This document shows, one piece after another, positions 1 to 64,000 of a stretch of DNA of 64,000 nt (position 1 is its first letter; every line of letters begins with the position of its first letter). Under the pieces are notes generated by a model that was not told the origin of the DNA, made no database searches, and saw only the letters and a program-made list of their open reading frames with translations. The position numbers were made by a program, and so were the translations under genes. The DNA comes from Larkinella soli (GTDB lineage: Bacteria > Bacteroidota > Bacteroidia > Cytophagales > Spirosomataceae), in the NCBI RefSeq assembly GCF_003703975.1, contig NZ_QTJY01000004.1:1-64000 (forward strand), given 5' to 3'.

Positions 1-27
1 CTGAGCCAGGATCAAACTCTCCATTGT
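1..27 (-). rRNA. rrs: 16S ribosomal RNA, 5' end only
   Basis: The first 20 bases are the exact reverse complement of the conserved 16S 5' sequence AGAGTTTGATCCTGGCTCAG (the 27F primer site). The gene is therefore on the minus strand and leaves the window on the left; only its first ~27 bases are present. The mature 5' end is placed about 7 nt before AGAGTTTG by analogy with E. coli. It lies downstream of a strong Bacteroidota-type promoter (163-193) and a boxA-like leader (81-93), so this is the start of an rRNA operon. Too little sequence is present for taxonomic placement. Confidence 0.97.
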
Positions 28-80
28 AAATGCTAATTGTACTTTTACGCAGGTTCCTTACTCTTACTTATCTTGGTCAG

Positions 81-93
81 ATTGTCAAAGAAC
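81..93 (-). promoter_or_regulatory. boxA-like antitermination element in the rRNA leader
   Basis: The minus strand reads GTTCTTTGACAAT about 55 nt before the 16S 5' end. This resembles the boxA element (TGCTCTTTAACAAT in E. coli rRNA leaders) that recruits NusB-S10 for transcription antitermination. Position within the leader and similarity to the motif are the only evidence. Confidence 0.55.
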
Positions 94-162
94 GTGTTTT
101 CCTCGTTTGGAAAACGGTGGCTGAACGTGGTTTCGTCCAGCCGTTTTATCGATTTGGGACTG

Positions 163-193
163 CAAAGATAGGGGTTTCCAATGCTTAACGCAA
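163..193 (-). promoter_or_regulatory. rRNA operon promoter (Bacteroidota -33/-7 type)
   Basis: On the minus strand a TTG (193-191) is followed after exactly 20 nt by TATCTTTG (170-163). This matches the Bacteroidota primary sigma consensus TTG-N19/21-TAnnTTTG. Transcription would start near 156 and give a leader of about 130 nt before 16S. A/T tracts upstream (200-240) could act as an UP element. The promoter lies in the short gap after the pruA stop codon, so pruA and the rRNA operon are co-directional but separately transcribed. Confidence 0.85.
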
Positions 194-273
194 GTCCTTT
201 TCTGAAAAAAGCCCCTTAAATTCAATTTTCTTTTTACGGCACAATTGAAACTGTGCAAAACACATTTTCTGCC

Positions 274-1905
274 TTATTCGGTCTCCATAAAGGGATACCG
301 GAAGTCGACGGGCGGGACAAAAGTCTCCTTGATCACCCGGGCCGATACCCACCGCAACAGATTCAACGAAGAGCCGGCTTTATCATTCGTCCCGGAGGCC
401 CGGGCTCCGCCAAACGGCTGCTGACCTACGACCGCCCCGGTCGGTTTGTCGTTGATGTAATAGTTGCCGGCCGCATTCACCAGCTTTTGGGAGACTTCTT
501 CGATAACATACCGGTCCCTGGCAAATAATGACCCGGTCAGCGCGTAGGGTGACGTCTGATCTACCAGTTGAACGGTTTCCTCAAAATGATCCGGATGGTA
601 GATATATACCGTCAGGACGGGGCCGAAGATTTCCTCGCACATCGTCACATATTGCGGATCCCGGGCCAGCAGGACGGTCGGCTGGATGAAGAAGCCGTCG
701 GTCTTATCGAACGTTCCGCCCGCGATGACTTCGACCCTCGGATCATTTTTGGCTTCGGAAATGTATTTACTGATCTTATCGAAGGCCCTTTCGTCGATGA
801 CGGCGTTGACAAAGTTGGAGAAATCTTCGACGGTTCCGGTTTTTATCTCCCGAAGATCGGCCAGGATATACTCCCGGATCTGCTCCCACAGGCTGGACGG
901 AATGTAGGCCCGGGATGCGGCCGAACATTTCTGTCCCTGGTATTCGAAAGCGCCCCGCACGAGGGCCGTTGCTACTTCTTTCGGGTCGGCCGACTCATGA
1001 ACCAGCACAAAGTCCTTGCCGCCGGTTTCGCCCACGATTCTCGGATAGCTTTTATACTGGTGAATGTTTTCACCGATGGTTTTCCAGATTTGCTGGAAGA
1101 CGCCCGTGCTTCCGGTAAAATGAATTCCGGCAAAATCGGGATGTCTGAAGATAATATCTCCCGCCAGCGGACCGTCGACATAAATCAGGTTGATGACTCC
1201 GTCGGGCAGCCCGGCTTTCCGGAAAACCTCCATCAACACCTGCGCCGAATAGATCTGCTGGGTGGCCGGTTTCCAGATGACGGTATTGCCCATCATGGCC
1301 GGGGCCGAGGGCAGGTTGCCGGCAATGGCCGTAAAGTTGAATGGGGTCAAAGCAAAGACGAAGCCTTCCAGGGGACGGTATTCTTCCCGGTTCCAGTAGC
1401 CCGCGGACGACCGGGGTTGCTGGCTGTAGATCTCCGTCATGTATTGTACATTGAACCGAAGGAAGTCGATCATTTCACAGGCGGAGTCGATCTCGGCCTG
1501 ATAGGCGTTCTTCGACTGGCCGAGCATGGTGGCGGCATTGACCTTGTAGCGGTATGGGCCGGCCAGCAATTCGGCGGCTTTAAGAAATATTCCGGCCCGC
1601 TGCTCCCAGGGGAGGCCGGCCCATTGTTCCCGGGCATTCAGAGCTGCGGTAATAGCCTGCTCGACGTGCGTCTGGTCTCCTTCGTGAAAATGGGCCAGTA
1701 CCTGTTTACGGTTATGAGGAGCTACCAAGGGGATTCGCGTTTCGGTTCGTACCTCCTCCCCGCCGATGTACATGGGAATATCGACGGTTTTAGAGGATGC
1801 TTCGGTAAGGGCGGCTTTGAGTCGGGCGCGCTCTTCCGAACCGGGACGGTATTCTTTTACCGGCTCATTGTGGGGAACCGGTACCTGAAAAAAGCCTGCG
1901 GACAT
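274..1905 (-). CDS. pruA: L-glutamate gamma-semialdehyde dehydrogenase (1-pyrroline-5-carboxylate dehydrogenase)
   Basis: This enzyme carries out the second step of proline breakdown: NAD-dependent oxidation of glutamate semialdehyde to glutamate in the cytosol. The 543-residue protein is a full-length aldehyde dehydrogenase of the stand-alone P5C dehydrogenase type. The general-base Glu is near residue 293 (VGETGGK) and the catalytic Cys near 327 (GQKCSAASR). The TPFNFTAIAGNLP and HFTGST stretches match the cofactor-binding part. Length and start (MSAGFFQVP) agree with bacterial monofunctional enzymes rather than PutA fusions. No proline dehydrogenase gene is adjacent. It ends just upstream of the rRNA promoter and is divergent from thrC. 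Confidence 0.93.
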   Translation of the reverse strand: MSAGFFQVPVPHNEPVKEYRPGSEERARLKAALTEASSKTVDIPMYIGGEEVRTETRIPLVAPHNRKQVLAHFHEGDQTHVEQAITAALNAREQWAGLPWEQRAGIFLKAAELLAGPYRYKVNAATMLGQSKNAYQAEIDSACEMIDFLRFNVQYMTEIYSQQPRSSAGYWNREEYRPLEGFVFALTPFNFTAIAGNLPSAPAMMGNTVIWKPATQQIYSAQVLMEVFRKAGLPDGVINLIYVDGPLAGDIIFRHPDFAGIHFTGSTGVFQQIWKTIGENIHQYKSYPRIVGETGGKDFVLVHESADPKEVATALVRGAFEYQGQKCSAASRAYIPSSLWEQIREYILADLREIKTGTVEDFSNFVNAVIDERAFDKISKYISEAKNDPRVEVIAGGTFDKTDGFFIQPTVLLARDPQYVTMCEEIFGPVLTVYIYHPDHFEETVQLVDQTSPYALTGSLFARDRYVIEEVSQKLVNAAGNYYINDKPTGAVVGQQPFGGARASGTNDKAGSSLNLLRWVSARVIKETFVPPVDFRYPFMETE

Positions 1906-2064
1906 ACGTTCGTTGATTTTGAAGTGTGCTAAAATAGGTAATTGAAAGGAAAGCGTTTAGGTTCCCTTCGGTAGCCTGGTGGCCGTTTCTCGCTTTTATC
2001 CCGGTAATTGTTCGGTTAACGGTTTGGGCTTTCGTAACTTGCGGCAATTTTTTAACTACCTGCT

Positions 2065-3369
2065 ATGAATTTTTACAGTACGAACGATACTTCCCTGCGG
2101 GTTTCCATGGAAGAAGCTTTGCTGAGGAGTATGCCAAAGGATCGGGGCCTGTATATGCCGGAAAAAATTCCGTTTATGGGCGCCGATTTCTTCCGGCGAA
2201 TCTCCGACGGCTCGCTGGCCGACATCGCCTTTGAGGTCAGTTCGGCGCTTTTCGGCCCGTCTATTCCGACCGGGAAGCTACAAGACCTGGTTCACCGGGC
2301 GTTTCCTTTCGACACCCCGGTAGTAGGTCTGGAAAACGGTAAAAGTCACGTTCTGGAACTGTTCCACGGCCCTTCCCTGGCGTTCAAGGATGTGGGTGCC
2401 CGGTATATGGCGGCTATGATGGGGTATTTTCTGGAGCAGAGCAGTCAGGAGGTGCATATCCTGGTGGCCACTTCCGGGGATACCGGCGGGGCCGTGGCCA
2501 TGGGGTTTCTGGGGGTTCCAGGCATTAAAGTAACGATTTTGTATCCGAGCGGCCGGGTCAGTGAGCTTCAGGAAAAACAGCTGACCACGCTCGGCCGGAA
2601 CATCACGGCCATCGAGGTGGACGGATCGTTCGACGACTGTCAGGCACTCGTGAAAATGGCTTTCGCCGATCCGGATCTGAACCGGCAGCAACGGCTTGCC
2701 TCCGCCAACTCGATCAATATTTTCCGGCTGATCCCGCAAGGATTTTACTATGTGCGGGCTTATGGTCAGGTGAAGCAGTATGGAAAACCGGTCGTGTTTT
2801 CCACACCCAGTGGAAACTTCGGCAATCTGAGCGCCGGTGTTCTGGCCCACAAGATGGGCTTACCGGTTCACCGTTTCATAGCCTCGACCAATCTGAACCG
2901 GGCGGTTCCGACTTATCTCGAAAACGGTACGTACACGCCCAATCCTTCGATTGAAACGATCTCTAACGCGATGGATGTGGGAAACCCGAGTAATTTTGTC
3001 CGTTTAACCCACCTTTTCGACGATAGTTTCGAGGAGTTGAAAGCCAGCGTGAGCGGATATTACTTCGACGATGGGCAGACCCGGGAGGCCATGCTGGATG
3101 TCTACCGGCAGTACGGTTACGTGATGTGCCCGCATACGGCCGTCGGTTATCTGGGATTACGCCGTTATCAACAATCTGGTGAAGATACCTGTGGAATAGC
3201 ACTGGCTACGGCGCATCCGGCCAAGTTTAAAGACCTGGTCGAGTCAGTTATCCACACCCCTGTGGAAATACCGCCGGCGCTGGAAGAACTGATGAACCGG
3301 CCGAAACATAGCATCCGGCTGGGCGTCGGCTTCGACGAGATAAAGGATTATCTGATGCAGACCGCCTAA
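2065..3369 (+). CDS. thrC: threonine synthase
   Basis: Threonine synthase is PLP-dependent and converts O-phosphohomoserine to threonine, the last step of threonine biosynthesis. The 434-residue protein has the long-form N-terminal region. Lys108 in HGPSLAFKDVGA is the expected Schiff-base lysine, and the phosphate-binding loop VATSGDTGGAVA follows. The C-terminal part contains the usual SNAMDVGNPSN motif. The start at MNFYSTNDTS fits the family. It is not in an operon with homoserine kinase or aspartokinase here; it faces the TPR gene 3' to 3' across a shared perfect terminator hairpin. Confidence 0.95.
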   Translation: MNFYSTNDTSLRVSMEEALLRSMPKDRGLYMPEKIPFMGADFFRRISDGSLADIAFEVSSALFGPSIPTGKLQDLVHRAFPFDTPVVGLENGKSHVLELFHGPSLAFKDVGARYMAAMMGYFLEQSSQEVHILVATSGDTGGAVAMGFLGVPGIKVTILYPSGRVSELQEKQLTTLGRNITAIEVDGSFDDCQALVKMAFADPDLNRQQRLASANSINIFRLIPQGFYYVRAYGQVKQYGKPVVFSTPSGNFGNLSAGVLAHKMGLPVHRFIASTNLNRAVPTYLENGTYTPNPSIETISNAMDVGNPSNFVRLTHLFDDSFEELKASVSGYYFDDGQTREAMLDVYRQYGYVMCPHTAVGYLGLRRYQQSGEDTCGIALATAHPAKFKDLVESVIHTPVEIPPALEELMNRPKHSIRLGVGFDEIKDYLMQTA

Positions 3370-3404
3370 AGAAAAGGCCCGCCGGAAGCGGGCCTTTTCT
3401 TTAG
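3366..3404. terminator. Bidirectional terminator between thrC and the TPR gene
   Basis: A perfect 17-bp inverted repeat (3366-3382 with 3388-3404) has a 5-nt loop and A/T-rich outer arms, so either direction ends in a T-rich arm. Both convergent genes end inside it: the thrC stop TAA is at 3367-3369 and the TPR stop (TTA on the plus strand) is at 3401-3403. Confidence 0.9.
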
Positions 3405-5203
3405 TTGATGACGTCTCCCCGCAGGAGCCGGAATCGTTTCCGGGCCTCGGCGCCAAAAATGCTCCCGGGGTATTTCTGGAGCAGCTGGTTATATAATTCC
3501 ATGGCTTTCGGCTTGTCTTTTCTGCTTTCCTCAAAGGTTTTTGCCGTCAGGAACAGAGCATCGTCGCCCAGGACGTCGAATGAGTAGTCGGCGGTAATTT
3601 TCTGGAGGTCCTGCAGGGCGTCATCGACTTTGTTCTGTTTCAGCAGGGTATTGGCCCGCAGCCAGAGAATGTCGTCCGCCAGGCTGTGATCGCGGTATTT
3701 CGTATACAGACGGCTCAATTGCATCGCGGCAGAATCCACCTTGTTCTGAAACAACATGAGGTCTATGGCGGCATATTCCCGCATGGCGGTTTCCGTACTG
3801 TCCAGGCCCGTGTTGTCCATGATCAGCAGGCTCAGGGCGCTGGCATCATTGGCAATTTCCCGGGTCGTGGCCTGCTTGAGAATGTCCAGAATCTCCTTCG
3901 CCAGGGAAAATTCGCCTTTGTAATAGTGCAGCCGGGCGTTTTTCAGCTTGGCTTCATACCCCAGCGGCTCTTCTTTCTGGGACTTTTCGACCTGTGAATA
4001 CAGCAGAGTGGCTTCCCAGGGTTCGCTCTTCAGCAGGTAAATATCCCCCATGTCCAGTTTACAGCGGTCGACGAAGCCTTTTTCGTTTTTACCGATATCG
4101 GTAGCCAGGGTCAGAATCGTCAGGGCGGTATCTTTCTCGTTCAGGAAGAAGGCATACAGACTGGCCGTACTCCGCAGCGCTTCCAGGGTTCGGTTGTTTT
4201 TACCCAGTTCCTGAAACATTTTCTGGTAATCGGCAATCAGCTTCCGGATCTCGGCATTATCGACGGGATACGTGTTCTTAACCTGCTCCTCGCGGGCCTT
4301 GATCACCAGCCGGCGGGCAAACGGGTACAGCTGGCCCTGCGGATACTCTTTCGCCACATACTCAAACATGGCTGCTGCGTTGCGATAATCTTTGTTCTGA
4401 AGGGCGACCGCACCTAAATCGTATACTCTTACCCCCGTTAACTTCAATCGCTTGTCAAGGGCTCTTTCCTGAATAAACGCTTTATAAAAATCCTTCTTCT
4501 GCGTCAGGTACCAGACGAGCATCTCGGTATAGAACATCTCATTGGGGCTCTCCTGCACTTTTTTATACAGGACGGTTTCCAGCAGTTTCTGATCGGCTTC
4601 TTTCAGGTTATCCTGCAGAGTGGCCTGTACATTATCCCGGTTGCCCGGAATCAGCCCCCACTGGAGCAACTCATCGATCATGCTTTCTTTCTGGCCTACG
4701 GCCCCGTATAGCCGCGCCAGCTCTCCGGCGTAGGCCAATGGATCTTTGCTGGCTTCACGGGCTTTCCGGAGGGCTTTAATGGCCCAGTCATGCTTCACCT
4801 TCTCGGCAAAGTCCTGGGAGAGCTCCGCCAGGGCCGGAACATTATTGCCTGCCACGGAGATCGCCTTATTGAAATAATCCTCCGCTTTAGCCGAATCCTT
4901 GCGGCTTTCCTCCAGAATGCCTGCCTGCAGGAACACATACGGATTCCGGTCTTCGGTTTTCACCAGCCGCCGGATGACCTTTTCGGCTTCACCGATTTTA
5001 TTCAATTTGACGGCGCTTTCCACATACCGGTTAACAATTTGCTTCCCGGCGTCGTTTTTAAGGAGTCGCTGGTAGATGGTATAGGCTTTTTCGAATTCCC
5101 CTTTCTTGAAGTATTCCTCGGCCAGCTCGGGGCCTTCCTGAGCAACAGCTACCGACCACCCAAGTATCAGTAGTGTTGCCAACATCCCAATAACCTTTTT
5201 CAT
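3401..5203 (-). CDS. Secreted tetratricopeptide-repeat protein
   Basis: This is a 600-residue protein with a signal peptide (MKKVIGMLATLLILGWSVAVAQ, cleavage probably after AVA). It is followed almost entirely by helical TPR-like pairs, for example EEYFKKGEFEKAYTIYQRLL near residue 30, KAEDYFNKAI near 117 and a C-terminal block with KPKAMELYNQLLQKYPGS. Such proteins are periplasmic or outer-membrane-associated scaffolds. No enzymatic motif is visible and the specific partner cannot be named. Its 5' side borders the putative origin region; its 3' end shares the terminator with thrC. Confidence 0.85.
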   Translation of the reverse strand: MKKVIGMLATLLILGWSVAVAQEGPELAEEYFKKGEFEKAYTIYQRLLKNDAGKQIVNRYVESAVKLNKIGEAEKVIRRLVKTEDRNPYVFLQAGILEESRKDSAKAEDYFNKAISVAGNNVPALAELSQDFAEKVKHDWAIKALRKAREASKDPLAYAGELARLYGAVGQKESMIDELLQWGLIPGNRDNVQATLQDNLKEADQKLLETVLYKKVQESPNEMFYTEMLVWYLTQKKDFYKAFIQERALDKRLKLTGVRVYDLGAVALQNKDYRNAAAMFEYVAKEYPQGQLYPFARRLVIKAREEQVKNTYPVDNAEIRKLIADYQKMFQELGKNNRTLEALRSTASLYAFFLNEKDTALTILTLATDIGKNEKGFVDRCKLDMGDIYLLKSEPWEATLLYSQVEKSQKEEPLGYEAKLKNARLHYYKGEFSLAKEILDILKQATTREIANDASALSLLIMDNTGLDSTETAMREYAAIDLMLFQNKVDSAAMQLSRLYTKYRDHSLADDILWLRANTLLKQNKVDDALQDLQKITADYSFDVLGDDALFLTAKTFEESRKDKPKAMELYNQLLQKYPGSIFGAEARKRFRLLRGDVIN

Positions 5204-5249
5204 TTTATCTTTTTTAACTTAAAAATAAAGAAATAGAGGAATAGTTGCC

Positions 5250-5616
5250 TGTGGATATGTGGACAAGTTTTTTATTCACACTTTTGTTCATAAAATGTGG
5301 AAAGGTAAAGTGTCTTATCCACAGGTTCAAAATAGTTATCCACATGTAATATACTGATTTACAGCATATTTTTTACTTATCAACACACCATTGTGGATTT
5401 TGAATACTTATTGAGCACATTTCCACAGGCTCACTTCTCTACATTTCCACATGTTGATTTCCGGCTGGACGGCTTGTGGAAAATGCCCTATTTTTAAACG
5501 TATCCACCGGAGAAAAACGTTTATCCACACAGGCCCCAAATTTCTCCACCGCGACAGTCCCGTCTTTTCACAAACTATACACAGGATATTTCCACTTATC
5601 CACCGACTTATCCACG
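5250..5616. other. Putative chromosomal replication origin (oriC) with DnaA-box cluster
   Basis: The 449-bp gap 5204-5652 carries no gene. It holds three perfect DnaA boxes TTATCCACA (5315-5323, 5336-5344, 5521-5529) and TTATTCACA (5272-5280), which also fits TTATNCACA. One-mismatch boxes are at 5596-5604 and 5608-5616 (plus strand), 5377-5385 and 5575-5583 (plus), and 5250-5258, 5258-5266 and 5475-5483 (minus). Further CCACA-type sites lie between. The flanks are AT-rich (5204-5240, 5349-5380 and 5628-5652), suitable for an unwinding element. Supporting context: mnmG/gidA, a classic origin neighbour, is 2.6 kb away; a parS-like site is 4.5 kb away; and an rRNA operon is transcribed away from the site. 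dnaA itself is not in the window. The origin call is inference; the box cluster is directly visible. Confidence 0.8.
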
Positions 5617-5652
5617 AAAAGTTTGTGCTTTTTTAATTTAGAATTGACCTTT

Positions 5653-7257
5653 TTACAAGGCATCCACATTGATGTCGCTGATGTCGAAATTGGCCTTGAT
5701 GGAGACAGGGCGGGTATTGTGGAAAAAGATGGGTTCAGGGAGACGGCCCTCCGTGAGATTGCCGCTGTCCCATCGACCGTTTCCATTCTCATCGATGATG
5801 ACCCGTATCCGATATTTCCCCGGCTTGATCATCGTGAACCGGTAGCTCGGGTTGTTCAACTGACGGTCGATGACCTTGAACTCATCATCGAGCAGTTCGA
5901 TGATGAGCTGGCGGGCAGAAGTGTTGATCCGACCCGACAGCGTTCCATACCGTTCCGGATCACGCAGGTTATAGCTCAGAATGCCGGCGGCCGTCGAGTC
6001 GTTCAGGACGCTGATGAAGGCACCCTTTCCCAGGCGGATCTCCACCCGGCTCCGGGTGTTGGTGGCTTTGGTCAGAATGAACCGGGTTTGGTTTTCATCC
6101 CATTTATAATCCTGAGCGGTTACGATCTGGCGGGTCGTGCTGTCGCTGATGATCTGGATGGAGTCAGCAGTAATCCCTCGGATCGGCTTATTGAATTTTA
6201 GTTCGACGCGGAGGTTTCGGTCAACGTCTTCACTGTTCGCAGGCCTGGCCGTGAAGGTTACCGGGTCCGGATTTTCACGCCGTGTGGGAGTACGAAACCG
6301 GAACCGCTGGCTGAGTTCGGAGGTATTTTTTAGGGAGTCGGTAACCGTCAGTTGAACCCGAATGGTATCGGTCGAGGCTTTACCGTTAAAAAAAGTCAGC
6401 TCAGTTGGGGTTCGGAAATAGGCGGGAATGCTGTCCTGAGGATTCGAGAATTTGACGGTAAAGGATTCGATTCCACGGTCGAAAATGTAGGTATAAGTCG
6501 TGACCCGCTGCTCGGTCCGGACAGAACGTGGAGGAGTATTGTAGTAGGGAAACAACGTTAGCTTTAAGGTATCGATGTTTGCGGCAAGCAGTACATCCTG
6601 TTTCAGAAAGGCGACCTTTTCGGTGGCCGGATTCAGGGTCAGGTTGAGGTTTTTGTCATCAAAAGCGTAAATTTTATACCGGCCGTCCTTCACGTTTTCG
6701 ATCAAAAAGTTGCCGGAACTATCGGTGCGCGTGAAGTAATAGGGCTTTATTTTGGTCGGTGTCAGCGTATCGGTTGGAATATACAGGCCGACCAGGGTAT
6801 TCAGCACGGGCTGACCGGTTTGAATATCCGTAACCTTCCCCCCTACCCGAAGTGAGTCGATCGTACTGCCGGTGCTGAACACGAGCTTCAGATCGGTGGT
6901 CGGATTATTCTCCGTTACATCCTTGACGGCATCGGAAAAGTTGAAGGTATAGGTTGTATTTTCCTTAAATGGTTTGTCGAAAATCAGGCGGAGGCTGTTC
7001 GGCCTGGCCCGGTATTTAAAGGGCGCTTCCGGCTCGGGGGTTATCAAAATTTTCTGGTTCGGGTTCTCCACCCGAATGTATTCATTGAAGGTCAGGTCGA
7101 GGGTCCGGCCGTCAAAATTCTTCTGTTTATTTACCGGCATGCTCTTGACCAGGACGGGTGCCAGCGTATCTTTTTTACCGCCGATCGGGGCTGCGTACTG
7201 AGAACAGGAATTGAGAAAAACGAGGATAAGAGCGAATAGTAGCAGTGCCTGTTTCAT
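5653..7257 (-). CDS. Ig-like domain (Big_5) lipoprotein
   Basis: The chosen start (MKQALLLFALIL at 7257) gives a 534-residue protein with a clear lipoprotein signal: a hydrophobic stretch ending in the lipobox LNSC. An upstream in-frame Met at 7380 would bury this signal, so it was rejected. After the Cys come a bacterial Ig-like (Big_5-type) domain (LDLTFNEYIRVENPNQ), a carboxypeptidase-regulatory-like segment (VGGKVTDIQTGQPVLNTLVG ... YKIYAFDD), beta-rich repeats and a C-terminal DENGNGRWDSG loop that resembles a calcium-binding turn. It is probably a surface-exposed or outer-membrane-anchored lipoprotein of unknown role. It lies on the right flank of the oriC candidate. Confidence 0.82.
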   Translation of the reverse strand: MKQALLLFALILVFLNSCSQYAAPIGGKKDTLAPVLVKSMPVNKQKNFDGRTLDLTFNEYIRVENPNQKILITPEPEAPFKYRARPNSLRLIFDKPFKENTTYTFNFSDAVKDVTENNPTTDLKLVFSTGSTIDSLRVGGKVTDIQTGQPVLNTLVGLYIPTDTLTPTKIKPYYFTRTDSSGNFLIENVKDGRYKIYAFDDKNLNLTLNPATEKVAFLKQDVLLAANIDTLKLTLFPYYNTPPRSVRTEQRVTTYTYIFDRGIESFTVKFSNPQDSIPAYFRTPTELTFFNGKASTDTIRVQLTVTDSLKNTSELSQRFRFRTPTRRENPDPVTFTARPANSEDVDRNLRVELKFNKPIRGITADSIQIISDSTTRQIVTAQDYKWDENQTRFILTKATNTRSRVEIRLGKGAFISVLNDSTAAGILSYNLRDPERYGTLSGRINTSARQLIIELLDDEFKVIDRQLNNPSYRFTMIKPGKYRIRVIIDENGNGRWDSGNLTEGRLPEPIFFHNTRPVSIKANFDISDINVDAL

Positions 7258-7316
7258 TTTCTGGCAACGAAAAACCCTGAATAGGAAGATATCAGGGCCG
7301 TGAAAAATGGTTTGTT

Positions 7317-8207
7317 TCAGTGCGCCTGAGCGATATAAATCAGGCTCGAATAATTTCCACCGTTTCTTTGGGCCGCCCAATTAGAACGAAATCCGTTCCA
7401 GAAACTTTCAAGGTAGGCCGGTTTTCCGTCACGGTTTTTAGTACTGAGCAAATTCACGTAAAAGGCATCGAACCACATCGGACGACGGCCGGCCGGTCGG
7501 TACCCATACCGTTGCAGCAGGGATTCCATATGCGCCGGCGTGAAATGGTATAGGTGCCGTGGAACGTCGTAAGCCGCCCAATACTGGCGGTATTGCTCTG
7601 CATCCCACGACAGGTGGTTGGGAACGGCAATCACCGCGTAGCCTTTCTGAACCGTATGGGCTCTCATCCATTCCAGTGTTTCGGACAACGAATGGACGTG
7701 CTCCAGCACGTGCCACATGGTAATCACGTCCACCGGCTGGATTAATTCCAGTTGATCAATGGAAGGAACGATCGGCATTTTCGTACGTTCCTCCGCCTGC
7801 CGTCTGGCGCTCTGATCCGGTTCTACTCCGTGAATGCTCCACCCTTCCCGGGCGGCTTCTTGGAGAAAATAGCCGGACCCGCAGCCGATATCCAGCAATC
7901 GTCCCGGCGTCGGAACAAGCTTTCCAATCAAGGATACCTTCTGTCGGACGGTAATATTTCGGACCGAATGATAGAGCCGGCTAACCAATCCTTCCCGGGT
8001 ATCGCTATGTGAAATATACTGTTCGGACTGATAATACTGGCCGATTTCCTGCGGTGCCGGCCGGGGGCTGGTTACTTTAAAGCCGCATTTCTGACAAGCC
8101 TGAATCGTAAATTCCTGCTCCGAAACCAGAAAGTCTTTACAGGTAAGCCAATGTGAAAAGCCATGATTTCCGCAGACCGGACATTCCGTTAGTTGCTCAG
8201 TCGACAT
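7317..8207 (-). CDS. Class I SAM-dependent methyltransferase with N-terminal zinc ribbon
   Basis: The protein has 296 residues. Two CxxC pairs at the N-terminus (CPVCG and CQKCG) form a probable zinc ribbon. They are followed by a Rossmann methyltransferase core with motif I LLDIGCGSGYF and the downstream MWHVLEHVHS motif typical of the Methyltransf_23 family. Related proteins methylate sugars, lipids or small metabolites; the substrate cannot be deduced. The gene starts 4 bp after the mnmG stop, so it is probably co-transcribed with mnmG. Confidence 0.85.
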   Translation of the reverse strand: MSTEQLTECPVCGNHGFSHWLTCKDFLVSEQEFTIQACQKCGFKVTSPRPAPQEIGQYYQSEQYISHSDTREGLVSRLYHSVRNITVRQKVSLIGKLVPTPGRLLDIGCGSGYFLQEAAREGWSIHGVEPDQSARRQAEERTKMPIVPSIDQLELIQPVDVITMWHVLEHVHSLSETLEWMRAHTVQKGYAVIAVPNHLSWDAEQYRQYWAAYDVPRHLYHFTPAHMESLLQRYGYRPAGRRPMWFDAFYVNLLSTKNRDGKPAYLESFWNGFRSNWAAQRNGGNYSSLIYIAQAH

Positions 8208-8211
8208 ACGG

Positions 8212-10074
8212 TTAACGACCTAAATACACCATCAGAATTGAGATATCGGACGGGCTCACCCCGCTGATCCGGGAAGCCTGACCGATGGTTTGAGGACGGA
8301 CCCGTTTCAGTTTTTCGCGTCCTTCAAATGATAATGCGGCCAGACGATCATAATCGAATTGGGGGTGGATCGACAGGTTTTCGAGCTTCTCCATTTTCTC
8401 CACCAGTAGCTGTTCTTTCTCCACGTAGCTTTCGTACTTCACGGATATGACCGCTTCTTCCATGGTCTCCTGGTCGAACCGGCTTAGGTATCCGGTTACG
8501 GTTTCACCCAGTTTTTGTAACTCCTCCAGGTTCATTTCCGGCCGTTTCAGGATATGGTAGGGGGACGTTTTCTCACGAATCGGGGCGCTTCCCAACGACT
8601 CCAACAAACCATTCACCTCCTCCGGATTTACCCGCATCCTTTTCAGTTCTTCCAGAATTTCGTGGACTCCTGCTCTCTTTGTCTGCATCCGTTCATACCG
8701 CTCCTGGGAAGCCAGGCCGATTCCATAGCCTTTTTCCGTCAGCCTGAGATCGGCATTATCCTGACGTAGAAGCGTACGGTATTCGGCTCTGGACGTAAAC
8801 ATCCGGTACGGTTCTTCCGTCCCTTTGGTGATCAGGTCGTCGATCAGGACACCGATGTAGGCTTCCGAACGCTTTAAGGTGAATTCACCTAAATCTTTCG
8901 CTTTGTTATGGGCATTGATACCGGCCATCAGGCCCTGGCACGCTGCTTCTTCATACCCGGTGGTTCCGTTGATCTGGCCGGCGAAAAACAGGCCGTCGAT
9001 CAGTTGGGTTTCGAGGGTTTGCTTCAGCTGGGTCGGCGGGAAGTAATCATATTCCACGGCATAGCCTGGACGAAACATTTTGGCATTTTCAAAGCCGGAT
9101 ATTTTGCGCAGGGCATTGATCTGTACGTCCTCCGGCAGAGAGGTTGAGAAGCCGTTGACATACACTTCTACAGTATCCCAGCCTTCCGGTTCTACAAAGA
9201 TCTGGTGCCGGTCTTTGTCGGCAAACCGGTTGATTTTATCCTCCACCGAGGGGCAGTAGCGCGGCCCCAGCCCTTTAATTCGGCCGGTGAACATGGGCGA
9301 TCTTTCAAACCCAGTCCTTAAGATTTCATGCACTTCCTCGTTGGTGTAGGTAATCCAGCAGTTTCTTTGTTTCATCAAAGCCGGAGTGTCGAGGTAGGAA
9401 AATTTACCGGGCTGGTCGTCGCCGGGCTGGGCTTCCATGCGGTTGTAATTTAAACTACGGCCATCGATTCGGGGCGGAGTTCCGGTTTTCATTCGTCCGG
9501 ATTCGAAGCCCAGCTGGACCAGTTGTTCGGTCAAACCAGTGGCGGCCCGCTCGGCGGTCCTTCCTCCTCCAAACGTTTTTTCGCCTATAAAAATGCGGCC
9601 ATTCAGGAAGGTGCCGTTGGTGAGCACTACGGTTTGGGCCTGGATCTCCATTCCCATTTCCGTTTTCACGCCTACCACTTTTTTGTTTTTTACGATCAAT
9701 TCTTTTGCCGTGTCCTGCCAGAAATCAATGTTGGGCGTTTCCTCCAGGTGCTTTCTCCACTCGGCGGCAAACATCATTCGGTCACTCTGGCAGCGCGGAC
9801 TCCACATGGCCGGGCCTTTCGATCGGTTCAGCATCCTGAACTGAATCATCGATTTATCACTGATGATTCCTGATCGTCCTCCCAGCGCATCAATCTCCCG
9901 CACAATTTGTCCTTTGGCAACTCCACCCATTGCCGGATTACACGACATTTGTGCAATGGTCTGCATATTCATCGTAATCAGCAGCACCGAAGAGCCCATT
10001 GTGGCTGCGGCTGCAGCTGCTTCACAACCGGCATGGCCGGCCCCGATGACAATGACATTGTACTTATTAAACAT
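8212..10074 (-). CDS. mnmG: tRNA uridine-5-carboxymethylaminomethyl modification enzyme MnmG (GidA)
   Basis: MnmG works with MnmE to place the cmnm5 group on wobble U34 of certain tRNAs, using FAD, NADH and a folate one-carbon unit. The 620-residue protein starts with the dinucleotide-binding motif [14 protein letters not shown], carries the conserved GGRSG, CNPAMGG and RCQSDR segments, and ends with the helical MnmE-interaction domain. The start at [10 protein letters not shown] (10074) was chosen over an in-frame Met 13 codons upstream because it matches the family N-terminus. The gene is commonly found beside oriC, in line with the DnaA-box cluster 2.6 kb away. A methyltransferase follows after 4 bp. 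Confidence 0.96.
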
Positions 10075-10105
10075 ATATTTTTGGGTTTCGCATAGTTTGA
10101 AAAAA

Positions 10106-10122
10106 TGTTCCACGTGGAAACA
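10106..10122. other. parS-like partition site
   Basis: The 17-bp sequence TGTTCCACGTGGAAACA has a perfect 12-bp core palindrome TTCCACGTGGAA (10108-10119). It differs from the ParB-binding consensus TGTTNCACGTGAAACA only by one extra G in the right arm (equivalently, two changes from TGTTCCACGTGGAACA). It lies 31 bp upstream of the mnmG start, about 4.5 kb from the oriC candidate. Chromosomal parS sites cluster around origins. No parA or parB gene is in the window, so ParB binding is inferred. Confidence 0.6.
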
Positions 10123-10148
10123 TTTCTCAGCTATGAAAAAAGTAGATA

Positions 10149-10156
10149 CAAAATTA
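10149..10156 (-). promoter_or_regulatory. Possible -7 element for mnmG
   Basis: The minus strand reads TAATTTTG, a perfect match to the Bacteroidota -7 consensus TAnnTTTG, 75 bp upstream of the mnmG start. No convincing -33 TTG is at the expected spacing. The parS-like site would lie in the transcribed leader. Confidence 0.4.
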
Positions 10157-10220
10157 ATAAAATAAAGAAGTCTGAAAGATTTCGGTTATTTTATTCAACA
10201 TGGAGAGAAATGAAATGATT

Positions 10221-10246
10221 CAAAAAGAAAAGGGGCCGAAGCCCCT
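10221..10246 (-). terminator. Rho-independent terminator of the DUF4175-like gene
   Basis: On the minus strand the stem AGGGGC-TTCG-GCCCCT, with a UUCG-type tetraloop, is followed by a T-rich run (TTTCTTTTTG). It begins 6 bp after the stop codon of the upstream minus-strand gene, which ends at 10253. Confidence 0.85.
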
Positions 10247-10252
10247 GATCCC

Positions 10253-13200
10253 TTATCTTAACTTTTTCATGTAAGAATCCACCTCCTGTTTATAAAATGG
10301 AGAAAAATCTGGTGGAACGGAACGAAGCAATTCAACCTGCTTCTGCTTATCCTTAACCAACTGCTCATATTGCGGAGGTGGTTTTCGCATAACCGGTTTT
10401 GCCGTTTCCGCTTTCCGCTGCATATCCTCCTCCTGTTCCTTCATCGCTTTTTCAGATTCAAGCAAACGTGTCAAAACCTCCTGCTGACGGTTGATGGTGT
10501 TCTGATTGACCCGTTTGTTAACCAAATCCGTTTCCGTTTCATCCATCTTGTTCATCAGCTCCTGCATTTCGTTACCCAGCTTCTTGCCCAATTCCGTACC
10601 TTTTTGAGTATCCTGAAGTTCTTTCAGCATTTTTCGGATCATGGCCTGCTCAGCTGCAAGACGGGAAAGTTCTTCAGACATTCCGCGGCCGCCCTTACCG
10701 ATCTGCTGGCCCTGCTGCTGCATAAGCTGCTGCATAAGCTGCTGCATCTGCTGATTGAGCTTCTTCTGCATCTCTCCCATTCCCATACTCTGGTTCTTGC
10801 CTTTTTTCTTGCCTTTTCCGGAAGCAGACATAGACATCTGACTCATTTGTTCCTGCATCTGCTTGAAAACGTCGCTAAGCATTAAGGCCAGATTGTTTAT
10901 GGAAGTCATCGCAAATTGTTGTTTGGCAGTAGCCACGTTAAGCCGGCGTTCCCGGATATATTTGACACTTTCATCCATGTACCCTTTCATATTGTTCAAC
11001 TCGCGAGTGACAAACGACTGAATCTGCAAAACGCGGTTGGCCAGCGCATAAAGGCTATCCTCAATGATTTTAGCGTCGTCCTGCAGCTTCAACTGTTCCT
11101 GGGCCAGTTTCACGAACCGGGGATCCTGCAGAGAAACCGCCTTAAAATCTTTCATGACACGCTCCTGATCAAAGGAAAGCTGAATCAGGTTTTCGAGGAT
11201 GTCACGAAGATCATCCATATTTTCCTGCGACTCCTCCATCTCCTGGGACTCCATCTGCTGCTGAAGCTGCTGGCTCAGATTCTTCATCTGTTTAGCCGCA
11301 TTCTTCTGAGACTGAGAAGCTTTATTGTTCTGCTTCTGATTCAGTTGCTGCTGGCTTTGCTGCTGCTGTTCACTAATATCCTTTTGAAGATCCTGCCGGG
11401 TGTCCGGTTTTTCGCCGTCTTTCATCTCCTCGGCCATCTTTTCAATCTCCTTTAAATCCTCCTTCGTCTTTTCGAATTCCTTATTCAGCTGCTCCTGCTC
11501 CTTAGATAAATCAGAATTCTCTTTATTGTCTTTATTCTGCTCCTTATTATCACCGGCATTTTCGTCTTTTTTGCCGTCAGAATCGTCTTTTTTGGCATTC
11601 GGATCTTCTTTTGCCGCTTGTTTATCGTCTTTCTTGGAATTCGTGCTGTCTTTTTTCGAGGATTGACTCTCTTCTTTAGGAGCCTTCTCTTTCGATTGAT
11701 CAGCAAGTTTGTCCTGCTTTTCGGCCTGTTTTTCCAGCTCCTTGATGGTATTTTCCATCTTCTGGTCCATCTGCAGCTGTTTGAAAAGCTCAAGGGCACG
11801 CTCCAGTTCCTTCTCCAGGTTCTTCTCTTTATTCTTCAGTCGATCGAGCATATCGATCATTCGCTCATCCTGTTTCTGGTCGAGCATCTTCTTCAGTTCT
11901 TCATAGAGCTTCTGGGTTTCAGGGTCCATCAGATCGTTCATGAGTTTCTGAAGCTGCTCGAACTTCTGAAGCAACTCCGGATTCTGGTTACTGAATCGTT
12001 GCTGCCGCTCGTTGTTGACCTTGTTCTGTTCCTGAAGTTCCTTCAGTTCCTGCATCAGTTCCTCCCGCTTCTTCAGCAATTCTTCCGCCTGCTTTTTATC
12101 CTGATAATCCAGATTTTTCTTGGTTTGCAGGCGGTTTTCCATCGTGTTCAGATCCCGCTTAAGTTGCTGAGCCTTGGAAAGCGTTTTGCTGATCTGGCTC
12201 TCGGTCTTCTCGGCCGACTTCTCGGCGTCGGCTTCCAGCTTACTACGATCCGGAACGGCAAATTGGGCAAAGGTAGACCGGGCGCTTTTAAAGCCGTTGA
12301 CGGCGTCGTTGTCCCATACCTGCACAAAATATTCGAGACGGTCTCCCGGCTGCATTTTAAGGCTGTCGAGACCCCACTGGTAATAGAAATTCTGCGTGGC
12401 GGCCGACCGATTAAAGGGAATGGTTCGGGCAATGAATTTATCCGGAGGGTTCTGGCCGGCCCGAATGACTTTGTACTGAACTTTCAGATTAGAGAAACCA
12501 TAATCGTCCGTAATCGTGCCGCCCAGCATCACGTAATTATAAAAGGTCGTATCACGGAAGTTCTCCAGAGAAACCTGCGGAAACTTATCCGGAACTACGT
12601 TGAGTGTATACTGGATGTTGTCCCGGCTGGCGGCCACCCGGTTCTTCAAAGAAACCGAATAGGAAGACGACCGCTTCGCCGTACGGGTAAATTCGAACTC
12701 GTCGGCCGAATGTTTCTCCGCCACCATCGGCCGGGAATCAGTGCCGAAACGCACCAGCACGGAATCCGTATTGGTGGCCGAAAACCGCCACGTGACGATC
12801 GTGCCTTCCGGAACCAGCATATTTCCGGCATTGGATAACTGCTCGGAAGGCTTATTGAGATACGCCGGATAGACCAGGCTCACATCGAATGATAAGAGAC
12901 CGGGCCGATCCAGGACAGAAAGTTCATATAAGGAGGACTTATAGCCCGCGGCTTCAAACCGGAAGGGAATGTTCCGCTGAACGTTGTCGAAGGTGTAGGA
13001 ATACGTGCCTTTACCGGCATTGTTCAGCTTGAACCGGGTATTATTGGAAACCAGATAAACATCCTGAGGCAGCACCTGTCCCTGAAGCTGAAGTACCAGA
13101 GTAAAATCCTCATTCCGGAAGGCCTGCAATTTCCTATTGCGAAGCAGGAACTGGAACGGTGCCTCTTCGGCAAACTCCTCATCATACCGAATTATCCTAT

Positions 13201-13747
13201 TGGAAGTGCTGGTCAGGAAGGGCGGATAAAGCAGCAGCAATCCACCGATGACCAGGGCAGGGATAAGGGCAAATTTGACGAACCGCCGGTTTTGATTGAG
13301 TTGAATCGCATCGGCAAACCGCACGATCAGCAGTTGTCTGGATCGCTGGTTCAGACTGGCTTCGAGCAGGTCGCTCTGCTGCCGGGAAAGCGCCCGGAGC
13401 TGAAGGGTATTCAGCAGCTTATCCCCTATCTCGGGAAAATACGTCCCGATCTGCTGGGCCGCTTCCTCGTTGCTCAGGGACTTTCCGATGCCGTACAGAT
13501 GAATCAGCGGATTGATGATCCAGCGGAACAGGGCGAACCCGAGAATCCCGAGCGATCCGAAGAAAAGAGCCGCCCGGACCGGTGAACTGAACCGGCCGAA
13601 AAACTCCGCCGTATTCATGACCAGGTAGACCGAGAGCGTAAACGCGATGAAGAAAATGGCACCCTTGGCAATCTGATTCAGATAAAATTTTCTCCGATAT
13701 TCTGCAATACGCAGCAGCAGCGTTTGAATCGATTCATTCATCTGCAT
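10253..13747 (-). CDS. Large DUF4175-like membrane protein with long coiled coil
   Basis: This is a protein of about 1164 residues. Two or three membrane segments lie near the N-terminus (GAIFFIAFTLSVYLVMNTA, a second shortly after, and one near residue 160: FALIPALVIGGLLLLYPP). A beta-rich extracytoplasmic part follows, then a very long charged coiled-coil and low-complexity region. That region is rich in Lys, Glu, Gln and Asp (about residues 510-870) and includes Met/Gln repeats such as MQQLMQQLMQQQ. Overall architecture and length match the DUF4175 family of Bacteroidota, whose function is not established. The start at 13747 (MQMNESIQ) was preferred to an in-frame Met 20 codons upstream. 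A terminator follows directly. Confidence 0.75.
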   Translation of the reverse strand: MQMNESIQTLLLRIAEYRRKFYLNQIAKGAIFFIAFTLSVYLVMNTAEFFGRFSSPVRAALFFGSLGILGFALFRWIINPLIHLYGIGKSLSNEEAAQQIGTYFPEIGDKLLNTLQLRALSRQQSDLLEASLNQRSRQLLIVRFADAIQLNQNRRFVKFALIPALVIGGLLLLYPPFLTSTSNRIIRYDEEFAEEAPFQFLLRNRKLQAFRNEDFTLVLQLQGQVLPQDVYLVSNNTRFKLNNAGKGTYSYTFDNVQRNIPFRFEAAGYKSSLYELSVLDRPGLLSFDVSLVYPAYLNKPSEQLSNAGNMLVPEGTIVTWRFSATNTDSVLVRFGTDSRPMVAEKHSADEFEFTRTAKRSSSYSVSLKNRVAASRDNIQYTLNVVPDKFPQVSLENFRDTTFYNYVMLGGTITDDYGFSNLKVQYKVIRAGQNPPDKFIARTIPFNRSAATQNFYYQWGLDSLKMQPGDRLEYFVQVWDNDAVNGFKSARSTFAQFAVPDRSKLEADAEKSAEKTESQISKTLSKAQQLKRDLNTMENRLQTKKNLDYQDKKQAEELLKKREELMQELKELQEQNKVNNERQQRFSNQNPELLQKFEQLQKLMNDLMDPETQKLYEELKKMLDQKQDERMIDMLDRLKNKEKNLEKELERALELFKQLQMDQKMENTIKELEKQAEKQDKLADQSKEKAPKEESQSSKKDSTNSKKDDKQAAKEDPNAKKDDSDGKKDENAGDNKEQNKDNKENSDLSKEQEQLNKEFEKTKEDLKEIEKMAEEMKDGEKPDTRQDLQKDISEQQQQSQQQLNQKQNNKASQSQKNAAKQMKNLSQQLQQQMESQEMEESQENMDDLRDILENLIQLSFDQERVMKDFKAVSLQDPRFVKLAQEQLKLQDDAKIIEDSLYALANRVLQIQSFVTRELNNMKGYMDESVKYIRERRLNVATAKQQFAMTSINNLALMLSDVFKQMQEQMSQMSMSASGKGKKKGKNQSMGMGEMQKKLNQQMQQLMQQLMQQQGQQIGKGGRGMSEELSRLAAEQAMIRKMLKELQDTQKGTELGKKLGNEMQELMNKMDETETDLVNKRVNQNTINRQQEVLTRLLESEKAMKEQEEDMQRKAETAKPVMRKPPPQYEQLVKDKQKQVELLRSVPPDFSPFYKQEVDSYMKKLR

Positions 13748-13877
13748 TGGTGTATTCGTAAAAATGTTGATACTGCTCTGACAATCATACCTGTAAAACC
13801 TAATCAAGATACAAAATGGGCCGCTTTATCCGATGAGGTAACGAAAAATATCGTTGCACTTTTTTATCTGAAGGGCC

Positions 13878-14246
13878 TCAGACCTGTTCGTTTGACCCGA
13901 GAGGACCCATGTATTCACTGAAATACTTTACGACATGGAGCTTAAGCAGATTTTCCTGGGTCAGCAAATCGACATAGGGCAGCTTCCGTACCAGTTGCCA
14001 GTGGGGCCACCCGTCCTGATCGGTCCCCGACAATTGATAATAACCCGAAAGACTGAGCACCTTGCAGATGCCGACGTGCATCAGATCCTGTTTCTGTTCT
14101 TTCGTGAAAAATTTAGCTCCGTTGCCCAGTTCCTGAACCCCAACCAGAAAAAGGACACTATTTAAATCGGTTGGGCGCTTTCCGATGGCTTCCTGGAGGT
14201 AATCCAGCACTCGCTCCCAGTCCTGTTCTATTTCTTCGGTAATCAT
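13878..14246 (-). CDS. Small conserved-looking hypothetical protein
   Basis: The protein has 122 residues, is acidic and mostly helical, with no signal peptide or membrane segment (MITEEIEQDWERVLDYLQEA ... FFTKEQKQDLMHVGICKVLS). It is not recognised with confidence; similar short proteins are common near housekeeping genes of Bacteroidota. It lies between the DUF4175-like gene and the divergent comF-like gene. Codon use is like its neighbours, which supports a real gene. Confidence 0.65.
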   Translation of the reverse strand: MITEEIEQDWERVLDYLQEAIGKRPTDLNSVLFLVGVQELGNGAKFFTKEQKQDLMHVGICKVLSLSGYYQLSGTDQDGWPHWQLVRKLPYVDLLTQENLLKLHVVKYFSEYMGPLGSNEQV

Positions 14247-14401
14247 GATTTTGAAAAAGAAAAAAAGTCACCCGCTTATATGACTTTAAACGTTTTCCGG
14301 CGTCACAAATTCATATCGTAAAGAGGAGAATTTTGGCGGGTTCGCTGCATCCTCTCCTAAAACAATCCGTGCCGACGGTTCGGTTATTTAAGTTCGTGAA
14401 A

Positions 14402-15112
14402 ATGATTGGAAAATTAATCAAGAGGTCGTTCGATGACCTCCTAAATCTGTTTTACCCGAATCCCTGTCTGCTGTGCGACCGCGTTCTTCAGGAACAGGAG
14501 GAATTCGTCTGTACCCACTGCCGGCTCGACCTGCCCGAAACCGGACAGCACCGGGGGATGGCTCCGACAACGGGCGAAAACAAATTTGCCGGGAAAGTGC
14601 CGGTAACGTTTGTCTATTCGTATCTGTATTTCGCCAAGGGAAGCCGCACGCAGCGATTAATTCACCAGTTGAAATACCGCAACAAAAAAGAACTGGGCAG
14701 CCTGCTCGGTCGCTGGTATGGACATCAGCTCCGAACCGAATGTGAACTACAGCATCAAATCGACCTGATCGTCGGCGTTCCGCTGCATCCGGCCCGGCAT
14801 CGGCAGCGAGGGTATAACCAGAGCGACTGGTTCGCCCGGGGCCTGTCCGAAGTCCTCGAAATACCGTGGAGCGACCGGGTTCTGGCAAGAAACCACTTTA
14901 CCGTCAGCCAGACCGGCAAAGATCGTCTGAACCGATGGCGGAACGTCAGTTCCGTCTTCAGCGTGATGCAGGCCGATTTCATCGAAAATAAGCGCATTCT
15001 GCTTGTCGATGACGTCCTGACTACCGGAGCGACACTGGAGGCCTGTACGACCGCCTTACTGGCCTCCAATTGTCGGTCGGTAGGGATTATAACGATAGCG
15101 GCTACCCGCTGA
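14402..15112 (+). CDS. ComF-family phosphoribosyltransferase-like protein
   Basis: This 236-residue protein has an N-terminal zinc-finger pair (CLLCD and CTHC) followed by a type I phosphoribosyltransferase fold. It carries the PRPP-binding signature ILLVDDVLTTGATLE near the C-terminus and the conserved RQRGYNQSDWFARGL segment. ComF proteins are linked to DNA uptake in naturally transformable bacteria and may help load single-stranded DNA; many genomes carry them without known competence. The start at ATG 14402 fits the family. An upstream in-frame TTG at 14333 has an AGGAG-like sequence a few bases before it and cannot be fully excluded. Confidence 0.85.
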   Translation: MIGKLIKRSFDDLLNLFYPNPCLLCDRVLQEQEEFVCTHCRLDLPETGQHRGMAPTTGENKFAGKVPVTFVYSYLYFAKGSRTQRLIHQLKYRNKKELGSLLGRWYGHQLRTECELQHQIDLIVGVPLHPARHRQRGYNQSDWFARGLSEVLEIPWSDRVLARNHFTVSQTGKDRLNRWRNVSSVFSVMQADFIENKRILLVDDVLTTGATLEACTTALLASNCRSVGIITIAATR

Positions 15113-15128
15113 GCAGGTAGCCGCTATC
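15094..15128. terminator. Hairpin spanning the comF-like stop codon
   Basis: A perfect 13-bp inverted repeat GATAGCGGCTACC ... GGTAGCCGCTATC with a 9-nt loop includes the stop codon TGA (15110-15112). There is no T-run after it on either strand, so it may be a weak or factor-dependent terminator between the convergent comF-like and GldJ-like genes. Confidence 0.55.
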
Positions 15129-15160
15129 CGAAACCGGTATGACCTGGGCCGACCGGTGAA

Positions 15161-16423
15161 TTATTTGTTGCGACCGCCGGCGATCATTGCGCAGCGGAAG
15201 CCGATCGTAGCCGTAGCCGAATCCTGATCCATAAACCGGCGCGTTCCCGGAGCCAGCCAGTAGGCGACATCCGACCAGGAACCGCCTTTGTAGACGCGGA
15301 GCTTGTCGTTGATCACCGAGTTCATGTTCTTCGTATCGTAGTTTTTCTCCTCGTCGAGGTAGCCGTTCCGGCGCAGCGGGTTCAGGTCGTTCACATCCTG
15401 ATAAGACAGCGGACGGTAGACGTCATACACCCACTCGTTCACGTTGCCGGCCATGTTGTAAAGACCGAAGTCGTTCGGCGGATATTCGTAGATCTCGGCG
15501 GTGATGATGGCCGCATCGTTGGATTTTCCGGCGATACCGGCATAGTCACCACGACCGCGTTTGAAGTTCGCCAGCATCTGGCCCTGCTTCCGGCCTTTTT
15601 TCGAGTTGCGGACCGAGGAACCGTCCCAGGGATAAATCCGCTGGTTCGACTGGTTTTCGTCGATATACTGCGTACCGATCATGGCTTTGGCGGCATACTC
15701 CCACTCGGCCTCCGACGGCAGGCGGTAGTTCGGCAGAATGTTGCCGCTTTCCATGGCGTAGGTCGTCTGTGAGTTTTTAGCTACCTGCTCGCCTTCGGCG
15801 GCCGGCGCTTCTTCGCCTTTTTTCTTGCGTTTCAGGGAGAACCCTTTTTTCTGCTTCTGTCCACCGCCTTTCGCCAGGTTGGCATTGACGGCGTTGGTCC
15901 GCCAGATACTGTAGTCGTTGGCCTGCACCCAGGATACACCGACGACCGGATAATACCGGAAACCGGGGAAGCGCAGGTATTGGGTTACATAGGGGTCATT
16001 GTAGGAAAGCGGGTTCGTCCAGACGTTGGTATCGGGAAGGGCCGCCTTGTAGAATTCCTCGGAAGAGTCCCGCTGAATGGCATCCAGATACTCGAGATAG
16101 TGAATGTTGGCGATTTCGGTTTCGTCCATATAGAACGACTGAATGCTGACCGTCCGTTCGCGGTTATCCCGGGAATTCATCACATCCTCCTCCAGGGCAC
16201 CCATCGTGAACCGGCCGCCTTCGATAAACACAAGGTTCGGACCGGCAGACTGCCCTCTGTACTTCGCTACCTGAAACCCGCTCTCCTGGTTGTACCCGAT
16301 ACCGGTGGCCGTACTCTTCTTTCCAGGGTTCACACTGGTCGGGCGTTTGGATTTACAGGCGCCTAATAACGCCATAAACGCCAGCAGATAGACAATCGAG
16401 CGTAACGGTTGATGTTGATTCAT
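15161..16423 (-). CDS. GldJ-like SUMF1/formylglycine-enzyme-family lipoprotein
   Basis: This is a 420-residue lipoprotein with lipobox LLGAC (Cys23), followed by an FGE-sulfatase/SUMF1 domain: MGALEEDVMNSRDNRERTV, DETEIANIHYLEYL, YRLPSEAEWEYAAK, YNMAGNVNEWVYDVYRP and VYKGGSWSD ... IGFRCA. The domain organisation matches gliding-motility lipoproteins GldJ and GldK of Bacteroidota, which support the type IX secretion/gliding machine in the outer membrane. It is shorter than F. johnsoniae GldJ, as I recall it. A Lys-rich insertion near residues 190-220 (KQKKGFSLKRKKKGEE) interrupts the domain. No other gld or spr genes are nearby, so assignment to GldJ rather than a related SUMF1 lipoprotein is moderate. 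Confidence 0.78.
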   Translation of the reverse strand: MNQHQPLRSIVYLLAFMALLGACKSKRPTSVNPGKKSTATGIGYNQESGFQVAKYRGQSAGPNLVFIEGGRFTMGALEEDVMNSRDNRERTVSIQSFYMDETEIANIHYLEYLDAIQRDSSEEFYKAALPDTNVWTNPLSYNDPYVTQYLRFPGFRYYPVVGVSWVQANDYSIWRTNAVNANLAKGGGQKQKKGFSLKRKKKGEEAPAAEGEQVAKNSQTTYAMESGNILPNYRLPSEAEWEYAAKAMIGTQYIDENQSNQRIYPWDGSSVRNSKKGRKQGQMLANFKRGRGDYAGIAGKSNDAAIITAEIYEYPPNDFGLYNMAGNVNEWVYDVYRPLSYQDVNDLNPLRRNGYLDEEKNYDTKNMNSVINDKLRVYKGGSWSDVAYWLAPGTRRFMDQDSATATIGFRCAMIAGGRNK

Positions 16424-16448
16424 TGTGATAACGTAACTAATAGAAGTT

Positions 16449-16456
16449 CAAAGTTA
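16449..16456 (-). promoter_or_regulatory. Possible -7 element for the GldJ-like gene
   Basis: The minus strand reads TAACTTTG, matching TAnnTTTG, 26 bp upstream of the start codon. No TTG is seen at the expected -33 position. Confidence 0.4.
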
Positions 16457-16513
16457 TAGTTTGTCGGTCAAACTTCCCAGACCATTCGGAACCGGGAAGC
16501 CGGTTTTGGTTCG

Positions 16514-19500
16514 TCAGCCCAGCATCTGACTCAGAATTTCGTTCATCTCATCGACCGTATCCACCTCCTGTCGCGTCAGCACGAGCTTGCCCTTCAGGTC
16601 CTTCAATGAGCATTTGGCCGGATTTTTCTTCACGTAATCAATTACTTTGCCAAACTGGCCGGAATTAAAGAATTCGTCATTCCCAGAAGAAACGAACGTT
16701 CCCTTCAGGATATTATTCTTCAGCGTCAATTTTTCGAGTTGTAAACGCTCTGCTTTCCAGCGGACAGTCACCAGTTTGATCAGGTTTTCGACTTCTTCGG
16801 GAAGCGGCCCGAACCGATCGACCATTCCCCGCCGGAACGTCTCCAGTTCCTGCTCGGTCCGGATGTTGTCCAGCTGATTATACAACGACAGCCTTTCGGA
16901 AATGTTGGCTACATACGCTTCCGGAATCAGCACCTGCAGATCGGTCTCGATCAGCGTGTCCGGCAACTGAAGACTGCGGACGGCGTCCTCGTCGGGCATG
17001 AAGAGATTTTTGAACTCGGTTTCCTTCAGTTCCTGGACGGCTTCGTCCAGAATCCGGTGGTACATTTCAAAACCGAGATCGTTGATAAAACCGCTCTGTT
17101 CGGCCCCCAGCAGGTTGCCCGCGCCCCGGATGTCGAGGTCGCGCATGGCGATCTTGAAGCCTTCGCCCAGTTCGGAAAAGTCTTCCAGCGTTTGCAGGCG
17201 CTTGCGGGCGTCGGTCGTGATGTTCGAAACCGGCGGGGTCAGCAGATAACAGAAGGCTTTTTTGTTGGACCGCCCTACCCGACCGCGCATCTGGTGCAGG
17301 TCCGACAGCCCGAACATATGCGCCTGGTGAATGATGATCGTATTGGCGTTCGGAATATCCAGGCCGGATTCGATGATGTTGGTCGAAACCAGCACGTCGT
17401 AATCACCCTCGATGTATTTGGTCATGACCCGTTCCAGCCGCTCCCCTTCCATCTGCCCGTGGGCGACCGTCACGCGGGCGTCCGGAACCAGCCGGATGAT
17501 CAGGTTGGCCAGAGATTCGATGTCGTTGACCCGGTTATGCACGAAAAACACCTGACCTCCGCGCCGGATTTCGTAGCTGACGGCGTCGCGGATCAGGGCC
17601 TCGTTAAATACGTGGACCTCCGTCGTTACCGGCTGGCGGTTCGGCGGGGGCGTGGCGATCACGGAGAGGTCGCGGGCGCCCATGAGCGAGAAGTGCAGCG
17701 TGCGCGGGATGGGTGTTGCCGTCAGGGTCAGCACGTCCACGTTGAAGCGCATTTCCTTCAGCCGTTCCTTCGTTTTTACCCCGAACTTCTGCTCTTCATC
17801 CACCACCAGCAGCCCCAGGTCCTTGAACTTGACGTCTTTGTTCACGATCCGGTGCGTCCCGATCAGAATGCCGGTTTCACCCGACTCCACCCGCCTGAGC
17901 GTCTCTTTGATCTGGGCCGTCGAGCGGAACCGGTTGATGTATTCGACCTTGACCGGGAAATTGGCCAGCCGCTCGGAAAACGTATGAAAATGCTGCATCG
18001 CCAGGATCGTGGTCGGGACCAGAATGGCCACCTGCTTGTTGTCCGCAACGGCTTTGAAGGCCGCCCGGATGGCCACTTCCGTTTTCCCGAAACCGACGTC
18101 TCCGCACACCAGCCGGTCCATCGGGTGGGCCTGTTCCATGTCGGCCTTCACGTCCGTGGTCGCTTTAGCCTGGTCGGGCGTGTCCTCATAAATAAAGGAG
18201 GATTCCAGTTCGGCCTGAAGGAAACTGTCGTGGGAGAAGGAAAAGCCGGGCGCCTGCCGGCGTTTGGCATAGAGGGAAATCAGTTCCTTGGCAATGTCCT
18301 TGACCTGCTTCTTAACCCGCGATTTCTTCAATTCCCACTCCTGGGAGCCGAGTTTGCTCATCACGGGCGGGGTGCCCTCCTTTCCGGTATATTTGGCAAT
18401 CTTGTGCAGACTGTGAATGCTCACCAGCAGCACGTCGTTGTCGCGGTAGATCAGACGGATGGCTTCCTGCTCCCGGCCGCCGACGTCGACTTTCTCCATG
18501 CCTGCAAACCGCCCGATACCATGGTCGACGTGGGTGACGTAATCGCCGGGCTGGAGCGTCTTCAGTTCGCGGAGGGTCAGCGCCTTGGATTTCGAGAATT
18601 TATCCCGGACCCGGTATTTATAATAGCGGTCGAAAATCTGGTGGTCGGTGTAGCAGACGATCTTCAGCTGCTCGTCGACGAAGCCCTCCCGGAGGGAAAC
18701 AGGCAGCGGCTGGAACTTGACGAACGGGTCCAGTTCCTCGAAGATGGTATTCAGCCGTTCCTGCTGTTTGTAGGATTCGGCCGCAATGATGTTCGTGTAA
18801 CCTTTGCCCTGGTTTTCGCCGAGATTCTCGACCAGGCGCTTGAAATCCTTATTGAAGGAGGGCTGTGCTTTCGAGGAGTACTGCTGCGTCCGGAGGGTGG
18901 CCGGTGCGGAAGTATCCTCGCCGTTTGAATCGGCTTCCGGCCCCTTCTTTTTCGCCTTGAAGTAAAACCGCCGGCCGAATTCCACCGTCCGGAACGATTT
19001 GATCTGATTGAGCAGCCCCCGCCGGGTTTCGAACAGAGCGTTGGGATCCGACACCACCTGAATGCCTCCGCTGCCGCCCATGATGCCGGCCAGACTTTGC
19101 TCGGCTCTCTCGAAGCTTTTCTCGATGATTTCGAGCGTAAGCTCCACATCCTTGAACCAGAGCGTCGCCGTTTCGGGCAGAAACTCCAGAAAAGGCTCCC
19201 GGATTTCATGAATCAGCTTGTTCTCGATGTTGGGAATGATGCTGATGCTGTCTACAGGGTCGGTGGATAACTGCGATTCCGGGTTGAAGGTCCGAATGCT
19301 GTCGACCTCGTCTCCGAAAAGCTCGATCCGGTAGGGAAATTCGCTGGCGAAGGAGAAGACGTCGATAATGCCCCCGCGAATGGAGAACTGCCCGGCTTCG
19401 TAGACAAAGTCGGTTTTCTCGAAGTCGTAGCTGTTGAGCAGCTCGTTGATGAAGTTGGAATCGAGCCGGTCGCCGATCCGGACCGAGAGGGTATTGGCCC

Positions 19501-19927
19501 GCAGCGAGCGTTTGTTGATCACCTTCTCCGACAGCGCTTCGGGATAAGAGACGATCAGCGCCCCCGTTTTCGAAGCCGCATTCAGCTTGTTCAGGACCTC
19601 GGCCCGCATCAGCACGTTGGCGTTCTCGATTTCCTCGTACTGATACGGTTTTTTGTAGGACATCGGGAAAAACAGGACGTCCTGGCCCAGCAGGTTCTGC
19701 AGATCGTTATAAAAATAGGAGGCTTCTTCCTTGTCGCTGAGGACGAAGAGATGAGTGCCGGGATTCAGGCGATAGACGGCGGCTGCGAGAACGGCATCGA
19801 GACTGCCGGCAACTCCTTTCAACTGAATCCGGACCGGTTCTCCCCCGCTCGGCTGCTGGAACTGTTCACCAATGATCCGGATAAAGCTATCCTCGGTATA
19901 CAGGCTAAGTAATTCAGTTACTTTCAA
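16514..19927 (-). CDS. mfd: Transcription-repair coupling factor Mfd
   Basis: Mfd is an ATP-dependent DNA translocase that pushes or removes RNA polymerase stalled at lesions and recruits UvrA for repair. The 1137-residue protein shows the full order: a UvrB-like N-terminal module, the RNA-polymerase-interacting CarD/RID domain (LQPGDYVTHVDHGIGRFAGM), a SF2 helicase core with Walker A GDVGFGKTEVA and DEEQ box, the translocation motif region (HQMRGRVGRSNKKAFCYLL) and the C-terminal TRCF domain. Length is normal for the family. The gene stands alone between the GldJ-like gene and the mhq-like cluster, all on the minus strand. Confidence 0.97.
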   Translation of the reverse strand: MKVTELLSLYTEDSFIRIIGEQFQQPSGGEPVRIQLKGVAGSLDAVLAAAVYRLNPGTHLFVLSDKEEASYFYNDLQNLLGQDVLFFPMSYKKPYQYEEIENANVLMRAEVLNKLNAASKTGALIVSYPEALSEKVINKRSLRANTLSVRIGDRLDSNFINELLNSYDFEKTDFVYEAGQFSIRGGIIDVFSFASEFPYRIELFGDEVDSIRTFNPESQLSTDPVDSISIIPNIENKLIHEIREPFLEFLPETATLWFKDVELTLEIIEKSFERAEQSLAGIMGGSGGIQVVSDPNALFETRRGLLNQIKSFRTVEFGRRFYFKAKKKGPEADSNGEDTSAPATLRTQQYSSKAQPSFNKDFKRLVENLGENQGKGYTNIIAAESYKQQERLNTIFEELDPFVKFQPLPVSLREGFVDEQLKIVCYTDHQIFDRYYKYRVRDKFSKSKALTLRELKTLQPGDYVTHVDHGIGRFAGMEKVDVGGREQEAIRLIYRDNDVLLVSIHSLHKIAKYTGKEGTPPVMSKLGSQEWELKKSRVKKQVKDIAKELISLYAKRRQAPGFSFSHDSFLQAELESSFIYEDTPDQAKATTDVKADMEQAHPMDRLVCGDVGFGKTEVAIRAAFKAVADNKQVAILVPTTILAMQHFHTFSERLANFPVKVEYINRFRSTAQIKETLRRVESGETGILIGTHRIVNKDVKFKDLGLLVVDEEQKFGVKTKERLKEMRFNVDVLTLTATPIPRTLHFSLMGARDLSVIATPPPNRQPVTTEVHVFNEALIRDAVSYEIRRGGQVFFVHNRVNDIESLANLIIRLVPDARVTVAHGQMEGERLERVMTKYIEGDYDVLVSTNIIESGLDIPNANTIIIHQAHMFGLSDLHQMRGRVGRSNKKAFCYLLTPPVSNITTDARKRLQTLEDFSELGEGFKIAMRDLDIRGAGNLLGAEQSGFINDLGFEMYHRILDEAVQELKETEFKNLFMPDEDAVRSLQLPDTLIETDLQVLIPEAYVANISERLSLYNQLDNIRTEQELETFRRGMVDRFGPLPEEVENLIKLVTVRWKAERLQLEKLTLKNNILKGTFVSSGNDEFFNSGQFGKVIDYVKKNPAKCSLKDLKGKLVLTRQEVDTVDEMNEILSQMLG

Positions 19928-20074
19928 TGTAAAAGGCAGTGAATGTGTGACAATTCAGGTGTGTTCGGTGTGTATGGAAACAGGAGCAGAATAACACTAA
20001 AAGCCGCAGGGAAGGGTTTTCCATGCGGCATAGGTCAGAGAAGTAACACCCCTCCTTTTGATTTTGTTGCAAAA

Positions 20075-20512
20075 TTAAGCGATCGGCTCGTAGGCGATGC
20101 CTTCCTGATCGAACAGGGTGGTCAACTGCTGGCTCGGCTCGATCAGAATTACGAATTCGCGGGGACTTTCCGCTTCTACTTCGTCATCCACCCACTTCCA
20201 GTCCTCTGCCGTAATATCCAGTAAATTAAATACTTCCGTAATTTTGTCCCGGTTTTTTTCCTGGCTCAGAAACGCATCGGAATGGGAAATGAATAACAGG
20301 ATACGGTCTTCTTCGAGCCAGCTTAAATCGTTCAGCAGGTCATCGAGCGATTCCAGGCTATGATCGAATTCCTCCGGAAAATCCAGCGCCCGGGCGATCT
20401 GCCCGAAAAACTCCTTCATCGTCCGTGCCTTCTCCCCATCGATCTCCGCCATCCGGAAGCCGGCAAATGCCTTCAGATCTTCTTTCGATTCAATAAATTT
20501 GAAATTGGCCAT
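20075..20512 (-). CDS. Barstar-family (ribonuclease-inhibitor-like) protein
   Basis: The protein has 145 residues. The segment FFGQIARALDFPEEFDHSLESLDDLLNDLSWL matches the barstar signature, where the helix contacting the RNase active site normally sits. Barstar proteins inhibit barnase-type ribonucleases, but many genomic copies have no known toxin. No barnase-like gene is next to it. Its ATG follows directly after the TAA of the muconolactone-isomerase-like gene with no spacer, so the two are co-translated and this is the last gene of the mhq-like cluster. It is longer than classic barstar (about 90 residues), with a C-terminal extension. The link to aromatic detoxification is unexplained. 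Confidence 0.72.
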   Translation of the reverse strand: MANFKFIESKEDLKAFAGFRMAEIDGEKARTMKEFFGQIARALDFPEEFDHSLESLDDLLNDLSWLEEDRILLFISHSDAFLSQEKNRDKITEVFNLLDITAEDWKWVDDEVEAESPREFVILIEPSQQLTTLFDQEGIAYEPIA

Positions 20513-20809
20513 TTAATTCAGCGAAAATAAAGGAACCCGCAAAGAAACGACATTATTGAACATCAGTTCCGTAACGGTGGGGTCCATGTAGCTGATCAGC
20601 GGAAATTCCGAGACGATTTCCATCACTTCCACCTCCGTCTGCGCCTTGACCACGCACCACAGCCGGTGCCGGTCAATGGACAACGCATAGGAAAGAAGCT
20701 TTCCGTTCTCCATCAGTTCGTTTACTTTCAGCCGCTGGAGCGGTATTTTCATCAGGAAGTCTTCCGTCATTTCCTGCGGAAGATCGAACTCTACCATGTA
20801 CTGGCTCAT
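20513..20809 (-). CDS. Muconolactone delta-isomerase-like protein
   Basis: This 98-residue protein is a small alpha/beta ferredoxin-like fold. The pattern IPLQRLKVNELMENGKLL ... RHRLWCVVKAQTEVEVMEIVSEFPLISYMDPTVTEL aligns well by eye with the muconolactone isomerase family (LPLFPYMDIEVTPL in the classic enzyme). That enzyme isomerises muconolactone in the beta-ketoadipate pathway; catalytic activity here is not established. The gene follows the esterase after 12 bp and is contiguous with the barstar-like gene. Placement after a ring-cleaving dioxygenase and an esterase supports a role in aromatic or quinone metabolism. Confidence 0.7.
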   Translation of the reverse strand: MSQYMVEFDLPQEMTEDFLMKIPLQRLKVNELMENGKLLSYALSIDRHRLWCVVKAQTEVEVMEIVSEFPLISYMDPTVTELMFNNVVSLRVPLFSLN

Positions 20810-20821
20810 ACAAACAGAAGT

Positions 20822-21487
20822 TTATGAGTACAACTCCCGGACAGCGGCTCCTGAAGTCGGTGAACCGGCAATTAACTGATTAACAATCTTCAGCTCATCT
20901 TCGTTGACGGAATGTGGAAAATTCGGGTATAATTTCATCGTCACCTCCGCGCCCAGCGCCCGGAAGACGCCCTCCGACTCGATGACGCGTTCTTTCGGAA
21001 TGTGAGGGTCGATGTCGCTGCAGCCCAGAAAAACCGGCGTTTCCTCAAACTCCCCTTCATACAGTCTCGGCGTACCCGGCGGGCCGATCAGACCACCACT
21101 CAGGCCGAAAATCCCCCCATAGGGCATGGCATTGCGGGCCACGAACTCCAGCGCCAGACAGGCGCCCTGCGAAAAACCCAGCCAGTAGATCTGGGGCGGT
21201 TTGAAATTGTAGTCCGATTGCAGCCGGGCCCGCAGCATCGTCAGTACCTGCAGCGCCGACGACAGGTTCGGTTCATTCTCCTCGACCGGCCGCAGGAAAG
21301 AGTGCGGGTACCAGGTATTCTGGGCCGCCTGGGGAGCGACAAAGGCAAATTCGTCGTCCTCGATGTATTGGGACAGCGACAGGATGTCCTGCGCCGACCC
21401 GCCCCGGCCATGTACCATGACCATCACTTTTCCGGCTTCTTCCAGCGGTTTGCCGGCCGTAATGAAATTATTTGGGTTATGGATCAT
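20822..21487 (-). CDS. Phospholipase/carboxylesterase-type alpha/beta hydrolase (MhqD-like)
   Basis: The protein has 221 residues. The nucleophile elbow GFSQGACL holds the catalytic Ser, HGRGGSAQD is the oxyanion-hole region, and the Asp and His are probably in GCSDIDPHIP and NFPHSVNEDE. The family includes Bacillus MhqD, an esterase induced by quinones and encoded near the ring-cleaving dioxygenase MhqO. Here the same pair occurs: the MhqO-like gene is 113 bp upstream on the same strand. Substrate is unknown. A 68-bp hairpin-forming sequence separates it from the upstream gene. Confidence 0.82.
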   Translation of the reverse strand: MIHNPNNFITAGKPLEEAGKVMVMVHGRGGSAQDILSLSQYIEDDEFAFVAPQAAQNTWYPHSFLRPVEENEPNLSSALQVLTMLRARLQSDYNFKPPQIYWLGFSQGACLALEFVARNAMPYGGIFGLSGGLIGPPGTPRLYEGEFEETPVFLGCSDIDPHIPKERVIESEGVFRALGAEVTMKLYPNFPHSVNEDELKIVNQLIAGSPTSGAAVRELYS

Positions 21488-21515
21488 ATGCCTTCTATAT
21501 TAACCCCCAATCCCG

Positions 21516-21583
21516 TTTACCCCCAGCACCTGAAGGAAAGCTTAAAAGGAGAAGCAAACTCCCCTCCAGGGGCTGGGGGTAAA
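21516..21583. repeat. Inverted repeat (hairpin or MITE-like remnant) between the MhqO-like and MhqD-like genes
   Basis: Arms TTTACCCCCAGC (21516-21527) and GCTGGGGGTAAA (21572-21583) are perfect 12-bp inverted copies. Weaker complementarity continues inward (CCTGAAGG against CCTCCAGG), and a third ACCCCCA copy lies at 21502-21508. It could attenuate read-through between the two genes or be a small mobile repeat. Only a genome-wide copy count could decide. Confidence 0.5.
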
Positions 21584-21600
21584 AGAGTTTGAGTATTCCG

Positions 21601-22542
21601 TTAAAAAACTTCGATTTTCGGCAGCGCGCCCTCGATCTGCGCACGCCGGGGTTCGTACCACTGCGGTAATTTAAGTGTTTTGCCCAACTCCGCAACCGGT
21701 TCGTCGACGGCGAAGCCCGGCGGGTTGGTGGCTACTTCGAACAGAATACCGCCCGGCTCCCGAAAATAAATGCTGTGGAAATAATTTCGGTCCTGCACCG
21801 GCGTCACGTTGAAACCCGCATCCAGCAGTCGCTCGTGAATCGCCAGCTGCGTATCGTCGGTGTCGGTCGAAAAAGCAACGTGGTGGACGGAACCGGCTCC
21901 CTGGTGCGCGCGCACGTCGTTCGGGGCATGCAGGACATCCACAAAATTGCCGGGACCGCCGACGCCAGCGCTGAACCGGAACCGACCCTCTTCCTCCGCG
22001 ACGAGCGTGTGGCCCATCCAATCGGTCAGCAGTTTGACGGTATTGTCGACTTTGAATTCGTTCAGCGATACGGTATGGAAGCCCCGGACGGCATGTTCGG
22101 CCGGAACCGACCCGCCGACCCAGCCCGTCCGCCGGTCGTCATCGCTCGTCACCAGTTCAACACCCATGCCGTCCGGATCATCGAACCGCAGGTAGGTTTC
22201 GCTGAACCGCTGGTAAGGTCCGGCAAAGGGAATGTTATGCTGCCGCAGGCGGTCGATCCAGTAGTTGAGCGAAGCTGACGGGATGGAAAAAGCCGTATAG
22301 GTCAGCTGTCCCCCACCCTTCCGGCCCCGCGGCAGGCGGCTTCCGTACGGGAAGAAGGTCAGGATGGTACCCGGCGAACCCGCTTCGTCCCCATAGTAGA
22401 GGTGGTAAACATCCGGCGCGTCGAAGTTGATCGTCCGTTTGACCAGCCGCAGGCCCAGAATCCGGGTATAAAATTCGACGTTCTGCTGGGCATCGCCGGC
22501 CAGGGCAGTAACATGGTGTAAGCCATTGATGAGGGTTTCCAT
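21601..22542 (-). CDS. Ring-cleaving dioxygenase, MhqO-like (glyoxalase/VOC fold)
   Basis: The 313-residue protein consists of two vicinal-oxygen-chelate modules. The first begins LHHVTALAGDAQQNVEFYTRILGLRLVKRTINFDAPD and the second RGFHTVSLNEFKVDNTVKLL ... SVHHVAFSTDTD; the ending EPGGILFEVATNPPGF holds metal ligands. Metal-binding His and Glu residues are in the expected positions. The family includes Bacillus MhqA/E/O, hydroquinone-inducible dioxygenases. The start METLINGLHH (22542) was chosen over an in-frame Met at 22581 because the latter would begin inside the promoter. It is the first gene of a four-gene minus-strand set with esterase, isomerase-like and barstar-like proteins. Confidence 0.85.
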   Translation of the reverse strand: METLINGLHHVTALAGDAQQNVEFYTRILGLRLVKRTINFDAPDVYHLYYGDEAGSPGTILTFFPYGSRLPRGRKGGGQLTYTAFSIPSASLNYWIDRLRQHNIPFAGPYQRFSETYLRFDDPDGMGVELVTSDDDRRTGWVGGSVPAEHAVRGFHTVSLNEFKVDNTVKLLTDWMGHTLVAEEEGRFRFSAGVGGPGNFVDVLHAPNDVRAHQGAGSVHHVAFSTDTDDTQLAIHERLLDAGFNVTPVQDRNYFHSIYFREPGGILFEVATNPPGFAVDEPVAELGKTLKLPQWYEPRRAQIEGALPKIEVF

Positions 22543-22578
22543 AATCGTATCAATTTGAATGCGTGGGAAAATGTTTGG

Positions 22579-22615
22579 CAAATTTAAGTGTAATTACATT
22601 TAATGTATATACATT
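22579..22615 (-). promoter_or_regulatory. MhqO-like gene promoter with two overlapping operator-like palindromes
   Basis: The minus strand carries a perfect -7 element TAAATTTG (22586-22579), 37 bp upstream of the ATG. In the spacer lies the perfect palindrome TGTAATTACA (22589-22598). Covering the -33 position lies the perfect 14-bp palindrome AATGTATATACATT (22602-22615). This layout suits a repressor such as a MarR-type regulator blocking RNA polymerase. No regulator gene is in the window. Confidence 0.55.
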
Positions 22616-22658
22616 GAAAATAAAATTTTCGTTCAATTCTTATGGCATCAAATAATCG

Positions 22659-22666
22659 TATCTTTG
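22659..22666 (+). promoter_or_regulatory. -7 promoter element of the TPP-riboswitch transcript
   Basis: TATCTTTG is a perfect TAnnTTTG match, with a weak TTC at about -33 (22637-22639, 19-nt spacer). Transcription would begin near 22673, just before the riboswitch at 22681. This is consistent with the riboswitch leading the mRNA of the TonB receptor. Confidence 0.6.
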
Positions 22667-22680
22667 TGACCTAATCTTAT

Positions 22681-22757
22681 ACAGGGGTGCCCTAATATAA
22701 CGGGCTGAGATTATACCCATTGAACCTGATCCGGGTAATGCCGGCGAAGGGAAATGT
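22681..22757 (+). ncRNA. Thiamine pyrophosphate (TPP) riboswitch
   Basis: The sequence contains the conserved THI-box elements in order: ACAGGGGTGCCC, GGGCTGAGATTATACCC, TGAACCTGATCCGGGTAATGCCGGCG and AAGGGAAATGT. These form the P1 to P5 helices with the pyrimidine-sensing CTGAGA loop. TPP binding normally switches off genes for thiamine synthesis or uptake. It lies about 125 bp before the start of the TonB-dependent receptor, on the same strand. Confidence 0.97.
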
Positions 22758-22760
22758 ATG

Positions 22761-22815
22761 ACGGTCGGACCGCTGACGCGGGGGATAAAAATAATCCTGA
22801 CGGACCGTGTTTTTC
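22761..22815 (+). terminator. Probable riboswitch expression-platform terminator
   Basis: Just after the riboswitch, ACGGTC (22761-22766) can pair with GACCGT (22803-22808), with further partial pairing inside (GGGGAT with AATCC). GTTTTTC follows, so this is plausibly a conditional terminator formed when TPP is bound. The stem is interrupted and folding was not computed. Confidence 0.5.
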
Positions 22816-22880
22816 AATATACAACTGGATTTTAACCGAAGATAGGGTCGCCCCTTGCCTATCGTAGCCTTTTATTCATT

Positions 22881-25277
22881 ATGAAAAAAGATACGACCTG
22901 GAGAAAGTATGTCTGTCTGGTTACCCTGACGATGGTTCTGTTGCAGCTTTGCGGGCCGGTTTGGGCGCAATTTACCCTTTCGGGAACGGTGAAGGATGCG
23001 GAAGGCGGGGTGCTGCCCGGAGCCGCCGTGACGCTCGAAGGAACCTACAAGGGAACGTTCACCGATGCCGCAGGTGCCTACCGGCTGACCAGCCTGAAAC
23101 CGGGTCCGGTGCAGGTCCGGGTGTCGTTGCTGGGCTTCGAGCCGGTGCAGCAGTCAGTGGAGGTCGGTCAGAATGCGGTGTTGAACGTGACGCTTGCCAA
23201 AAGCGTCGTGGTGATGGATGAGGTGGTGGTCAGCGCTACACGGGCTAACCAGAAATCCGGCGTCGCCTATACGGACGTGACCCGAAAAGACCTTAAAAAG
23301 CTGAATCTCGGCCAGGATTTGCCGTTCCTGCTCAATTTTACGCCATCTTTGGTGACCACCTCCGACGCCGGCGCCGGCGTCGGGTATACCGGCATCCGCA
23401 TTCGCGGCTCCGACGCCACCCGGATCAACGTGACCCTGAACGGCATTCCCTACAACGATGCCGAGTCGCAGGGCACGTTCTGGGTCAATATGCCGGATTT
23501 TGCCTCCTCCGTAAGCAGCATTCAGGTGCAGCGGGGCGTCGGGACCTCCACCAACGGGGCGGGGGCGTTCGGAGCTACGGTCAACGTGCAGACCAATTCG
23601 CTCCAGAAGGAAGCCTATGCGGAAAGCAACGTGTCGGCCGGCTCGTTCAATACCCTGAAAACCAACATTCTGGCCGGGACCGGGCTGTTGAACAACCATT
23701 TCGTGGTCGATGCGCGGCTCTCCCGGGTGGTCTCCGACGGCTACATCGACCGGGCATCTTCCAATCTCAAGTCATTTTATGTTTCCGGAGGATATTACAC
23801 CAGCAAAAGCTTTATCCGGCTCAATGTATTCTCGGGCCAGGAGCGGACCTATCAGTCGTGGGGCGGGGTGCCGGAAAACCTACTGAAAACCAACCGGACC
23901 TTCAACCCGTATACCTACGACAATGAAACCGATAACTACCAGCAGGATCATTATCAGCTGATCTCTTCGACGGAGCTGAGTAAAAACTGGCGGCTGAATG
24001 CCTCTCTGCACTATACGAAAGGGAAAGGCTACTACGAGCAGTTCCGGGAAGACGACGACCTGGCCGACTACGGCCTACCGCCGGTCGTCATCCGCGATTC
24101 GACCATCCGCCAGACCGACCTGGTTCGGCGCCGGTGGCTTGACAACGACTTCTACGGCGGGGTTTTCTCGATCGATTACAACAGCTACGGCAAACTGACG
24201 GCCAACCTCGGCGGGGGCTGGAACCGGTATCAGGGCAAACACTTCGGCGAAGTGATCTGGGCGCAGTTTGCGAGCACAGGCAGCATCCGCCAGCGGTATT
24301 ACGACAACGACGCCACCAAAACCGACTTTAACCTCTACGGCAAGGCATTTTACCAGTTTACGCCGAAGCTGAATGCCTATGTAGATTTGCAGGTCCGAAC
24401 CGTCGATTACAGCTTTCTGGGCTTCGACAACCAGCTTCGGAACGTGCAGCAGGACGACCAGCTGGTCTTTTTCAACCCCAAAGCCGGTCTGACCTATACA
24501 CTCAACGACCGAAGCTCGGTGTATGCTTCCTACGGCGTCGGCAACAAGGAGCCGAACCGGGACGACTACACCCAGTCGACCCCGGCCAGCCGCCCGAAAG
24601 CCGAAACGCTCTACGACTGGGAAGCCGGCTATAAAACCGGCACCGACCGGCTGGCCTTTACGGCCAACGGCTACTACATGAAATACCGCAATCAACTGGT
24701 ACTGACGGGCCAGATCAATGACGTAGGAGCCTATAACCGCGTCAATATTCCCGACAGCTATCGGGCGGGGATCGAACTCGAAGCCGGGGCGCTGCTGGCG
24801 AAAGCCCTCCGCTGGAACGTCAACGCGACCTTCAGCCGCAACAAGGTGAAGAACTTTACGGAGTATGTCGATAATTACGATACCGGCGAGCAGCAGAGCC
24901 GGTCATACCGGGAAACCGACATCAGCTTTTCCCCGGACCTCATCGCCGGCTCGCAGCTCCTGTATACACCCGTGAAGGGCCTGGAGGTAGGTCTGTTATC
25001 GAAATACGTTGGGAAGCAGTATCTGGACAACACTTCGAACGAGGGCCGTAAACTGGACCCTTACTTCGTCAACGACATCCGGGTCATCTACACCCTGAAG
25101 CCCCGATTCATGAACGAGCTGACGTTCACAATCCTGCTGAACAACGTGCTGAACGAACGCTACGAGTCGAACGGCTATAGCTTCAGCTATATTGCCGAAG
25201 GCCGCAATACGACCGAGAATTATTATTACCCGCAGGCCGGCCGAAACTTTCTCGCCGGGTTGCACATCCGGTTCTGA
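22881..25277 (+). CDS. TonB-dependent outer-membrane receptor, probably for thiamine or a precursor
   Basis: The protein has 798 residues. It has a signal peptide (MKKDTTWRKYVCLVTLTMVL ... VWAQ), a carboxypeptidase-regulatory-like N-terminal domain (LSGTVKDAEGGVLPGAAVTL), a plug domain (GYTGIRIRGSDATRINVTLN) and a 22-strand beta-barrel ending in an aromatic C-terminal residue (AGLHIRF). TonB receptors import scarce nutrients across the outer membrane using energy from TonB-ExbBD. The substrate is inferred from the TPP riboswitch 125 bp upstream: riboswitch-controlled TonB receptors are known in Bacteroidota as putative thiamine transporters. No inner-membrane transporter (such as PnuT) or thiamine kinase gene is adjacent. 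Confidence 0.93.
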   Translation: MKKDTTWRKYVCLVTLTMVLLQLCGPVWAQFTLSGTVKDAEGGVLPGAAVTLEGTYKGTFTDAAGAYRLTSLKPGPVQVRVSLLGFEPVQQSVEVGQNAVLNVTLAKSVVVMDEVVVSATRANQKSGVAYTDVTRKDLKKLNLGQDLPFLLNFTPSLVTTSDAGAGVGYTGIRIRGSDATRINVTLNGIPYNDAESQGTFWVNMPDFASSVSSIQVQRGVGTSTNGAGAFGATVNVQTNSLQKEAYAESNVSAGSFNTLKTNILAGTGLLNNHFVVDARLSRVVSDGYIDRASSNLKSFYVSGGYYTSKSFIRLNVFSGQERTYQSWGGVPENLLKTNRTFNPYTYDNETDNYQQDHYQLISSTELSKNWRLNASLHYTKGKGYYEQFREDDDLADYGLPPVVIRDSTIRQTDLVRRRWLDNDFYGGVFSIDYNSYGKLTANLGGGWNRYQGKHFGEVIWAQFASTGSIRQRYYDNDATKTDFNLYGKAFYQFTPKLNAYVDLQVRTVDYSFLGFDNQLRNVQQDDQLVFFNPKAGLTYTLNDRSSVYASYGVGNKEPNRDDYTQSTPASRPKAETLYDWEAGYKTGTDRLAFTANGYYMKYRNQLVLTGQINDVGAYNRVNIPDSYRAGIELEAGALLAKALRWNVNATFSRNKVKNFTEYVDNYDTGEQQSRSYRETDISFSPDLIAGSQLLYTPVKGLEVGLLSKYVGKQYLDNTSNEGRKLDPYFVNDIRVIYTLKPRFMNELTFTILLNNVLNERYESNGYSFSYIAEGRNTTENYYYPQAGRNFLAGLHIRF

Positions 25278-25322
25278 AAACGAAGAAGCCGGGTCGCTTC
25301 AGCGACCCGGCTTTTTCGTTTT
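25278..25322. terminator. Bidirectional terminator (TonB receptor / cystathionine gamma-synthase-like gene)
   Basis: An 11-bp GC-rich stem GCCGGGTCGCT / AGCGACCCGGC with a 2-nt loop (25288-25311) is flanked by an A-rich left arm and a TTTTTCGTTTT right arm. It can end transcription of both convergent genes. Confidence 0.92.
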
Positions 25323-26461
25323 CAACCGATGGCCTGCCGCAGGTCCTCGATCAGATCGTCGGCGTCCTCGACCCCGACACTCAGGCGGATCAGCGTATCT
25401 TTCAGGCCGTTCTTCTCGCGTTCTTCCTTCGGGATGCTCGCGTGGGTCATCGAAGCCGGGTGGGTGCAGAGGGATTCGACCCCGCCCAGGGATTCGCCCA
25501 GCGAAAACACCTGAAAGCTTTCCATCACTTTGACCGCTTCCGGCAGCGAATCGCCGTGGAGCGTGAAAGACACCATGCCGCCGAAGTCACGCATCTGCCG
25601 CCTGGCCAGTTCGTGCTGCGGGTGGGTTTCCAGCCCCGGATAATTTACCTGACTGACTTTGGGGTGTTCACTGAGAAACCGGGCGATTTTCAGCGCGTTC
25701 TCGGAGTGCCGCTGCATCCGGAGGTGCAGGGTTTTAATGCCCCGCAGCACCAGAAAACAATCCTGCGGCCCCGGCACGGCCCCGCAGGCGTTCTGAATGA
25801 ACGTCAGTTGCCGGGCAATTTCGTCGTCGTTCAGGACGATGGCGCCCATCACCGTGTCGGAGTGGCCGCCGAGGTATTTCGTGACCGAGTGCATCACGAT
25901 GTCGGCGCCGAGGTCGAGCGGGTTTTGCAAATACGGAGAGGCAAACGTGTTGTCGACGGTCAGGAGGATGTTCCGGGCGCGGGTGATGGCGGCAATTGCT
26001 TCGATATCGACGATCCGGAGCATCGGGTTGGTCGGCGTTTCGAGCCAAACCATCTTCGTCCGGGGCGTCAGGGCGGCTTCCAGTACGGCCGGGTCTTCCA
26101 GACCGATGAACTTGAATTTCAGCCCGAAATCCTGAAATACCTTGGCCATAATGCGGTACGTGCCGCCGTAGAGGTCGCTGCTGGCGATGATCTCGTCGCC
26201 CGGTTTGAACAGCTTCAGGATGGCGTCCGTTGCGCCCAGGCCGGAGGAGTAGCAAATGCCGTGCTTCCCGTTTTCGATGGCGGCCAGGTTATTCTGCAAT
26301 ACCGTCCGGGTCGGGTTCTGGGTGCGGGCGTATTCATAGCCCTTGTGTTTGCCCGGCGATTCCTGCACGTACGTCGAGGTCTGGTAGATGGGCGTCATGA
26401 TGGCGCCCGTCGTGGGGTCGGGTTCAACCCCGGCGTGGATGGCTTTTGTTGCGAATTTCAT
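25322..26461 (-). CDS. Trans-sulfuration enzyme (cystathionine gamma-synthase / beta- or gamma-lyase family)
   Basis: The 379-residue PLP enzyme belongs to the Cys/Met metabolism family. Conserved segments are YEYARTQNPTR, YSSGLGATDAI, the PLP Asp in LTVDNTFASPYLQNPL and the Schiff-base Lys in MHSVTKYLGGHSD. The C-terminal SLGGVESLCTHPASMTH is typical of MetB/MetC-type proteins. Members make or cleave cystathionine during methionine and cysteine interconversion; sequence alone does not separate synthase from lyase activity. No methionine genes are adjacent. It is divergent from the TVP38-like gene and convergent with the receptor gene. Confidence 0.9.
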   Translation of the reverse strand: MKFATKAIHAGVEPDPTTGAIMTPIYQTSTYVQESPGKHKGYEYARTQNPTRTVLQNNLAAIENGKHGICYSSGLGATDAILKLFKPGDEIIASSDLYGGTYRIMAKVFQDFGLKFKFIGLEDPAVLEAALTPRTKMVWLETPTNPMLRIVDIEAIAAITRARNILLTVDNTFASPYLQNPLDLGADIVMHSVTKYLGGHSDTVMGAIVLNDDEIARQLTFIQNACGAVPGPQDCFLVLRGIKTLHLRMQRHSENALKIARFLSEHPKVSQVNYPGLETHPQHELARRQMRDFGGMVSFTLHGDSLPEAVKVMESFQVFSLGESLGGVESLCTHPASMTHASIPKEEREKNGLKDTLIRLSVGVEDADDLIEDLRQAIG

Positions 26462-26525
26462 GCTCGAAAATAATAGGGTTTTCCCAATTTTGTGCTCTTA
26501 TTGAAACCGGATTCCAACCGATCGA

Positions 26526-27203
26526 ATGCCCGATTCCCTGCTTAAAAAACTATCCGGCCCGGCGCTGGCGGGGCTTCTCCTGAGTGGTGCTCCTCTCCTC
26601 TTCAGTTCGGCCCTGACCTACTATACGATTGCAAACGAAAGCCGTGTTGCCGGTTTTGACGCTCTGCAATGGGCCGCCCTGACGGTTTTCTGCGGGATTA
26701 CCTCCACTTTTGCCCTGACGCCCCCTACCTTTCTGGCTCTTGTTTTCGGGTATTTTCTGGGCTGGGGAGCCCTGCTGCCGGTTTTTGCCCTGAACATGGG
26801 GGCTATCCTGCTTGTCAACCGCCTGGTTCACTGGATCGACCGGGACCGTTTTGTCCATTTTATAGAGCAGAACCCGAAAGCCCGGAACGTGCTGGACGGT
26901 ATTCGGCGGGAAGAACGGAAGGTGATCTTTTTTACGAAGCTCTCCCCGGTGCTGCCCTTCGCCCTGACTAACCTCGTTTTCGCACTGTCGGGAGCCAGAT
27001 TACGGAATATCTTACTGGGCGGTTTTCTGGGGATGGTGCCGCGCACGGTGCTGGCGGTCTGGGCAGGGCGACAGGCGCGGGAAATCCGTACCCTCCTGGA
27101 AAATCCGAATGCAGGAAGCGGGATGCAGCTGGCCATCGGCGGACTGCTGATCGCATCGGTTGCCGGTCTGTACTTCGTCATCCGGCGGGCGATTCCCCGT
27201 TAA
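26526..27203 (+). CDS. TVP38/TMEM64 (DedA-related) membrane protein
   Basis: This 225-residue integral membrane protein has about five hydrophobic segments: AGLLLSGAPLLFSSALTY, FALTPPTFLALVFGYFLGWG, LLPVFALNMGAILLVNRL, FALTNLVFALSGARLRNILLGG and a C-terminal helix. The VIFFTKLSPVLPFALTNL and LGGFLGMVPRTVLAVWAG stretches are characteristic of the SNARE-associated/DedA superfamily. Members are proposed lipid scramblases or transporters; a function here cannot be assigned. Its stop codon overlaps the last 4 bases of the convergent alpha/beta hydrolase gene, with no room for a separate terminator. Confidence 0.85.
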   Translation: MPDSLLKKLSGPALAGLLLSGAPLLFSSALTYYTIANESRVAGFDALQWAALTVFCGITSTFALTPPTFLALVFGYFLGWGALLPVFALNMGAILLVNRLVHWIDRDRFVHFIEQNPKARNVLDGIRREERKVIFFTKLSPVLPFALTNLVFALSGARLRNILLGGFLGMVPRTVLAVWAGRQAREIRTLLENPNAGSGMQLAIGGLLIASVAGLYFVIRRAIPR

Positions 27204-27958
27204 AGCACCTCGGCCACCTTCTCGATCAGCCGGTTATGGCCGGTCTTCAGGACCGTCAGCTCGTAGGCGTACAGCCGGTGCGTGAGCGGAAGAATGTAGT
27301 CGGCCGGCAGCACCCGGTCGTAGTAACCCAGAAAAAACCGGACCCGGATGGGGTGCAGCGTCAGGGTTTTGCCCAGGCGCTCGGGTTTGAAGAAAAGTTT
27401 CCGAAAACCGATCCAGGACCGGTAAACCCGCTCCCGCTGGATGGGGGAGGCCAGCGTACTCTCGGCAAACCGCAGCACCGACTTGTCGACCAGCCGCAGG
27501 TTTTGCAGAAACTCTCCGGCGACATGGAAGGTGGGCAGGTGTCGGAGAAAAAACCGGAACAGCATCCGGCCGAACGTCGAGCCCGTCGCCAGCCGATACC
27601 ACGGGCTGACGGTAATTCCGTCCGGGGCCAGCAGGATCAGTTCGGCGGTTTGTTTCGGGAAGAGTTGGGCCGTGGCGAGTGCAAACCGCCCCCCCATGCT
27701 GAAGCCGATCACCGCGAAGCGTTCGATCCGATACTGATCGAGAAAGTTCTGAATATACTGACGCCAGGCGGTTTTGGTCAGCACCTCCCCCATGAACTGC
27801 ACCGGCGGCTCTCCATGAAAGAACAGGTCGAAGGCAAAGAGAGCATACCGGCCCTCGACGGCCCGGGCCAGCGGCTCGAAGCAGCGGTGGTCCTGGCCGA
27901 TGCCGTGGAAAGCCAGTAAGGCAACCGGGCCGGTGGATAGCTGATGAACGGAAAGCAT
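27200..27958 (-). CDS. Alpha/beta hydrolase
   Basis: The 252-residue protein has the alpha/beta-hydrolase fold. The oxyanion region is LLAFHGIGQDHRCF, the nucleophile Ser lies in GFSMGGRFALA, and a C-terminal His lies in LKTGHNRLIEKV. Such proteins hydrolyse esters or thioesters; the substrate is unknown. The gene begins 36 bp after prfB on the same strand, but the prfB terminator lies in that gap and suggests separate or attenuated expression. Its 3' end overlaps the TVP38-like gene by 4 bases. Confidence 0.82.
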   Translation of the reverse strand: MLSVHQLSTGPVALLAFHGIGQDHRCFEPLARAVEGRYALFAFDLFFHGEPPVQFMGEVLTKTAWRQYIQNFLDQYRIERFAVIGFSMGGRFALATAQLFPKQTAELILLAPDGITVSPWYRLATGSTFGRMLFRFFLRHLPTFHVAGEFLQNLRLVDKSVLRFAESTLASPIQRERVYRSWIGFRKLFFKPERLGKTLTLHPIRVRFFLGYYDRVLPADYILPLTHRLYAYELTVLKTGHNRLIEKVAEVL

Positions 27959-27964
27959 AGAAAA

Positions 27965-27988
27965 CCCGGCAGTGGGTAAACTGCCGGG
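27965..27988 (-). terminator. prfB terminator
   Basis: On the minus strand, CCCGGCAG-8 nt-CTGCCGGG is followed by TTTTC, starting 6 bp after the prfB stop codon and ending just before the hydrolase start codon. Confidence 0.8.
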
Positions 27989-27994
27989 AAGGAA

Positions 27995-29072
27995 TCAATC
28001 CTGCATCAATAAAAAGGCCTTGATAAAGCCATCCAGATCACCGTCCAGCACGGCTTCGGTGTTGGACGTCTGAAAGCCGGTGCGGTGGTCTTTCACCCGC
28101 CGGTCGTCCAGGACGTAGCTGCGGATCTGTGAACCCCACTCGATTCTTTTCTTGCCCGCTTCCACCTCTGCCCGGGCGGCATTGCGCTTCTCGACCTCGA
28201 TCTGGTACAGCTTCGACTTCAGCAGCCGGATGGCTACCTCCTTGTTCTGAAGCTGGCTCCGCTCCTGCTGGCATTCGATGATGATGCCCGACGGTTTGTG
28301 ACGCAGCCGCACGGCCGTTTCAACCTTGTTGACGTTCTGCCCGCCGGCCCCGCCCGACCGGAACGTATCCCATTCGATGTCGGCCATATTGACCTCGATC
28401 TGAATCGTATCGTCGATCAGCGGATAGGCGAATACCGAGGCAAACGACGTGTGACGCCGGGCGTTGGCGTCGAAGGGCGACACCCGCACCAGCCGGTGAA
28501 CGCCGTTTTCCGACTTCAGATAGCCGTAGGCGAGCGGACCTTCCACCTCCAGCGTCGCCGACTTGATTCCGGCGCCGTCGCCCGGCTGATAGTCGACCTG
28601 CTTTACCTTGTAGCCGTGTTTTTCGGACCACATCAGGTACATCCGGTAGAGCATATCGGCCCAGTCCTGGCTTTCGGTACCGCCCGCACCGGAGTTGATT
28701 TCCAGCACCGCGCTGAGCTGGTCCTCCTCGTTGCTGAGCATCTTTTTCAGTTCGAGTTCTTCCAGGGCGGCCTTCACTTTCCCGCCTTCGGCATCGATTT
28801 CCTCTTCCGAAACGTCGCCGGCCTCGTAAAACTCATAGAGCGTTTCCAGGTCGCTCAGCATACCGTCGACCTTTTCGTAGCCGCCGGTCCAGCCTTTCAG
28901 CGCCCGGACCTGCTTCATGGTCTTTTCGGCGCCCTCGGCATCCTGCCAGAACTCGGGCTGGGATGTACGCTGCTCTAAGTCAGCTAATTGTTCTTTCTTG
29001 TTATCGTAGTCAAAGATACCCCCTCAGGGCCTCTACTCTGGCCCTCACGTCCTTTAGCTGGTCGGTCGTCAT
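27995..29072 (-). CDS. prfB: Peptide chain release factor 2, with programmed +1 frameshift
   Basis: RF2 recognises UAA and UGA stop codons and releases the finished peptide. The gene is in two frames: 20 codons ([20 protein letters not shown]) run from ATG at 29072-29070 to an in-frame TGA at 29012-29010. A +1 shift there leads into [14 protein letters not shown], giving about 358 residues. The catalytic GGQ is visible as [10 protein letters not shown]. The slippery site AGG GGG TAT CTT TGA C has the internal Shine-Dalgarno-like AGGGGG, identical in pattern to the E. coli autoregulatory site. The peptide before the shift and the frame after it match the family exactly, so this is regulation, not a defect. 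Confidence 0.96.
29009..29024 (-). promoter_or_regulatory. prfB programmed +1 frameshift site
   Basis: The minus strand reads AGG GGG TAT CTT TGA C: an internal SD-like AGGGGG, the slippery CTT codon and the in-frame stop TGA (29012-29010) followed by C, the poorest termination context. When RF2 is scarce the ribosome slips +1 and makes more RF2. Confidence 0.96.
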
Positions 29073-29142
29073 TGGTGTTGTGAAATGATTTAGTGATGAT
29101 TCAGCCCCTTCCGGCAGAACCGCTCCGACGGAACAGGGGACA

Positions 29143-29150
29143 CAAAAATA
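29143..29150 (-). promoter_or_regulatory. Possible -7 element for prfB
   Basis: The minus strand reads TATTTTTG, matching TAnnTTTG, 71 bp upstream of the prfB start. No -33 TTG is at the expected spacing. Confidence 0.35.
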
Positions 29151-29264
29151 CAATTAAAAGGCTCTTTACCGGAAAGATAACCCAATAATTGAGAGCGGGG
29201 TTCAGGTCGCCTTCATGCCGGCGAAGGCGGTTGAGAATGAAATAGGTTAATCAACTTTTCAAAT

Positions 29265-29272
29265 TAACTTTG
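29265..29272 (+). promoter_or_regulatory. Possible -7 element for lpd
   Basis: TAACTTTG matches TAnnTTTG, 58 bp upstream of the lpd start. The -33 region lacks a clear TTG at the usual distance. The rest of the 258-bp gap 29073-29330 shows nothing else recognisable. Confidence 0.45.
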
Positions 29273-29330
29273 CGTTCCCCTGTCGGAGTGCAGTATATTC
29301 TATTCATTCTACATTATACATACCTGAAAA

Positions 29331-30731
29331 ATGGCATCACAATATGATGTAATTGTCGTTGGCAGCGGGCCGGGTGGCTACGTAGCCGCCATCCGTGCGT
29401 CGCAGCTGGGGCTGAAGACCGCCGTCGTCGAACGCGAAAGTCTGGGCGGGATCTGTCTGAACTGGGGTTGTATTCCCACGAAAGCCCTGCTGAAAAGCGC
29501 CCAGGTGTTTGAATACATCAAACATTCGGAAGACTACGGTATCAAGGTCAGCGGAAACGCCAGCCCCGACTTCGGGGCGGTGATCAAGCGGAGCCGCGGG
29601 GTTGCCGATTCCATGAGCAAAGGGGTGAACTTCCTGATGCGAAAAAATAAAATCGATGTGCTGAGCGGCAACGGAAAAGTAAAGCCGGGCCGGAAGGTCG
29701 AAGTGACCGATAAAGACGGGAAAGCCACCGAATACGAAGCCAAACACATCATCATTGCCACCGGCAGCCGCGCGCGGCAGCTCCCTGCCGTGCCCATTGA
29801 CGGCCAGAAGGTGATCGAATACCGCAAAGCCATGACGCTCGAACAGCAGCCGGCCACGATGCTGGTCATCGGGTCCGGGGCCATTGGCGTCGAATTCGCT
29901 TACGTGTACGCTTCCATGGGCACGAAAGTGACCATCGTAGAGTTCCTGCCGAACGTGGTTCCAGTCGAAGATGAGGAAATCTCGAAGGAACTTGCCAAGC
30001 AGTACAAGAAGCTGGGCGTCGATATCTTTACCAACTCGGAAGTAACGAAGGTCGATACGGGCGGAAAAGGCTGCAAGGTCTTCGTCAAGACGCCGGACGG
30101 TGAAAAAACCTTCGACGTGGACGTGGTCCTGTCGGCCGCCGGGGTGGTCGCCAACATTGAAAATATCGGTCTGGAGGACGTCGGAATTGCCGTAGAACGC
30201 GGTAAAATTTCCACCGACGACTATTACCGCACGAGCGTAGAAGGCTACTACGCCATCGGCGACTGTACGAAAGGACAGGCCCTGGCCCACGTCGCTTCGG
30301 CCGAAGCCATCATCTGCGTCGAGAAAATTGCCGGTCTGGATCACGTCGAGCCGCTGAACTACAACAACATTCCGGGCTGTACGTACTGCCAGCCGGAGAT
30401 CGCATCGGTCGGGTATACCGAAAAAGCCGCCAAAGAAGCGGGTTTCGATATTCTCGTCGGCAAGTTTCCGTTCTCAGCTTCCGGGAAGGCCAAGGCCGCC
30501 GGGGCACCGGAAGGGTTCGTGAAGGTGATCTTCGACAAGAAATACGGCGAGTGGCTGGGTGCGCATTTCATCGGTCATAACGTCACGGAGATGATCGCCG
30601 AGGTGGTGGCCGCCCGTAAACTCGAAACCACCGGCCATGAAATTCTGAAAGCCGTTCACCCCCACCCGACCATGTCGGAAGCCGTGAAAGATGCTACGGA
30701 AGCCGCCTACGGGGAAGCCATTCACCTGTAA
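29331..30731 (+). CDS. lpdA: Dihydrolipoyl dehydrogenase (E3)
   Basis: E3 is an FAD-linked enzyme that reoxidises dihydrolipoamide in pyruvate, 2-oxoglutarate and branched-chain keto-acid dehydrogenase complexes and in the glycine cleavage system. The 466-residue protein has the N-terminal FAD motif VGSGPGGYVAAIRA, the redox-active disulfide Cys42/Cys47 (GGICLNWGCIPT), the NAD motif VIGSGAIGVEFAYVY and the C-terminal catalytic His-Glu pair (HPHPTMSEA). Full length. It is monocistronic between its own promoter region and a strong terminator, with no E1 or E2 genes nearby. Confidence 0.97.
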   Translation: MASQYDVIVVGSGPGGYVAAIRASQLGLKTAVVERESLGGICLNWGCIPTKALLKSAQVFEYIKHSEDYGIKVSGNASPDFGAVIKRSRGVADSMSKGVNFLMRKNKIDVLSGNGKVKPGRKVEVTDKDGKATEYEAKHIIIATGSRARQLPAVPIDGQKVIEYRKAMTLEQQPATMLVIGSGAIGVEFAYVYASMGTKVTIVEFLPNVVPVEDEEISKELAKQYKKLGVDIFTNSEVTKVDTGGKGCKVFVKTPDGEKTFDVDVVLSAAGVVANIENIGLEDVGIAVERGKISTDDYYRTSVEGYYAIGDCTKGQALAHVASAEAIICVEKIAGLDHVEPLNYNNIPGCTYCQPEIASVGYTEKAAKEAGFDILVGKFPFSASGKAKAAGAPEGFVKVIFDKKYGEWLGAHFIGHNVTEMIAEVVAARKLETTGHEILKAVHPHPTMSEAVKDATEAAYGEAIHL

Positions 30732-30765
30732 GCCAAACCCATATACAAGGGCGGAATACCGCCTG

Positions 30766-30797
30766 AAAACCCGCCGGAATCCATTCCGGCGGGTTTT
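30766..30797 (+). terminator. lpd terminator
   Basis: A perfect 15-bp stem AAAACCCGCCGGAAT / ATTCCGGCGGGTTTT with a 2-nt loop is followed by GTTTTTC, 34 bp after the lpd stop codon. Confidence 0.93.
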
Positions 30798-30888
30798 GTT
30801 TTTCACAGTTCAGATAAGGAAAGTAACGCTTGGTCCTGCCAAACTTCCGTTTTCGGCCGCCTTCCCTTTCATTCCCTCCCTGCGCCCG

Positions 30889-30896
30889 TAATTTTG
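30889..30896 (+). promoter_or_regulatory. Possible -7 element for the four-repeat secreted protein
   Basis: TAATTTTG matches TAnnTTTG and lies 61 bp upstream of the start codon. A -33 TTG is not seen. Confidence 0.4.
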
Positions 30897-30957
30897 CTGA
30901 ACCTTCCCGGAGGTTCAGCGCTTCCGGCAGGCCGACAACAACTACGATTGAACCTCT

Positions 30958-32637
30958 ATGAAAAAGACTGTACTTTTCTGCCTGGCGGCTTTCGCCGGCT
31001 TTGCCGGCATGGCGAACAACGACCCCATGTCGGGCGCCCTCGCCGGTCTGTCGGCAAAGCTGCAGCCCGTCAAAACCGGCAGCGCCCAGTATGTTCAGAA
31101 AGTCGAAGCCGCCAGCCCCTCCTACCGGGCGACGCTCTCGGTCAGTAAAACCGATAACAAGGGCAAAAGCAATGAAGACGCCTATTTTCTGAACCTGTCG
31201 GACCTCGACCCCTCGACGGTCGTCTACAAAGTGGAAAGGGACGTCATCGCCGTCCTGGCCGATACCAAACAGCACCGCAAATACGTCCGCTACAGTGAAA
31301 ACGGCGAGCCGAAGAACCTCACCGACCGCGTGAAGCTGTATGCCGACAACCCAGAAATTGCCAAGGCGCTGGTCGAAAGCCTGAAAAGCGCCATCGTGGC
31401 GGCCGAGAAAGCCTACACTCCCTCCCGCACGCCCGACACCATCGACGGCCTGCGGCAGTGGCTGAAAACCAACGTCGGTACGGAATCCATCGGTTCGGAT
31501 AAGTTCGAGCAGTCGGTCGTGTTCGAAGCCGAAAACCCGCTGCGGGCGATTTTCCGGCGCAGCGAGATCAACGGCAAAGGGGCGGCCACGCAGGAAACCT
31601 ATTCGTTCAACCTCGGCGACCTGGGCCTGGAAGGTCTCCAGATCGAGACCCGGGGCAGCCGCTTCGAGCTGACGGTCAACGTTCTGCAAAAACAGAAATT
31701 CATGGGCTACGCCAAAGACGGGAAGCTGGATAACGTCGTGAGCCATTTCGAGATCATCAGCTCCGACCCCGACCGCATCCGCGACATCGCCGGCGCCTGG
31801 CGCAAGCTGATTCCGCTGGCCGTCAAGCAGCTGGAAGCCCAGCGCCCGGCCTTCAACAACCTGGCGGGCGTCCAGAAATACCTGGAAACCAGCATTCATG
31901 CCGCTAAAACCAACGACCGCACCATCGAACAGACGCTGAAACCCGACTGTATCTGCACCTACACCCGCCGGGAAACCAGCAACAAGAACAATACGGAGGA
32001 AATCTACGAGTTCAACCTGTCCGACCTGTCGGAGAAAGGCGTCCGGCTGGGCGTCGATAAGGAGCTGTACGCCATCGACGTCAAGGCCCGGGATAACCAG
32101 AAGCTGATCGGTTACGTCAAGAACGGCGTCCGGCAGAACTACGTCTCCAGCGTCGAACTGGCGGCCGACAACCTCGAAGCGGTCCGGTTCGTTTCGCAGG
32201 CATTCGAGAAAGCCGTTCAGGCCTGTAACCAGTCGCGGAAAAGCCCGGTCCCGGCCGGCAACCAGCAGGCCCGACTCGACTGGATCATCAAACAGCTGGA
32301 AACCGTACCGGCCGAAGAAATCAAACAGACCCTTGCCGCAGAAAGCGAGCCGGGTCGGCTGAAGCTGGCCGTCGCCCTGAGCGGCCGCAAGGCTTCCGAG
32401 CTGGTGTACGACCTCGTTTTGAAGGATCTGAACGCCGATGCCACCACCTTCGAGGTAGACGGCAAGCACGTGTATGTCAACGTGATTACCCGTGGAAAAG
32501 AGAAACTGGTGAAGACGCAGAAAGACGGCAAGCCATCCGACTACGTCCACACCGTTCGGATTCAGGTCGACGACATTGAAAAGGCCCGCTATATGGCCGA
32601 AGCCTTCAAACTGCTGATCAGGAATACCGTTTCATAA
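30958..32637 (+). CDS. Secreted protein of four tandem ~135-residue repeats, unknown function
   Basis: This 559-residue protein begins with a signal peptide (MKKTVLFCLAAFAGFAGMA). The rest is four related units. Each has a core of the form Y-x-(F/L)-N-L-x-D-L, followed by a beta-rich stretch, then a (K/R)-x-x-x-Y-x-(K/E)-(N/D)-G turn and an acidic helix start (ADNPEIAKAL, SDPDRIRDIA, ADNLEAVRFV, DDIEKARYMA). The cores sit near residues 78, 217, 352 and 487, a period of about 135. I do not recognise a named family. The pattern suggests duplicated binding modules in the periplasm or at the surface. It is flanked by its own terminator and is not in an obvious operon. Confidence 0.8.
   Translation: MKKTVLFCLAAFAGFAGMANNDPMSGALAGLSAKLQPVKTGSAQYVQKVEAASPSYRATLSVSKTDNKGKSNEDAYFLNLSDLDPSTVVYKVERDVIAVLADTKQHRKYVRYSENGEPKNLTDRVKLYADNPEIAKALVESLKSAIVAAEKAYTPSRTPDTIDGLRQWLKTNVGTESIGSDKFEQSVVFEAENPLRAIFRRSEINGKGAATQETYSFNLGDLGLEGLQIETRGSRFELTVNVLQKQKFMGYAKDGKLDNVVSHFEIISSDPDRIRDIAGAWRKLIPLAVKQLEAQRPAFNNLAGVQKYLETSIHAAKTNDRTIEQTLKPDCICTYTRRETSNKNNTEEIYEFNLSDLSEKGVRLGVDKELYAIDVKARDNQKLIGYVKNGVRQNYVSSVELAADNLEAVRFVSQAFEKAVQACNQSRKSPVPAGNQQARLDWIIKQLETVPAEEIKQTLAAESEPGRLKLAVALSGRKASELVYDLVLKDLNADATTFEVDGKHVYVNVITRGKEKLVKTQKDGKPSDYVHTVRIQVDDIEKARYMAEAFKLLIRNTVS
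31039..32634 (+). repeat. Four tandem protein-level repeats inside the secreted protein
   Basis: The units correspond roughly to residues 28-160, 161-295, 296-432 and 433-559. Shared features are N-L-(S/G)-D-L after an aromatic residue, K-N-G or K-D-G about 40 residues later, and a closing helix with a basic/hydrophobic end (LKSAI, WRKLI, FEKAV, FKLLI). Nucleotide identity between units is low, so the duplication is old; the fourth unit is the most diverged. Confidence 0.75.
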
Positions 32638-32652
32638 AGTGCGATTCCCCCA

Positions 32653-34200
32653 TCATGAAACCGCAGAGCCGACGCTTTGCGGTTTTTTTATGGCCTTTGG
32701 AAGCGTAAAACCGGCCCGGGCGTCGGAATGGAACACGCTGTAGGCGAAAACCAGCCCGAACCCGACCGCCAGCATGACGTGAAAAACGATCATGTCGTAA
32801 CGCTGGTGATAAAAAGCCATGGCGATGCCGAAAAGGAAATAGACCATCAGTAATCCTTCCGCCACCGTCAGCCAGTTGATGCTCGCCCCCAGATCACGGT
32901 GAACATACTTGTTGGTTCGCCAGGAGCTTCCCCCGGCATCGACGTTGAATTTCGGCGTCCGGACGAACGGCGTTTTCCGGCCGATGAAGCCCTCGATCAC
33001 CGCAATGGAATTGTGCAGCGACAGCCCCATCATCAGCGACGAATACATCGGGAAATAATAAAGCCCCAGCCGTTCCAGGCGCCCCCGGCGTTCGAGCCAG
33101 TAGGGAATACCGTAAAAGCTGAGCAGAATCAGCAGATTCACCTGGAAGAAACCCAGCAGGAAGAATACCCAGTCATATTCGGGATGCCTGATCCGGATGT
33201 ACAGCACCGGCACGCTCAGTACCCCGAGCAGGAACACCAGAATGAAGGTCGAACTGCTCAGCAGGTGAAAAAAGGCGTGTATTTTGACCCGAAGGGATAC
33301 GCCCGGCGCCCGCAGTACCCGCAGCATCAGCTTCCGGGCGCATTCGGCGGCTCCCTTCATCCAGCGGTACTGCTGTGATTTAAGGGCCTTCATCGCCACG
33401 GGCAGCTCGGCCGGCGAACCGATGTCTTCGCGGTAGACGAATTTCCAGCCTTTCAGCTGGGCGCGGTAGCTGAGGTCGAGGTCTTCGGTAATGGTATCGC
33501 TGCTCCAGCCCCCGGCCTCCAGGATGGCCTGTTTCCGCCAGACGCCGGCCGTGCCGTTGAAGTTCATAAAGTAACCGTCGGCATTCCGGCCGCCCTGCTC
33601 CACGAAAAAGTGAGCATTCAGCCCGAAGGCCTGAAGCTGGGTCAGAATGGAATAGTCTTCGTTGAGGTGCGTCCAGCGCGTCTGCACGATTCCGACTTTA
33701 GGATTTTCGAAATGCGGTATGGTTTTCAGCAGAAAGTCGGGGTCCGGCACGAAGTCGGCGTCGAAAATCGCGAGGAATTCCCCTTTCGCCTGCTGAAGCC
33801 CATAGGCGAGCGCTCCGGCCTTGAAGCCTTTGCGGTCCGGACGACGGATGTGCCGGATGTCTAGGCCGTGCCGCCGGAAGTGGGCCACCCGGTGGGCAAT
33901 GATGTCCACCGTTTCGTCCGTCGAGTCGTCGAGGACCTGAATTTCCAGCTTTTCACGGGGATAGTTCAGGGCCGCGATGGAATCGATCAACCGCTCGGCC
34001 ACATAAAGCTCATTATAGACCGGCAGCTGAATCGTCACGAACGGAACTTGTTCGGCGGGTCGGCCGTCGTAATCCCGAAACCGGGTATAGCTTTTTCTTT
34101 TATGCTTTATATAGCTGAATATGAGGCTCAATTGGTTGCAGTTGTATAAAAATAGCAACGTTACGACCAGCCCATATAATACCAACACCAACGCTTCCAT
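32653..34200 (-). CDS. GT2-family membrane glycosyltransferase (cellulose-synthase-like)
   Basis: The 515-residue inner-membrane processive-type glycosyltransferase has an N-terminal helix (VLVLYGLVVTLLFLYNC), then the catalytic core with LPVYNE, VLDDSTDET, the DxD motif FDADFVPD, TEDLDLSYR and QQYRWMKG (QxxRW). About four C-terminal membrane helices follow. The motif set is that of BcsA/HasA-like enzymes and of glucan or ceramide glycosyltransferases. No BcsB or PilZ domain is near, so the product (polysaccharide or glycolipid) is unknown. The terminator of the upstream convergent gene lies inside its 3' coding end. Confidence 0.88.
   Translation of the reverse strand: MEALVLVLYGLVVTLLFLYNCNQLSLIFSYIKHKRKSYTRFRDYDGRPAEQVPFVTIQLPVYNELYVAERLIDSIAALNYPREKLEIQVLDDSTDETVDIIAHRVAHFRRHGLDIRHIRRPDRKGFKAGALAYGLQQAKGEFLAIFDADFVPDPDFLLKTIPHFENPKVGIVQTRWTHLNEDYSILTQLQAFGLNAHFFVEQGGRNADGYFMNFNGTAGVWRKQAILEAGGWSSDTITEDLDLSYRAQLKGWKFVYREDIGSPAELPVAMKALKSQQYRWMKGAAECARKLMLRVLRAPGVSLRVKIHAFFHLLSSSTFILVFLLGVLSVPVLYIRIRHPEYDWVFFLLGFFQVNLLILLSFYGIPYWLERRGRLERLGLYYFPMYSSLMMGLSLHNSIAVIEGFIGRKTPFVRTPKFNVDAGGSSWRTNKYVHRDLGASINWLTVAEGLLMVYFLFGIAMAFYHQRYDMIVFHVMLAVGFGLVFAYSVFHSDARAGFTLPKAIKKPQSVGSAVS
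32658..32690 (+). terminator. Terminator of the four-repeat gene, embedded in the GT2 coding end
   Basis: AAACCGCA (32658-32665) pairs with TGCGGTTT (32678-32685) and is followed by TTTTTA on the plus strand, 20 bp after the stop codon at 32637. The hairpin also encodes the last residues of the convergent glycosyltransferase. Confidence 0.8.
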
Positions 34201-34347
34201 CTCTTCGTGTTCACCCTATGATTTTGCACCTGAAAAACTGCACGAATGCTTTTTTGTTCATCAAAGCCGGATTTTGTGCTTTTATGGCGTAGGGGATTTA
34301 TTCCGGGCAATTTTTGCGTCTTGGCGGTTAAAAAATATATTTAACGC

Positions 34348-35160
34348 ATGAAAATATCCTTCATCGGAGCCGGCAACCTGGCCTGGCATCTGGCGATTGC
34401 GTTCGAGAATGCGGGCCACCCGGTATCTGAAGTATACAGCCGTGACGTCGACCATGCCCGCAGACTGGTTTCCATGCTGTATGATGCCCGGCTCAACCCT
34501 GACCTGAATTTTGCCGAAAGCTCCTCCGATCTGTTCGTTCTGGCCATTCCGGACGATGCCATCGAGGAGGTGACGGCTCGGCTGGTACTGCCGGAAAACG
34601 CGATTCTGGTGCATACGTCGGGCAGCAAACCGCTCGAAGTGCTGCGTAGGCTGATGGATATTTACAGCGACGTTCCGGTTCGGACCGGCGTCTTCTATCC
34701 CCTGCAAACCTTCACCGAAAGCACTCCGGCACTCAGTTTCGACGACATTCCGCTCTGTATCGAAGCCGACGACCCCGACACCGAAGAACGTCTCGTGGCG
34801 CTGGGGCAGGAAATGAGTTCGGTCGTCTATCTGGTCGATTCTCAGGAGCGGAAGGTGCTCCACCTGGCCGCCGTTTTTGCCTGCAACTTCACGAATTACC
34901 TGCTCGGCGTCGCCAAAGACCTCACCGACGCCGAAGAACTGGAATTCGACCTGCTGAAACCGCTGATTGAAGAAACCATCCGGAAGGCCCTCGATGCCCC
35001 GCATCCGGCGCAGGTGCAGACCGGCCCGGCCCGCCGGGGGGACCTCGATACAATAAGCCTTCATCTGGATTTTTTGTCCGACAAACCAGAGCTGCTCCAG
35101 GTTTATCAGCTCCTTTCGGACGGTATTCAGCGGACAGTCGTTCGGACGCAGCGCAGTTAA
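34348..35160 (+). CDS. Rossmann-like and DUF2520 domain protein (putative oxidoreductase)
   Basis: The protein has 270 residues. It has an N-terminal NAD(P)-binding motif MKISFIGAGNLAWHLAIAF, a ProC/6-phosphogluconate-dehydrogenase-like middle (VHTSGSKPLEVL, GVFYPLQTF) and a C-terminal all-helical DUF2520 domain (HLAAVFACNFTNYLLGVAKDL). The family resembles F420- or NADP-dependent reductases and is widespread in Bacteroidota, but the substrate is unknown. The gene is divergent from the GT2 gene and convergent with the AGE-family epimerase (16 bp apart). Confidence 0.85.
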   Translation: MKISFIGAGNLAWHLAIAFENAGHPVSEVYSRDVDHARRLVSMLYDARLNPDLNFAESSSDLFVLAIPDDAIEEVTARLVLPENAILVHTSGSKPLEVLRRLMDIYSDVPVRTGVFYPLQTFTESTPALSFDDIPLCIEADDPDTEERLVALGQEMSSVVYLVDSQERKVLHLAAVFACNFTNYLLGVAKDLTDAEELEFDLLKPLIEETIRKALDAPHPAQVQTGPARRGDLDTISLHLDFLSDKPELLQVYQLLSDGIQRTVVRTQRS

Positions 35161-35176
35161 GGGAAACGGGCGGCTT

Positions 35177-36382
35177 TCAGATCCGTTCGGTACGGATTCC
35201 GCCGGTACGGGCGGCAATGCGGGCGCACTGCTCCAGGCCCTTCCAGGTGTCGTGCAGCCCTTTGATGAGATGGTAACAGCCTTTTTGGGGAGTGGCCTTA
35301 CTGGTCAGAACCGGCTCGTTCTTCCGGTCGAGAATACCGAACCATTCCTTATAATCTTTGTCGGGGAAATGCTGCCAGGTGTAAGAATGGACCTTCTGAA
35401 ACCACTTCAGGCAGTCGTTCATCCGGGTATGATGGTAGCCCCGCACAAAAACCGAAAGAGCCTCCGTGTGCGTCCACCAGATTTTGCGGTCCCATTCGCT
35501 GTAGATGCCGGGCCGGTCCTTTAAATCGGCATATTGAATAAAACCGCCCGAAGGCTCGTCCCAGCAGATTTCGGCCAGGTGCAGTGCCATTTGAACGGCC
35601 TGCTGCGCAAGCCGGCGATTGCCGGTAAGTTCGGCGGCTTCGAGCAGGTAGCCTGCCGTTTCAAACACATAACCGCCATGCAGCCGCCGGCCGGTGGTGC
35701 AGTCGCAGAAGGCCCCTTCGGGCAGCACGTTCTCCCGCAGCAGATTAATGCGTTTGTCGTAAAACTCGTTCTGAATTTCGGCGATGACGGTTTCCAGCGT
35801 CTGTTTGAAAAACTCCGGGCTGAGCAGAGACTGACATTCGATCACGGCTTTCAAAACCATCATCGGTTCACTGAGGTGTTTGAACTGCCGGAATCCGCCG
35901 AGTTCGGCTTCCCACCGTTCGCGCTGGTTCTGCCGGACTTCCAGCAGCCGGTGCAGGGTCTGCTGGGCGGTTAGGGCGTGTTCCTCGTCGCCCGAGCAGC
36001 GGAAAAAACGGGCAAAGGCCATGACGGCCGAGCAGTCGGGAACGACGGTCCGGGCCGGGGTGACGGGCCGCCCCCGCCGGTCGACCGTATCCAGCCAGCG
36101 ACCGTCGGGTTGCCGGCCGTGTTTCAGCAGAAAATCCACGCCGTGCCGTGCCAGAGACAGCCACTCGGGAATGGCATCCACCTGATGATGCAGGAAGGAA
36201 AAGCCCCACACCTGCTGCGCCTGAAGCGCAACGAGCTTGTCGGTATCGAAAACCACCCCCTGGTCGGTCAGGGCATTGTAATATCCTCCGCAGGTCAGAT
36301 CGCGGCTATGGGTAATCCAGAAAGGGAGAATGGTTCGAAAAAGAGCTTCCTGATACTGGGCGGCCAGTTTACTGAATTCCAT
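35177..36382 (-). CDS. AGE-family epimerase (N-acylglucosamine 2-epimerase / cellobiose 2-epimerase type)
   Basis: This 401-residue alpha/alpha-barrel sugar epimerase has conserved family segments: WITHSRDLTCGGYYNALTDQG, LLKHGRQPDGRWLDTVDRRG, LHGGYVFETAGYLLEAAEL, GGFIQYADL and the catalytic-His region KIWWTHTEALSVF. AGE enzymes interconvert the C2 epimers of GlcNAc, mannose/glucose or cellobiose. The sequence does not reveal which. The start MEFSKLAAQY (36382) is preferred over an in-frame Met five codons upstream. It is divergent from kdsC, with an 105-bp gap. Confidence 0.85.
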   Translation of the reverse strand: MEFSKLAAQYQEALFRTILPFWITHSRDLTCGGYYNALTDQGVVFDTDKLVALQAQQVWGFSFLHHQVDAIPEWLSLARHGVDFLLKHGRQPDGRWLDTVDRRGRPVTPARTVVPDCSAVMAFARFFRCSGDEEHALTAQQTLHRLLEVRQNQRERWEAELGGFRQFKHLSEPMMVLKAVIECQSLLSPEFFKQTLETVIAEIQNEFYDKRINLLRENVLPEGAFCDCTTGRRLHGGYVFETAGYLLEAAELTGNRRLAQQAVQMALHLAEICWDEPSGGFIQYADLKDRPGIYSEWDRKIWWTHTEALSVFVRGYHHTRMNDCLKWFQKVHSYTWQHFPDKDYKEWFGILDRKNEPVLTSKATPQKGCYHLIKGLHDTWKGLEQCARIAARTGGIRTERI

Positions 36383-36487
36383 GAACGCACTCGGCAAAAG
36401 TTGACTTACCCGAAGCTATAAGAAAATCGGGGCAAACGGAAATTAAACCGAGGGAAGGCGTATTTTAGTGCTTCAACCTTTTCCGGC

Positions 36488-37042
36488 ATGACCGCTTTAC
36501 AGGAACGCTTCAAACGAATTACCACCTTCATCTTCGACGTCGACGGGGTGATGACCGACGGCAGCGTCAACGCGCTCGAATCCGGAGAACAATTCCGGAC
36601 CTTCCACATCCGCGACGGCTACGGCATCGAGCGGGCCATCCACGCCGGCTACCGGGTCGCCATTCTGTCGGCAGCCAGTCAGGTCGGCGTGCGGAAACGG
36701 CTTGAATTTCTAAAGATAAAGGACATCTTCATGGGCGGCCCCACCGAACAGAAGATCCATGCCTATCTGGGTTTCCTGAATCGGGATAAAATTTTCGAAG
36801 AAGAAGTGCTGTATATGGGCGACGATCTGCCGGATTATCAGGTTCTTTCCCGCCCCAATCTGCTCAGCACCTGCCCGGCCGACGCAGCCGATGAAATCAG
36901 GGCGGTCTGCGACTACATTTCGCCGATGCCGGGGGGCCGGGGCGCCGTCCGGGACGTGATCGAACAGGTGATGAAAGCCCAGGGCAAATGGCTCTCCTGG
37001 CTGACCAACGAAGAACCGTTCAAACTACACAACGAAAAATAA
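36488..37042 (+). CDS. kdsC: KdsC-type HAD phosphatase (3-deoxy-D-manno-octulosonate 8-phosphate phosphatase)
   Basis: The protein has 184 residues with HAD motif I FIFDVDGVMTDGSV (Asp nucleophile), motif II ILSAASQ, and motif III/IV near KIHAYLGFL and YMGDDLPDYQVL. It lacks a cap domain, typical of the C0 KdsC group that releases phosphate from Kdo-8-P for lipopolysaccharide core synthesis. Related C0 phosphatases use other sugar phosphates. No other Kdo gene is in the window. Confidence 0.88.
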   Translation: MTALQERFKRITTFIFDVDGVMTDGSVNALESGEQFRTFHIRDGYGIERAIHAGYRVAILSAASQVGVRKRLEFLKIKDIFMGGPTEQKIHAYLGFLNRDKIFEEEVLYMGDDLPDYQVLSRPNLLSTCPADAADEIRAVCDYISPMPGGRGAVRDVIEQVMKAQGKWLSWLTNEEPFKLHNEK

Positions 37043-37094
37043 GCCCGCCGGACCCGACCGACAGGCTTACCTCCTGGCGCTCCGGGAAACCGGT

Positions 37095-37913
37095 TTACCA
37101 GTTCCGGGCCAGTTCTTCAAACTCCTGAAGCAAATACCGCGTGCGTTCGCCGGGCCGGCCATCGGCGATGGTCAGGTCGCCCACCTGCGTAATCGGCAGC
37201 ACCTTTTTGGTCGAACTGGTCGTGAAGGCTTCGTCGGCGTCGTACAGATCGGAGAGCAGCACCGGGCACTCTTCCACTTTGAAGTCGTTCTGGGCCAGAT
37301 GCATGATCGTCCGGCGGGTGATGCCGTGCAGAATATGCCGGTTGGGGGTGAGGAGCCGGTCTCCTTTGAAAATGAAGAAGTTGCTGCGGCTCAGTTCACT
37401 GATTTCGCCGTTTTTCTGATAAAGCACATCCGACGCCCGGGCCGAGCGGATAGCCTGCGCCAGCAGAATGACCCGTTTGTAATCCGTACTCTTCACTTCG
37501 GCCATTTCCCGGACATACTCGTCCAGAATCACCTTGATGCCTTCTTCATACTGATTCGACGGAGACGGATGAAGTTCTTCGGTCATCATCAGCAGGTTGG
37601 GCCGGGTTACGCTGATGCTGTCGGGGCTGTAGCCTCCCGTCAGCACGAACCGGACGCCCACCTCCGGCATGTCGCTTTTTTCAATCAGCTTCATCACGAT
37701 CCGGTAGGCTTCGTCTTTCTGAACCGGAACCGTCAGGTGCATTTTAACGGCCGAATTGGCGAAACGGCCCCAGTACCAGTCCCATTGAAAGGGCCGGCCG
37801 TTATAGGTCCTGAAGTAGTCGAATAGTCCGAAGCCGCGCAGCAGACCCAGATCGGTTACTCCAAACGAAATCTGGTCGACGGGGAGAATGGTGCCGTTGA
37901 AATAACCGTACAT
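37095..37913 (-). CDS. Class IV aminotransferase (branched-chain or D-amino-acid aminotransferase-like)
   Basis: The 272-residue PLP enzyme has the fold-type IV pattern: MYGYFNGTILPVDQISFGVTDLGLLRGFGLFDYFRTYNGRPF at the N-terminus, the probable PLP Lys146 in TDYKRVILLAQAIRSARASDVL, and LSRSNFFIFKGDRLLTPN with the GITRRTI loop. It is shorter than IlvE and may act on D-amino acids, branched-chain amino acids or aminodeoxychorismate; the exact substrate cannot be read from sequence. It starts 45 bp after ettA on the same strand and is probably co-transcribed with it. Confidence 0.85.
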   Translation of the reverse strand: MYGYFNGTILPVDQISFGVTDLGLLRGFGLFDYFRTYNGRPFQWDWYWGRFANSAVKMHLTVPVQKDEAYRIVMKLIEKSDMPEVGVRFVLTGGYSPDSISVTRPNLLMMTEELHPSPSNQYEEGIKVILDEYVREMAEVKSTDYKRVILLAQAIRSARASDVLYQKNGEISELSRSNFFIFKGDRLLTPNRHILHGITRRTIMHLAQNDFKVEECPVLLSDLYDADEAFTTSSTKKVLPITQVGDLTIADGRPGERTRYLLQEFEELARNW

Positions 37914-37958
37914 AGCAAGCCGTGGCCCGGGGCCGTCTTTCCCTACGGCCCCGACACA

Positions 37959-39626
<1,668 letters not shown>

Positions 39627-39698
39627 TGATTTTCTTAAATTTGTGGTTGGCAAATATCGATAATAAAACCCATTAGCTTAGCCTTAAAGAGTAAAATA

Positions 39699-41063
39699 AT
39701 GGAACAGGCTCAATTGGTAGACGAATACGGTTACGTCAAAGACGGAAAGGTATTCTTATCGGGCTACCTCAGCTATCCGGACCGGCAAATCGGCGAAGTC
39801 AAGCGTACCGAGCAGGAAGCGCTCGACTATTTCAAAAATCGGTTCACCATCGCCGAGAACAAGGTCAATCAGTTGGAACAGGAGGTAGAGGAAGCCCAGA
39901 ACAAAGGGTCCTATCTGACCAAACTGGTTCAGCTGCGCAAAAAACTCGTCAGCTTCGATGCCATCGGCAACTTCGTCCCCCTGCTGAACCGACTCGACGC
40001 TCAGGAAGAGGTGCTGATCGATCTGATTCGGAAGAACCAGCTCAAAAACCTGGAGATCAAGCGGGCGCTGCTCGCCGAAGCGGAAAGCATCGCCGACAGC
40101 TCGGACTGGAAGGATACCGCCGATAAGCTGCAGGAGGTCAAGTCGAAGTGGATCAAAACGGGTCCGGTCGATAAAGACCTGGATGCTACGATCGAAACGC
40201 GGTTTACGGAAGCCCTCGACGGGTTTTTTCAGCGTCGGCGCGAATTCTTCAACGAGCAGAACAAGGTCATTCAGGAGCGGCTGGATAAGTATGAAAGCCT
40301 CATCCAGCAGGCCGACCGGGCCGTTCGAAGCGTGTACGAAGCCGACCGGAGCCGCCCCTTCAAGCGGGATCAGACCGATCCGGAGGCCATCGAACGGGCC
40401 GCCATCGCGGAAGAACGCTACATGAAGGCGCTGACGGAAGCTTACCACCTCATCCGGAACCTCAATAACGAATGGAAGGAAGTCGGTGAAGTGCCGATCA
40501 AGAAGTCAGGTAAAATCCTGAAACGGTTCCGGCGCTCCACCAAGACGGTTTTTGATAAATATAACCTCGCCCGCGGGATTCAGCCAAAAGTACGGATCGA
40601 CCCGCGCGTCGAGCAGCAGATGAAGATGGCCGACGAAGCCGAACGGCTCGCCAAACAGTCGAACATCACCGCGGCCGCCGACCGGGCCAAAGAACTCCTC
40701 AACCAGTGGAAGGAGATCAAGATTCCCTTCAAGCTGGTCGACAAGCAGGTGTCCGACCGCTTCCGCGCGGCCTGTGACAAGATCTTCGAGCTGAATTATC
40801 TGGAGCGGGTCATCACCCGGAAGTATCCGGCCTTTGAACTGAAAAGCCGTTCGGAGCAGTTACGGACTAAAATCCGTGAAATGGAGTACCTGATCCGGCG
40901 GGAAAAGAGTGATCTGGCGCTGGCTATGAGCAATGTGGACTCGATGGGTCGCAACGAGGAGATGGACAAGATGATCATGGGCAAAATCAATACCCAGAAG
41001 CGGAAAATCGCGATGAAGGAAGTCATACTGACCGAGTTCAATAAAGAGCTGAGTCAGTATTAA
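39699..41063 (+). CDS. DUF349 repeat protein
   Basis: The 454-residue protein is highly charged and helical, with several DUF349-type repeats: W-K-DTADKLQEVKSKWIKTGPVDK near 125, LNNEWKEVGEVPIKKSGKILKRFR near 250 and LLNQWKEIKIPFKLVDKQVSDRFRAACDK near 330. Each holds the typical W-K and R-F pattern. DUF349 proteins are cytoplasmic and of uncertain function. It is divergent from ettA (72-bp gap), and a strong terminator follows. Confidence 0.88.
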   Translation: MEQAQLVDEYGYVKDGKVFLSGYLSYPDRQIGEVKRTEQEALDYFKNRFTIAENKVNQLEQEVEEAQNKGSYLTKLVQLRKKLVSFDAIGNFVPLLNRLDAQEEVLIDLIRKNQLKNLEIKRALLAEAESIADSSDWKDTADKLQEVKSKWIKTGPVDKDLDATIETRFTEALDGFFQRRREFFNEQNKVIQERLDKYESLIQQADRAVRSVYEADRSRPFKRDQTDPEAIERAAIAEERYMKALTEAYHLIRNLNNEWKEVGEVPIKKSGKILKRFRRSTKTVFDKYNLARGIQPKVRIDPRVEQQMKMADEAERLAKQSNITAAADRAKELLNQWKEIKIPFKLVDKQVSDRFRAACDKIFELNYLERVITRKYPAFELKSRSEQLRTKIREMEYLIRREKSDLALAMSNVDSMGRNEEMDKMIMGKINTQKRKIAMKEVILTEFNKELSQY

Positions 41064-41081
41064 AATAAGGCTGAAAGCCAG

Positions 41082-41143
41082 AAAAGCGGAGAGGCTGTGC
41101 GCTGCGGATTTCCATCCTGCAATGCACAGCCTCTCCGCTTTTT
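41082..41143. terminator. Terminator between the DUF349 gene and glycogen synthase
   Basis: A perfect 19-bp stem AAAAGCGGAGAGGCTGTGC / GCACAGCCTCTCCGCTTTT (41082-41100 with 41124-41142), followed by T on the plus strand and A/T on the minus strand, can serve both convergent genes. Confidence 0.92.
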
Positions 41144-41164
41144 AATGGTTTATGGCTGACCCGG

Positions 41165-42979
41165 TTACGGCTTCCTCCGCTTCAGGGCCAGATCGTGGGC
41201 GGTATCGTAATAGGAACGCAGGTTGGTCCAGTCGAACACTTCGGAGATATTCTCCACGCGGTTGCGCTGGGCGATCCGGTCGCGCTGGGAGAGCCGGACA
41301 AAGCGGAACAGGATGTTGGCCAGCTGGTCGGCGGCTTCGTTGAACGTCTGGGTTTTCCGGTTGACGACGTAAATGCCCCGGTTTTCATAATCCCGCATGA
41401 TCTGCATAATGAAGTCGCCGAAGCCGGAGAGGTCGCTCGTTACCGTCGGAATACCGCGCACGACGCATTCCAGCGGAGTATACCCCCAGGGTTCGTAATA
41501 GCTCGGGAAAATGCCGAGGTGGCAGCCCCGCACGAACTGGCCGTAATCCAGACCGAAAAGGGGGTTGGTCGAGGCAATAAAATCGGGGTGGTAAACGACT
41601 TTAACCCGGTCGTGGTCATTGTTGACCAGCTTGACCTGCCGGATAAACCGAACCATGTCGTCCTCCTGCACCAGGTTGTGCGTCACGAAAGGCGGAAGCT
41701 TCCGGGTCTTGAAACTCTGGATGGTTCGCCGGAGCCGCAGCCGCCAGTATTCGTCGACGAACTGGTTCAGATCCGGAAGGGTGATGTCGTCGCCCGAAGC
41801 CGCGTTTAGGAATAAGCGTTCGCCCACCTGTTGTTCGATGGCCTTGGCGGTTTCCTGAATTTCGTCGAGCAGCGCCCGGCTGTGCAGCACGTCGGGGTCG
41901 ATGGATTGAAACGGCTGTTTGGTAATCAGGAACATGATTACCGTCATATCCATATTGGCCTCCCGCATCTTCCAGTTCAGCCGGGCGAGGGCTTCCAGCG
42001 TCAGGTCATAGCCCTTGTTGCTGAACTCGAACCGGCCCGACGTGAAAAAGTACAGGGTCTTCTCCAGATCGAACGAATAGCTCTGGAAGAAGTGGCCCAT
42101 CACGAACTCATGAATGCGCTCCTTGTATTTGACGTGCAGGTTCTGAAACTCGTGTACCGCCGTAAACCGCATGATGTTCAGGCCGTTCGGCAGGATCAGG
42201 TCCGGGATGCGGCCGAGGAACACCTCACACTCACGGGAGGTCACGTCGCTGACGGTCGTAAAGACATGACATTGCTGGGCGGAAAGCCGTTCGATGGTCG
42301 CCTGGGCCTCGATGCCGTAGTGCCGGGCCTCCCGCTGCCAGTCGAAAAAGGGCAGTTTGCCGTAGAAGCCGGTTTCATTCTGCGCCAGATACCGGCCCAG
42401 CATGGTGGCATGAGTGGTGAAGATGGTGGCGACCTTGACGTTGTCGTGTCGCAGATCCGGCAGGCCGCTGCTGGCCATCCACTCGTGAAAATGAACGGCG
42501 ATGTCGACGGTCCGGGCGCTTTCGCCGGCCAGTTCCGTCAGAAAAATGCGAACCATCTCACCGAAAGCCACTACCTGATTGACCAGGTCCTCGACGCCGA
42601 GGGTCGAAATCTTGTGCCGTTCCCAGAGCAGGTATTTGACACGGTCGATGGCCGAGCCGAGGCTGCCGGTGCCGAAGAGGACTACCCGTGGTTTGCCCGT
42701 GATGAGCCAGTAACCATATTGTACATCCAGCCCCTGCGACCGCATTTTCTCGACGGTCCGACTGATTTCGGTGCCGTCGTCGTGCGTAATCGGTTCAAAT
42801 TCAACGGCGGCTTTCTGCGGAAAATAAGGGCCGAGCAGTAGATAGTCCGTGTCCCATTTCTCGACCATGGAAGGCACTTTGGACCGGATGACGGTATAGA
42901 TACCGCCTACCTGGTTGCAAACTTCCCAGGCAACTTCAATCAGCAGTTTACGCTTGGCAGTGGAGATCAGCGATTCCAA
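41165..42979 (-). CDS. Glycogen synthase, GT3 (eukaryote-like) type
   Basis: The 604-residue glycosyltransferase starts with LLIEVAWEVCNQVGGIYTVIRSK. This is the N-terminus of the GT3 glycogen synthases of animals, fungi and some Bacteroidota, not the GT5 GlgA type. HFHEWMASSGLP and ATIFTTHATMLGRYLA follow, with the nucleotide-sugar region FPSYYEPWGYTPLECVVRGIPTVTSDLSGFGDF. The catalytic Glu is in EPWGYTPLE. It would build alpha-1,4-glucan from UDP-glucose (or ADP-glucose). The regulatory N-terminal Ser sites of mammalian enzymes are not evident. It is monocistronic. Confidence 0.92.
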   Translation of the reverse strand: MESLISTAKRKLLIEVAWEVCNQVGGIYTVIRSKVPSMVEKWDTDYLLLGPYFPQKAAVEFEPITHDDGTEISRTVEKMRSQGLDVQYGYWLITGKPRVVLFGTGSLGSAIDRVKYLLWERHKISTLGVEDLVNQVVAFGEMVRIFLTELAGESARTVDIAVHFHEWMASSGLPDLRHDNVKVATIFTTHATMLGRYLAQNETGFYGKLPFFDWQREARHYGIEAQATIERLSAQQCHVFTTVSDVTSRECEVFLGRIPDLILPNGLNIMRFTAVHEFQNLHVKYKERIHEFVMGHFFQSYSFDLEKTLYFFTSGRFEFSNKGYDLTLEALARLNWKMREANMDMTVIMFLITKQPFQSIDPDVLHSRALLDEIQETAKAIEQQVGERLFLNAASGDDITLPDLNQFVDEYWRLRLRRTIQSFKTRKLPPFVTHNLVQEDDMVRFIRQVKLVNNDHDRVKVVYHPDFIASTNPLFGLDYGQFVRGCHLGIFPSYYEPWGYTPLECVVRGIPTVTSDLSGFGDFIMQIMRDYENRGIYVVNRKTQTFNEAADQLANILFRFVRLSQRDRIAQRNRVENISEVFDWTNLRSYYDTAHDLALKRRKP

Positions 42980-43133
42980 ATCAGTAGAATTGGTTAGGGG
43001 TAGCTAACATACCAATTTTCGCTTATCCGACAAAAATTGTACTTCTTTTCCCGGTAAGTGGCTATCGTACCCGAACTATGAATGTAAAAACAGGGCACCT
43101 GCGCAGATCAGGCAATTAGCGAGGTGATTTTAC

Positions 43134-43141
43134 TACTTTTG
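43134..43141 (+). promoter_or_regulatory. Possible -7 element for purU
   Basis: TACTTTTG matches TAnnTTTG, 29 bp upstream of the purU start. A TTG at -33 is not seen. The remainder of the 191-bp gap 42980-43170 shows no other feature. Confidence 0.5.
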
Positions 43142-43170
43142 CACTAACTTTCAAATTACCGTTTCAATTC

Positions 43171-44010
43171 ATGTCCTCCGATCCCCGACACATTCTGTTA
43201 ATGGATGGTCCCGACAGCACCGGTTTGATTCACAGCGTAACGGGCGTGCTGGCCCACCACCACCTGAATATCATCCGCAACGATGAATATGTCAGCCCCG
43301 ACCGGCAGTTTTTCATGCGGACGGAATTTGAAGGCCAATACGAGTCGGCGGCCCTGATGGAAGAACTGGAAAAAACACTGCCCGCGGGCATCCATCTCCG
43401 GATCAATCCGAAGAAAAAGAAGAATATCGTCGTTTTTGTTACAAAAGAGCATCATTGTCTGGCCGAGCTGCTCATCCGGTATGCCTTCAACGAGCTGGAC
43501 GCCGACATCCTGGCCGTGTTCAGCAACTACAACACGCTTCAGCCGCTGGTCAGCAAATTCGGAATACCGTTTCATTTTATTTCGCACGAGCATAAGTCCC
43601 GGGAGGAACACGAGGAAGCTCTTCTGCGGACCCTCTCCATCTACGAACCCGAGTACCTGGTGCTGGCGAAATACATGCGGGTGCTGACGCCGGAGTTCGT
43701 CCGTCACTTCCCCAACCGGATCATCAACATTCACCATTCGTTCCTGCCGGCGTTCGTCGGGGCCAATCCGTACCGGCAGGCCTACGATCGGGGCGTCAAG
43801 ATCATCGGCGCCACCGCGCACTTCGTCAACAACGACCTGGACGAGGGGCCGATCATCGCCCAGAGCATCAAGGACGTCGATCACCGCCACACGGCCGCCG
43901 ACATGGCGACCGAGGGGAAGGACGTGGAGAAAATCGTGCTGTCGCAGGCGCTTAAGCTCGTTTTCAACGACCGGGTTTTCATTCATCATAACCGGACCAT
44001 CATCCTTTGA
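43171..44010 (+). CDS. purU: Formyltetrahydrofolate deformylase
   Basis: PurU hydrolyses 10-formyl-THF to THF and formate, balancing the folate pool and feeding formate to PurT. The 279-residue protein has an N-terminal ACT domain (LLMDGPDSTGLIHSVTGVL) and a formyltransferase-like catalytic domain with INIHHSFLPAFVGANPY and the Asp in DEGPIIAQ. Length and domain order match the family. It stands alone; the AsmA-like gene starts 96 bp later. Confidence 0.95.
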   Translation: MSSDPRHILLMDGPDSTGLIHSVTGVLAHHHLNIIRNDEYVSPDRQFFMRTEFEGQYESAALMEELEKTLPAGIHLRINPKKKKNIVVFVTKEHHCLAELLIRYAFNELDADILAVFSNYNTLQPLVSKFGIPFHFISHEHKSREEHEEALLRTLSIYEPEYLVLAKYMRVLTPEFVRHFPNRIINIHHSFLPAFVGANPYRQAYDRGVKIIGATAHFVNNDLDEGPIIAQSIKDVDHRHTAADMATEGKDVEKIVLSQALKLVFNDRVFIHHNRTIIL

Positions 44011-44106
44011 AACCGGGGGCCGTAAACCAACGGGCCGTGGGAATAGTTGAGAAAGGTACGGCGATGCGGCAGCATAGGTATCGTTGCATTCTCACGGCTT
44101 TCGGGT

Positions 44107-46941
44107 ATGGCAAAACGGCCCCTGATTTTAAAAATAGTGCTTGGCGTGGCGGGTATCCTTCTGGTTACCGGCCTGCTCATACCTTATCTTCTGACCACGG
44201 TGTACGGCGATCGGATCGTCCAGTACGTCCGGGATCAGTTTTCCCGCCATTCGCAGCAGCAGCTGGCCGATTTCCAGGTCCGTTTTTCCATGCTCCGCAA
44301 TTTTCCCCATCTGACCATCCAGCTCGATGATATTTCGGTGACGGACGGGCAGCGGGAGGTCATCGGTATGGATCAGGCCCGTTTCGTCGTCGGCCTGACC
44401 GACTTCATCCGGAAGCGCCTGACCGTTCGGAAGGTATATATTAAAGGTGCCCGGTTTCATCAGTGGGTGGATTCGACCGGCCGCAAAACCGCCTTTCTCT
44501 GGGAAACCGGCAACGCCCGGGGTCAAAGCCGGGTCCGTCCGGTCAATATTCCCGAATTGCGGCTGGAAGACGCTTCCGTCACGGTCGAGAACGCCTATAA
44601 AAAGAGTGCATTTGCGCTGCTGATCCGGCAGGCGGACCTCTCCGGCGACATGACCCGGCCGATCATTCACGTGAACGGAACCCTCGACGGCACCATCGGA
44701 CACGTCACCAACCGCCAGACCGTTCTGTTCCGCGGACAGCCATTTTCCGGCCAGGTGGGCTACGATTTCAATCCGGCCACCAAAACCGGCACCTTTCACC
44801 ACACCCGGCTGCAGACCAACGGCCAGGAGATACGGATCGCAGGCAGCCATGCCCGATTACAAAAGGAAGAAGGCTCCTGGCTCGACCTTCGGCTCAAGGG
44901 CCTTCAGCCGACGCACCCGATGCTGGCCTCGCTTTTCCCGGACTCGCTGCCGGCCCACCCGACCGATACGACCCGGACCGGCCTCATTTCCTTTGAATAC
45001 CGCATCGACGGAAAGAGCAGCCCCACCGTCCGGCCCCACACGCATCTCGCTTTTCAGCTTTCCGCCCGGAATTACCCCCTTCCGAAAACGCCCCTGGTCC
45101 TTCATTCCGTCGAAGCGCAGGGAGAACTCGACAACGGCCCGGCTCATGAACGACGAACCACCACCCTGACCCTGCAAAAACTCCGTATCCTGTCCGGGAC
45201 GGATACGCTCTCGGTTCAGGGCCGGCTCACTGACCTGACGGCGCCCGTAGTGGAAGCCGGGATTCAGGGCAACCTGGCCCTGAGGCAGCTGGCGCGGCTG
45301 ATGCACTGGCCCGGCGATTCGCTTTACGGCGGGCGGGCGGCCGTCGCGCTGGAGGTCCGCAGCCCGCTGTTCCTTCCGGGCAAAGTGCCGCCGGTATCGA
45401 TCGAACCCTTCTGGAAAGGTACCCTGAAAGTGAAGGACGGCCAGATCCGGCGGCCCGGAGCGGCCGCACCCACGGCGGCTTTCAATGCCGATATTCATTT
45501 TGTGAGGGAAAATAACATGATCCGGCTGGTAGAAGTGGCCGGTAAGCTGGGCGGGCGGTCGTTTCGGGTCAACGGAGAAATTGCGAACCTGCTCCGCTAC
45601 TGGCTGGGCGGAAGCCAGAACACGCATCCGGTCCGGACCAATCTGGTCGCCTATTGGGAGGAACTTGATTTTTCGGATGTGCTGCGGCCCGGGGCCGGCC
45701 CGGCAGGAGCAGCCCGGAAGACGGCTTCGACCGACAGTATGCTGGCCGGGTTTCTGTTCGGAACCGAATATTCGGCGCTGGTCCGGATCGGTCAGGTAAA
45801 GCTGCCGTCGTTCGAGAATCTGGAAAATGTCTCGATCGCAATCAGAAAGAAGGGGGAGACGGTACAGATACCGCGCCTGCACCTCCGCACCACCCTGGGC
45901 GGAACGATTGTCGGTCTGGGCCACTTCCGGTTTAACCGCAACGGTATTCAGAAGCCCTACGGGGCGCTGCGGCTTTCCTACGAGCGCCTGAACCTTCAGC
46001 GTCTGCTGGGTCTGCTGGCCGGCCTGAACGGCATTCAGCGGAATTACCGCAACCCGACGGCGGCCGTTCAACCCCGGGCGAAAGCGCTGAAAGATTACCG
46101 GTTCGATCTGGAGGTGAAGGCCGGCAAGCTGGACTACCATGCCCTGAAAGGGACCAATTTCGGCCTGAAAGCCGTGGTGCTGGAGGACGAGGCCCAGCTG
46201 GAACGGCTGACGATGCAGGCGTTTGAAGGCCGGCTGGGTGCCCGGGGGGCCATGAAGCTCGACGGACCGCAGGCTACCTCCTACCCGGTCCGGCTGAACG
46301 TTTCGCTGCAGGAGATGAACCTCAACCAGCTGTTCCGGGCCGCCGAAGAGATGAACCTCGACGTGCTGAAAAGTGAAAATATCCGGGGCGAAGTGAACTG
46401 TCAGATCACGCTGCGGACCCTGCTCGACAAAGATTTCCTGCCGAATATGGACAACACGACGGCTTACACGCGCGCGTCCCTCCGGCGAATGGAACTGATC
46501 GACGTCCAGCCGATTCAGCAGGCGCTGCGGTTTCTGCCCCGCTCCAAAACCAGCCACATTTATTTCGAGGATGTGGAAGCGCAGTTCCTGCTGCACCGGA
46601 ACCGGATTCTGATGCCGGACCTCAACCTGAACAACAACCTGTCGTTCCTGCAGCTCGACGGCGATTATACGCTCAACAAGGAAGCCAGTTTTCTGGTGGA
46701 GGTCAGCCTCACCGACCTGCTGTTTGGGAATAACCGGCGCCGGATTCAGCGGATTCAGGAAGCCGATACCACCCGGCGGAAAAGTGTACTGAAAAACCAC
46801 CTCTTTCTGTACAGGGATCTCGGAAAATACCGCATGAAAGTGTACGGGAAGCGGGATTTCGAATTTCAGAAAGAAGTTCTGCTCCGGGAATGGTTATCCG
46901 AACTGAAAAGAGAAAACATCGACACGACCTTCACCCGATGA
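44107..46941 (+). CDS. AsmA-like protein (inner-membrane-anchored lipid-transfer superfamily)
   Basis: This 944-residue protein with one N-terminal membrane segment (ILKIVLGVAGILLVTGLLIPYLL) is followed by an N-terminal AsmA-like domain (VRFSMLRNFPHLTIQLDDISV). Long repetitive beta-rich stretches come next, and an AsmA-C-like end (RGEVNCQITLRTLLDKDFLPNM). AsmA proteins form beta-helical bridges or influence outer-membrane assembly; TamB/YhdP-like lipid transfer is the current view of the family. The start at ATG 44107 matches a typical signal anchor; an in-frame TTG at 44047 was rejected. It overlaps the next gene by 4 bp (ATGA). Confidence 0.85.
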   Translation: MAKRPLILKIVLGVAGILLVTGLLIPYLLTTVYGDRIVQYVRDQFSRHSQQQLADFQVRFSMLRNFPHLTIQLDDISVTDGQREVIGMDQARFVVGLTDFIRKRLTVRKVYIKGARFHQWVDSTGRKTAFLWETGNARGQSRVRPVNIPELRLEDASVTVENAYKKSAFALLIRQADLSGDMTRPIIHVNGTLDGTIGHVTNRQTVLFRGQPFSGQVGYDFNPATKTGTFHHTRLQTNGQEIRIAGSHARLQKEEGSWLDLRLKGLQPTHPMLASLFPDSLPAHPTDTTRTGLISFEYRIDGKSSPTVRPHTHLAFQLSARNYPLPKTPLVLHSVEAQGELDNGPAHERRTTTLTLQKLRILSGTDTLSVQGRLTDLTAPVVEAGIQGNLALRQLARLMHWPGDSLYGGRAAVALEVRSPLFLPGKVPPVSIEPFWKGTLKVKDGQIRRPGAAAPTAAFNADIHFVRENNMIRLVEVAGKLGGRSFRVNGEIANLLRYWLGGSQNTHPVRTNLVAYWEELDFSDVLRPGAGPAGAARKTASTDSMLAGFLFGTEYSALVRIGQVKLPSFENLENVSIAIRKKGETVQIPRLHLRTTLGGTIVGLGHFRFNRNGIQKPYGALRLSYERLNLQRLLGLLAGLNGIQRNYRNPTAAVQPRAKALKDYRFDLEVKAGKLDYHALKGTNFGLKAVVLEDEAQLERLTMQAFEGRLGARGAMKLDGPQATSYPVRLNVSLQEMNLNQLFRAAEEMNLDVLKSENIRGEVNCQITLRTLLDKDFLPNMDNTTAYTRASLRRMELIDVQPIQQALRFLPRSKTSHIYFEDVEAQFLLHRNRILMPDLNLNNNLSFLQLDGDYTLNKEASFLVEVSLTDLLFGNNRRRIQRIQEADTTRRKSVLKNHLFLYRDLGKYRMKVYGKRDFEFQKEVLLREWLSELKRENIDTTFTR

Positions 46942-47981
46942 AGCAGCTTCTGCGGCCGTTCCGGAATTTCATTCTGGCCGGTATCCTGCCGGGCTTCCTG
47001 TGGCTCGTCCCGGAGACGCACGCGCAGATCCTTCCCCGGCCGGATAACAGGGTGGATACGGCTTTCGTCCGGACGTTTCCCCGGCGGCTGATCGGACGGC
47101 TTTATCTTTCCCGGAAATATACCTCGATGGTGATAACGGGCCTCGGGCTGTCGGCGCCCCTGCGATACCGGCCGAACTCTTCTCTGAACATGGGCGTGGG
47201 AGCCACCTACGGAGCGGTCACGATCAATACCGCCATCCGGGTGCCGTTCCTGAACCGGGACGACCGGCGCGGCAGCACCCGCTTCATCGATCTTCAGACG
47301 CACGTTTATGCCCGAAAGATGGTTCTCGACGGCATTCTGCAATTCTACCGGGGGTTCCACCTGAACCAGAAGGGACTCAACCCCGACGATCCGGACGCGT
47401 TCTATCTTCGACCGGACCTGCGGGTCCAGCTGCTGGGGATTTCCTTCCGGCGGATCTTCAACCACCAGCGGTTTTCGTTCCGGTCGGCCTGGATGCAGAA
47501 CGAGTGGCAGAAACGCTCCGCCGGAACGTGGCTGGCCGGTATTCAGCTTTTTTACGGAATCGTGCGGGGCGACAGCGCCCTGATTCCCGGCTTCTACCAG
47601 ATTACACAACCGGAATTGGCCGTCCGGCGTATCCGTTTCGTAAAGGTCGGGCCGGGAGCCGGCTATGCCTATACCTATGTGTACCGGGAGAAATATTTCC
47701 TTACCGGCTCGGCTACCGTTGGGCTGAATGCCACCCTAAGTAAAGACTTTTCAGCTTCCCTTTCCCGAACCGACGCGCGCATCCGCCCGGACCTCACCGT
47801 CCGGGCCGTGGCCGGGTACAACAGCCGCTTCTGGAGTGTGAGTGTCGGCTGGGTAAACGGGGCCATGTCGATGCGGAGTCCGGAGTACCGGTATGTGGTG
47901 CATACCGGCAATTACCGCTTTACGGTGGCCCGGCGTTTTCTGCCCGGACCCGGCTTCCGGAAAACGATGGACAAGATTTAG
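46938..47981 (+). CDS. DUF4421-family outer-membrane beta-barrel-like protein
   Basis: The 347-residue protein begins with a signal peptide (MKQLLRPFRNFILAGILPGFLWLVPETHAQ), followed by amphipathic beta strands (KYTSMVITGLGLSAPLRYRP, LNMGVGATYGAVTINTAIRVP) and an aromatic-rich C-terminal part, in keeping with a DUF4421 barrel. Function unknown. Its ATG overlaps the TGA of the AsmA-like gene (ATGA, 46938-46941), so the two are translationally coupled and may act together at the outer membrane. Confidence 0.8.
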   Translation: MKQLLRPFRNFILAGILPGFLWLVPETHAQILPRPDNRVDTAFVRTFPRRLIGRLYLSRKYTSMVITGLGLSAPLRYRPNSSLNMGVGATYGAVTINTAIRVPFLNRDDRRGSTRFIDLQTHVYARKMVLDGILQFYRGFHLNQKGLNPDDPDAFYLRPDLRVQLLGISFRRIFNHQRFSFRSAWMQNEWQKRSAGTWLAGIQLFYGIVRGDSALIPGFYQITQPELAVRRIRFVKVGPGAGYAYTYVYREKYFLTGSATVGLNATLSKDFSASLSRTDARIRPDLTVRAVAGYNSRFWSVSVGWVNGAMSMRSPEYRYVVHTGNYRFTVARRFLPGPGFRKTMDKI

Positions 47982-48111
47982 GCATTTCCGGCAGGAACTC
48001 ATTTTATTGGAAAATGTCGGACAGGAGTGGGGCCGTGGCGGAACAAAAAAATGTTATCTTTCGCTCCGGAAAAATCCTACGCGTATTTCTTGCCTATTTT
48101 AAGCCGTTGTT

Positions 48112-49707
48112 ATGCAAAAATTACAGACTCTTGACTACGTCATTTTCTTCATTTATTTCATAATCGTAGCGTCGTACGGCTACTGGATTTACCAGCGAAA
48201 GAAATCGAAACAAACCTCCTCCACCGAGTTTTTCCTGGCCGAAGGCGCCCTGACCTGGTGGGCGATCGGCTCCTCCCTGATTGCTTCCAACATTTCGGCC
48301 GAACAGTTCATCGGTGCTTCGGGGAACGGCTTTTCCATGGGCCTCGCCATCGCCACCTACGAGTGGATGGCGGCCGCCACGCTGCTGGTCGTCGCGATCT
48401 TCTTCATGCCGATTTATCTGAAGAACCACATCTTCACGATGCCCCAGTTCCTGACGAAGCGGTACAACAACACGGTCAGTATGATCATGGCGATCTTCTG
48501 GCTGCTGCTGTATATCGTCGTCAACCTGACTTCCATCCTTTATCTGGGCGCACTGGCCATTACGACCATCTCAGGCATCGACTTTACGGCCTGTATGTGG
48601 GGGCTGGCCCTGTTTGCCGTCATCATTACGGTCGGCGGGATGCGCGTCATCGGGTATACGGACGTCATTCAGGTGTTCTTCCTGGTGCTGGGGGGGCTGG
48701 CCACGACCTATCTGGCCCTGAACCTGGTGTCGGAGCAGTTCGGAACCCAGGGCGTCGGGCGGGGCTTCTCGCTGATGCTGGAGAACATTCCGGACCATTT
48801 CCAGATGATTTTCCACAAGGGAGAACCCTACTATATGCAGCTGCCGGGCCTGTCCGTTCTGATCGGCGGGATGTGGATCGTGAACCTGAACTACTGGGGC
48901 TGTAATCAGTACATCACGCAGCGGGCCCTGGGCGCCGACCTCAAGACCGCCCGGGAAGGCATTCTGTTTGCGGCCTTTCTGAAGCTGCTGATGCCGATCA
49001 TCGTGATTCTGCCCGGTATTGCCGCCTACATGTTGTACCAGAAAGGCTTGTTTCAGCAGGAAATGATGAAAGGTGGGGAACTGTCGCCGGACAACGCCTA
49101 CCCGGTTCTGCTGAACCTGCTTCCCTCCGGGCTGAAAGGGCTGTCGTTCGCGGCCCTGACGGCGGCCGTCGTCGCGTCGCTGGCCGGGAAGGCCAACAGT
49201 ATCTCGACGATCTTTACACTCGATATATACAAAAAATACATCAACCCGAATGCCGATGAAAGGCACCAGGTCCGGACGGGCCGTATCGTGGTGGTCGTGT
49301 CGATGGTGGCGGCCATCCTGATTTCGCCGTATCTGGGCATCGACAAGAAAGGCGGGTTTCAGTTTATTCAGGAGATGACCGGTCTGGTATCGCCGGGGGT
49401 GTTTGCCGCCTTCGTCATGGGCTTCTTCTGGAAGAAAACCAACTCCACGGCAGCTCTTATCGCCATCATCGGCGGTTTTGTAATGGCCGTCACCATGCAG
49501 TATGTCACCCCGGATATTCCGTTCATCGACCGCATGGGCATCGTTTTCCTGATCTGCGTGGCGCTGATGATCGTGGTTAGCCTGGCGCGTCCGAGTACGA
49601 AGGGGCTGGAGATCGACGCCAGCATGTTCAAAACGTCCCAAACCTTCGCCGTGGGCGCTTCGGTGGTCGTGGCGATCCTGATTTTCCTGTACGCTTATTT
49701 CTGGTAA
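48112..49707 (+). CDS. Sodium:solute symporter (SSS family, vSGLT-like sugar carrier)
   Basis: The 531-residue membrane protein has about 14 hydrophobic segments and SSS signature stretches: FFLAEGALTWWAIGSSLIASNISAEQFIGASGNGF near the first helices, GGMRVIGYTDVIQVFFLV, and LSFAALTAAVVASLAGKANSISTIFTLDIY, the sodium-site region. Close resemblance is to vSGLT-type sodium/galactose or glucose transporters rather than the proline carrier. The exact sugar is unknown and no catabolic genes lie beside it. It is monocistronic with a terminator after it. Confidence 0.9.
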   Translation: MQKLQTLDYVIFFIYFIIVASYGYWIYQRKKSKQTSSTEFFLAEGALTWWAIGSSLIASNISAEQFIGASGNGFSMGLAIATYEWMAAATLLVVAIFFMPIYLKNHIFTMPQFLTKRYNNTVSMIMAIFWLLLYIVVNLTSILYLGALAITTISGIDFTACMWGLALFAVIITVGGMRVIGYTDVIQVFFLVLGGLATTYLALNLVSEQFGTQGVGRGFSLMLENIPDHFQMIFHKGEPYYMQLPGLSVLIGGMWIVNLNYWGCNQYITQRALGADLKTAREGILFAAFLKLLMPIIVILPGIAAYMLYQKGLFQQEMMKGGELSPDNAYPVLLNLLPSGLKGLSFAALTAAVVASLAGKANSISTIFTLDIYKKYINPNADERHQVRTGRIVVVVSMVAAILISPYLGIDKKGGFQFIQEMTGLVSPGVFAAFVMGFFWKKTNSTAALIAIIGGFVMAVTMQYVTPDIPFIDRMGIVFLICVALMIVVSLARPSTKGLEIDASMFKTSQTFAVGASVVVAILIFLYAYFW

Positions 49708-49728
49708 TCGACAGCGAATCCAGCTGAT

Positions 49729-49763
49729 AAAGCCGGGCAGAGAATGGGTCTCTGCCCGGCTTT
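49729..49763. terminator. Terminator between the symporter gene and cutC
   Basis: A 14-bp stem AAAGCCGGGCAGAG / CTCTGCCCGGCTTT with a 7-nt loop (49729-49742 with 49750-49763). The plus-strand tail TTTGTGTT is moderate; the minus-strand tail also starts with T. It serves the convergent symporter and cutC genes. Confidence 0.85.
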
Positions 49764-49766
49764 GTG

Positions 49767-50495
49767 TTAGGAAACCGCCCGGACGACGGCCTGAACCATG
49801 CCGGCGTCCGTTCCCATCAGTTCATATTCGCCCAGAGCGGCCGAAGCCATCGGTACCTGCGGGTTACGGAAGCGCATGGCGCTTTCGGTGATTTGTTTAC
49901 CGGTCAGGTGGACCGCATCCACGCCCGCAGCCGCGATCCGGGCCGCATTGTCGGCCGTGACGCCCGCTCCGGCCATGATCTCGATGCGTCCGGCAGCCTG
50001 CCGGACCAGTTCCGCCAGCAGGGGAAGGCCGGCTTCGGCACGGGGCTGCTGGCCGGAGGTCAGAATCCGCTTCGCCCCGGTACGGATCACCGCTTCAAGG
50101 GCTTCCCGCGGATCGCGGGTGAGGTCGAAGGCCCGGTGGAACGTCACGGGCAGCGGGTGAGCCAGCCGGACGAGTTCGGCGGTCCGGGTTTCATCGACGG
50201 ATCCGTCGGGGTTGAGCAGGCCGAGAACCACTCCGTCGACGCCCGCTTCCTTCGCCAGTTCAATGTCCCGGCGCATGACGTCCCGTTCGGTATCGCTGTA
50301 AAGGAAATCGCCCCCGCGCGGCCGGATCATGACGTATAGCTGAATCCGGAGGTGCCGGCGGGCGAGGGTAATCAAACCATAGCTGGGTGTAGTCCCCCCC
50401 TCCCCTACGCCCCCGCATAATTCGACCCTCCCGGCACCGGTACGCTGGGCGATCAGGCAGGATTCCAGCGAAAAAGCGCAAACTTCAACGGTCAT
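49767..50495 (-). CDS. cutC: CutC-family protein (copper homeostasis)
   Basis: The 242-residue TIM-barrel protein has the CutC signature VEVCAFSLESCLIAQRTGAGRVELCGGVGEGG. It continues with VMIRPRGGDFLYSDTE, ITFHRAFDLTRDP-like RAFD and GRIEIMAGAGVTADNAARI. CutC was described as a copper homeostasis protein, but the biochemical role is still unclear. The start MTVEVCAFSL (50495) is chosen because an in-frame Met 20 codons upstream adds a non-conserved segment. No copper genes lie nearby. Confidence 0.92.
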   Translation of the reverse strand: MTVEVCAFSLESCLIAQRTGAGRVELCGGVGEGGTTPSYGLITLARRHLRIQLYVMIRPRGGDFLYSDTERDVMRRDIELAKEAGVDGVVLGLLNPDGSVDETRTAELVRLAHPLPVTFHRAFDLTRDPREALEAVIRTGAKRILTSGQQPRAEAGLPLLAELVRQAAGRIEIMAGAGVTADNAARIAAAGVDAVHLTGKQITESAMRFRNPQVPMASAALGEYELMGTDAGMVQAVVRAVS

Positions 50496-50637
50496 AGAAA
50501 CATTATGGGTTATAAAATGGTAATAGGAACACGGATGGAGAACCCGGCCCGCCAATTCCGCAAATGACGGCAGAACACCGGTAAATCACACTATGCAAAG
50601 AATTATCGGGGAAATGTATAGGATATTTATATTTTTT

Positions 50638-50645
50638 TACTTTTG
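50638..50645 (+). promoter_or_regulatory. Possible -7 element for the DUF2795 gene
   Basis: TACTTTTG matches TAnnTTTG, 45 bp upstream of the start codon, in a very AT-rich stretch (50619-50645). No -33 TTG is evident. Confidence 0.5.
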
Positions 50646-50689
50646 CACACTTTACGACAATTAATCGTCATAGTTAAGCAGAAACGCCT

Positions 50690-50911
50690 ATGTATTGGAC
50701 ACTCGAACTGGCATCTTATTTAGAAGATGCCCCCTGGCCGGCAACCAAAGATGAACTGATCGACTACTCGATACGTTCTGGCGCTCCGTTGGAAGTGGTC
50801 GAAAATCTGCAGGAATTGGAGGATGACGGTCAGCCCTACGAGAGTATAGAGGAAATATGGCCCGATTACCCAACCAAAGACGACTTCTTCTTCAACGAAG
50901 ACGAGTATTAA
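50690..50911 (+). CDS. DUF2795 small acidic protein
   Basis: The protein has 73 residues and is strongly acidic. The pattern LASYLEDAPWPATKDELIDYSIRSGAPLEVVENLQEL is that of the DUF2795 family of small bacterial proteins of unknown role. The C-terminus (PTKDDFFFNEDEY) is acidic and aromatic. It is preceded by a -7 element and followed by a terminator, so it is likely expressed alone and perhaps abundantly. Confidence 0.85.
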   Translation: MYWTLELASYLEDAPWPATKDELIDYSIRSGAPLEVVENLQELEDDGQPYESIEEIWPDYPTKDDFFFNEDEY

Positions 50912-50932
50912 GCGGCCCATACGCATTGAATG

Positions 50933-50975
50933 ACCCACAAAACCTGCCTGAAGGGCCTGATTTTGTGGGTTTTAT
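50933..50975 (+). terminator. Terminator of the DUF2795 gene
   Basis: ACCCACAAAA (50933-50942) pairs perfectly with TTTTGTGGGT (50961-50970) and is followed by TTTATC, 22 bp after the stop. It lies directly before the end of the convergent crtZ gene. Confidence 0.88.
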
Positions 50976-50979
50976 CATT

Positions 50980-51426
50980 TTAGCCTTCCTTCCCGTACTT
51001 TTTGGGGGCATACAGAAAACCGAACGCTTCGGCCCCCTCGCGCTTGTGCACTTTGTGATGGACGTAATGCGCCCGGATGATCCGCCGGAGATAGGGATGG
51101 TCGGTTTTGAAGCGGACCCGGATGCGTCGGTGGACGATGACGTCATGGAAGATAAAATAGAAGATCCCGTATAGTGTAACGCCGATTCCCAGCGGTGCCA
51201 GGAACCAGAGCGACTCCACCTCCGACCCCACCACGACCAGCCCGACGGCCACCCCGCTGAAGAGGGCGCTGAACAGATCATTTTTCTCGAAAACGCCTTT
51301 GTGGTGGTTATGATGAGAGTGGTGCCAGCGCCACATGAAGCCGTGCATGATGTACTTGTGAGTCCACCAGGCCACGCCTTCCATGACCACGAAGGTGATA
51401 AGAATTATCGCAACGTTTTGCAGCAT
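50980..51426 (-). CDS. crtZ: Beta-carotene hydroxylase-like fatty acid hydroxylase family protein (CrtZ)
   Basis: The 148-residue membrane protein has the di-iron histidine clusters HKYIMH, HHSHHNHH, HDVIVHRR and HYVHHKVH, which match CrtZ-type 3,3'-beta-carotene hydroxylase. That enzyme introduces hydroxyl groups into carotenoid end rings, giving zeaxanthin. Members of the wider fatty acid hydroxylase superfamily are also possible. The start MLQNVAIILI (51426) is chosen; an upstream in-frame Met adds 32 residues without resemblance to the family. Other carotenoid genes (crtB, crtI, crtY) are not in the window. Many Spirosomaceae are pigmented, in line with such a gene. Confidence 0.88.
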   Translation of the reverse strand: MLQNVAIILITFVVMEGVAWWTHKYIMHGFMWRWHHSHHNHHKGVFEKNDLFSALFSGVAVGLVVVGSEVESLWFLAPLGIGVTLYGIFYFIFHDVIVHRRIRVRFKTDHPYLRRIIRAHYVHHKVHKREGAEAFGFLYAPKKYGKEG

Positions 51427-51620
51427 TTTCTTGTTAAGTAGATGGGTTTGCTGATACTCGGTAAACCATTTGTTTGTAAAATGGTTGGGATCGATTTTTG
51501 CTGCTGTGTGCCTGCAGGGCAAAAATAAATAGTATTCCGATCGTTTTTGATAATCGTAAAACGTTTACATTTAAAAGCAAGGGAAGGCTAATCCCTTCCT
51601 GAGACATAGCCGCACGACGG

Positions 51621-52265
51621 ATGGACTACAGGGCGCTCAAAGAACTGGTTAGGCAGGGTGAGGGAACGCAGCTTGAATTCAAACTTAAGTCCAATCACCC
51701 CGAACGGATCATTCGCGAAGTGGTAGCGTTTGCCAACACGGAGGGAGGAAAACTCCTGATCGGCATCGGCGACGACAAAAGCATCCAGGGACTCAAACAC
51801 ATCGACGAGGATGAGTTTCTGCTGGTCCGGGCCATCGAAAAGTACTGCACACCGGCGATCGAATACCACATCGAGCGCGTGCCGTTAGCCAATGAGAGAG
51901 AGGTGTTGGTGATTACTGTGCCGGAGAGCGAAAACAAGCCCCACTATGTAGATGACCCGATTAACGAGGTACGCCGTGCCTATGTCCGGGTCGAAGATAA
52001 GGCGGTTCAGGCCAGCAAGGAAGTGCGTGAGATTCTCAAAGGCGAATCCGTTCAGCGGAACTTCCGTTTCACCTACGGCGACAAGGAGCGTACGTTGATG
52101 CAGCACCTGGACTCCAACCAGAGCATTACGGTCGACCGCTTCGCCAATATCGCCAACATTCCCCGAAAAATGGCTTCCCGAACCCTCGTTCTGCTCGTAC
52201 TTGCCAATGTACTGGAAGTGCACCCGGACGAGATGGTCGATCATTTTACGCCACGTGTGGGGTAA
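51621..52265 (+). CDS. AlbA_2/Schlafen-type putative DNA-binding protein
   Basis: The protein has 214 residues. Its N-terminal half is an AlbA_2 (divergent AAA_4, Schlafen-type) domain: EGTQLEFKLKSNHPERIIREVVAFANTEGGKLLIGIGDD. A C-terminal helical part (TYGDKERTLMQHLDSNQSITVDRFANIANIPRKMASRTLVLLVLANVL) looks like a winged-helix/HTH. Such proteins are usually annotated as ATP-binding or transcription regulators; biochemical evidence is thin. It stands alone between crtZ (divergent) and the TPR gene. Confidence 0.82.
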   Translation: MDYRALKELVRQGEGTQLEFKLKSNHPERIIREVVAFANTEGGKLLIGIGDDKSIQGLKHIDEDEFLLVRAIEKYCTPAIEYHIERVPLANEREVLVITVPESENKPHYVDDPINEVRRAYVRVEDKAVQASKEVREILKGESVQRNFRFTYGDKERTLMQHLDSNQSITVDRFANIANIPRKMASRTLVLLVLANVLEVHPDEMVDHFTPRVG

Positions 52266-52328
52266 GGCAGCCTTGCCCCACATCCTCATCTAATGGGTTC
52301 TGCCGGTAACTAATCCGATGTTTTCCAC

Positions 52329-52336
52329 TACCTTTG
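52329..52336 (+). promoter_or_regulatory. Possible -7 element for the TPR-DUF4292-EnvC cluster
   Basis: TACCTTTG matches TAnnTTTG and lies 120 bp before the ATG at 52456, so the leader would be long. No -33 TTG is found at the usual spacing. Confidence 0.4.
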
Positions 52337-52455
52337 TATATTGTGACCAATGGTAGCCTTTGGTTGCAATAGAGGTTGTACCAAACACGTTTGAACTCAG
52401 GGAGCCTGCCCCCGGGCTCACTTGGTTCCGTATCATTTTTAGCATTCATGAACAA

Positions 52456-54204
52456 ATGCAATACCCGGTAAAACCTAATTGGCGGAAGTGGCTGGTTGCC
52501 GGTATCAGTTGCCTGATCGTAGGGCTTGGTACACCGGTTCAGGCCCAACGGAAAGCCAAAGAAGAGAAAACGAAGGAAGGCGTTCACGGCGTCGAGGAAT
52601 CGCTGTTCACCGAAGGCATGAAGTTCATGATGATGGACGAGCCTTCGAAAGCCCTGGCGCAGTTCCAGAAAGTGATTCAGCTCTACCCCGAACACCCGGC
52701 GGCCCATTATTCGGCGGCCCAGGCGCTGATGAAGCAGGGAAAGACCGAAGACGCCCTCCCCTTCGCCCAGAAAGCCGTTCAGCTCGACAACGGCACCAAT
52801 AAATACTACGTTCTTCAGCTGGCGGAGTTATTCGTCAAGCAGAAACGCTATGCCGACGCCGAGCGTCTCTATGAAGATCTGATCAAAAAGAGCCCCGACA
52901 ATATCGAATACGGCGTCGAACTGGCCGCCATCTATCTCTTCGACGACAAACCCGACAAGGCGCTGGAAATGTATGACCGCGTCGAAAAGGCGACCGGCCT
53001 CAACGAAGAGATCATTCGCCAGAAGCAGCGGATTTATCTGAAGCAGAACAAAGTCGACAAGGCGGTGCAGGAAGCCGAAAAACTGGCGGCCTCCGAACCG
53101 GGTGAAACCGACTACCTGCTCGAAGGGGCCGAACTGCTCATCGCCAACGACCGGACCGACCAGGCCGTCAGCTGGCTCGAACGGGCCCTGAAAGTCAATA
53201 CCGACCTCCCCCAGGCCCACGTCATGCTGGCCGATCTTTACCGCAAGCAGGGCAATCTGGAAAAATGCAGCCAGGAACTCGACAAGGTCTTCTCCAATCC
53301 CAATCTGGAATCCGACATCAAGGCCCGCATCCTGTCGAGCTACATCGGTATGGTGGGTAAGGATGAAAAAGCGAAACAAAGTGCCCTCAAGCTGGCTAAG
53401 GAGCTGGCAGCGGCTCATCCTAAAGACGCCCGTTCGCAGGCCATTTTCGCTGAACTGCTCCTTCAGCAGGGCAATAAGGCCGAAGCGCGGGATTATTACG
53501 TCCGGGCCGCCCGGCTCGACAAGTCGACCTTTGAAATCTGGGGCGCCATTCTTCAGATCGACGGTGAACTGAACCAGATGGACAGCATCCTGACCCACTC
53601 CGAGCAGGCGCTGGAACTGTTCCCCAATCAGGGTGTTTTCTGGTATTTCAACGGATCGGCGCAATACGTTAAAAAGAACTACAAGGAGGCCGTCGACGCG
53701 CTGGAGGAAGCCCGTCGGCTGTCAGCGACCAATGCCGAACTGATGAAGAGCGTCAATGCCCAGCTGGGCGATGCCTACAACGGTCTGGGCGATCATCAGA
53801 AGTCCGACGAGGCTTACGAACTGGTGCTGAAAGATGACCCGGAGAATGACCATGTGCTGAATAATTACAGCTATTTCCTATCCTTGCGGAAGGAAAAACT
53901 GCCGCTGGCCCTGCAGCTGTCGGAGCGGCTGGTCGAGAAGAACCAGAACAACGCCACCTACCTGGATACCCATGCCTGGGTGCTTTACGTGATGAAAGAC
54001 TACGCCAAAGCCCGTACGTTCCTCGAAAAAGCCATCCAGGTGGATAAAAATGTGAGCGGTACGATCATCGAGCACTACGGCGACGTGATGTACCAGCTGG
54101 GCGAGCGGGAAAAGGCCGTCGAGCAGTGGAAAAAGGCCAAACAGAAGGGCGAAACCAGCGACCGGCTGGATAAGAAAATTGCAACCGGAAAAATGTATGA
54201 GTAA
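52456..54204 (+). CDS. Secreted TPR protein, first gene of an envelope cluster
   Basis: With the start MQYPVKPNWRKWLVAGISCL (52456) the protein has 582 residues and a signal peptide ending in GTPVQAQ. About a dozen TPR units follow, for example EGMKFMMMDEPSKALAQFQKVIQLYPEHPAAHYSAAQAL and ARTFLEKAIQVDKNVSGTIIEHYGDVMYQLGEREKAVEQWKKA. It is probably a periplasmic or outer-membrane-bound scaffold. It overlaps the DUF4292 gene by 8 bp and is followed by an EnvC-like gene; the three look like one transcription unit with an envelope or cell-division role. Confidence 0.85.
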   Translation: MQYPVKPNWRKWLVAGISCLIVGLGTPVQAQRKAKEEKTKEGVHGVEESLFTEGMKFMMMDEPSKALAQFQKVIQLYPEHPAAHYSAAQALMKQGKTEDALPFAQKAVQLDNGTNKYYVLQLAELFVKQKRYADAERLYEDLIKKSPDNIEYGVELAAIYLFDDKPDKALEMYDRVEKATGLNEEIIRQKQRIYLKQNKVDKAVQEAEKLAASEPGETDYLLEGAELLIANDRTDQAVSWLERALKVNTDLPQAHVMLADLYRKQGNLEKCSQELDKVFSNPNLESDIKARILSSYIGMVGKDEKAKQSALKLAKELAAAHPKDARSQAIFAELLLQQGNKAEARDYYVRAARLDKSTFEIWGAILQIDGELNQMDSILTHSEQALELFPNQGVFWYFNGSAQYVKKNYKEAVDALEEARRLSATNAELMKSVNAQLGDAYNGLGDHQKSDEAYELVLKDDPENDHVLNNYSYFLSLRKEKLPLALQLSERLVEKNQNNATYLDTHAWVLYVMKDYAKARTFLEKAIQVDKNVSGTIIEHYGDVMYQLGEREKAVEQWKKAKQKGETSDRLDKKIATGKMYE

Positions 54205-55042
54205 ATACCTCGTCGGGCTGATTTGCATCGTGATCCTGCTCAGTTCGGAGGGATGTCGCCGGCGGAGAATGTTTCGCAACGCACCCCCTCCGCCCTCGAC
54301 AGATACCGTCACGGTGAAGATTCCGGTCCGGCCCGACAGCGTGTCCACCCCCTCCGCCCCGCCCTCCATCGATCCGAAGGCGAGCGTCGATCAGGTGGAT
54401 TTTGCGTTTCTGACGGCTAAATCGAAGGTTTCTTTCAAAAGTAAGGAGCAGGACATCAACAACGCCAACGTCAACCTCCGGATTGCCAAGGACAGCCTGA
54501 TCTGGCTGTCGGTATCGGGCGTCGGCGTTGAAGTGGCCCGGGCACTGATCACGAAGGATTCGGTCGTCGTGACCGACCGGGTTCACCGGGAATATTCCGT
54601 GTACGATTACCCGACCCTCAGCCGACGGTTCAACTTCAACCTGACGTTCGACCTGATTCAGTCGCTGCTGGTGGGAAATCTGCCCCTGCCCCAGAAGCCG
54701 GCCCAGCGGGTTAAAAACGAAAACGACTATCTCCTTCTGCGCCAGCGGGAAGGCAAAGTGCTGGTGGAGAATTATATAGGGGAAGAGAACCGGAAGCTTA
54801 AAAAGCTGCTGGTGGTCGAACAGCCGACCCGCAATACCCTCACCCTCGACTATGAGGATTTCAACGCCCTGAATAATTTCCTGTTTCCGTATACCAGTCT
54901 GGTCACCGTCAACTACAAATCTGAAAACGACGGGATGCCGTACCAGACGGTGCTGCGGATCCGGCATACAAAAGTAGAGCTTACCGAAAAAAATCCGGGT
55001 TTCCCGTTCAGCATTCCGCCCAAATACCAGCGGAGGCCCTGA
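54197..55042 (+). CDS. DUF4292 lipoprotein
   Basis: The 281-residue protein starts MSKYLVGLICIVILLSSEGC, a lipoprotein signal with the lipid-bearing Cys after SSEG. A Pro-rich linker (APPPPSTD) and a beta-rich domain follow, with the segments FLTAKSKVSFKSKEQDINNANVNLRIAKDSLIWLSVSG and YEDFNALNNFLFP that mark DUF4292. The fold may resemble LolA/LolB lipoprotein carriers; this is not established here. The ATG overlaps the stop of the TPR gene by 8 bp, so the two are coupled. The EnvC-like gene follows after 22 bp. Confidence 0.85.
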   Translation: MSKYLVGLICIVILLSSEGCRRRRMFRNAPPPPSTDTVTVKIPVRPDSVSTPSAPPSIDPKASVDQVDFAFLTAKSKVSFKSKEQDINNANVNLRIAKDSLIWLSVSGVGVEVARALITKDSVVVTDRVHREYSVYDYPTLSRRFNFNLTFDLIQSLLVGNLPLPQKPAQRVKNENDYLLLRQREGKVLVENYIGEENRKLKKLLVVEQPTRNTLTLDYEDFNALNNFLFPYTSLVTVNYKSENDGMPYQTVLRIRHTKVELTEKNPGFPFSIPPKYQRRP

Positions 55043-55064
55043 CGGCCCGGCGTTCACAACGCAT

Positions 55065-56489
55065 ATGAAGTACAGAGTGGTTCGGGCTGAAGGTTGGAAA
55101 TGGTGTGTCCTTCCGGTCGTATTGTGCTGGATGGCCTGCAGCGGGGCAATGGCCCAGCAGCGGAGTCGTCAGCAGCTGGAAAAGGAAAAGCGGCAGAACA
55201 TCGAGAAAATGTCGCAGATCCGGACGATCCTCAAGAAGACGTCTTCCCAGAAACAGGCAACCCTCGGCCAGCTGAAAGCGCTGAATCAGGAGATTTCCAC
55301 CCAGTCCAAACAGATCAACCTCCTGAAGGAAGACGTCAAACTGATGAACTCCGAGATTCGGGAGCTGCAGCGGACGGGCAACCAGTTGAAGAAAGACCTG
55401 GAAAAACTGAAAGCCGAATACGGTGAAATGGTTTACTCGGCGGATAAGCGCCGGCAGCAGGTGAATCCGCTCGGATTTCTGTTCTCTTCCGAGAACTTCA
55501 ACCAGCTGGTGGCCCGCTATAAATACCTCCAGCAATATTCGGAAGCCCGGCGAAGTCAGGGAAGGCAGATCGAAAAGGTACGGGGCGAGATTCTGGCCAA
55601 ACAGCAGGCCACCCAGAACAAGAAACAGCAGCAGCAGAATACGCTGGTCGTTCAGGTGAAGGAAACCACCCGGCTCGAAGGGCTCAAGGAGGAGAAAAAC
55701 CGCGTAGCCGAGGAGCTGAGCGCCAAAGAGCTTGAACTCCGGACCGAACTGGCCGAAAGTCGCCGGGCGGTGAAAAGCCTCGAATCCGCCATTACGGAAA
55801 TGATCCGGCGCGAAATCCGCGAACGGGAAGAACGGGAACGACTGGCCCGTCTGGCCCGCGAGAGGGCCGAACGCGAACGGATCGCCCGCGAACGGGCAGC
55901 CGCCGAAGCCGCGGCCAAAGCCAATAAACCGGCTACGGCCGAGTCGGATGCCGGGAAAACCACGACCGACAAGCCGGCCGCCGAGCCCAAAGCCGCCGAA
56001 CCGGAAGCGGAAGTGGCCTCCCGCAAACCCGACGAACGCCGGAACACCCTGCTGAGTGAGGAAGAATCGGCGCTGGCGTCGTCCTTTGCCGCATCCAAAA
56101 ACCGCCTGCCCTGGCCGGTATCCCGGGGTTTTATCTCCGACCACTACGGAGTCAAACCACACCCGGTGCTGAAAGGCGTTATGCAGGACAATCCCGGAAT
56201 CGACATCCAGACCAACCCCGGCGAACCGGTCCGGACGGTGTATGACGGAATCGTTCAGTATACGACTTATGTGACGGGGATGAACAACATCGTGGCTATC
56301 CAGCACGGCGATTATTACACCGTGTATGCCAAGCTGAAAAGCGTTTCGGTGCAGGTCGGCCAGCGGGTGAAGGCACGTGATGCCATCGGTATCGTCGCCA
56401 CCGATAAGGACGGGGTCGCCGAGATGCAGTTCCAGGTCTGGAAAAACACCAGCCGCATGAACCCGGAGTCGTGGCTCATCGACCGCTGA
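55065..56489 (+). CDS. EnvC-like murein hydrolase activator with degenerate LytM (M23) domain
   Basis: The protein has 474 residues: a signal sequence ([17 protein letters not shown]), a long coiled coil (about 35-280, Glu/Arg/Gln-rich), an Ala/Pro linker and a C-terminal LytM/M23 domain (about 345-474). The usual zinc ligands are replaced: Asn376 instead of His before GIDI, Lys423 where YAHL would have His, and Gln455 instead of His in the LHFE motif (MQFQ). This matches catalytically inactive EnvC proteins that activate amidases at the division site. It is the third gene of the TPR-DUF4292 cluster. Confidence 0.88.
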
Positions 56490-56583
56490 CCCCGGTCAGA
56501 ATCTTTTTGAGCTTACTTTGGTTTACTCCATATTGCCAGCCGAAGACCTCAATCGTCAGTTCAGCCAACCGTCTACTATCATC

Positions 56584-57402
56584 ATGTCTGTTCATAACCC
56601 GGATATCAAAAGGATCACTACCCACGTCATCCAGGCGCTGAAAAATAAAGGAGAAAAAATATCGGCCCTGACGGCGTATGATTATTCGATGGCCCGGCTG
56701 GTCGATGCCGCGGGGGTGGAACTGATTCTGGTGGGCGACTCCGCTTCCAACGTGATGGCCGGCTACGAAACCACCCTCCCCATCACCCTCGACCAGATGA
56801 TCTACCATGCCACCTCGGTGGTTCGGGCCGTGAAGCGGGCACTGGTCGTGGTGGACCTGCCGTTCGGGTCCTATCAGGGCAATTCCTCGGAGGCCCTGCG
56901 GTCGGCCATCCGGATCATGAAGGAGTCGGGGGCGCACGCGGTCAAACTGGAAGGCGGACTGGAGGTGAAGGAGTCGATCATGCGGGTGTTGAGCGCCGGC
57001 GTCCCGGTGATGGGGCATCTGGGCCTGACCCCGCAGTCGATCTACAAGTTCGGAACGTATGCGGTCCGGGCCAAAGAAGAGGTAGAAGCCCGGAAGCTCA
57101 TCGACGACGCCAAAATGCTGGAAGAAATTGGTTGTTTCGGTATCGTGCTGGAAAAAATACCGGCGGCCCTGACGAAACAGGTATCCGAAAGCCTGACCAT
57201 TCCCACCATCGGGATCGGGGCCGGCCCGCATGCCGACGGCCAGATTCTGGTACTCCACGATCTGCTGGGCATCACTAAGGAGTTTAAACCGCGTTTTCTG
57301 CGCCGGTACGCCGATTTGCACACGGTCATTACCGATGCCATCGGCCATTATGTGGATGACATCAAGGACCGGGAGTTTCCGAGTCCGGAAGAAGCTTACT
57401 GA
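56584..57402 (+). CDS. panB: 3-methyl-2-oxobutanoate hydroxymethyltransferase
   Basis: PanB transfers a hydroxymethyl group from methylene-THF to ketoisovalerate, the first committed step of pantothenate and coenzyme A synthesis. The 272-residue TIM-barrel protein has the Mg-binding [12 protein letters not shown] and VVDLPFGSY segments, the catalytic Glu in AVKLEGG, and [11 protein letters not shown]. The start [11 protein letters not shown] (56584) is used; an upstream Met adds a non-conserved stretch. It lies 1 bp before the RluA-type gene, so the two are coupled, as in many Bacteroidota. Confidence 0.95.
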
Positions 57403-57403
57403 A

Positions 57404-58129
57404 ATGAAAAAGAAATACGTCGTCGTATACGAAGATAATCACCTGATCGTGGTCAACAAGGAGCCCGGTGTGCTCGTGCAGAGCGACCGGACGGGCGATC
57501 GGACCCTGCTGGATATGGTCAAGGATTATATCCGGGAGAAGTACAATAAACCGGGAGACGTGTTTCTCGGAACCGTTCATCGGCTGGACCGGCCCGTCAG
57601 CGGGCTGGTCGTGTTTGCCCGTACCTCGAAGGCGCTGGAGCGCATGAACGAGGTGTTCCGGAAACGGCAGGTGCAGAAAACCTACTGGGCCGTGGTGGGC
57701 CGGAGACCGAAAGAGGAAAAAGGAAAACTGACGCACTTCCTGTTGAAAGACGAGAACAGCAATACCGTCAAAGCGTATGAGGATGAAGTGCCCGGTTCAC
57801 TAAAGGCCGAGCTGAGCTACCGCCTGTTGGGAAGAATCAACGATCACTACCTGCTGGAGGTAAACCCGATCACGGGCCGGCCGCACCAGATCCGTGTCCA
57901 GCTCGCCAGTATGGGCTGTCCGATCCGGGGCGACGTTAAATACGGTTTTCCACGGCCGAACCAGGACAGCAGCATCAACCTGCATGCCCGACGGCTGTAC
58001 TTCGTGCACCCCGTTAAAAAAGAACCGCTGGTCTGTAAGGCAGGCGTTCCCAACAATCCCTTCTGGGAAGAATTTTTGTCGCTCGATACGGAAGAATACC
58101 GGGATAAAAATCTCGATTTCATCCACTAA
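57404..58129 (+). CDS. RluA-family pseudouridine synthase
   Basis: The 241-residue protein has the catalytic signature GTVHRLDRPVSGLVVFARTSKA (Asp in HRLDRP). It also carries VYEDNHLIVVNKEPGVLVQ, KTYWAVVGRRP and the substrate-loop segment NPITGRPHQIRVQLASMGCPI. There is no S4 domain, which points to the RluA/RluC/TruC-like group modifying rRNA or tRNA; the exact site is unknown. Its ATG is 1 bp after the panB stop codon. Confidence 0.92.
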   Translation: MKKKYVVVYEDNHLIVVNKEPGVLVQSDRTGDRTLLDMVKDYIREKYNKPGDVFLGTVHRLDRPVSGLVVFARTSKALERMNEVFRKRQVQKTYWAVVGRRPKEEKGKLTHFLLKDENSNTVKAYEDEVPGSLKAELSYRLLGRINDHYLLEVNPITGRPHQIRVQLASMGCPIRGDVKYGFPRPNQDSSINLHARRLYFVHPVKKEPLVCKAGVPNNPFWEEFLSLDTEEYRDKNLDFIH

Positions 58130-58133
58130 GCCT

Positions 58134-58292
58134 CTACTTTACGGTCGGTGAAACATCCGACCAGAACTGATTGATGACCCGTTCCGCCATCTGAACGGCT
58201 CCCTGAACAGCGCCAAAAATCATGCACAGCGGCAGAATAATGGGGAAGAAAAACACCCATTGCAGAATCATGTACAAATTGACCTTCTTCAT
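58134..58292 (-). CDS. Small single-pass or hairpin membrane protein (52 residues)
   Basis: An open frame from ATG at 58292-58290 to TAG at 58136-58134 encodes MKKVNLYMILQWVFFFPIIL followed by a hydrophobic stretch (PLCMIFGAVQGAVQ) and a polar end (ERVINQFWSDVSPTVK). Positive N-terminus, one strong membrane segment and a polar tail make it plausible as a real small membrane protein. It is convergent with the RluA-type gene (4-bp gap). No similar family is recognised. The region 58293-58550 upstream of it is AT-rich and otherwise featureless. Confidence 0.55.
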   Translation of the reverse strand: MKKVNLYMILQWVFFFPIILPLCMIFGAVQGAVQMAERVINQFWSDVSPTVK

Positions 58293-58550
58293 CTCCGTAA
58301 TTGGGTAACGACAACTGGGGAAGAACTTATACCGGCTGGCAAAGAAGCGTGGTGCAACCAGATTTCCAGTAAAGGTTTTCAGGCATAAATTCTACCTATT
58401 GTCAAAATTAGTCTTGAATTATTTCTATAACAACAATTTGAAAAAAAAGATTAAAAAAATAATCATTGGTGCTTCTCCGATTTTTCTTATCTCACCGGAA
58501 TGTAGTAATTTGTTCTCCTGTACGTTTTTGAATTATTAGATTAATACAAA

Positions 58551-60455
58551 ATGTTAAATGTTATTCAACTGTTACCGGACTCGATTGCCAATCAGATTGC
58601 GGCAGGAGAAGTGGTGCAACGGCCGGCATCAGTAGTAAAGGAATTACTGGAGAATTCGGTGGATGCCAGTGCAAAAACCGTACAAATAATTATACGGGAA
58701 GCCGGAAAAACATTAATCCAGATTATTGACGACGGTGTCGGTATGTCGGAAACCGATGCCCGGATGAGTTTCGAGCGTCATGCTACCTCGAAAATCCGTT
58801 CGTCGGACGATCTTTTCCGAATCCGGACGATGGGTTTCCGGGGCGAAGCGCTGGCTTCCATTGCGGCCGTCGCTCAGGTCGAGATGCGGACCCGCCGGGC
58901 CGCCGACGAACTCGGCACGCTCGTCCGGATGGAAGGCTCGGAGCGCAAAACCCAGGAAGCGGTTTCCTGCCTGCCCGGCACCAACATCCTGGTGAAGAAC
59001 CTGTTCTTCAACGTTCCCGCCCGGCGAAACTTCCTGAAGAGCAATTCGGTGGAGATGCGGCATATTCTGGACGAGTTTCAGCGGGTGGCGCTGGCGCATC
59101 CGGAAGTTGCCTTCTCGCTCTACCACAACGACTCGGAGGTCTATAACGTCCAGGCCGGCAAGCTGAGCCGCCGGATCGTCGATCTGTTCGGGAAGCAATA
59201 CCGCGAGCAGCTGGCTTCCTGTGAGGAAGAAACGCCCTACGTGAAGGTCCGCGGCTATATCGGCAAGCCGGAATTTGCCCGTAAAACGCGCGGAGAGCAG
59301 TTCTTTTTCGTCAATAACCGGTTTATCAGGCATAACTACCTGCATCATGCGGTCGTGGGTGCCTACGAAGGGACGATCCCGGAAGGCAGTCATCCGTTCT
59401 ACGTTCTTTTTATCGACATCGACCCGTCGCATATCGACATCAACATTCACCCGACCAAAACCGAAATCAAGTTCGACGATGAGCGGTCGGTGTATGCCAT
59501 TGTGATGGCCGCCGTCCGGAAGGCCGTCGGGGTGTATAACCTGACGCCTTCGCTGGATTTCGATGCGGACGTCAACTTTCTGCCGCTGACGTCGCTCCCC
59601 CGGCGCCCGGCGCCCGAGGCCGGAAGGAGCGAAAAGCCGGACACGGAAGCCCGCCCTGCGGCACCCGCCTGGACACCCGAACCCGCCGGTTTCGGTGCCG
59701 GCTTTGAGCGCCGGAAACCGGCCACCAACTGGCAGGCGCTGTTCGAGGGCCTGCCTGAAAACGAAACCGCCCCCGCACCGGCCGATTTATTCGGCAACCC
59801 GGCTTCGTCCGAACCGTCCGCCGACCTGGAATCGGTTACCCTCGGAAGCCGGGCAAACAAACTGACCGATCCACCGGTTGCACCTGAAGAGATCGGATCC
59901 ATCCTTCAGATTCACAATCGGTATCTGCTGACCCAGGTCCGCTCCGGACTGATGGTGATCGATCAGCGCGGTGCCTGGGAGCGGATTCTGTATGATCAGT
60001 ACCGGACGGCCCTGACCCGGCGAAACGGCGTTTCCCAGCAGTTGCTGTTCCCGAAAACCGTGACGGTCATGCCGGTGGATTACCACCTTGCCCTCGAACT
60101 CCGCGATGAACTGACCGGCCTGGGCTTCATGTATGATGAGATCGGCCAGAATGCCTTCATGATCCGGGGCGTGCCCGCCCTGGCCGTGGGCGAAAACGAA
60201 GAAGATCTGTTTGCCAATTTGCTGGCGCAGCTTCGGGAGGATACCGGCCGGCTGAAACTCGACCGCGCCGAATCGCTGGCCCGTTCGCTGGCCCGGCGGT
60301 CGGCGGCCCGGAATCAGGCGAAACTGGCCGAGCAGGAATTACGGGCGCTGGTCGAACAGTTATTTTCGTCGTCTAATTCGGCTTATTCTCCGAACGGCGA
60401 ACCGATCACGACGCTATTGACGTTGGATAAATTAGCAGGACTATTTCGGGCCTGA
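58551..60455 (+). CDS. mutL: DNA mismatch repair protein MutL
   Basis: MutL couples MutS recognition of mismatches to strand removal. The 634-residue protein has an intact N-terminal GHKL ATPase: VKELLENSVDA, DDGVGM, and TMGFRGEALASIAAV. A low-complexity Pro/Ala-rich linker (about 350-430) follows, then the C-terminal dimerisation domain. The endonuclease motifs are altered: DQRGAWERILYDQ (from Asp471) replaces DQHAxxExxxxE, and SPNGEP (from Ser613) replaces CPHGRP. The protein may therefore lack strand-nicking activity (see findings). It is upstream of the two rhomboid genes and probably leads a short operon. Confidence 0.93.
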   Translation: MLNVIQLLPDSIANQIAAGEVVQRPASVVKELLENSVDASAKTVQIIIREAGKTLIQIIDDGVGMSETDARMSFERHATSKIRSSDDLFRIRTMGFRGEALASIAAVAQVEMRTRRAADELGTLVRMEGSERKTQEAVSCLPGTNILVKNLFFNVPARRNFLKSNSVEMRHILDEFQRVALAHPEVAFSLYHNDSEVYNVQAGKLSRRIVDLFGKQYREQLASCEEETPYVKVRGYIGKPEFARKTRGEQFFFVNNRFIRHNYLHHAVVGAYEGTIPEGSHPFYVLFIDIDPSHIDINIHPTKTEIKFDDERSVYAIVMAAVRKAVGVYNLTPSLDFDADVNFLPLTSLPRRPAPEAGRSEKPDTEARPAAPAWTPEPAGFGAGFERRKPATNWQALFEGLPENETAPAPADLFGNPASSEPSADLESVTLGSRANKLTDPPVAPEEIGSILQIHNRYLLTQVRSGLMVIDQRGAWERILYDQYRTALTRRNGVSQQLLFPKTVTVMPVDYHLALELRDELTGLGFMYDEIGQNAFMIRGVPALAVGENEEDLFANLLAQLREDTGRLKLDRAESLARSLARRSAARNQAKLAEQELRALVEQLFSSSNSAYSPNGEPITTLLTLDKLAGLFRA

Positions 60456-60488
60456 AGCAGTTATTTATAGCGAAAACGTTACAACTTT

Positions 60489-61262
60489 ATGCTTACGCCC
60501 GTTGTCAGGACGATCCTGCTCATCAATGTTGGATTATTTTTTGTGGAGTCATCCGGAATCGACCTGATCAGGACATTCGGGCTTTACTCGTTTCTGTCCC
60601 CGGCATTTGCTCCGCACCAGCTCATAACTCACATGTTTTTGCATGCGGGATTTGGTCACATATTCAGCAATATGCTGGGGCTGATCGTCTTTGCTCCCAT
60701 GCTGGAGCGGGTCTGGGGAAGTAAGCGGTTTACGATATTTTACTTCGTTACCGGCATTGGTGCCGGATTATTATTTTCGGGGATAAACTATTTTGAAGCC
60801 AGCCAGTTACGTGAATCAGTGGCAGCCTTTCAGGCGAACCCTACACCCCAGGCGCTGGAAGTTTTTCTGTCGGACCACGGCTTGCTGGCTCAGGCCGACG
60901 GCTTTTTAAGTGAATTTGAAGACAATCCGGGCGATCCGTCGTATATAAGAGGGTCCTTACGGCTTGTCAATAGTTATTACCAGCAGCAGATCGGAGTACC
61001 GATGGTCGGGGCTTCGGGGGCGATTTTCGGAATATTGATGGCATTTGGATTATTATTCCCAAATACCGAACTTTTCCTACTATTTCCGCCGATTCCGATT
61101 AAGGCGAAATATCTGGTGGCGTTTTACGGCGCGTACGAGTTGTACTCGGGCATCTATCGGGCGCAGGCCGACAACGTGGCCCACTTTGCGCACATCGGTG
61201 GTATGCTGTTTGCCTTTTTGCTGGTTAAGTATTGGGGTACACAACGCAAAAATTTTTATTGA
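60489..61262 (+). CDS. Rhomboid intramembrane serine protease, first of a tandem pair
   Basis: The 257-residue polytopic protein has the rhomboid catalytic Ser176 in GASGAIFG, His235 in AHIGGML, and the HAGFGHIFSNM loop (about residues 52-62) that builds the oxyanion region. Rhomboids cut substrates inside the membrane. An unusual hydrophilic insertion of about 65 residues (101-170) separates the second and third core helices. It starts 33 bp after mutL; the next rhomboid gene begins 3 bp after its stop. Confidence 0.9.
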   Translation: MLTPVVRTILLINVGLFFVESSGIDLIRTFGLYSFLSPAFAPHQLITHMFLHAGFGHIFSNMLGLIVFAPMLERVWGSKRFTIFYFVTGIGAGLLFSGINYFEASQLRESVAAFQANPTPQALEVFLSDHGLLAQADGFLSEFEDNPGDPSYIRGSLRLVNSYYQQQIGVPMVGASGAIFGILMAFGLLFPNTELFLLFPPIPIKAKYLVAFYGAYELYSGIYRAQADNVAHFAHIGGMLFAFLLVKYWGTQRKNFY

Positions 61263-61265
61263 GTG

Positions 61266-62186
61266 ATGAGTGGACTGTTCGACGACTTCCGGAGCGAATT
61301 CAACAAGCCAAACAATACGTTGGTTCAGTTGATTCTGATTAATACGATTGTCTTTCTGCTGTTGCTGATCCTGAAGGTCGTCCTGACACTGGGTCAGACG
61401 TCGGGTGTGTATCACCTGATCGTCGAGCAACTGCGGCTTCCGGCCTCCCTGGGTACGTTCATTGCCCGTCCCTGGACGATGATCACGTATTTCTTTACGC
61501 ACGAGGACGTATTTCACATCCTCTTCAACATGCTGTTTCTGTACTGGTTCGGCCGGCTGATCGATGAATACCTCGGCAACCGGCGGCTGGTGGCCCTGTA
61601 TATGCTGGGCGGTCTGGCCGGAGGGCTGGCCTATATGGCTATTTTCAACCTCCTGCCCTACTTTCACGACCAGGTGGCCGACTCCGGCATGATGGGCGCT
61701 TCGGCGGCCGCCTTCTCGGTGGCGGTCGGTGCCTCCACCCTGCTCCCCAACTACACGTTTCATCTGCTGTTCTTCGGCCCTGTCCGGATCAAATACATCG
61801 CCTTCTTTTACATCGTCCTGTCGCTGGCGCAGTCCATCGGTCCAAATGCCGGCGGTAATCTGGCTCACCTCGGCGGAGCGCTGGTCGGTTTTGTGTTTGT
61901 GAAGCTGCTTCAAAGCGGTACGGACCTCGGACAGCCCATTTACTGGGTCATGGACGGCTGGCAGGGCCTGTTCCGGAAGAAACCGCCGGTTAAGGTATCT
62001 TATCGGCAGCGGAGCAATGCCAGCATGAGCGCCGGCTCTTATTCGGCTCCCGCGTCTTCCTCATCGGTCGCCATGCCCGATCAGGATGAAATCGATGCCA
62101 TTCTTGATAAGATCTCCCGTTCCGGCTACGAAAGCCTGACCCGGGAAGAGAAGCAGAAACTGTTCAGAGCCAGCCAGAGAAACTAA
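61266..62186 (+). CDS. Rhomboid intramembrane serine protease, second of a tandem pair
   Basis: The 306-residue protein with start ATG at 61266 (a GTG lies one codon upstream) has Ser146 in GASAAAF and His201 in NLAHLGGAL, about six membrane helices, and a hydrophilic C-terminal tail of about 95 residues (from about 215: YWVMDGWQGLFRKKPPVKVS ... ILDKISRSGYESLTREEKQKLFRASQ). The tail resembles the short DUF6576-like cytoplasmic ends seen on Bacteroidota rhomboids. It is probably co-transcribed with mutL and the first rhomboid gene. Confidence 0.9.
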   Translation: MSGLFDDFRSEFNKPNNTLVQLILINTIVFLLLLILKVVLTLGQTSGVYHLIVEQLRLPASLGTFIARPWTMITYFFTHEDVFHILFNMLFLYWFGRLIDEYLGNRRLVALYMLGGLAGGLAYMAIFNLLPYFHDQVADSGMMGASAAAFSVAVGASTLLPNYTFHLLFFGPVRIKYIAFFYIVLSLAQSIGPNAGGNLAHLGGALVGFVFVKLLQSGTDLGQPIYWVMDGWQGLFRKKPPVKVSYRQRSNASMSAGSYSAPASSSSVAMPDQDEIDAILDKISRSGYESLTREEKQKLFRASQRN

Positions 62187-62385
62187 AGCCTCAAATTGTA
62201 TTTTTCGAAAATACGGAAACATCTAACAGGGAACCTTCAGGGTTTTTATTCTGGCGCGCGGCATAATCAAACCAGCGCTTTTGCTGCTGAAATACTCTTT
62301 TCCGCCTTCAATCCATACGATTTTTACCGCATCTGTGCCATTCGCTTTTTAAACGGGTAAGTAGCGTTGATTTGTAAAATTTTTG

Positions 62386-62393
62386 TACTTTCG
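62386..62393 (+). promoter_or_regulatory. Possible -7 element for dxs
   Basis: TACTTTCG differs from TAnnTTTG by one base and is 89 bp upstream of the dxs start; a TTG lies 16 nt before it (62367-62369). The remainder of the 295-bp gap 62187-62481 shows no gene or further clear signal. Confidence 0.45.
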
Positions 62394-62481
62394 CCCGGTC
62401 AAGCTTCCATGACTTAACGCTGGAAAACAGTTTGTTACTACGGTTTGTTAATGGAAGACATAAATTACCATCCAACCTGCT

Positions 62482-64000
62482 ATGTTGATCACTCCCGGCA
62501 AGCTGCTCGCTAAGATTAACGCTCCGGACGACCTCCGTAACCTGGACCGAACCGAACTCCCGCAAGTCTGTGCCGAACTGCGTCAGTTTATCATCGATAA
62601 TGTTTCGGTCTATGGAGGGCATTTTGGCGCCAGCCTGGGAGTCGTTGAACTGACGGTTGCCCTCCATTATGTTTTCAATACGCCGGACGACCAGCTCGTG
62701 TGGGACGTCGGGCATCAGGCTTACGGACATAAAATCCTGACCGGCCGGCGGGACAGCTTCTATACCAACCGCTTTTACGGGGGACTTTCCGGTTTCCCGA
62801 AACGGAAGGAAAGTCCTTATGATTCTTTCGGCGTCGGCCATTCCTCGACCTCCATCTCGGCGGCACTGGGGATGGCGGTGGCGTCACAGCTTCAGAATTA
62901 CCCGAAGCGCCACCATCTTGCCGTGATCGGCGACGGTGCCATGACCGCCGGTCTGGCCTTCGAAGGCATGAATCATGCCGGCTCGACGGATGCGGACCTG
63001 CTCATCGTCCTGAACGACAACTGCATGTCCATCGACCCCAACGTGGGGGCCCTGCGTGAATACCTGACCGACATTACCACCTCGCCGACGTACAACAAGA
63101 TGAAGGACGAGGTCTGGAATCTGCTGGGCAAGATGAGCAAATTCGGCAAAAGCGCGCAGGAGATCGTTTCCAAAATCGAGTCGGGCCTCAAATCGACGCT
63201 GCTTCATCAAAGCAACCTGTTCGAATCGCTGCACCTGCGGTATTTCGGCCCCATCGACGGCCATGACATCGACCATCTGGTGAGCGTCATGAACGATCTG
63301 AAGGACATCCCCGGCCCGAAACTGCTGCACTGCCTGACCGTCAAGGGGAAAGGCTACAGCCCCGCTGAAAAGGACCAGACCAAATGGCACGCGCCGGGGC
63401 TGTTCGACAAGGTGACGGGCGAGATAAAAAAGAAAGTCTACGATAAACCCCAGCCGCCCAAATACCAGGACGTTTTCGGGCATACGCTGGTCGAGCTGGC
63501 CGAAAAGAACGACAGGATCGTCGGGGTGACACCCGCCATGCCTTCCGGCTCGTCGATGAACATCATGATGAAAGCCATGCCCGAACGGGCCTTCGACGTC
63601 GGGATCGCCGAGCAGCACGCCGTGACGTTCTCGGCCGGGATGGCGACCCAGGGGCAGGTGGTATTCTGCAATATTTACTCGACCTTCATGCAGCGGGCCT
63701 ACGACCAGGTCATTCACGACGTCTGCATCCAGGAACTGCCGGTCATTTTCTGTCTGGACCGCGCCGGTTTTGCCGGCGCCGACGGCCCCACTCACCACGG
63801 CGCCTACGACCTGGCGTATATGCGGTGCGTTCCGAACATGATCGTATCGGCGCCGATGAACGAACAGGAACTGAGAAACCTGATGTATACCGCCCAGTCG
63901 GACGAAGTGCAGCAGGGAGGCCGGGCCTTTACGATCCGGTATCCGCGCGGGGAAGGGGTTATGCCGAACTGGCGGACTCCGCTGGAAAAGGTCGAGATCG
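62482..64000 (+). CDS. dxs: 1-deoxy-D-xylulose-5-phosphate synthase, truncated by the window edge
   Basis: DXS condenses pyruvate and glyceraldehyde 3-phosphate, using TPP, in the first step of the MEP isoprenoid pathway. The first 506 residues are present. After MLITPGKLLAKINAPDDLRN come the GHFGASLGVVELTVALHYVF region, VWDVGHQAYGHKILTGR, and the TPP-binding GDGAMTAGLAFEGMNHAG with ND downstream. YFGPIDGHD and the second domain with FDVGIAEQHAVTFSAGMA follow, then DGPTHHGAYDLAYMR. No frame break is seen, so the missing end is only due to the window boundary. The product also feeds thiamine and pyridoxal synthesis and the carotenoids hydroxylated by CrtZ. Confidence 0.95.
   Translation, partial: MLITPGKLLAKINAPDDLRNLDRTELPQVCAELRQFIIDNVSVYGGHFGASLGVVELTVALHYVFNTPDDQLVWDVGHQAYGHKILTGRRDSFYTNRFYGGLSGFPKRKESPYDSFGVGHSSTSISAALGMAVASQLQNYPKRHHLAVIGDGAMTAGLAFEGMNHAGSTDADLLIVLNDNCMSIDPNVGALREYLTDITTSPTYNKMKDEVWNLLGKMSKFGKSAQEIVSKIESGLKSTLLHQSNLFESLHLRYFGPIDGHDIDHLVSVMNDLKDIPGPKLLHCLTVKGKGYSPAEKDQTKWHAPGLFDKVTGEIKKKVYDKPQPPKYQDVFGHTLVELAEKNDRIVGVTPAMPSGSSMNIMMKAMPERAFDVGIAEQHAVTFSAGMATQGQVVFCNIYSTFMQRAYDQVIHDVCIQELPVIFCLDRAGFAGADGPTHHGAYDLAYMRCVPNMIVSAPMNEQELRNLMYTAQSDEVQQGGRAFTIRYPRGEGVMPNWRTPLEKVEI

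Follow-up and report, generated by a model that had tools for sequence, protein, structure and literature searches.

A gene-free gap at positions 5204-5652 of the 64,000-nucleotide stretch of Larkinella soli DNA analyzed here (the window) is, with high confidence, the chromosomal replication origin, oriC. This reading, which had been put forward in an initial annotation made from the letters of the DNA, was supported by a dense cluster of DnaA boxes, by the conservation of that cluster in relatives and, again in relatives, by the location of the gap at the GC-skew minimum and its position with respect to dif. The cluster, its conservation, the skew of the relatives, the distance from dif and a minimum of DNA stability adjoining the boxes were each obtained by computation.

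The DnaA-box array and its genomic setting

The gap was 449 bp in length with a GC content of 0.356, confirming the AT-rich interval of the initial annotation. Scanning for DnaA boxes returned the four full boxes (TTATNCACA) that had been claimed, all of them on the + strand, at 5272-5280 (TTATTCACA) and at 5315-5323, 5336-5344, and 5521-5529 (TTATCCACA in each case), with a spacing of 21 bp between the boxes at 5315 and 5336. Where at least seven one-mismatch boxes on both strands had been proposed, eight were counted. These comprised a pair on the - strand at 5250 and 5258 (ATATCCACA and TTGTCCACA, together 5250-5266), which stands on the probable unwinding side, single boxes at 5285-5293 (-, TTATGAACA), 5377-5385 (+, TTATCAACA), and 5475-5483 (-, TTTTCCACA), and three boxes on the + strand at 5575, 5596, and 5608 (together 5575-5616). 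The claim that the density exceeds chance was tested with 5000 dinucleotide shuffles of the gap, none of which reached 12 boxes with at most one mismatch (mean 0.88, maximum 6) and none of which reached four full boxes. A chance cluster was ruled out by these shuffles together with the conservation in relatives.

The gap was the densest box cluster in the 784 kb of the L. soli genome that were counted (364 kb of contig C4 and 420 kb of contig C1). On C4 the runner-up 400-bp window held three boxes, and on C1 the top window held seven and its runner-up three. All 54 full boxes of the whole 6.9-Mb draft (82 contigs) were listed, and the gap has the most at one place; at least three full boxes within 300 bp were found at only two places in the draft, the gap (four) and C1:81108-81227 (three).

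To the left of the gap lies a gene for a TPR protein (3401-5203; Pfam TPR_6, E 1.7e-14), which served as the marker for relatives, and to the right a gene for a protein with a Big_5 Ig-like domain (5653-7380; Pfam Big_5, E 1.6e-17), the true start of which is probably downstream of the listed TTG. Both are on the - strand, and the gap comprises the upstream region of the former and the downstream end of the latter. DnaA boxes can regulate promoters, and a cluster located upstream of the TPR gene could on these grounds serve only the regulation of its promoter. Twelve boxes spread over 370 bp, a location at the skew minimum, and the presence of a box cluster in all 30 family loci that were read go beyond the needs of a promoter, and we regard such an exclusive role as extremely improbable.

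With respect to other landmarks, mnmG (gidA) was found near the gap as the initial annotation had it, at 8212-10113 on the - strand (Pfam GIDA, E 1.9e-165). It probably starts at the ATG at 10074, and two genes separate its near end from the gap, a distance of about 2.6 kb. The remark that dnaA is not nearby was likewise correct, its Pfam match being on a different contig (C2:743562-744047). A dnaA-linked origin was ruled out, as the 12 kb around dnaA contained no full box and four one-mismatch boxes. The one neighbor claimed that could not be recovered was an rRNA operon transcribed away from the gap: in the 64-kb window no rRNA was detected by Rfam at gathering scores and no tRNA by ARAGORN. 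The window begins at base 1 of its contig and the gap is 5 kb from the contig end; the seven Larkinella contigs returned by a TPR protein search all likewise end about 3.4-4.2 kb beyond the TPR match. One relative (G026) has rRNA genes (a partial 23S and a 5S) together with a tRNA gene on the TPR side of the orthologous gap, at a distance of about 9 kb and behind 5 kb of masked sequence; they are transcribed away from the gap. Transferred to L. soli, this position would fall off the left end of the contig, and the rRNA operon may lie off the left end of the window. Elsewhere in the window, a TPP riboswitch (RF00059, 68.7 bits) was observed at 22673-22770 on the + strand.

The least stable 40-mer of the window was computed to lie at 5195-5236 (rank 1 against 12792 windows taken in 5-bp steps). 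It falls in an AT-rich strip at 5189-5245 which adjoins the outermost DnaA boxes, overlaps the start codon of the TPR gene and is the likely DNA unwinding element. By the same computation the least stable side was identical in ten of ten aligned sequences, L. soli included, and the block TGTGGATATGTGGA, which forms the left end of the box array, was also invariant in ten of ten. Inspection by eye for the DnaA-trio motif next to the unwinding-side boxes gave no clear trio run. Of the features by which an oriC is recognized, a box cluster in a gene-free gap, an AT-rich element computed to melt easily, and conservation in relatives were each found here.

Conservation and chromosomal position in relatives

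Searching with the TPR protein returned seven Larkinella contigs, with best segments 82-84% identical; these contigs and the genomes of the genus analyzed below overlap and are not independent sets. All seven carried 5-7 full and 6-10 one-mismatch boxes in the 920 bp upstream of the TPR match, and by eye most boxes were in register across the aligned Larkinella gaps. Upstream of the match in Lacihabitans there were one full and eight one-mismatch boxes, and upstream of a distant Flavobacteriales locus (L052, TPR protein 33% identical) no full box and one with a single mismatch. The box count covered the ten loci of this search with L053 left out.

At the level of the family (Spirosomataceae, order Cytophagales), the TPR protein matched at E<=0.001 in 59 of 61 genomes (L. 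soli included), with G009 and G023 giving weak matches only. Loci were read from the best 30 of these 59 genomes, which include L. soli and three other Larkinella. At least five boxes were present within 520 bp of the TPR start in all 30, and at least two full boxes in 25. Box density in the family gaps was 13.5-36.5 per kb, compared with 0.9-4.0 per kb in the remainder of each locus. A pattern of two TTATCCACA boxes within 30 bp matched the gap in G026 and G048; it matched once in G004, elsewhere than the gap, and was without a match in G021, G034, G045, G003, G038, and G049. By a looser count the gaps of G004 and of these six genomes contained 6-13 boxes, so that exact-box patterns miss many origins of the family.

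A GC-skew minimum at the gap had also been predicted. Since the L. soli assembly is a draft in 82 contigs and the gap falls just 5 kb short of the end of one of them, skew was tested on relatives, and the prediction held in three of three single-contig relatives (G026, G004, and G048) but no sharp minimum was observed in the L. soli draft. The agreement in relatives is within sampling steps of 140 kb in G026 (40 pieces of 20 kb), 350 kb in G004, and 250 kb in G048. In G026 the TPR gene is at 2.786 Mb, and the cumulative minimum was at the 2.66-Mb sample, skew being positive from 2.80 Mb; the dif match is at 5.394 Mb, compared with a peak at the 5.32-Mb sample and a fall at 5.46 Mb. Skew in G004 changed sign between the 6.30 and 6.65 Mb samples (TPR gene at 6.62) and a second time between 2.80 and 3.15 Mb (dif at 3.05). 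The corresponding changes in G048 fell between 1.25 and 1.50 Mb (TPR gene at 1.478) and between 3.25 and 3.50 Mb (dif at 3.47); here the lowest sampled value was at 1.00 Mb (-0.148), barely under that at 1.25 Mb (-0.146), and the gap is at 1.478 Mb. The L. soli draft was roughly consistent with these results, skew on contig C4 being flat to slightly negative over the first 100 kb and clearly positive only later. No leading-strand excess was seen to the right of the gap, where long ORFs amount to 23.9 kb on the + strand and to 30.5 kb on the - strand, the one pointing towards the gap.

The shorter arc between the TPR gene and dif amounted to 0.492 of the chromosome in G004, 0.467 in G026, 0.487 in G034, 0.479 in G045, and 0.480 in G062, placing the origin roughly opposite dif in five of seven single-contig relatives (0.467-0.492), and was off-balance in G048 (0.403) and G021 (0.278). 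For three of these genomes (G034, G045, and G021) the position of dif is putative, coming from weaker matches (E 9e-5 to 6e-4).

Secondary box clusters in relatives, and one beside dif in L. soli, bear on a reading of the gap as a DnaA-titration or regulatory cluster of the datA/DARS kind, with the true origin elsewhere. In G062, a genome of the genus in a single contig, the gap has five full boxes within 114 bp, and a cluster 32 kb away (C1:2010135-2010244, L215) is about as dense with four within 110 bp, among the matches listed, which extend to 5.06 Mb of 6.56 Mb. Three full boxes each were found in G026 at C1:2757842-2757892 and C1:2970023-2970064 (L216 and L217), and G048 has two three-box clusters, at C1:723692 and C1:1360081. 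With one-mismatch boxes included, L215-L217 reached 3-4 boxes each, whereas the gaps hold 12 (G026) and 17 (G048) per 400 bp. The gap is moreover at the sampled skew minimum in all three relatives, and the rival cluster of L. soli adjoins dif, at a local maximum of skew. We therefore consider the titration reading very unlikely, and retain the gap as oriC. Several of the satellite clusters have a box spacing of 12 or 21 bp, as in oriC, and those of G026 are by eye apparently inside coding sequence.

parS-like sites and a second box cluster at the terminus

A parS-like palindrome (TGTTCCACGTGGAAACA) is located at 10106-10122, upstream of mnmG and 4.5-4.9 kb from the box array. It was present as the initial annotation described, but is imperfect (TGTTCCACGTGGAAAC), with two mismatches from a parS consensus. 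The strict core GTTNCACGTGNAAC had no match in the L. soli genome, in which five sites fit TGTTCCACGTGGAACA at up to two mismatches. In all seven Larkinella loci an identical 16-mer was found some 4.9 kb from the TPR match, on its upstream side. Parallel to this, a parS-like site 3.3-5.0 kb from the TPR start, on the mnmG side, was found in the seven Larkinella loci, in Lacihabitans, and in five of six single-contig origin regions; mnmG was identified in the L. soli window only, and the sites of relatives are placed relative to the TPR gene. The origin region of G048 had no such site at up to two mismatches. When the pattern was allowed two free positions and two mismatches, in 10 of 13 genomes a reversed control gave no fewer matches than the pattern itself, among the matches listed. 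The pattern being too loose, only conservation in place was taken as evidence, and what is expected of parS, a conserved palindrome near TGTTTCACGTGAAACA in sequence and close to the origin, was found here with two mismatches and kept in place. In place of the single site of the Larkinella loci, four loci of other genera (L166, L167, L168, and L051) have a pair of parS-like sites, which are separated by 26-45 bp and lie some 3.9 kb upstream of the TPR gene.

A 28-bp sequence at C1:81071-81098, which we take to be dif, a XerCD-type site, by its likeness to the E. coli site, coincided with a local maximum of cumulative skew over the 420 kb read from C1. One such site was present in each of nine genomes of the genus, and a query with the dif region gave matches at E<=0.001 in 55 of the 61 genomes of the family, most of them falling on dif. 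Sites of this type were predicted in 19 of 19 single-chromosome Bacteroidetes, according to an excerpt of PMC3025954.

The second DnaA-box cluster (C1:81108-81227) has its first box beginning 9 bp past the 28-bp dif. This cluster, which packs three full and four one-mismatch boxes into some 200 bp of strongly AT-rich sequence, could itself be put forward as the origin in place of the gap. It was assigned to the terminus because of the local skew maximum and the adjoining dif, and was ruled out as the true origin on the same grounds. The AT-rich DNA that adjoins it is the family-conserved dif sequence, and the other eight genomes of the genus have no full box beside dif, leaving this alternative a negligible probability. 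The initial annotation had named an equal or denser cluster at a skew minimum elsewhere as evidence that would count against the gap; the only other place in the draft with three or more full boxes within 300 bp is this cluster, at a local skew maximum. Full boxes within 400 bp of dif were absent in 27 of the 30 family dif loci that were read.

This cluster, together with a parS-like site at a fixed distance from dif, was the surprise of the analysis. The invariant 15-mer GGATTCACGTGGAAC was found exactly 115 bp from the dif TTAACA in nine of nine genomes of the genus, L. soli included, presumably on the XerC side. Mean pairwise identity was 54% in the spacer between dif and GGATTCACGTGGAAC and 32% in the far flank, compared with 97% in the 19 columns of the motif. 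Six of the 30 family loci (four of the genus, L. soli included, as well as G004 and G039) had a parS-like match with at most two mismatches no more than 250 bp from dif, versus 1 of 118 control windows of 500 bp. A site similar to GGATTCACGTGGAAC was noted at +62/63 from dif in G004 and G039, and a weaker one (four mismatches) at +119 in G026. The reader of GGATTCACGTGGAAC could be a partition protein or an accessory factor of dif. We tentatively suggest, as a possibility that is less likely than not, that the Larkinella terminus carries origin-type landmarks. The parS-like GGATTCACGTGGAAC 115 bp from dif would probably be a bound accessory element in dimer resolution or terminus handling, and L. 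soli would have gained an oriC-like DnaA-box array in the intervening spacer and shortly past it, giving DnaA a possible site of action at either pole of the chromosome.

Proposed initiation and comparison with known systems

For DnaA binding, the side of melting, helicase loading, and ParB binding, we propose the following scheme from the arrangement of the sites. DnaA would bind the 12-box array and oligomerise towards the conserved outer pair at 5250-5266. The AT-rich strip at 5189-5245, including the start codon of the TPR gene, would then melt, with the helicase entering there. Two forks would depart in opposite directions and meet near dif (C1:81 kb). Segregation of the new origins would fall to ParB, acting from the palindrome that precedes mnmG at a distance of 4.5-4.9 kb. 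Some results are contrary to the assignment of the gap as oriC, namely the skew of C4, the strands of the ORFs, the layout of G021, and, with respect to parS, the origin region of G048 and the strict core; in our judgement these are outweighed by the skew of the complete relatives.

The gap is a well-supported origin, and with dif it provides a replication axis for Larkinella. The TPR gene and dif offer a means of finding origin and terminus in relatives within the family, and genomes that would otherwise be numbered from dnaA can be given a correct start at the gap. It is also a fragment to try for replicating plasmids; in Cytophaga hutchinsonii, an oriC plasmid has reportedly been the subject of work at the oligonucleotide level. 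The dif-side site and box cluster raise a separate question, namely which protein recognizes a parS-like sequence positioned at a constant spacing from dif. No report of a Larkinella origin, or of a parS-like site at dif, was found among the matches listed in open-licence PMC articles.

The oriC of E. coli consists of DnaA boxes and an AT-rich unwinding element near gidA/mnmG and away from dnaA. The L. soli gap resembles it in having boxes and an AT-rich element near gidA/mnmG and apart from dnaA, but differs in that it is flanked by the TPR and Big_5 genes, with mnmG about 2.6 kb off. E. coli also has datA, DARS1, and DARS2, non-coding DnaA-related sites away from oriC, as outlined in part in PMC4585315. 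The dif-side cluster of L. soli may similarly be a DnaA-related site away from oriC, although this function is putative and the cluster is absent from the other eight genomes of the genus.

Closer to Larkinella, the excerpts of PMC12843772 and PMC11278836 place the predicted oriC of Algorimicrobium bowmanii and Mariniflexile litorale, respectively, at mnmG or next to it, using Ori-Finder 2022 together with GC skew. One of these two excerpts remarks that the position of dnaA is out of line with the skew plot, and in that of PMC11278836 the figure legend for M. litorale has oriC and ter swapped relative to the text. These are other genera (Flavobacteriaceae per PMC12843772), and the likeness to the L. 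soli gap covers the mnmG-adjacent position. An mnmG-side oriC is, on the evidence of these excerpts, already reported in Bacteroidota (PMC12843772, PMC11278836), and the Larkinella origin adds to that kind.
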